21,506 nucleotides of DNA from a virus. Both the position numbers and the translations under genes were made by a program. Of the stretch, positions 1-21,506 are shown one piece after another. The stretch is from IMG/VR virus record IMGVR_UViG_3300021961_000735, positions 1 through 21,506 of that record; one strand, written 5' to 3'. The first letter of the stretch is position 1. Every line of letters starts with the position of its first letter. The notes beneath the pieces were generated by a model. That model ran no database searches and had not been told where the DNA came from. It was given only the letters and a program-made list of their open reading frames with translations.

Positions 1-139
1 GGGGGGAGGGTTGCGGTTTCTGCGCGTGTGGTCGTAGCCCTAGGAACCTACTGGTATAACCCCAATTCCTTCTTCTGTCACACAGGGGGGAGGGGTTCGA
101 AATCCTGTAATACCCTAGAAGGTACCCGTCTACTACAGA
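1..139. other. G-rich non-coding leader upstream of terminase
   Basis: No open reading frame is supported here. The tract GGGGGGAGGG occurs twice, at 1-10 and again at 85-95 as GGGGGGAGGGG, each followed by TT. Folding by eye, 53-57 can pair with 110-114, CCCC 60-63 with the G run at 85-90, and 92-106 resembles a tRNA T-arm (GGGG, loop TTCGAAA, TCCT) with two G-T pairs. TATAAC at 55-60 resembles a -10 box but has no convincing -35 partner. A packaging site or leader RNA is possible from its position before the terminase gene; nothing here proves either. Confidence 0.35.
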
Positions 140-1390
140 ATGACCCAAGCAGCTGGAACGCTGAACCTCCGATACGCCCAAGGGCAGGTATTTAGTAGTC
201 GAAAGCGCTTCAGAGTGCTGGTAGCCGGGCGAAGATTCGGAAAAAGCTACCTGTCATGTATCGAATTGCTGCGTGGGGCGATCGAAAGGCCGGGCGAAAC
301 ATTCTTTTATGCCGCCCCTACATACCGAATGGCGAAAGACATTGCCTGGAAGGTAATGAAAAAGCTAGTCCCGAAAGCCTGGATCAAGTCGAAGAACGAG
401 ACAGACCTGAAGATCGAGCTGGTGAACGGCTCGACGATCGAACTGAAGGGCACTGAAAACGCAATGGCACTGCGCGGCCGCAGTTTGGCTGGCGTGGTGC
501 TGGACGAAGCCGCCTTCATGTCGAGCGAAGTCTGGTTCGAAGTCATCCGCCCCGCCCTCGCCGACAAACAAGGCTGGGCCTTATTTATCTCCACGCCAGA
601 CGGCACAGCTAGCTGGTTCTACGAACTCTGGCAGTACGCGGACAGCGGCGATTCCGACTGGAGCCGCTGGCAATTCACCACGATCGACGGCGACAACGTC
701 CCACCCGAGGAGATTGAAGCCGCCCGAGGCCAGTTAGACGCTCGAACATTCCGCCAAGAATTTGAAGCCAGCTTCGAAAATCTCTCGGGTCTGGTGGCAG
801 TCAGCTTCAGCGACGAAAACATCAGCCCCGAAGCCGAAGACATCAGCGTTCTCCCCGTCCTGCTTGGAGTGGACTTCAACGTGGATCCGATGTCGGGCAT
901 CTGCGCCGTCCGCAAAGACGACACCCTCTACGTGTTCGACGAAATCATGCTGACTGGTGGCGCCACCACCTGGGATTTCGCGGAAGAAGTCACCCGCCGT
1001 TTCGGCGTGGAGCGCCGAATTATTGCCTGCCCGGACCCCACTGGCGGCGCCCGCAAAACCTCCGGCGTGGGCCTAACCGACCACAACATCTTGCGCCGCA
1101 GCGGTTTCAACGTCTCCAGCCCCAAAGCCCCCTGGAAAATCCGCGACAAGATCACCTGCGTCAACACCGCCCTCCTCGACGCCACTGGAGCCCGCCGCAC
1201 CTTCATCCATCCCCGCTGCAAGGAACTAATCAAGTCGCTCCGCACCCTGACCTACGCCCCCGGCACAGGTTTACCCAACAAAAACCTCGGCGTTGACCAC
1301 GCCTTCGACGCCTTCGGCTACATGTGCCTCCAGCAATTCAACTTGGCAAAACACGGCGTCCTCGGCCAAACCTCATATCGCCTGTACTAA
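140..1390 (+). CDS. terL: Terminase large subunit (DNA-packaging ATPase/nuclease)
   Basis: This is the motor that cuts concatemeric phage DNA and pumps it into the procapsid through the portal. The 416-residue length is normal for the family. The N-terminal ATPase has a Walker A motif GRRFGKS at residues 30-36 and a Walker B motif VVLDEAAF with D122/E123. A typical adenine-motif/coupling region follows (LFISTPDGTASWFYELW). The C-terminal RNase H-like nuclease shows GVDFNVDP (D245, D249) and the closing DHAFDAFGY (D386, D390), the usual acidic metal ligands. The start is the first ATG after a stop-rich leader; no strong Shine-Dalgarno sequence is seen. No small terminase subunit is present in the window, so it probably lies upstream. 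Family assignment is secure; the packaging mechanism (cos or headful) cannot be read from this sequence. Confidence 0.95.
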   Translation: MTQAAGTLNLRYAQGQVFSSRKRFRVLVAGRRFGKSYLSCIELLRGAIERPGETFFYAAPTYRMAKDIAWKVMKKLVPKAWIKSKNETDLKIELVNGSTIELKGTENAMALRGRSLAGVVLDEAAFMSSEVWFEVIRPALADKQGWALFISTPDGTASWFYELWQYADSGDSDWSRWQFTTIDGDNVPPEEIEAARGQLDARTFRQEFEASFENLSGLVAVSFSDENISPEAEDISVLPVLLGVDFNVDPMSGICAVRKDDTLYVFDEIMLTGGATTWDFAEEVTRRFGVERRIIACPDPTGGARKTSGVGLTDHNILRRSGFNVSSPKAPWKIRDKITCVNTALLDATGARRTFIHPRCKELIKSLRTLTYAPGTGLPNKNLGVDHAFDAFGYMCLQQFNLAKHGVLGQTSYRLY

Positions 1391-1422
1391 CCCAAATAGA
1401 CTGGAGCAAATACCGCAGCACG

Positions 1423-1605
1423 ATGGCCAAAAAACCCACCAAAGCCCAAAAGAAGGTGGAAAAAGTGATGCGCGAATACGGCGCTGGCACTTTGAAATCC
1501 AGCGCGGGCAAAAAAGTGACTTCTCGCAAGCAAGCCATCGCCATTGCGATGTCTGAAGCGGGCATGGCACGCAAAAAACCGACCAAAAAGGGAGGCAAAA
1601 AGTAA
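1423..1605 (+). CDS. Small basic DUF6496-like protein
   Basis: A 60-residue, very lysine-rich protein. Its centre (KVMREYGAGTLKSSAGKK then VTSRKQAIAIAMSEAG) matches what I recall of the DUF6496 family, small proteins common in bacteria and in aquatic phages. The role is unknown; the charge suggests nucleic-acid binding, which is inference. I chose the ATG at 1423 (MAKKPTKAQ) because CTGGAGCA at 1401-1408 is a reasonable ribosome binding site. A longer in-frame extension to 1324 would run into the terminase gene and has no family support. Its stop codon overlaps the next ATG (TAATG). Confidence 0.85.
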   Translation: MAKKPTKAQKKVEKVMREYGAGTLKSSAGKKVTSRKQAIAIAMSEAGMARKKPTKKGGKK

Positions 1606-1766
1606 TGGCCGCCAAAAAGAAGGGTCTTTACGCAAATATCAACGCTAAGCGCAAGCGCATCGAGGCTGGCTCGGGCGAAAAGATGCGCAAACCAGGCAGC
1701 AAAGGCGCCCCAACCGCATCAGACTTCAAGCAAGCAGCTAAAACAGCCAAAAAGCGGAGGAAGTAA
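1605..1766 (+). CDS. Small lysine/arginine-rich phage protein
   Basis: A 53-residue basic protein starting MAAKKKGLYANINAKRKRI and containing GSGEKMRKPGSKGAPTASDF. I recognise the GEKMRKPGSKGAPT motif as recurrent in small phage proteins beside terminase or portal genes, but no function is known to me. ATG 1605 overlaps the previous stop by one base, and its own stop (1764-1766) overlaps the following ATG in the same TAATG arrangement, so translation is probably coupled. GGAGG just upstream in the preceding gene can serve as ribosome binding site. The extreme basicity fits DNA or RNA binding, which is inference only. Confidence 0.75.
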   Translation: MAAKKKGLYANINAKRKRIEAGSGEKMRKPGSKGAPTASDFKQAAKTAKKRRK

Positions 1767-2107
1767 TGGCTCTCACCATCGACCGTGGCACCAACTTGGT
1801 GGAACACCACCAATCCACCCCACTTACAGCACTAAACGACACCTTCGAGGTCCACGCCGACAGCGACAGCTTTACTTTTGCCGTCGTCGTAACGGGCGGC
1901 GCCAACTTCAAACTCGCCTTTGAGTCCAACTTCAACGGCGGCGCCAGCTGGTTCGAGCTTGACACCAGCAAAACTATCAACGCCAACGGCCAATACATCT
2001 ATTTTTACAGCGACAAACCATCCAACAGAATCCGTATGCGCATCAGTGAAATCAGCTCTGGCACCCCAAGCGTCGTACCCCACATCGGCGTCGCTTACCA
2101 CGGCTAA
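1766..2107 (+). CDS. Hypothetical protein, predicted beta-rich (possible virion component)
   Basis: A 113-residue protein that I cannot assign to a named family. The sequence alternates hydrophobic and polar residues in short stretches (FTFAVVVTGGANFKLAF, IRMRISEIS), which suggests a beta-sandwich, and has no charged tails, signal peptide or membrane segment. GCGGAGGAAG just before the ATG is a strong ribosome binding site, so it is probably well translated. Its place between terminase and portal, and its fold-like composition, are compatible with a head decoration or minor structural protein, but that is inference from position. Its stop overlaps the ATG at 2107. Confidence 0.75.
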   Translation: MALTIDRGTNLVEHHQSTPLTALNDTFEVHADSDSFTFAVVVTGGANFKLAFESNFNGGASWFELDTSKTINANGQYIYFYSDKPSNRIRMRISEISSGTPSVVPHIGVAYHG

Positions 2108-2292
2108 TGATTGAAACAGTCAGCGGCGGTTGCGTCCACATCGAAATCGACGCCGAGGAGGGTACAACCACCGCCACATTTGTATTTGCCACTCCAAACG
2201 AACCGGCAATCCTTGGCGCCTTCGTCTCTAAGCTGGCGCAAGGCATCGAAGTCCTAATTCCCATTGAAGAGGAGGAAGAAGATGACAATTGA
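2107..2292 (+). CDS. Hypothetical small acidic protein
   Basis: A 61-residue protein with no recognised family. It starts MIETVSGGCVHIEIDAEEG and ends in a run of acidic residues (EEEEEDDN). It is strongly acidic, in contrast to the two very basic proteins encoded a few hundred bases upstream. The ATG overlaps the previous stop (TAATG), and the end overlaps the start of the next gene by 11 nt. The purine-rich codons for the acidic tail (GAGGAGGAAGAA) double as the ribosome binding site of the next gene, which supports both reading frames being real. Function unknown. Confidence 0.65.
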   Translation: MIETVSGGCVHIEIDAEEGTTTATFVFATPNEPAILGAFVSKLAQGIEVLIPIEEEEEDDN

Positions 2293-2557
2293 ATACCGAG
2301 GCGAGAAATTTGACGGCTATAACAAACCCAAGCGCACCCCAAAACACCCCACTAAATCACATGTAGTCCTCGCAAAAGAGGGCGACCAAGTAAAACTAAT
2401 CCGTTTCGGCCAGCAGGGCGTCAGCGGCAGCCCCAAGCGCACTGGAGAGTCTGACGCGGATAAGAAACGGCGTGAATCCTTCAAAGCACGCCATGCAGCT
2501 AACATTAAAAAAGGAAAGATGTCGGCTGCCTATTGGGCTGACCGCACCAAATGGTGA
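2282..2557 (+). CDS. Conserved basic phage protein of unknown function
   Basis: A 91-residue basic protein. The C-terminal half (ESFKARHAANIKKGKM then SAAYWADRTKW) is a motif I have seen repeatedly in small proteins of aquatic phages, without a known function. I chose ATG 2282 rather than the upstream in-frame ATG at 2264: GAGGAGGAAG at 2269-2278 gives a clear ribosome binding site only for 2282, and the six extra residues (MKRRKK) would be encoded by that binding site itself. It overlaps the preceding gene by 11 nt and ends 4 nt before the portal ATG, so it is co-translated with head genes. Confidence 0.75.
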   Translation: MTIEYRGEKFDGYNKPKRTPKHPTKSHVVLAKEGDQVKLIRFGQQGVSGSPKRTGESDADKKRRESFKARHAANIKKGKMSAAYWADRTKW

Positions 2558-2561
2558 CTAA

Positions 2562-4088
2562 ATGACTTACGCAGTCCCCGGCCGCATCCGCACCCATCTC
2601 GTCAGTTCCACCTACATGGGCGGCACTGACAACCCCTTCACGCGCACCGCCGCCGTGATGGAGCAGATGAAGGGCTGGGAAATAATGAAAGCCGTGACAC
2701 TCGGCACCGAGTACCTGCGCGAGAACAGCGAAGCCTTTCTCCCCCTAGAACCCCGCGAGGACTACACGGCCTACCTGGCGCGAGTCAACCGCGCCGTCTT
2801 CTCGCCTTACACACAGCGTCTAATCCGTGCCGCCGCCGGCCTAATCCTGCGCAAACCCATCACACTGACCGGCGACCCCTACTGGAGCGAGGTTTTCGCC
2901 AAAAACGTGGATGGTTGCGGTTCCGACCTGGACGAATATGCCCGCCGCAGCCTTATTTGCGCACTGACCTACGGCCACAGCCACACGCTGGTCGATTTCC
3001 CCGCACCAACCGGCGCCCGCAGCCTGGCCGAAGAACGCGCCTTAAACCGCCGCCCCTACTGGATCGAGATCGACCCCGCCAACATCTACGGCTGGCGCCT
3101 GGACCGCGAGGTGAATTACGGAAACCTGATTCAGGTAAGAATCGCCGAAAAGGCCGTACTGCCCGACGGCGAATTTGGCGAAAAGGTGTACGACCAAGTC
3201 CGTGTCATCGAACCCGGCCGATACCGCATCTACCGCCAAACCGAAACCAAGAAAGAGCAAGTCGGCGGCTTCCCTTATCCCAACGCCTTCGACGCCACCA
3301 CCAGCACCTCCGACTACGACCTAGTGGAGTCGGGCGACTACAGCCTGGGTGAGATCCCCCTGGTCACGCTGTATTCGAACAAGACCGACACAATGACCAG
3401 CAAGCCCCCGCTGCTGGACATCGCGTATCTCAACTTGGCCCATTTCCAGCGCCAAGCCGACCTAATCCACAGCCTCCACATCGCATCCCAACCGATGCTT
3501 GTCCTTGAGGGCTGGGACGACCAGACCAAGGACATGGCAGTAAGCGTGAACTACGCCATTGCCACCCAACCCGGCAACAAGGTCTATTACGTGGAGCCTG
3601 CTTCGAGCGCATTTGAAGCCCAAAGCAACGAAATCCGCGAACTACAGCAACAAATGGCCACGCTCGGCATCAGCACTCTGAGCCAGCAGAAATTTGTTGC
3701 CGAGTCTGCCGATGCCCGCCGCCTCGACCGCGTAGACACCAACTCCATGCTGTCCATGGTCTCCATGGACCTGGAGCAAACCCTGCAAGGCGCCTTCAAT
3801 CTGGCCGCCAGCTATCTGCAGCTGGAGCCCCCGGAAGTCAAGATCAGCCGCGACTTCGACATCGACCGTCTGATCGGCCAAGACATCACCGCACTAACCG
3901 CACTCTTCGGCCAAGGCGTACTGGACCGCGACGAGTTCCGCCAAATCCTGGTCCAAGGTGAAATTCTCCCTACCGCCTCCGAATCCACCGCCGAGGAAGA
4001 ACTACTGGAAACCTCAGAAGAGGAAGCCGCAGAAGTCGAAACTCCCGACAGCGAAGACGCCCTGGAACGCAACAACTTTATTAAGTAG
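2562..4088 (+). CDS. Portal protein (DUF4055-type)
   Basis: The portal forms the ring at one capsid vertex through which terminase packages DNA and onto which connectors dock. The protein has 508 residues. The N-terminal part matches the DUF4055 phage portal-like family as I know it: an early segment with TRTAAVMEQMKGWEIMKAV, a tyrosine-rich stretch (YTAYLARVNRAVFSPYTQRL) and LILRKPI. The middle holds the mixed alpha/beta domain and a long helix-like segment near SNEIRELQQQMATLGIST. The C-terminus is strongly acidic (about the last 45 residues), a common portal tail. No MuF/minor head protein gene follows it, which is unusual for many DUF4055 neighbourhoods. Family call is confident from sequence feel and gene order. 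Confidence 0.88.
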   Translation: MTYAVPGRIRTHLVSSTYMGGTDNPFTRTAAVMEQMKGWEIMKAVTLGTEYLRENSEAFLPLEPREDYTAYLARVNRAVFSPYTQRLIRAAAGLILRKPITLTGDPYWSEVFAKNVDGCGSDLDEYARRSLICALTYGHSHTLVDFPAPTGARSLAEERALNRRPYWIEIDPANIYGWRLDREVNYGNLIQVRIAEKAVLPDGEFGEKVYDQVRVIEPGRYRIYRQTETKKEQVGGFPYPNAFDATTSTSDYDLVESGDYSLGEIPLVTLYSNKTDTMTSKPPLLDIAYLNLAHFQRQADLIHSLHIASQPMLVLEGWDDQTKDMAVSVNYAIATQPGNKVYYVEPASSAFEAQSNEIRELQQQMATLGISTLSQQKFVAESADARRLDRVDTNSMLSMVSMDLEQTLQGAFNLAASYLQLEPPEVKISRDFDIDRLIGQDITALTALFGQGVLDRDEFRQILVQGEILPTASESTAEEELLETSEEEAAEVETPDSEDALERNNFIK

Positions 4089-4094
4089 TAAACT
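4089..4094 (+). promoter_or_regulatory. Candidate -10 hexamer TAAACT
   Basis: TAAACT begins immediately after the portal stop and lies 23 nt before the ATG at 4118. The same kind of hexamer at almost the same distance precedes the starts at 6257, 9094 and 9678. No -35 element is apparent, so this is a pattern-based guess. Confidence 0.3.
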
Positions 4095-4117
4095 ATTAGC
4101 GCACTCATCTCTTTGTC

Positions 4118-4303
4118 ATGGACAAGCACCTTGACAAGGTTCTCCAGCCCGACGGTTCTTACAAGTGGGAACTTGTAGAGCTTCGTGCTGAGATCTTGTA
4201 CGAAAAGGACAAGCCTGCCCCCGAGCCTGCTGCCGAACCCCGCAAGCGCAAGACCAAAGAGTCTGTGCTGGAGATCCCTGTAACCCCCGAAACTGAATTT
4301 TGA
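4118..4303 (+). CDS. Hypothetical small head-region protein
   Basis: A 61-residue protein without a recognised family. The N-terminal half looks folded (VLQPDGSYKWELVELRAEIL). The C-terminal half is proline, alanine and charge rich (EKDKPAPEPAAEPRKRKTK) and probably disordered. There is no good Shine-Dalgarno sequence before the ATG. It sits between portal and scaffold genes and its stop lies just before the scaffold start, so a role in head assembly is likely by position only. An alternative is that it is a short conserved spacer gene with no structural role. Confidence 0.6.
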   Translation: MDKHLDKVLQPDGSYKWELVELRAEILYEKDKPAPEPAAEPRKRKTKESVLEIPVTPETEF

Positions 4304-4305
4304 GT

Positions 4306-5028
4306 ATGGAAGAGCAAGTCATCCAGGAATTTCCCGTGGAAACTCCTACCCAGCCCGTGGCTGGCGCCGACACCGCTCCCCAACCTGACCAATCAGCCCA
4401 ACTAAAGGCTGAGTACGAAAGTCAGATTGCTGCGTTGAAGAATCAAGCGGTCGAAGCCGAGGAAAAATTCCAAGGCATCAAGGCCAAACTCGACGAGGTT
4501 TACAAGAAGCAGGACGACCAGCGCAAGAAAACGCTGGAAGACCAAGGCCAATGGAAAGACCTCTGGGAGGAAGCCAACAAAACCGCCCAGGAAAAAGACC
4601 TACAAATCGCGGAATTAAACCGCCAGCTGGAGGATCTGCGCACCTCAAACGAGACTGCCGCAATGAAAACCAGCGCCCTCGCTGCCATCAGCCAGGCTGG
4701 AGCTATCAATGCCGAGCAAATGTTGCAGCTTCTGCAAAACAACCTCCGCAAGAATGACAGCGGCAGCGTTGTTGTTTTGAACGGCGGTGTTGAGCAAGAC
4801 ATTAACGCCTACCTTTCCAATCTCAAGAACCCCGGTTCTGGATTCGAGCATCATTTCAAGCCAAGCAGTGCAGCTGGAATGGGTGCAAAACCCACTCCCA
4901 ACTCCACGATTGCGCCTGGAATGGCTAACCCATGGAAGGAAGGTAGTATTAACCTAACGAGGCAAATGGCCTTGGAAGCCAGCGATCCTGATCTCGCAGC
5001 TGTGCTGAAGAGAGAAGCGGGTCGCTAA
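4306..5028 (+). CDS. Scaffolding-like coiled-coil protein
   Basis: A 240-residue, acidic and helix-rich protein directly upstream of the capsid gene, the usual place of a scaffold. Residues of about 25-110 show a continuous heptad-like pattern with many A, E, K and Q (YESQIAALKNQAVEAEEKF, EKDLQIAELNRQLEDLRT), typical of a long coiled coil. The C-terminal part is Gly/Ser/Asn rich, ending in a short charged helix (DPDLAAVLKREAGR) of the sort that contacts capsid protein. Scaffolds direct shell curvature and are expelled or degraded. ATG 4306 is chosen over TTG 4300 only because ATG is preferred; TTG 4300 overlaps the previous stop and is possible. No protease domain is seen. Confidence 0.8.
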   Translation: MEEQVIQEFPVETPTQPVAGADTAPQPDQSAQLKAEYESQIAALKNQAVEAEEKFQGIKAKLDEVYKKQDDQRKKTLEDQGQWKDLWEEANKTAQEKDLQIAELNRQLEDLRTSNETAAMKTSALAAISQAGAINAEQMLQLLQNNLRKNDSGSVVVLNGGVEQDINAYLSNLKNPGSGFEHHFKPSSAAGMGAKPTPNSTIAPGMANPWKEGSINLTRQMALEASDPDLAAVLKREAGR

Positions 5029-5064
5029 GTCCCCGTGGGACACCACCTCAAGTCTGTGACTTGA
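5029..5064 (+). promoter_or_regulatory. Two adjacent hairpins in the capsid-gene leader
   Basis: GTCCC (5029-5033) pairs with GGGAC (5037-5041) around a CGT loop, and TCAAGT (5048-5053) pairs with ACTTGA (5059-5064) around a 5-nt loop. The first overlaps the end of the scaffold stop codon. No U-run follows, so they do not look like an intrinsic terminator. They could stabilise or process the capsid mRNA. Seen by eye, not computed. Confidence 0.4.
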
Positions 5065-5094
5065 ACCCCAACCCACCCCTTTCTGGAGTTTGAA

Positions 5095-6174
5095 GTGGCC
5101 GCACCATTTCAGAATTATTCCGGCGGTGTCCTTCTGGCGGACATCGTCAAGCGCAATAACCTCAGCACCTATGTGTCTGAGGCGATCAAAGAGCGCAGCC
5201 TGTTCATCAAGAGCGGCGCTGTCGTTCGCAACAGCCTGCTGGATGCCCGCGAAGGCGGCACCCGCATCCAGGTGCCCGAGTTCAACCCCGTGTCTCCCAC
5301 CGAGGAGATCATGGACGGCACCGCCACTTGGGGCACCAGCACCGCTGGCTACCTGACCCCCCAGAAGATCGGCACCGGCACCCAAATCGCCACCATCTGC
5401 CATCGCGGCTTCGCGTATGCAGTGGACGACGTTGCGATGCTCGCCGCTGGGGAAGACCCCATGCTGCACATCCGCAACCAGCTTGCTGATGCCATCAACA
5501 AACTGAACAGCTCCCGTCTGTTCAGCCAGCTGTCCGGTCTGTTCGGTTCGGCTCTGTCTGCAAACGCCCTCGACCTGGGTGTTGCTGCTGCTTCCGGCGG
5601 CGCAGAAGCCAACTTCCTGACTGGCGCTGCTGTGGCACGTGCCCGCGCCCTGCTGGGTGAGCGCGGCGACGAACTGGACACCCTGGTTGTCCACCCCTCC
5701 GTCGGCTTCTACCTGTATCAGGTCGGCCTGCTGACCTTCTCCACCTCCGCACTGGCCGCCTCCGGCTCCGTGGTTTGGGGTGGCGGCGGCGTGGGCGTTG
5801 GCGCCCGCAGCATCGGCGAATTTGCCGGCCTGCGCGTGATCATGGATCCCGCCGTCAACACCGTGGCCCCTGGCACCGCCGGCCACCAGCGTGAGTTCTA
5901 CTGCTATCTGACCAAGGGTGGCACCATCCTGGAAGGCGTGCAGCAGGACCTCCGCATCGAGGCCGACCGCAACATCCTGTCCAAGCAGGACGTGCTCTCG
6001 GTGGACTACCACTCTGCTTATCACGTGATGGGCACCAAGTGGACCTCCGCCAACGACAACCCGACCAACGCCACCCTGGCCACCTCGGGCAACTGGAGCG
6101 CCACTTACGACATCGACCTGATCCCCATGGTTCAGCTCACCGTCAACAGCCCACTCGACACCTCCACCATCTGA
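5095..6174 (+). CDS. Major capsid protein
   Basis: The 359-residue protein forms the icosahedral shell. Evidence is its position after the scaffold, its length, the strong codon bias towards C-ending codons as in highly expressed genes, and the isolated transcription unit closed by a strong terminator. The sequence (LADIVKRNNLSTYVSEA near the start, SRLFSQLSGLFGSAL in the middle, KGGTILEGVQQDLRIEADR near the end) is typical of HK97-fold capsid proteins, possibly the Gp13-like type; the exact family was not tested. The start is GTG 5095 with CTGGAG seven bases upstream. No N-terminal delta domain of about 100 residues is evident, which agrees with a separate scaffold protein. The opposite strand carries a long open frame (4954-6279) that is a by-product of the codon bias. 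Confidence 0.88.
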   Translation: MAAPFQNYSGGVLLADIVKRNNLSTYVSEAIKERSLFIKSGAVVRNSLLDAREGGTRIQVPEFNPVSPTEEIMDGTATWGTSTAGYLTPQKIGTGTQIATICHRGFAYAVDDVAMLAAGEDPMLHIRNQLADAINKLNSSRLFSQLSGLFGSALSANALDLGVAAASGGAEANFLTGAAVARARALLGERGDELDTLVVHPSVGFYLYQVGLLTFSTSALAASGSVVWGGGGVGVGARSIGEFAGLRVIMDPAVNTVAPGTAGHQREFYCYLTKGGTILEGVQQDLRIEADRNILSKQDVLSVDYHSAYHVMGTKWTSANDNPTNATLATSGNWSATYDIDLIPMVQLTVNSPLDTSTI

Positions 6175-6195
6175 TAACCAGATTGAGAGGAAACG

Positions 6196-6219
6196 GCCCC
6201 ACTTCGGTGGGGCTTTTTT
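6196..6219 (+). terminator. Intrinsic terminator after the capsid gene
   Basis: A perfect 7-bp GC-rich stem, GCCCCAC (6196-6202) with GTGGGGC (6207-6213), is closed by the very stable TTCG tetraloop and followed by six T residues. It lies 22 bases after the capsid stop codon and should end or strongly reduce transcription from the head genes. Confidence 0.93.
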
Positions 6220-6227
6220 ATTGGCGC

Positions 6228-6233
6228 TACACT
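6228..6233 (+). promoter_or_regulatory. Candidate -10 hexamer TACACT
   Basis: TACACT in GGCGCTACACTG begins eight bases after the T-run of the preceding terminator and lies 23 nt before the GTG at 6257. A similar string, GGCGCTAACCTG, is found at 8172-8183 before the tail tube gene. No clear -35 box is seen. Confidence 0.35.
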
Positions 6234-6256
6234 GCGAGAAAGTATGTGTAGTAGTT

Positions 6257-6787
6257 GTGGCCGCCACGATCAACGCCACATTGAGTAGCGCCTCCGCTAA
6301 CAGCTATGTGACGCTGGCCGAGGCAAACACGTACTTCGAAACGGTCCCAAGTTCGACCACTTGGACCGACAAGACTGACGACGCAAAGAATCGCGCACTG
6401 ATCTCCGCCACCCGCTGGATCGACAGCCTGAATTTTTACGGTGACCGTTGTGATAGCGGCCAAGCCCTTAAATGGCCCCGCAACAACTACCAAGTCGATC
6501 AAGTGGAGTTGACTTGTAGCGCCATCCCCGCCGACATCAAATACGCCACCTATGAACTGGCACGTGCATTAGCCAACGACACTGACGCCGTCACGGGCAA
6601 CACCGGCACCACCGGCCTTTACGACGAAGTCAAGCTGGGCGACCTCCAAGTCAAATACAGCCAAACCTCCCAAGCTGTTGGGACGATCAACAACATTTTC
6701 GACGTATATCCCTGGCTCCAGTCTTATTTAGGCGCCTACTGCCTCGGCGGCAGCGGCGGTTACCAAGTCCGCGTCGTGAGGGGTTGA
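6257..6787 (+). CDS. Head-tail connector, DnaT-like family (neck adaptor)
   Basis: From GTG 6257 the protein has 176 residues. The pattern SANSYVTLAEANTYFE, then ALISATRWIDS, QALKWPRNNY, IPADIKYATYELARAL and a late KLGDLQVKYS matches the phage family often labelled putative DnaT-like ssDNA-binding protein, which in phage genomes sits in the adaptor/head-completion position. I choose GTG 6257 over a TTG at 6221: the family begins a few residues before SYV, the extra residues (MALHCEKVCVVVV) look unlike a coding N-terminus, and GTGGCCGC is also the start context of the capsid and tape measure genes. It probably docks on the portal ring and begins the neck. The DnaT label is a family name and not evidence of replication function. 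Confidence 0.8.
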   Translation: MAATINATLSSASANSYVTLAEANTYFETVPSSTTWTDKTDDAKNRALISATRWIDSLNFYGDRCDSGQALKWPRNNYQVDQVELTCSAIPADIKYATYELARALANDTDAVTGNTGTTGLYDEVKLGDLQVKYSQTSQAVGTINNIFDVYPWLQSYLGAYCLGGSGGYQVRVVRG

Positions 6788-6788
6788 G

Positions 6789-7166
6789 ATGAGCCTCGTC
6801 GATTCCACATTTGCCGGACTACCTGCCCCGCTTTTGGCGCAATGGGGCCAGGACGTTACCTACTTAAAAGCCAACACCTCACCGACATATAACACCACTA
6901 CAGGCGAAGTCTCTGGAGCCGACACAAGCGTCACTGTTCGCGCCTTGATTTTCCAGGCAAATCCAGAAGAGTTCGAGAGTTTTTACCAAACAAACGACCT
7001 CAAAGTCATCATCGGTAACGCCGAACTTGGTAAGTACGTCCCGAGCGTGCGTGATCGGATCCAGTACACCGAAAATAGTGTTACCAAGACCGGCCGGATT
7101 ATCAGCTGCAAGACCGCCCGTGGAGAACACGCAATCTTGCACACCATCCTCCTGAGGCCCCAATAA
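6789..7166 (+). CDS. Head closure / head-tail joining protein
   Basis: A 125-residue protein in the second connector position. It starts MSLVDSTFAGLPAPLLAQWG, has a central beta-rich segment (VTVRALIFQANPEEFESF), a KYVPSVRDRIQYTENS turn and ends with HAILHTILLRPQ. The order and size agree with the stopper or head-closure proteins that plug the neck after packaging and receive the tail. The family is diverse and I recognise it mainly by position, length and the typical 'V.PSVRDRI.Y' strand. It starts 1 nt after the previous stop, with GAGGGG upstream as ribosome binding site, and its stop overlaps the next ATG (TAATG). Confidence 0.7.
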   Translation: MSLVDSTFAGLPAPLLAQWGQDVTYLKANTSPTYNTTTGEVSGADTSVTVRALIFQANPEEFESFYQTNDLKVIIGNAELGKYVPSVRDRIQYTENSVTKTGRIISCKTARGEHAILHTILLRPQ

Positions 7167-7696
7167 TGGCCAGAAACGGTATCTGGAATTTAGTGAAAGA
7201 GCTAGACCGTGTTGCTGCAACCACGGTATACAACGGTCCTCGTCGCGCAGCCGAGCGTATTGTTCGAGATCTACAAGAACGTGGTCCCGCTTGGACCGGC
7301 CAGTTCTCAAATTCCTGGCAGATAACTACGCCTGTAACCACTGTTAAAGGCACGGGTGCTGCCGGGCAACCTCAACGCATTTTGGCCCCAGTTTTAACAG
7401 GTCAACAGGTAGCTAAGTCCTTCCTTACAAAGGATAAGCTCGTATTCACTATTAGTAATTTTGCCCCATATGCGAACATTGCTACTGACATAGATCCAGG
7501 CATATTCATAAATCCTGGTACTGTGCCGATCAAGCCCATCGAGAAAACAGGTAAGCGCCAAAAGAGTCTGCGCGGTTTACTGACAGGCGAAGGAAATAAC
7601 AGTCGTACAGCACCACTCGACTGGTTTACGCTGTATATCAAAGGCGGGCAGATCGACAAAACGATCCAGGTTGCCATGCGCACATCTGACCGATGA
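7166..7696 (+). CDS. Tail completion protein, HK97 gp10-like
   Basis: A 176-residue basic protein. A first helix (LVKELDRVAATTVYN) is followed by AAERIVRDLQERGPAW and TGQFSNSW, the signature I associate with HK97 gp10-like neck/tail completion proteins, where a 'P..TG.L..S' turn follows a long helix. Such proteins act between head closure and tail terminator, often as the outer neck ring. The gene overlaps its neighbours at both ends (TAATG at 7164-7168, ATGA at 7693-7696), which indicates coupled translation in one operon. It looks somewhat more A+T-rich than the connectors around it. Assignment is by motif plus order. Confidence 0.75.
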   Translation: MARNGIWNLVKELDRVAATTVYNGPRRAAERIVRDLQERGPAWTGQFSNSWQITTPVTTVKGTGAAGQPQRILAPVLTGQQVAKSFLTKDKLVFTISNFAPYANIATDIDPGIFINPGTVPIKPIEKTGKRQKSLRGLLTGEGNNSRTAPLDWFTLYIKGGQIDKTIQVAMRTSDR

Positions 7697-8160
7697 ACTA
7701 CCAATCCATCCGGGCCGCTCTCGAAACTTCGTTGTTGACTGCCTACAACGACCTAGATCCAGCTGTCCCGGTCTATTTCGACAACGTCTTTAACGACGAC
7801 GCCGACAGCAGCGAGGAGTTCGTCCACATCAACATTCAATTCGGCCTAACCACTGAACCTACTTTGACTACAAGCCACGACATGGTACGTGGCACGATTG
7901 TCATCCGCACCTACACGCCAAAAGGCAAGGGTCCTGCCCGCAATCAGACACTTGTAAATACCGCGTTTACCACCCTTAACACCATCAATAACACCTCAAA
8001 AGTTAATTCAGGTGTTTACATCCGCCTCGACGGCATCAGCGGTCCCAGTTTCAGCCCTGATTTCGCTGGAACTTCACCAGATCAGCAGTCTCGCCGTGCT
8101 TTTACGCCGTTCTTTATTTCACGAATTGAAGCTGGCTTCAAAGCGCAAGTTATTTCTTAA
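7693..8160 (+). CDS. Tail terminator protein (gpU-like / DUF4128-like)
   Basis: A 155-residue protein in the place of lambda gpU, immediately before the tail tube gene. It starts with the typical MNYQSIRAALETSL helix, then VYFDNVFND, and has MVRGTIVIRTYTPKGKGP, a strand-turn segment usual in these proteins, before a helix with ARNQTLVNTAF. Tail terminators cap the growing tube when the tape measure length is reached and form the surface that joins the head. It overlaps the previous gene by 4 nt. The family name is given from memory of the DUF4128 pattern and should be read as likely, not proven. Confidence 0.75.
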   Translation: MNYQSIRAALETSLLTAYNDLDPAVPVYFDNVFNDDADSSEEFVHINIQFGLTTEPTLTTSHDMVRGTIVIRTYTPKGKGPARNQTLVNTAFTTLNTINNTSKVNSGVYIRLDGISGPSFSPDFAGTSPDQQSRRAFTPFFISRIEAGFKAQVIS

Positions 8161-8176
8161 GGGAAGTTACTGGCGC

Positions 8177-8182
8177 TAACCT
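8177..8182 (+). promoter_or_regulatory. Candidate -10 hexamer TAACCT
   Basis: TAACCT in GGCGCTAACCTG closely matches GGCGCTACACTG at 6223-6234, the segment after the capsid terminator. It lies 47 nt before the tail tube ATG, farther than the other copies. No -35 box is apparent. Confidence 0.28.
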
Positions 8183-8191
8183 GTATTAAGC

Positions 8192-8204
8192 CGGGCAGTG
8201 CCCG
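8192..8204 (+). promoter_or_regulatory. Hairpin in the tail tube gene leader
   Basis: CGGGC (8192-8196) pairs perfectly with GCCCG (8200-8204) around an AGT loop. No T-run follows, so termination is unlikely. If the TAACCT element is a promoter, the hairpin would be near the 5' end of the tail tube mRNA, where it could protect the transcript. Confidence 0.35.
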
Positions 8205-8229
8205 CGTAGTTCATTCGTAGGTACTTCCT

Positions 8230-8997
8230 ATGGCCACCGTCCTTTCGGGCACCTCCGGCGCCCTGTACTACTCTCCCGCTGGCACCAGCACCACCTTCGG
8301 TGAATCCGCCGTCGATGTTGTCGATGACGAGATCACTGTTGAGGCCTATCTGGGCTTCAAAGTTGGCGACCCCGTGAAATTCAGTGTGGTTGATACCACC
8401 ACTGGCGCTGCCGGCACCGGCAGCCTGCCTGCTGGTATCACCTCCGGCACCACCTACTACGTGATCGCTTACACCGCCAGCACTGGTGTGCTGCAGGTGT
8501 CTGCAACCGCCGGTGGTTCCACCATCACAATCACGGATGACGGCACTGCCGTTGCGCCCAACGCCTTCAAGGTTGCATACGCCGCTCCTGCAGTCGTCGG
8601 CTCCGTCCGCGACTGGAGCTTCGAGATCACCCGTTCGGAAATCGACGTTACGACCATCGGTCAAACGATTGGTCAGTACGCACCTTTCCGCACCTATATC
8701 ACCGGCTTCGCCGACGGCTCTGGTTCCGCTACGGTGTACACCACCGATGACGACACCAACCTGTCCAGCCGGATGATTGAGGACGTGATCCAGCGTTCGC
8801 AGTCTGGTGCCACGATGAAGTTGTACATCGACCGGATCAGCAGCGGCGGCGCCGTGAGTGAAGCACTCAGCCGTTCGATCACCGTTCCTGTGATCGTGAC
8901 TTCCGCCAGCCTGAGCGTGAACCCGGACGACGGCCAAAGCGTCGCCATCAACTTCCGTCCCAGCGAGGCACCCACCTTCGACCTCAGCAAGTCCTGA
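8230..8997 (+). CDS. Major tail tube protein with inserted domain
   Basis: A 255-residue protein that forms the stacked hexamer rings of the tail tube. The core signature is split: the N-terminal strand (SGTSGALYYSPAG) is separated from VVGSVRDWSFEITRSEIDVT and APFRTYITGFADGSGSATVY, which together form the usual tube-fold pattern of siphovirus tail proteins. Residues of about 33-115 are an insertion with GDPVKFSV, LPAGITSGTTYYVIAY and STITITDDGTAV, a compact beta module I know from other phage virion proteins. It would probably project outward from the tube. The gene has strongly biased, C-rich codons and its own leader and terminator, as expected for the second most abundant virion protein. 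Confidence 0.85.
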   Translation: MATVLSGTSGALYYSPAGTSTTFGESAVDVVDDEITVEAYLGFKVGDPVKFSVVDTTTGAAGTGSLPAGITSGTTYYVIAYTASTGVLQVSATAGGSTITITDDGTAVAPNAFKVAYAAPAVVGSVRDWSFEITRSEIDVTTIGQTIGQYAPFRTYITGFADGSGSATVYTTDDDTNLSSRMIEDVIQRSQSGATMKLYIDRISSGGAVSEALSRSITVPVIVTSASLSVNPDDGQSVAINFRPSEAPTFDLSKS

Positions 8998-9021
8998 TAA
9001 TCAGTACGGACGAAGACCCGA

Positions 9022-9047
9022 CCCCGGCCTCACCGCCGGGGTTTTTT
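9022..9047 (+). terminator. Intrinsic terminator after the tail tube gene
   Basis: CCCCGGC (9022-9028) pairs with GCCGGGG (9035-9041) around a six-base loop, and six T residues follow at 9042-9047. It lies 24 bases after the tail tube stop codon. With the terminator after the capsid gene it separates the most highly expressed genes from those downstream. Confidence 0.93.
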
Positions 9048-9063
9048 ATTTCTTCTAGTCCGC

Positions 9064-9069
9064 TACAGT
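9064..9069 (+). promoter_or_regulatory. Candidate -10 hexamer TACAGT
   Basis: TACAGT in CCGCTACAGTAG lies 17 bases after the T-run of the tail tube terminator and 24 nt before the ATG at 9094. It fits the recurring hexamer and spacing seen at 4089, 6228 and 9648. Confidence 0.33.
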
Positions 9070-9093
9070 AGTACCAGACCAAATTGAAATCAC

Positions 9094-9441
9094 ATGCCTG
9101 CTCCCGCAGCACTGAGCGCCATCGAACGCCTCCGCAAGGCGGCCAACCTGGAGCCCACCAAAGTAGTAGTCACGTTGTCCGATGGCAGCGATTTTGAGTT
9201 GTGGAGAACCCCACTGACTGCTGCCGAACGTGAGAAGGCCCAAAAACAGGCTAAATCTGATGACGCTAATGCTTTTGCTCTCCAACTATTGATTAACAAG
9301 GCTCTTGACCAGAACGGTACTCGCCTTTTTAACGCTGGCGAAATCGACGTACTTAAAAACGAAGTCAAAGACAAGGACCTTCAGGCCTTGATGCTGGCGG
9401 TGATTAGTGAGGATGCCGAGCCTATTGACCCAAAGAGCTAA
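9094..9441 (+). CDS. Tail assembly chaperone, gpG-like
   Basis: A 115-residue protein between tail tube and tape measure genes, the position of lambda gpG. It is helical, with an N-terminal beta segment (TKVVVTLSDGSDFELWRTPL) and charged helices (TAAEREKAQKQAKSDD, KDKDLQALMLAVISED). Such chaperones coat the tape measure before tube polymerisation and are not part of the virion. It ends just after the slippery heptamer CCCAAAG, and a second reading frame continues in -1. No strong ribosome binding site is seen before the ATG. Confidence 0.82.
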   Translation: MPAPAALSAIERLRKAANLEPTKVVVTLSDGSDFELWRTPLTAAEREKAQKQAKSDDANAFALQLLINKALDQNGTRLFNAGEIDVLKNEVKDKDLQALMLAVISEDAEPIDPKS

Positions 9442-9626
9442 GTGCCGAGCTTCGCAGGGACAACTGGTTAATGCTCCAGTTCGGCATCGCCAAAGAACTG
9501 GGCCTTACGCTGTCCGAAGTACGTACAAAAATGACTGTCGAAGAACTGCTCGGCTGGAGTGCGTACTTTCAAATCCTCAACGAGGATATGGAACGGGAAG
9601 TCGAAAAGGCCAAACGCCGCCGCTAA
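9094..9626 (+). CDS. Tail assembly chaperone gpGT, -1 frameshift fusion
   Basis: The predicted fusion joins 9094-9435 read in frame 0 to 9435-9626 read in frame -1, with base 9435 read twice. It has 177 residues: 114 from gpG and 63 more. The extension begins ELSAELRRDNWLMLQFGIAK and contains EELLGWSAYFQILNEDMERE, a pattern typical of the T part of gpGT, where a 'GW.AYF..' helix is common. It has no start codon or ribosome binding site of its own close to its beginning, so it needs the shift. In lambda, gpGT bridges the tape measure and tail tube subunits through the T domain. The reading frame is exact and the site canonical; the efficiency is unknown. Confidence 0.85.
9429..9486 (+). promoter_or_regulatory. 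-1 programmed ribosomal frameshift signal
   Basis: The heptamer CCCAAAG at 9429-9435 is in the X-XXY-YYZ phase relative to gpG (codons GAC CCA AAG). A 7-nt spacer containing the gpG stop codon follows. Then TGCCGA (9443-9448) pairs with TCGGCA (9481-9486), enclosing a second stem ACTGG (9463-9467) with CCAGT (9476-9480). The structure starts at the distance expected for a frameshift stimulator. The heptamer is certain; the fold was done by eye. Confidence 0.82.
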
Positions 9627-9641
9627 CCCCGGCGGCTTTTT
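9616..9641 (+). terminator. Intrinsic terminator overlapping the end of gpGT
   Basis: GCCGCC (9616-9621) pairs with GGCGGC (9631-9636) around a nine-base loop, followed by five T residues at 9637-9641. The 5' arm encodes the last arginines of gpGT and its stop codon is in the loop. Ribosomes completing gpGT would therefore cover the hairpin, whereas ribosomes stopping at gpG would not. Confidence 0.82.
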
Positions 9642-9647
9642 CATGCG

Positions 9648-9653
9648 TAAACT
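9648..9653 (+). promoter_or_regulatory. Candidate -10 hexamer TAAACT
   Basis: TAAACT in GCGTAAACTGG begins seven bases after the T-run of the gpGT terminator and lies 24 nt before the tape measure GTG. Same hexamer as at 4089. Confidence 0.33.
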
Positions 9654-9677
9654 GGTTAAACAGGAGCGTGCGAAGCC

Positions 9678-12047
9678 GTGGCCGCCTACAGAGCCGACAT
9701 TGAAATAGGCGTAAAGGGCGTTCAGTACCTGGACAAACTGAAAACTGAACTGACTCAAGTAGCTAAGGCCATTGATGCGGTCAATAGCAAAGAAGTTGTA
9801 GTAAGGCGCACCATCGCAGGAGCGGCCTCAGCTGTCCCGATGGGACCTGGAGGTGCCGGCGTGACCGGCGCCAGTGCTCAAGCTGCTGCAATGGCAGTGG
9901 AAAGGCGTGTAAGTGAGATGCGACGAACTGAAGCACAGGCAGCTATAAAGTCTGTGCGCGACAGGGCAATGGCGGAGAACTACATTTCTGGCGTAATTGC
10001 CAGACGTTTGCAACAAAAAGAGCAAGAACTTCAAGTCGAAAAAGCCATAACAGCTGAGGCTACAAAACAGGCGACAGAAAAATTAAAGAGTCGTGCTGGT
10101 GGTGCCATAAGCAGCGCACTAATCGGCGGAGGATTCCCCTTACTGTTCGGCCAGGGGGGTGGTGCAGCCGCTGGAGGTGCTCTCGGAGGTCTTGCAGGTG
10201 GTTTATTAGGAGGGGGATTTGGTTTTGCTTTATCAATCGTCGGTACTGCTTTAGGACAAGCCGCTGATGATGCCGACAAGTTTAATAAAACACTCGGTCA
10301 ACTTAATTCCACTGTAAGTGGCACAACGTCTGCCACAAAAGTTACAGCACAAGACATAGATAAGCTCGCTACTAATTTAGGTATCGCTAAAGATGAAGCC
10401 CTGAAACTACTTAGTGCATTTGCAGGTTTTAGCGATGCAAAAGTAACTAAAGCGTTAGTAGCTGTGTACGGAGAAGATCCCGGAACACTTCAATCTCTTG
10501 CCGCTGTAAAAGACAAGGCGGATCTTGCAGAAGTCATACTTGATAACTATGAAAAAATTACGCTAGAAACCGCCTCGCAGCTCATAAACCAATTAAAAAC
10601 AACAGATTCCGCGACGGTACAAATAGCGTTCCAGAAGGCTTTATTAGACGCAGAAATTAAAAAGACAGAAGAGGGCTTAAAACAGGTAAAAATCCAAGAT
10701 CGTATCCTCGCCGGTCTTGCTTCTATCGGTAGTTTAAGTGCCGGCGGTCCTGTTATAGATCCATCTATTTTTGGGCAGCAACGAGTTGAAGAGTTTAGAA
10801 AACAGCAACCCCCAGACGTTCTTCAAAACGCACTAAAAGCGCTGGGTGTTTTGCAGAGTGCTAATAGAGCTGTACAAAGTTTACGCCCTGATACCAAAGC
10901 AGCCAGCGCTGCAGATAAAGCCGCTCGTGACGCAGAACGTGAAGCCGAGCGAGTTGAAAAAGCACTCAGAACTCGACAGTTAAATCGCCTGGAGCTGCAG
11001 CGTCAATTTGATATAACTCAAGAGATCTTTACGGCTGAAACCGCAAAAAACACTGTCCTAGCTCGTGAATTAGAAGGTAAGTACGAACTGGTGCGTATAG
11101 GTATTGAAACTGCACGCTTGCTGGAAGAGGAAAAGAATAGTCGTGTTCAACTAGCTATTGCGCGAGAGATGACATTGAAGCGCGATTACGCCATCCTTAA
11201 AACCGAGCTGGACATCACAAAGATAGTTGAAGAACGCGGAGAAAAATTCAGTGAAATTATTACTGATTTAGACCAAGAGTTGGCACTACGAAAAGCAACC
11301 ACACAAGCGGAACGCGACCGCTTAACCATTGAATACGAAATGCAAAAACTACGGAAAGATAAAGTATTCGATGAAACACAACTTTTGGCTATTGAAGATA
11401 AGAAAAAACAACTTGCTACTCCTATTACAGGTGTAGATATTGTAAAGCAACAAGTAGGAACACTTTCTGACGAACTCACTAAAATTACAGACGCGGGTAA
11501 TCAGGTAAATGTTGTAGCCGAAGCAGTAGGATTATCGTTTGCTAATTCTTTTAATGACGTAATTACGGGCGCTGTAAGCGCTCAACAGACACTGGCTAAT
11601 TTCTTCCAGCGCATTGCTGACAGCTTCCTTGACATGGCAGCCCAGATCATCGCCAAGATGATCCAAATCCAGATCCTGAATGCAGCACTGGGTCTTTTCG
11701 GTGGAGGCGGTGCCGCTGGTGCAGTCAGTAGCGATCCTGTATCTCAGTTTTTAAGTGGTGTAGCTCAGTACAGAGCAGAAGGCGGTTCCGTAATGGGCGG
11801 TTCGCCTTACATCGTTGGCGAGCGCGGCCCCGAACTATTTGTCCCAGGGCGTTCCGGCACGATTGTTCCCAACAATCAGCTTGGTGCAGGCGGCTCCACC
11901 AGCGTGACGGTGAACGTGGATGCCAGCGGCAGTAGTGTGGAGGGCAACGAACAAGGTGCCAACCAACTCGGTAAGGCAATCGGTCTTGCGGTCCAGCAAG
12001 AACTAATCAAGCAAAAACGTCCTGGCGGTCTACTCGCTGGAGTCTGA
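9678..12047 (+). CDS. Tail tape measure protein
   Basis: The 789-residue protein runs through the tail lumen and sets its length. At the roughly 0.15 nm per residue usual for siphoviruses, the tail would be near 120 nm. The start is GTG 9678 with CAGGAG ten bases upstream. An N-terminal segment of basic and alanine-rich helices leads to a glycine- and alanine-rich hydrophobic segment (about residues 140-200), a possible membrane-active region. Long helical segments rich in E, K, A and L follow to about residue 640. A second hydrophobic stretch has FLDMAAQIIAKMIQIQIL, and the C-terminal GGSPYIVGERGPELFVPG is a hallmark of this family. No lytic transglycosylase or peptidase domain is evident. 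The middle of the gene is visibly more A+T-rich and uses more A- and T-ending codons than its neighbours. The stop overlaps the next ATG. Confidence 0.93.
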   Translation: MAAYRADIEIGVKGVQYLDKLKTELTQVAKAIDAVNSKEVVVRRTIAGAASAVPMGPGGAGVTGASAQAAAMAVERRVSEMRRTEAQAAIKSVRDRAMAENYISGVIARRLQQKEQELQVEKAITAEATKQATEKLKSRAGGAISSALIGGGFPLLFGQGGGAAAGGALGGLAGGLLGGGFGFALSIVGTALGQAADDADKFNKTLGQLNSTVSGTTSATKVTAQDIDKLATNLGIAKDEALKLLSAFAGFSDAKVTKALVAVYGEDPGTLQSLAAVKDKADLAEVILDNYEKITLETASQLINQLKTTDSATVQIAFQKALLDAEIKKTEEGLKQVKIQDRILAGLASIGSLSAGGPVIDPSIFGQQRVEEFRKQQPPDVLQNALKALGVLQSANRAVQSLRPDTKAASAADKAARDAEREAERVEKALRTRQLNRLELQRQFDITQEIFTAETAKNTVLARELEGKYELVRIGIETARLLEEEKNSRVQLAIAREMTLKRDYAILKTELDITKIVEERGEKFSEIITDLDQELALRKATTQAERDRLTIEYEMQKLRKDKVFDETQLLAIEDKKKQLATPITGVDIVKQQVGTLSDELTKITDAGNQVNVVAEAVGLSFANSFNDVITGAVSAQQTLANFFQRIADSFLDMAAQIIAKMIQIQILNAALGLFGGGGAAGAVSSDPVSQFLSGVAQYRAEGGSVMGGSPYIVGERGPELFVPGRSGTIVPNNQLGAGGSTSVTVNVDASGSSVEGNEQGANQLGKAIGLAVQQELIKQKRPGGLLAGV

Positions 12048-12388
12048 TGGCTACTTTCCCTGATTTCGACCCTGTTTACAGCGCCAGTAAGACCAGCAAT
12101 CCAGCTGTTCGCACGGTGCAATTTGGCGACGGCTACCAGCAACGCCTGACTTATGGCCTCAATCAAAACCCGAAGGAATGGCGGCTGACCTTCAACGTCA
12201 CGGATACCGAAGCGGACACTATCGAGACCTTCCTAAACGCTCGTGCCGCCGACTCCGCAAGTTTTGACTGGAGCCCACCGGACACGGCATCGTCTTACAA
12301 GTGGGTCTGTCCCAGCTGGACCCGTGAGATGTACAACCACCAGCGCAGCCGTATCGACGTAACTTTCCGGCAGGTATTTGAACCCTAA
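12047..12388 (+). CDS. Minor tail protein, lambda gpM-like
   Basis: A 113-residue protein close to the lambda gpM length. It has the family pattern: an early PAVRTVQFGDGYQQRL segment, then NPKEWRLTFNVTD, FLNARAADSASFDWSPP and a closing RIDVTFRQVFEP. gpM-type proteins form the distal tail ring beneath the tube and start the tip baseplate. The gene overlaps the tape measure stop (TGATG) and the next start (TAATG), so it is translated in the same chain. Assignment is strong on sequence and order. Confidence 0.9.
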   Translation: MATFPDFDPVYSASKTSNPAVRTVQFGDGYQQRLTYGLNQNPKEWRLTFNVTDTEADTIETFLNARAADSASFDWSPPDTASSYKWVCPSWTREMYNHQRSRIDVTFRQVFEP

Positions 12389-14010
12389 TGGCATATTCCG
12401 CTTGGGCTAGCTCTACCGCTTACGTCGTTGGCGACATCGTTCGGGCTTCTGTGCTCCAAGCCAGCGGTCTAGTCTTCCGTTGTACGACTGCTGGTACATC
12501 AGCCGCCACTGAACCAGTCTGGGGCACCGACATTGGCAGCACCGTCACCGATAACACGGTGGTGTGGACAGCAGTTGCCAGCGCCTTTGAAGAACTGGCG
12601 CAGATCGCCCCGAGCGCAATTATTGAGCTGTTTGAGATGACGCTGGATGCCACGTTGCATGGCAGCAGTGACACCTATCGCTGGCACAACGGCACAAATG
12701 CGGCAGTTACGGGCAACATCGTCTGGAACGGCAATTCTTACGTGCGGTTGCCGATCAAAGCCGAAGGATTTGAGTATACAAATACAGGCACGTTGCCACG
12801 TCCAACGTTGACGATCAGCAATCTTGATGGCGTTATTACTACATTGCTGCTGCTGGTGAATGCCACTACATCGGGCAATGATCTTGGTGGCGCAACCGTT
12901 AAGCGCATTCGGACACTGAAAAAATATCTTGATGGCGAAGCTGGCGCGGATCCTCACGCCAAATTTCCAGACGAGATCTGGTATGTGGATCGAAAGGCTA
13001 ATGAATCCCGCGATTCCGTAAGTTTTGAGCTTGCCAGCAAATTTGATTTGGCTGGTGTGATGATTCCAAAGCGGCAGGTTATCGCCAATTTATGCCAATG
13101 GCGTTATCGGAGTACCGAATGCGGATATACAGGCAGTATTTATTTTGATGCCAATGACAATAACGTTGCAACGCTAGCCGCCGATACATGCGGCAAAAGG
13201 ATCAGCAGTTGCAACGCACGTTTTGGGCAAGTAGTACGAACAGGAACAGTAACCAGCGGAAGCAATCAGCTTGTCGTCAGCGGTGATGTATTTGATATTG
13301 AGACGGGTTCACCTGTTAAGGGATTTGGCGTACCGAGTGGCACCACAGTAAGCAGCGTATCTGGCACCACGGTGACAATGAGCGCCAACGCCACGGCGAC
13401 TACATCGCTAACAAAAACAGGCACGATTCAGAGTAATCGTGTGGATTTAATTGTCAGTGATACGACTGGCATTGTGATTGGCATGAAAGTTGCTGGACCC
13501 AATGTGCCGTCTAATGCCACCGTTCTATCTATCTCGGGCACGACATTAACGCTTGGTCAGCCATGGGATCTGTGGGATACGTTGACTGCAGTTGGCACGA
13601 AATCAGGGCGACTGGTGCCAGTGGTAACACGAGTGACGGTTTATGAACAACGCAGTGTCTTTCTGGGAAGAACAATACAAGTTCCTGTTGGATATGAAAA
13701 TGTTGCAGAACCACTCACCACTCAAATGGATGTGACTGATGCAACCTCATTGGCGGTTGGTCAGTATTTGACTGGTCCTGGTATACCCAAGAGTGCTAAG
13801 GCGCAGATTTCAGCTATCAGTGGAACTACGTTGACCCTGAATTACTCAGCGCCGAACTCCGGTGCGTTATATAACAGCTACGAGTTTTATCAGGTGCCTA
13901 CATTTACGTCTCAGACCTATACATTTTCAGCACCAGATCAGAGTTATACATTCAGGAACACCACGGCGCTTCCGTTTGGCTCGTTCCCTAGTGCAGGACT
14001 AATCCGATGA
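12388..14010 (+). CDS. Minor tail protein, lambda gpL-like, with extra modules
   Basis: A 540-residue protein, about twice the usual size. Residues 1-65 (AWASSTAYVVGDIVR, LVFRCTTAGTSAATEPVW) resemble a small carbohydrate-binding module of the CBM5/12 type. The gpL core follows from about 66, including the segment LASKFDLAGVMIPKRQV. Four cysteines, C236, C245, C268 and C275 (spacing C-x8-C-x22-C-x6-C), form the cluster that binds an iron-sulphur centre in gpL proteins. In ordinary gpL the end follows soon after. Here about 245 residues intervene between CNARFG and the closing LPFGSFPSAGLIR, made of three imperfect repeats with 'G.GIP..T.V..ISGTTLTL' cores (about 285-342, 343-403, 441-505) and a Tyr/Thr/Gln-rich part. 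The protein links the tail-tip ring to gpJ; the additions probably face outward and may bind cell-surface glycans. Confidence 0.88.
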   Translation: MAYSAWASSTAYVVGDIVRASVLQASGLVFRCTTAGTSAATEPVWGTDIGSTVTDNTVVWTAVASAFEELAQIAPSAIIELFEMTLDATLHGSSDTYRWHNGTNAAVTGNIVWNGNSYVRLPIKAEGFEYTNTGTLPRPTLTISNLDGVITTLLLLVNATTSGNDLGGATVKRIRTLKKYLDGEAGADPHAKFPDEIWYVDRKANESRDSVSFELASKFDLAGVMIPKRQVIANLCQWRYRSTECGYTGSIYFDANDNNVATLAADTCGKRISSCNARFGQVVRTGTVTSGSNQLVVSGDVFDIETGSPVKGFGVPSGTTVSSVSGTTVTMSANATATTSLTKTGTIQSNRVDLIVSDTTGIVIGMKVAGPNVPSNATVLSISGTTLTLGQPWDLWDTLTAVGTKSGRLVPVVTRVTVYEQRSVFLGRTIQVPVGYENVAEPLTTQMDVTDATSLAVGQYLTGPGIPKSAKAQISAISGTTLTLNYSAPNSGALYNSYEFYQVPTFTSQTYTFSAPDQSYTFRNTTALPFGSFPSAGLIR

Positions 14011-14720
14011 AGTTGACAGATTCTCTGCAGCAGGCAGCCCTGGAGCACGCGAAACAAGTTTTCCCGCAAGAGTCATGTGGCCTGATAGCAGTCGTCAAAG
14101 GTCGTAGACGCTATTTTCCATGTCGTAATACAGCGGAAACTCCAGACGAGCACTTTGTCTTAGATCCGTCTGATTATGCCGCTGTTGAGGACCAAGGTGA
14201 AATCGTCGCTGTGGTACATAGCCACCCCAAAACGAATCCAGAGCCATCTCAGGCAGATCGCGTCGCGTGTGAAAAATCAGGCTTGCCCTGGTTCATCGTC
14301 AATCCGCAGACAGAACAGTGGGACCAATGCCAGCCGAGTGGTTTGGAATTGCCTTATGTCGGACGTGAATTTGTATTTGGCATTGTGGACTGCTACAGCT
14401 TGTGCCGAGACTGGTATAAGCGCGAGCTGGGACTGGAATTGAGCGAATATGACCGCCGCGATAAATTCTGGTTACGGGGTGAGAATTTATACCTAGACAA
14501 TTTTGCCAAAGAAGGTTTTCATCCAATTCCGCTGGATGAACTGCAGTATGGCGACGCAATTCTGATGCAGCTTCAGTCACCGCTGCCAAACCACGCGGCA
14601 ATCTACCTAGGTGATCAGTTGATTTTGCACCACGTTCAAGGTCGCCTCAGTAGTCGGGACATCTACGGCGGTTATTATTGGAAGAGCACCGCGCTGGCTG
14701 TACGGCATGAAAGTCGTTAA
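14007..14720 (+). CDS. Tail-tip JAMM/NlpC-P60 peptidase, lambda gpK-like
   Basis: A 237-residue two-domain protein. Domain 1 (about 1-110) is a JAMM/MPN metalloprotease-like domain with E22 (QESCG), H71 and H73 (VVHSHP), S81 and D84 (PSQAD), the full zinc-binding set. Domain 2 (about 115-237) is NlpC/P60-like, with catalytic C129 (GIVDCYSLC), H196 (NHAAIYLG) and a following LHHVQGR. Both active sites look intact. In lambda-like tails, gpK helps tip assembly and probably digests peptidoglycan cross-links at infection. The gene overlaps gpL by 4 nt (ATGA) and the next gene by 14 nt. Confidence 0.92.
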   Translation: MKLTDSLQQAALEHAKQVFPQESCGLIAVVKGRRRYFPCRNTAETPDEHFVLDPSDYAAVEDQGEIVAVVHSHPKTNPEPSQADRVACEKSGLPWFIVNPQTEQWDQCQPSGLELPYVGREFVFGIVDCYSLCRDWYKRELGLELSEYDRRDKFWLRGENLYLDNFAKEGFHPIPLDELQYGDAILMQLQSPLPNHAAIYLGDQLILHHVQGRLSSRDIYGGYYWKSTALAVRHESR

Positions 14721-15354
14721 GGTCTACGGCGCACTCCGCAAGAAGCTGGGGCAGTGCCGCTTTGAATTTGAAGCCGCCACACCAGCCGAGGCTCTAAAAG
14801 CACTGTGCGTTAATTTTCCAGGACTTCAGAAATGGTTAGTTGATAGCGAGAACGATGGCGTTGGTTATCGGGTAACTGTTGGAAAGGAAAAAATTACCAA
14901 TAGTGATGCGAGCGGATTAGTTCTGCCTTGGAGTGAAAAAGAAGTTTTCAGTATTACGCCAGTGCTGACTGGTGCCGGTGGTGGAACGGGTCAGATTTTG
15001 GCTGGCGTCGGTTTGATTGCATTGGCAATTATTACGGGTCCTGCAGGCGCGGGTTTTCTTGGTTTGGGTGCAGGATTTCTATCGGGCGCGACCGCAGCGG
15101 CTGTGTCTACTACTTTGGGTCTGATCGGTACATCTCTGCTGTTTGGCGGGATTGCCCAGGCTCTTTCGCCGTCACCCGTCAACTCAACCGCCACATTCGA
15201 GCGTGGACGTGACGCCGCGAAATTTGAATCCTTTACGTTTTCGGGGATTGTCAACACTGAAAAGCAAGGTCTGCCAGTGCCCGTAATCTATGGGCGATGC
15301 TTCACGGGTTCCTCCGTTATTTCTGTCGGCATCGACGTTGATCAACTGGTATGA
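14707..15354 (+). CDS. Tail assembly protein, lambda gpI-like
   Basis: A 215-residue protein in the gpI position. The N-terminus (VKVYGALRKKLGQCRFEFEA, then TPAEALKALCVNFPGL) has the ubiquitin-like/MoaD-like fold pattern of gpI. About residues 95-150 form a long glycine- and alanine-rich hydrophobic region (ILAGVGLIALAIITG, GLIGTSLLFGGIAQALSP) that may cross or disturb a membrane. The C-terminal part (FSGIVNTEKQGLPVPVIYGR) is also standard. It is needed for tip assembly and may be processed or lost from the mature virion in lambda. It overlaps gpK by 14 nt and gpJ by 4 nt (ATGA). Confidence 0.88.
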   Translation: MKVVKVYGALRKKLGQCRFEFEAATPAEALKALCVNFPGLQKWLVDSENDGVGYRVTVGKEKITNSDASGLVLPWSEKEVFSITPVLTGAGGGTGQILAGVGLIALAIITGPAGAGFLGLGAGFLSGATAAAVSTTLGLIGTSLLFGGIAQALSPSPVNSTATFERGRDAAKFESFTFSGIVNTEKQGLPVPVIYGRCFTGSSVISVGIDVDQLV

Positions 15355-18300
15355 CACGCATTGTTGGCGCTGGTGGTGGCGGTGGCGGCGGTGGCTGCTT
15401 TCTGGGTCATACCCCAGTGGCAACGCCTGATGGCAGGCGCCGAATTGACGAGCTGAAGCCCGGCGATCACGTCCTGAGCTTTGACGATCAAGGCATCATC
15501 CACAGCGCCAAAATCCTCAAGGTTCACGAGCACGAAAACGAAAAGGTCGTTCGCTACAAGCTCTGGGGCGGTGATCACCTTGATGCCACCCCTAACCATT
15601 GGGTGCTGAATCAATTCAACGCTTTCGTTGAGATTGGCACGCTGGGCAGCGATGACTGCCTTGTTGACTGGAACAACCACCTCCGCCCAATTGTCGGCAA
15701 GGAAGACCTTGGTACGGACACTGTCTACAACCTGACCGTTGAGGGGCATCACACTTTTATTGCTGGCGGCATCCGTGTTCACAACGCCGGTCTGGGCTTA
15801 GGTATTGCGGGCTCAGGTGGTGGCGGCGGCGGAGGCGGCGGCAAAGGTGGAGGCGGCGGTGGAGCTGGACAACGCACGCCGACTGAAGCCGATGATTCGC
15901 TGCAATCGGTCCAGTTTGCCAATGTGCTGGATCTACTGGGCGAAGGCGAAATTGAGGGAATTGAGAACGGCAACAAAGGGATTTACTTAGACGGCACGCC
16001 TGTTGTTGACGCCAATGACGTTGCAAATTTCACTGGCTATACGATTGTCACGCGCAACGGCACACAAGATCAAACCGTAATTCCAGACATTATTGGTACT
16101 GAAGACGAAAACATTGTCAACGTTGAAGTTGCAAACGGCTTTCCCGTAACACGCACGATTGCCAACAACAACGTCGATCGTATCCGCGTCACGATTGTTA
16201 TCCCAAGCCTGCAGCAGTTTGAAACCAACGGGGACATCAATGCTACGAGCGTTGGTATCGCCATCCAAGTTCAGTACAACGGCGGCGGCTTCAATACCGT
16301 TGTTAGCGACACGATTGCCGGTAAAACCAGCAGCCGTTACCAGCGAGATTATGTATTTGAGTTAAACGGTACATTTCCCGTTGACATCAAAGTTCTTCGT
16401 ACATCAAGCGACGCAACATCAGCCCGCACTCAAAACGAAACTTACTGGTACAGCTACACACAAATCATTGACCAACGTTTTCGGTATCCAAACTCTGCGC
16501 TGTCGTTTCTGCGATTTGATTCGCGCCAATTCAACAATATCCCAAGCCGCAAATATCTTGTTCGCGGCTTAAAGGTTGCCATTCCCAGCAACGCCACCGT
16601 TGATACAACTACTTATATCGGACGTATTACTTACTCCGGTGTCTGGGACGGCACGTTTTCTGCAGCGACCTGGACGAATGATCCAGCCTGGTGTCTCTGG
16701 GACTTGTTAACCAATACTCGCTATGGAGCATCCATCCCAGCCAGCAGTTTGGATCGCTATGACTTTTATCAGATCAGTCAGTATTGCAACGCCCTTGTTG
16801 ATAACGGTAAAGGTGGATTGGAGCCGCGCTTCTCTTGCAACTTACTGATTAACAGCCGCGACGAGGTTTACAACGTCATCCAAGAGATGACCAGCCTTTT
16901 TCGTGGCATTGCTTATTACGGTGCCGGATCGCTGGTACTGCAGCAGGACAAGCCATCTGACGCCCAATACCTCTTGGGACCAAGCAATGTCGTTGACGGC
17001 ATTTTTGTTTATAGCGGCACTTCGCAGAAAGCTCGTCATACAACGGCGACTGTTGCCTATCAAACTTACGAATCGCTTGGCGAAGTTCAGTACGAATACA
17101 TTGAAGACGCCGATGCTGTCGCCAGGTACGGCATCATCAATAAAGACATCAAGGCACTTGGTTGTTACAGCCAAGGTCAAGCCCATCGCGCTGGTAAGTG
17201 GGCACTGCTGAGCGAACAGAACCTGACAGAGACCGTCACTTTCTCTGTTGCGATTGACAGCGGCATTGTGCTTCGCCCTGGCATGGTGATCAGCATTGCC
17301 GATCCAATGAAGGCTGGCACCCGTCGCAGCGGTCGTGTCACCAGCGCCACCACTCAAATCATCACGGTCGATAGCTCTAGCAACTTGTCGGTCAATTTGG
17401 CAAATAGCCCAACCATCTCAGTGATGATGCCGACTGGGTTGGTGGAAACCAGAACGATCAGCAGCATTTCAGGTCGCAATATCACTGTCGCCAACGTTTT
17501 CAGTGAAGCACCCAATTCAAATGCTGTGTGGTTGATTCAGACCACTGACATAGAGGCGCAAACGTTCCGCGTACTCAATGTTGCAGAGAGCGAGGAGGGA
17601 GTGTATGGCATCACTGCACTGGCATACAACGAATCAATTTATGCCGCCATTGAAGATGACCTTGTAATTACTACGCCAGACATTTCAAATCTCAGCGAAA
17701 TACCCGGATCGGTTACTAACATTGGCGGTTACGAATACATATACGTAGAAGCAAATAGCGCCCTTGTTGGTTTTCAACTGGACTGGACACCACCATCAGG
17801 TGCGCTCAATGGTTACGTCGTTCAGTACCGAATTGATAACGATAACTGGAGCCGTTTCAATACAACAACGCCTTCGGCAGACCTCAAGAATTTGCGCGAT
17901 GGAACGCTGTATGTCCAAATTCAGGTTGAAAACTCAATCGGTAAAACGGGTCCACTGTCTACGGCAACTTTCAACCTTGTCGGAAAAACTGCTAGCCCGG
18001 CTGACGTTAAAAATCTGCAGCTAGAAATCCTCAGTGACAATACGGCTCGATTGAACTGGGAGCCGTCGTTTGAAATTGACGTTGTAAATGGCGGCGCTGT
18101 TTATGTGCGTCATTCTGCGCTGACCGACGGCAGTGCTAGCTGGAACGACTCTGTTGACCTTGTACCGGCGTTGCCTGGTAATGCGACTTCAGCAACTATT
18201 CCACTGATTGAAGGCGAAATTTTTGTCCGTTTCATTGATGATGGCGGGCGTCTAAGTCCCAATGAAACCAGCATCATCATTGATCTGCCTGATACACAGG

Positions 18301-19115
18301 GCAGGCTTGCTGTTCAGACACGTAGGGAAGACCAAGATACGCCACCATTCCAGGGCAATCAAATTGACGTTTTTTACGATGAGGGTTACGACGCTTTAAC
18401 GCTGGATGGCACAGAAGATTTAGACGATGTTGCTGATGTTGATGCCATTACGTCGTTCGATTTTATGGGCGACATTACGGAAACCGGGACATACGACTTC
18501 TTAAACACGCTTGATCTTGGCGCTAGCTACTCACTTGATTTGAGCCGTCATTTCGTTACTCGTGGTTTCCTGCCTAATGACACGTTGGATGGTCGCTCCG
18601 GTTTAGTTGACACATGGCTGAACTGGGATGGAGCTGATGTCAACCGCGTTAATGCTGTATTGAAAGTCCGCACGACAGATGATGATCCTTCTGGCACTCC
18701 AACGTGGTCTAGTTATCAGGAGTTCATCAGCGGAACTTATAAAGCCCGCGCTTTCCAGTTCAGAGCTGAGTTGCAATCTAACGACCCAGCACAGAACATT
18801 TTGATTGATGAGCTGGGGTATACCGCGACTTTCCAGCGGCGCACTGAAAACAGCGTCGGCACGATTTCCAGCGGTGCTGGCGCCAAGGTTGTCACGTTCG
18901 ATAAAGCCTTCTTTACGGGCACCAGTGTTTTGGGTGGCGTGAACGCCTATGTACCCAGCGTCGGCATTACAGCGTTAAATATGGGCAGCGGCGAATACTT
19001 TGAGGTGACCAGCATCAGCAGCACTGGTTTTACGGTGACGTTCAAGAACTCAGGCGGGACGGCGATTGACCGTAATTTCAACTGGAGTGCGGTTGGCTAT
19101 GGCCGTGGCAGCTAA
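15351..19115 (+). CDS. Host specificity / tail tip attachment protein, lambda gpJ-like, with Hint domain
   Basis: The 1254-residue protein forms the central tip and contacts the receptor. Residues 1-15 end in eight glycines. 16-145 is a Hint (intein-like) domain, described separately. 146-175 is again glycine-rich. The gpJ body starts near 176 with RTPTEADDSLQSVQFANVLD and LLGEGEIEGI, directly comparable to the beginning of lambda gpJ. The hub domains follow to about 780, with characteristic LDRYDFYQISQYCNALVDNG and QKARHTTATVAYQ segments. Two fibronectin type III-like domains lie at about 800-880 and 884-980. The C-terminal portion (about 1160-1254) is the likely receptor-binding end (GYGRGS terminus). 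Without the Hint domain and glycine tracts the length is normal. It overlaps gpI by 4 nt and ends the overlapping tip operon. Which host receptor it binds cannot be told. Confidence 0.92.
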   Translation: MTRIVGAGGGGGGGGCFLGHTPVATPDGRRRIDELKPGDHVLSFDDQGIIHSAKILKVHEHENEKVVRYKLWGGDHLDATPNHWVLNQFNAFVEIGTLGSDDCLVDWNNHLRPIVGKEDLGTDTVYNLTVEGHHTFIAGGIRVHNAGLGLGIAGSGGGGGGGGGKGGGGGGAGQRTPTEADDSLQSVQFANVLDLLGEGEIEGIENGNKGIYLDGTPVVDANDVANFTGYTIVTRNGTQDQTVIPDIIGTEDENIVNVEVANGFPVTRTIANNNVDRIRVTIVIPSLQQFETNGDINATSVGIAIQVQYNGGGFNTVVSDTIAGKTSSRYQRDYVFELNGTFPVDIKVLRTSSDATSARTQNETYWYSYTQIIDQRFRYPNSALSFLRFDSRQFNNIPSRKYLVRGLKVAIPSNATVDTTTYIGRITYSGVWDGTFSAATWTNDPAWCLWDLLTNTRYGASIPASSLDRYDFYQISQYCNALVDNGKGGLEPRFSCNLLINSRDEVYNVIQEMTSLFRGIAYYGAGSLVLQQDKPSDAQYLLGPSNVVDGIFVYSGTSQKARHTTATVAYQTYESLGEVQYEYIEDADAVARYGIINKDIKALGCYSQGQAHRAGKWALLSEQNLTETVTFSVAIDSGIVLRPGMVISIADPMKAGTRRSGRVTSATTQIITVDSSSNLSVNLANSPTISVMMPTGLVETRTISSISGRNITVANVFSEAPNSNAVWLIQTTDIEAQTFRVLNVAESEEGVYGITALAYNESIYAAIEDDLVITTPDISNLSEIPGSVTNIGGYEYIYVEANSALVGFQLDWTPPSGALNGYVVQYRIDNDNWSRFNTTTPSADLKNLRDGTLYVQIQVENSIGKTGPLSTATFNLVGKTASPADVKNLQLEILSDNTARLNWEPSFEIDVVNGGAVYVRHSALTDGSASWNDSVDLVPALPGNATSATIPLIEGEIFVRFIDDGGRLSPNETSIIIDLPDTQGRLAVQTRREDQDTPPFQGNQIDVFYDEGYDALTLDGTEDLDDVADVDAITSFDFMGDITETGTYDFLNTLDLGASYSLDLSRHFVTRGFLPNDTLDGRSGLVDTWLNWDGADVNRVNAVLKVRTTDDDPSGTPTWSSYQEFISGTYKARAFQFRAELQSNDPAQNILIDELGYTATFQRRTENSVGTISSGAGAKVVTFDKAFFTGTSVLGGVNAYVPSVGITALNMGSGEYFEVTSISSTGFTVTFKNSGGTAIDRNFNWSAVGYGRGS
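15396..15785 (+). other. Intein-like Hint domain (BIL-A-like) inside gpJ
   Basis: Residues 16-145 of the gpJ protein (130 aa) show all splicing-domain blocks. Block A is CFLGHTPVATPDG with nucleophile C16, followed by RRRIDELKPGDHVLSFD. Block B is DATPNHWVL with T80 and H83. Block F is DTVYNLTVEGHHTFIAGG. Block G is IRVHN with H144 and N145. The next residue is A146, where classical inteins have Cys, Ser or Thr; this fits bacterial intein-like domains, which can cleave at either end and splice inefficiently or by another route. No homing endonuclease lies between blocks B and F. It is flanked on both sides by poly-glycine in gpJ. Activity is expected from the intact residues but not shown. 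Confidence 0.88.
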
Positions 19116-19149
19116 AGTTGCATAAATACTGTCCTTGTAAGGGCTTGGC

Positions 19150-20919
19150 ATGGCACAGCATGATTATGTGATCGCCAACGGCACTGGCGCAGCCGTCCGT
19201 TCCGATCTAAACAACGCGCTGGCTGCCATTGTCAGTCAGAACAGCGGTGCAACTGAACCGGCAACCACGTATGCGTATCAGTGGTGGGCGGATACAACCA
19301 CCAACCTGCTGAAGCTCCGTAACGCGGCTAACTCTGCCTGGATCACGCTGTTCCAACTGGATGGCGAGTGGTCAACGATTGCCTTAGAAAATGGCAGTGC
19401 CAGTGCCCCGTCGATTTATTTCAAGGACAGCGGTACTGATACTGGTCTGTATTCACCGGGTACTGATCAGGTTGGACTTTCAACGGGCGGTACGGCTCGC
19501 CTAACGATTGACTCCAACGGGAACGTCGCTATAGACACCAACACGCTATACGTTGATGCAACGAACAACAGGGTAGGTCTGGGGGATAGTGCGCCTAAGA
19601 ACGCATTAGATTGCAGTGGAAATATTGGTATTGCGCCCACTGCTGGATTAACCAGCAATCTTTACTACAGCGGTGGCTGGAAATACAAAACAACTGGCTA
19701 CGGAACAGTATTAGCGCAAGGCACTGGGGGATTTAAGCTCTCTGGCACCCCAACTTCTGGTTCTGCTGATGGCGCCGCAACCGTAAATGATTGGGTCACT
19801 ATTACAAACGGAGGCGCGGTAGGGATTGGCACTACTGCGGCCAGCACGCGGCTTCATGTGTCGCAGACAGGTTCTACTCAAGCTGTTCTTGTTGAAACCG
19901 ACCAATCTGCTTCTGTAATCAACTTCAAATCAACTGGTCAGTCCTCCGGTCAGCCGCAAGTTGGTTGCGCTGGTAGCGATATGATCATGCTCACAAACGG
20001 AGCAGAAAGAGGCCGCTGGGACTCAAATGGTAGATTTTTAGTTGGCACGTCTACGAGCGTTGAAAATGTAGGAGGAAATCTTCAAGTTAACGGTGGTGCT
20101 GCCACTATCAGTACATTTGTTGCAAACAGTGCGGCGTATCGACTTTATTTTGTTAAATCGCGTTCTGGAACATTTAATGGCAAAGCAATCGTCCAATCTG
20201 GCGATGATCTAGGCAGGATCTCCTTCAACGGAGACGACGGAGTTGATTACTCAAGTGAAGCTGCAAGTATTGCTTGCCAAGTAGACGGCACCCCCGGCGC
20301 TGACGACATGCCTGGGCGCCTAGTGTTCTCCACTTGTCCCGACTCTGGCAGTAGCCCGGTCGAGCGGATGAGGATTACGAGCAGTGGAGCCACGCTGTTT
20401 GGCAACACGCAAGAAAGTCCGGCTTTTTCAAACGTAAATGGCACATCAATAAAACAAAGTGTCACAGAAATCAGCCGTTTAGATGGAATTCCTTTGTATC
20501 TAAACAGAGGAACAAGTGATGGTATTTTGGTTGGTATATACAGAAGTGCAGCTTTTGTTGGCTCAATTTCCGTTACCACCACAGCCACCGCCTATAACAC
20601 ATCCTCCGACTATCGCCTCAAGGAAAACGTCGTCCCGCTGACTGGCGCTTCTGATCGTCTTAACCAGCTACAAGTTCATCGCTTCAATTTCATCGCAGAT
20701 CCTGACACCACGGTTGACGGTTTTATTGCTCACGAAGCACAAGCCGTTGTCCCTGAGTGCGTCACCGGCACCAAGGATGAAGTGGATGCTGACGGCAATC
20801 CCGTCTACCAAGGCATCGACCAGTCCAAGCTGGTGCCGCTGCTGACCGCTGCTCTGCAGGAAGCCATCGGTCGCATCGAAACCTTGGAAGCTGAAGTAAC
20901 AGCTCTTAAGGGCGCGTAG
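19150..20919 (+). CDS. Tail fibre with S74 self-cleaving C-terminal chaperone
   Basis: A 589-residue protein. The N-terminal section (MAQHDYVIANGTGAAVRSDL, WWADTTTNLLKLRNAA) is a tail-attachment module that I have seen in phage fibres. The middle has beta-structured stretches with SIYFKDSGTDTGLYSPG, VGLGDSAPKNALDCSG and VGIGTTAASTRLHVS, a pattern common in fibres with beta-helix or triple-beta shafts. From residue 486, SDYRLKENV begins the S74 intramolecular chaperone: S486 and K491 (Ser-x4-Lys) are the expected catalytic pair, and the domain closes with a coiled-coil-like helix (TLEAEVTALKGA). The chaperone trimerises the fibre, then cuts itself off. AAGGG six bases before the ATG is a good ribosome binding site. 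The fibre is the second likely receptor-binding protein besides gpJ. Confidence 0.9.
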   Translation: MAQHDYVIANGTGAAVRSDLNNALAAIVSQNSGATEPATTYAYQWWADTTTNLLKLRNAANSAWITLFQLDGEWSTIALENGSASAPSIYFKDSGTDTGLYSPGTDQVGLSTGGTARLTIDSNGNVAIDTNTLYVDATNNRVGLGDSAPKNALDCSGNIGIAPTAGLTSNLYYSGGWKYKTTGYGTVLAQGTGGFKLSGTPTSGSADGAATVNDWVTITNGGAVGIGTTAASTRLHVSQTGSTQAVLVETDQSASVINFKSTGQSSGQPQVGCAGSDMIMLTNGAERGRWDSNGRFLVGTSTSVENVGGNLQVNGGAATISTFVANSAAYRLYFVKSRSGTFNGKAIVQSGDDLGRISFNGDDGVDYSSEAASIACQVDGTPGADDMPGRLVFSTCPDSGSSPVERMRITSSGATLFGNTQESPAFSNVNGTSIKQSVTEISRLDGIPLYLNRGTSDGILVGIYRSAAFVGSISVTTTATAYNTSSDYRLKENVVPLTGASDRLNQLQVHRFNFIADPDTTVDGFIAHEAQAVVPECVTGTKDEVDADGNPVYQGIDQSKLVPLLTAALQEAIGRIETLEAEVTALKGA

Positions 20920-20933
20920 ACCTACTCACAACT

Positions 20934-21068
20934 ATGCCTGACACAGATGCTTGGAGGGATTACTGCGAAGCCAGCCTTGACCTGAGCAATCAGGAGGATG
21001 TTGGTGAGTGCCCAGCAATGTTCGATCTGGTTTGGCCAAGTTGGATTGAACCAGACGAAGACGAGTAG
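20934..21068 (+). CDS. Hypothetical 44-residue acidic protein
   Basis: The frame reads MPDTDAWRDYCEASLDLSNQ and ends WPSWIEPDEDE before TAG. It is acidic and unusually rich in tryptophan for its size (three Trp), which argues against random sequence. It starts 14 nt after the fibre stop and has no clear Shine-Dalgarno sequence. No family is recognised. An overlapping frame with GGAGG directly touching its ATG at 20998 encodes only 27 residues and is less likely. It may be a small real gene or chance; coding is somewhat favoured by composition and spacing. Confidence 0.5.
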   Translation: MPDTDAWRDYCEASLDLSNQEDVGECPAMFDLVWPSWIEPDEDE

Positions 21069-21089
21069 TCCCCTTCTCTAATCGCCTTG

Positions 21090-21122
21090 GTGCGGTAACC
21101 AGCAGTTTGCAAGGTGCCGCAC
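21090..21122 (+). promoter_or_regulatory. Possible hairpin before the DUF7936-like gene
   Basis: GTGCGG (21090-21095) can pair with CCGCAC (21117-21122) around a 21-base loop. No clean T-run follows. This may be a weak structure in the intergenic region between 21069 and 21155; otherwise nothing is recognised there. Confidence 0.22.
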
Positions 21123-21155
21123 TTCTACTAGCCTTCAACAGAACCGGCTAATCCA

Positions 21156-21482
21156 ATGCCTACCGCTGCCACCCCAAAAACCGTCTTCACCTGGGCGGTC
21201 GCCAACATGGAGCACTACACCGCTGACGGCGTGGTGTTCACCGTGCATTACACCGTCAACGCTGCTGATGGCACCTATTCCAGTGGCGCCTATGGCAGCG
21301 TGGGGCTGGAAAAACCCGACCCCGACAAGATGGTGCCCTATGCCGATCTGACCGAAGAGCTGGTTATCGGCTGGGTGAAGGCTAATTTTGGCGACGAAAA
21401 GGTTGCTGAAATCGAAGCCGCCCTTCAGAAGCAGCTCGACGAACAGCGCAACCCCAGCGTCCAACCCGGCGTGCCTTGGTAA
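21156..21482 (+). CDS. Conserved phage protein, DUF7936-like
   Basis: A 108-residue protein. The N-terminal TVFTWAVANMEHYTADGVVF, an internal VHYTVNAADGTYSS strand pair, and the C-terminal LTEELVIGWVKANFGDEKV ending with NPSVQPGVPW match the small conserved protein family I know as DUF7936 from aquatic phages. The function is not established; such genes are often near fibre or structural genes. It has an acidic helical C-terminal half and no signal peptide or membrane segment. No strong ribosome binding site is seen, the nearest being AACCGG. Codons are C-rich and biased, which suggests good expression. Confidence 0.8.
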   Translation: MPTAATPKTVFTWAVANMEHYTADGVVFTVHYTVNAADGTYSSGAYGSVGLEKPDPDKMVPYADLTEELVIGWVKANFGDEKVAEIEAALQKQLDEQRNPSVQPGVPW

Positions 21483-21485
21483 GTC

Positions 21486-21506
21486 ATGGCGGTAAAAAGT
21501 AAGACC
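21486..21506 (+). CDS. Possible start of a further gene (cut by window end)
   Basis: Three bases after the previous stop, an ATG opens a frame MAVKSKT that runs to the end of the window. Seven codons are too few for identification. The tight spacing is the only support. Confidence 0.35.

Follow-up and report, generated by a model that had tools for sequence, protein, structure and literature searches.

Bacterial intein-like (BIL) domains, the majority from variable proteins of bacteria, have been known for more than 20 years. Those of type A are found in the variable regions of non-conserved bacterial proteins, a habit that is descriptive and reflects no mechanistic requirement (PMC7765530). 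They form an N-terminal thioester and are cleaved at their C-terminus by Asn cyclisation, with cleavage products dominant, and ligation can follow from attack of the freed amine on the thioester (PMC4031507). The missing +1 nucleophile is a trait of the family (PMC7664689), whose members cut, and can splice, without it (PMC4031507; PMC7664689). Tetrahymena BIL2 passes a Ubl to a lysine, forming an isopeptide bond without ATP, and zinc at its His48 and His125 switches the catalytic His (PMC8616854). In phage lambda, the N-terminal hub domains of the tail-tip protein gpJ lie in the last tail ring beside gpL and gpM (PMC10721106); hub domain II and gpL constitute that ring, gpM adjoins it and gpI threads through gpJ (PMC10721106, PMC11101478). 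For JAB domains, Iyer and colleagues proposed that they trim the tail Ubl at its glycine (PMC1779556).

Here we analyze a gpJ that carries a BIL-like domain at a fixed tail-tip site, in a widespread group of uncultured phages, under strong selection and with close relatives that lack it. This natural plus/minus pair allows the direct question of what a BIL domain does for its host protein and an active domain would mean that self-cutting is how some phage tail-tip proteins mature. We found no report of a Hint or intein domain in a tail-tip protein in the open-access literature.

The gpJ gene and its N-terminal domain

The window, 21,506 nucleotides in length, is the 21.5-kb virus sequence of IMG/VR record IMGVR_UViG_3300021961_000735. 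Its genes follow the lambda-type morphogenesis order of terminase, portal, tail chaperone, tape measure, gpM, gpL, gpK, gpI, gpJ and tail fibre, the last of these, downstream of gpJ, carrying an S74 chaperone. The nearest cultured relative of the portal and terminase is the distant cyanophage S-2L (38-42%), with Vibrio phages equally close for the terminase, and that of gpJ is Prochlorococcus phage MED4-117 (38%). The host is probably a cyanobacterium, because one cyanobacterial MAG contig carries a Hint-bearing gpJ with an N-terminus 65% identical to that of this record. The gpG-like tail chaperone (9094-9441) has a slippery CCCAAAG at 9429-9435, close to the end of the gene, past which a gpT-like extension (ELSAELRRDNWLMLQFGIAKELGL...) in the -1 frame reaches about 9626, site and extension together matching a programmed frameshift of the lambda G/GT type. 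The gpL-like protein (12388-14010) extends some 250 residues beyond its Phage_tail_L domain at the C-terminus, with repeated VSGTTV-type segments.

The gpJ ORF (15351-19115, + strand) encodes 1254 residues, and its start codon lies in an ATGA overlap with gpI. A sequence-only reading of the window had described in it a 130-residue domain with Cys16 as first residue and TPNH, HHTF and VHN motifs, with eight glycines before it, Ala at +1, no endonuclease and a conventional gpJ body downstream. Translation of the ORF confirms the domain, its motifs and its flanking residues, and the body is identified by phrog_31 (E 3e-227), by additional FNIII-A_GpJ and Phage-tail_3 matches and by the K-I-J gene order. 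After Ala146 the protein continues GLGLGIAGSGGGGGGGGGKGGGGGG (Table 1).

Table 1. Location of the gpJ features and neighbouring genes in the window
Feature	Position	Strand	Remark
gpK, JAB + NlpC/P60 peptidase domains	14007..14720	+	neighbour
gpI, N-terminal MoaD/Urm1-like (Ubl) fold, tail PVLTGAGGG	14707..15354	+	ATGA overlap with gpJ; neighbour
N-terminal stub of gpJ, residues 1-15, MTRIVGAGGGGGGGG	15351..15395	+	copy of native gpJ N-terminal motif
Direct repeat, left copy, 39 nt, glycine-codon tract	15360..15398	+	final triplet is the Cys16 codon
Hint / type A BIL domain, 130 aa, residues 16-145	15396..15785	+	intein profiles, model, structure comparison
Cys16 (domain Cys1), predicted thioester nucleophile	15396..15398	+	invariant
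TPNH, block B, residues 80-83 (Thr80, His83)	15588..15599	+	invariant
His134, block F His (HHTF, residues 133-136)	15750..15752	+	invariant in correctly parsed domains
His144-Asn145 (VHN, 143-145), predicted C-terminal cleavage residues	15780..15785	+	invariant in correctly parsed domains
Ala146 (+1), predicted mature gpJ N-terminus if C-cleaved	15786..15788	+	Ala in 160/163 domains
Second native-motif copy, GLGLG-IAGSGGGGGGGGGKGGGGGGAG	15789..15875	+	Lys165 at 15843-15845
Direct repeat, right copy, 79% identical to left	15804..15842	+	
gpJ body: hub domains, FNIII, C-terminal part	15876..19115	+	phrog_31, domain profiles

Profile searches uphold the Hint similarity claimed in that reading, with both intein models passing their cut-offs (TIGR01445 intein_Nterm, 30.0-34.9 bits against 24.5; TIGR01443 intein_Cterm, 21.1-26.0 bits against 15.6); the Pfam Hint and Intein_splicing models score near or slightly under their gathering thresholds. 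Against solved structures, phmmer matches the Mtu RecA intein (E 6e-6), and a profile of the family places the Clostridium thermocellum BIL domain 2lwy at the top (E 1.4e-17) and also matches Tetrahymena BIL2 (E 5e-11). The Hint fold is recovered by an AlphaFold2 model with pLDDT of about 90-98 across residues 20-140 and low confidence in the glycine flanks. VIA-align yields Z values of 20-22 to the DnaB, RecA and gp41-1 mini-inteins, BIL domains and Hedgehog Hint (20.6 across 132 residues to 2lwy), and the top Foldseek matches are Tetrahymena BIL2. No endonuclease profile matches inside the domain. Residues 16-145 of gpJ are a complete Hint domain without endonuclease, and its type A BIL character, also put forward in the sequence-only reading, is supported by 2lwy as best profile match, the Ala at +1 and the lack of an endonuclease.

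Occurrence, conservation and exchange of the domain

Relatives were collected from IMG/VR, where scans returned 582 with the gpJ query, 344 with the Hint query and further ones with more divergent queries. The resulting set of 163 distinct gpJ-borne Hint domains derives from uncultured, partly redundant contigs and, because only the best 80 matches of each scan were kept, frequencies within it are not population estimates. We found no Hint-bearing gpJ among the 50,697 records of a phage collection (cultured phages), in which 22 records with Hint-like matches involve other proteins, including UvsW, terminase and portal, or unannotated ones. Cellular genomes yielded the one cyanobacterial MAG contig and one Flavobacterium MAG contig with a Hint outside gpJ. 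The latter encodes a 704-aa protein (L150:4709-6820) ending in a Hint domain 45% identical to that of the window, a possible cellular relative. On other phage contigs (L242-L244), a subtilisin-like protease contains, at the motif of its active-site serine, an intein-like domain whose +1 residue is Ser.

The domain lies at a constant position across the family, in the glycine-rich N-terminus of gpJ behind a stub of 9-19 residues, and is exactly 130 residues long in 161 of the 163 cases; the other two (L237 and L238) belong to a divergent lineage and read as 119 residues by pattern, their actual end being VHN followed by Lys. Gly precedes the domain in 162/163 cases, and the +1 residue is Ala in 160, Ser in one and Lys in two (L237, L238), followed by GL or GI in 159/163. 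In an alignment of 116 distinct domains, no variation occurs at C1, F2, TPNH or the final Asn, and the block-F His and the His-Asn pair are read in 114, the remaining two being misparsed at the C-terminus. Every residue needed for the type A BIL route is fixed in the family, across domains with up to about 40% divergence elsewhere. The median dN/dS of 0.106 (maximum 0.25; 845 Hint pairs) supports the action of purifying selection on these sequences. An invariant His (domain His46) falls outside the usual splicing blocks, and Cys103 of gpJ (domain Cys88, in DDCLVD, 15657-15659) is nearly invariant, yet corresponds to no known splicing residue. Inteins usually have Asp or Cys at block F:4; here the position is Asn (domain N112), and the coupling of steps may therefore be weak.

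Comparison of gpJ homologues with and without the insertion, an approach suggested by the sequence-only reading, revealed that Hint-less N-termini begin with the motif that flanks the Hint domain. They read M-x(1-8)-I-x-G-A-G-G-G-G-K-G-G-G-G, as in L186 (MARIYGAGGGGGGGGGKGGGG), L166 (MTIIGAGGGGKGGGGS) and, among cultured phages, a Halomonas phage (IEGAGGGGKGGGG) and an Acinetobacter phage (IEGAGGGGSK), and in Hint-bearing gpJ the motif is present on both sides of the domain as IxG(A/S)GGGG...KGGGG. It is found in 153 of 158 stubs and 158 of 163 downstream flanks, and in L087 both copies share an unusual GASTGG. In a distant, AT-rich gpJ lineage (L236-L238, on contigs shared with L239-L241), a divergent Hint, 36% identical, splits a single motif (KGAG/C...HN/KGGGG) and has Lys at +1.

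On a tree of 92 gpJ bodies (61 with and 31 without the domain), a quick tree with several long branches, Hint presence changes at least 12 times, gains and losses taken together, and six of these changes are forced by well-supported branches. The domain is dispensable, since it is absent from close gpJ relatives. A purely vertical history with gpJ is rejected both by identity correlations (r of 0.92 for gpI against gpJ, 0.35 for Hint against gpI and 0.42 for Hint against gpJ) and by the AU test, in which the Hint tree rejects the main gpJ clade (p 0.0016). Cassettes 91-95% identical in DNA are set between flanks that are 48-70% identical; in L031 and L098, for instance, the Hint shares 95% DNA identity, the upstream gpI 48% and the downstream gpJ 59%. 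Identity climbs within about 40 bases of the Hint start and drops about 70-90 bases past its end, and these breaks coincide with glycine-codon tracts. The steep fall at both cassette ends rejects slow evolution alone as the source of the similarity. To judge by these identity profiles, the Hint is a mobile cassette that moves between phages; the glycine-codon tracts would be its recombination arms, and the cassette is probably also lost through recombination in them, given that an exchange between the two motif copies would yield exactly the Hint-less N-terminus. This pattern suggests endonuclease-free movement of an intein-like domain via low-complexity glycine-codon tracts.

Predicted processing of the gpJ precursor

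We consider it reasonably probable that precursor gpJ loses the domain, a mobile type A BIL cassette, by self-removal and is left with a native N-terminus. Cys16 would take up the acyl group of Gly15 as a thioester, Asn145, aided by His144, would cyclise and free the amino group of Ala146, and the thioester would then be hydrolysed or be attacked by Ala146, ligating the stub to the body. Both outcomes would produce a gpJ with the native IxGAGGGG...KGGGG N-terminus and take the 130-residue domain out of the crowded tail hub, and the cassette would spread among phages by recombination in its flanking glycine-codon tracts. We infer catalysis, the order of these steps and removal before virion completion; by analogy with the lambda hub, three additional 14-kDa domains would probably need to be shed while the tail assembles or earlier. 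Stub removal, or a mature gpJ starting at A146, is plausible, and a spliced product joining stub and body is allowed just as well. Because the C-side holds the full native motif, C-terminal cleavage alone would give a normal-looking gpJ (AGLGLG-IAGSGGGG...KGGGG), and ligation would leave the motif twice. Conservation of the stub favours ligation, and the habit of type A BILs favours cleavage. Counting against self-removal, the catalytic residues might also be conserved for a reaction that is slow or regulated, and the type A BILs so far described come from variable proteins of bacteria rather than from conserved structural proteins of phages (PMC7765530).

True protein splicing, in which stub and body would always be joined (GGGG-AGLG) and the domain would be a harmless mini-intein relic whose sole job is leaving, is a possible but doubtful alternative. 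The stub motif is conserved as if kept in mature gpJ (82 of 84 stubs against 15 expected in shuffles, in an earlier, smaller set), the fixed -1 Gly and +1 Ala would present little steric hindrance to direct aminolysis, and in L236-L238 only joining would restore the divided KGAG/.../KGGGG. Yet cleavage products dominate among the type A BILs studied (PMC4031507), joining is unnecessary where the C-side already has the full motif, and stub conservation may reflect recombination or translation start instead of splicing. A folded, idle insert retained in gpJ would be tolerated by the flexible glycine site, but it accords poorly with cutting residues, -1 Gly and +1 Ala that are invariant while the domains differ by up to about 40%, and we regard it as improbable. 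The sequence-only reading had also raised self-cleavage timed to adsorption. Invariant His46 could permit metal or redox control of a cleavage delayed until adsorption or triggered by the host environment; this is nevertheless poorly supported and scarcely credible, for the Hint is dispensable among close relatives and the gpJ N-terminus is at the hub ring, in lambda far from the receptor-binding end (PMC10721106).

The neighbouring genes bring in a conceivable role in conjugation. The N-terminus of gpI has a MoaD/Urm1-like fold, and its Ubl tail VLTGAGGG (14962-14985) and the gpJ N-terminus RIVGAGGGG (15351-15395) have a VxGAG-type motif in common, as do gpI and gpJ in many phages, whether Hint-bearing or not, and the two may share a partner, for instance gpK. 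The Gly15 thioester could be passed to a lysine (Lys165 or one in another tail-tip protein), perhaps with the gpI Ubl and gpK JAB, so that gpK, gpI and gpJ would form an ATP-independent conjugation module in which the BIL would charge the Ubl-tail-like stub and pass it to a tail-tip lysine, and the gpK JAB would trim or reverse the product. Consistent with such a module are the stub-like gpI tail, the JAB domain of gpK, the Foldseek matches to BIL2, which makes ATP-free isopeptides (PMC8616854), and the alignment of the BIL2 zinc ligand His48 with invariant His46. However, the second ligand, His125, aligns with Asn112 (counting along the printed profile alignment), leaving a BIL2-like zinc site only half supported; the Hint has no fused Ubl; and Ubl gpI, JAB gpK and the lysine are equally present in Hint-less relatives. 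Since lambda-type tails generally have Ubl and JAB but not the Hint, a conjugation role is thinkable but very unlikely, both for the thioester transfer and for the three-gene module.

Comparison with known systems

Known phage inteins occupy conserved enzyme sites. The class 1 phage inteins (UvsW, terminase, portal and the L242-L244 protease) share the fold and splicing blocks of the gpJ Hint, which differs from them in its linker site and Ala +1 (Ser in L242-L244); a class 1 assignment is rejected on this Ala, found in place of Cys, Ser or Thr. The 130-residue length in 161/163 domains, with no endonuclease match in the domain, is not that of a homing intein. With Hedgehog Hint and pretoxin HINT domains the gpJ Hint shares the Gly-Cys-Phe start and the fold (Z about 20 to Hedgehog), and the PT-HINT profile matches 12/12 members tested. 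Unlike them, it is N-terminal in its protein and has a complete His-Asn end; neither a sterol region nor a downstream toxin was found, and a pretoxin Hint is rejected, as the gpJ body follows and a toxin domain is absent. BUBL1 BIL2 (6y75/6tmm) resembles it in fold, in the His at the zinc-ligand His48 position and in having a Ubl protein nearby. Here, by contrast, the Ubl belongs to the separate protein gpI, the second zinc His is Asn and, where BUBL-type proteins have a Ubl fused directly before Cys1, there is only the 9-19 residue stub.

The lambda gpK/gpI/gpJ set is reproduced in gene order, gpJ body, JAB and NlpC domains of gpK and Ubl of gpI, with gpJ homology extending over the hub and FNIII regions. 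The closest counterpart of the domain itself is the C. thermocellum type A BIL 2lwy, which is likewise about 130-138 residues long, with a Hint fold, a His-Asn end, no endonuclease and Asn at block F:4. The Hint fold, the Cys1, TxxH, block-F His and His-Asn residues and the absence of a conserved Cys, Ser or Thr at +1 are those of type A BILs. In contrast to the BILs of that type, the gpJ Hint resides in a conserved phage tail-tip protein, but within a variable glycine linker, at one fixed site, with Ala fixed at +1 and exchange as a cassette.
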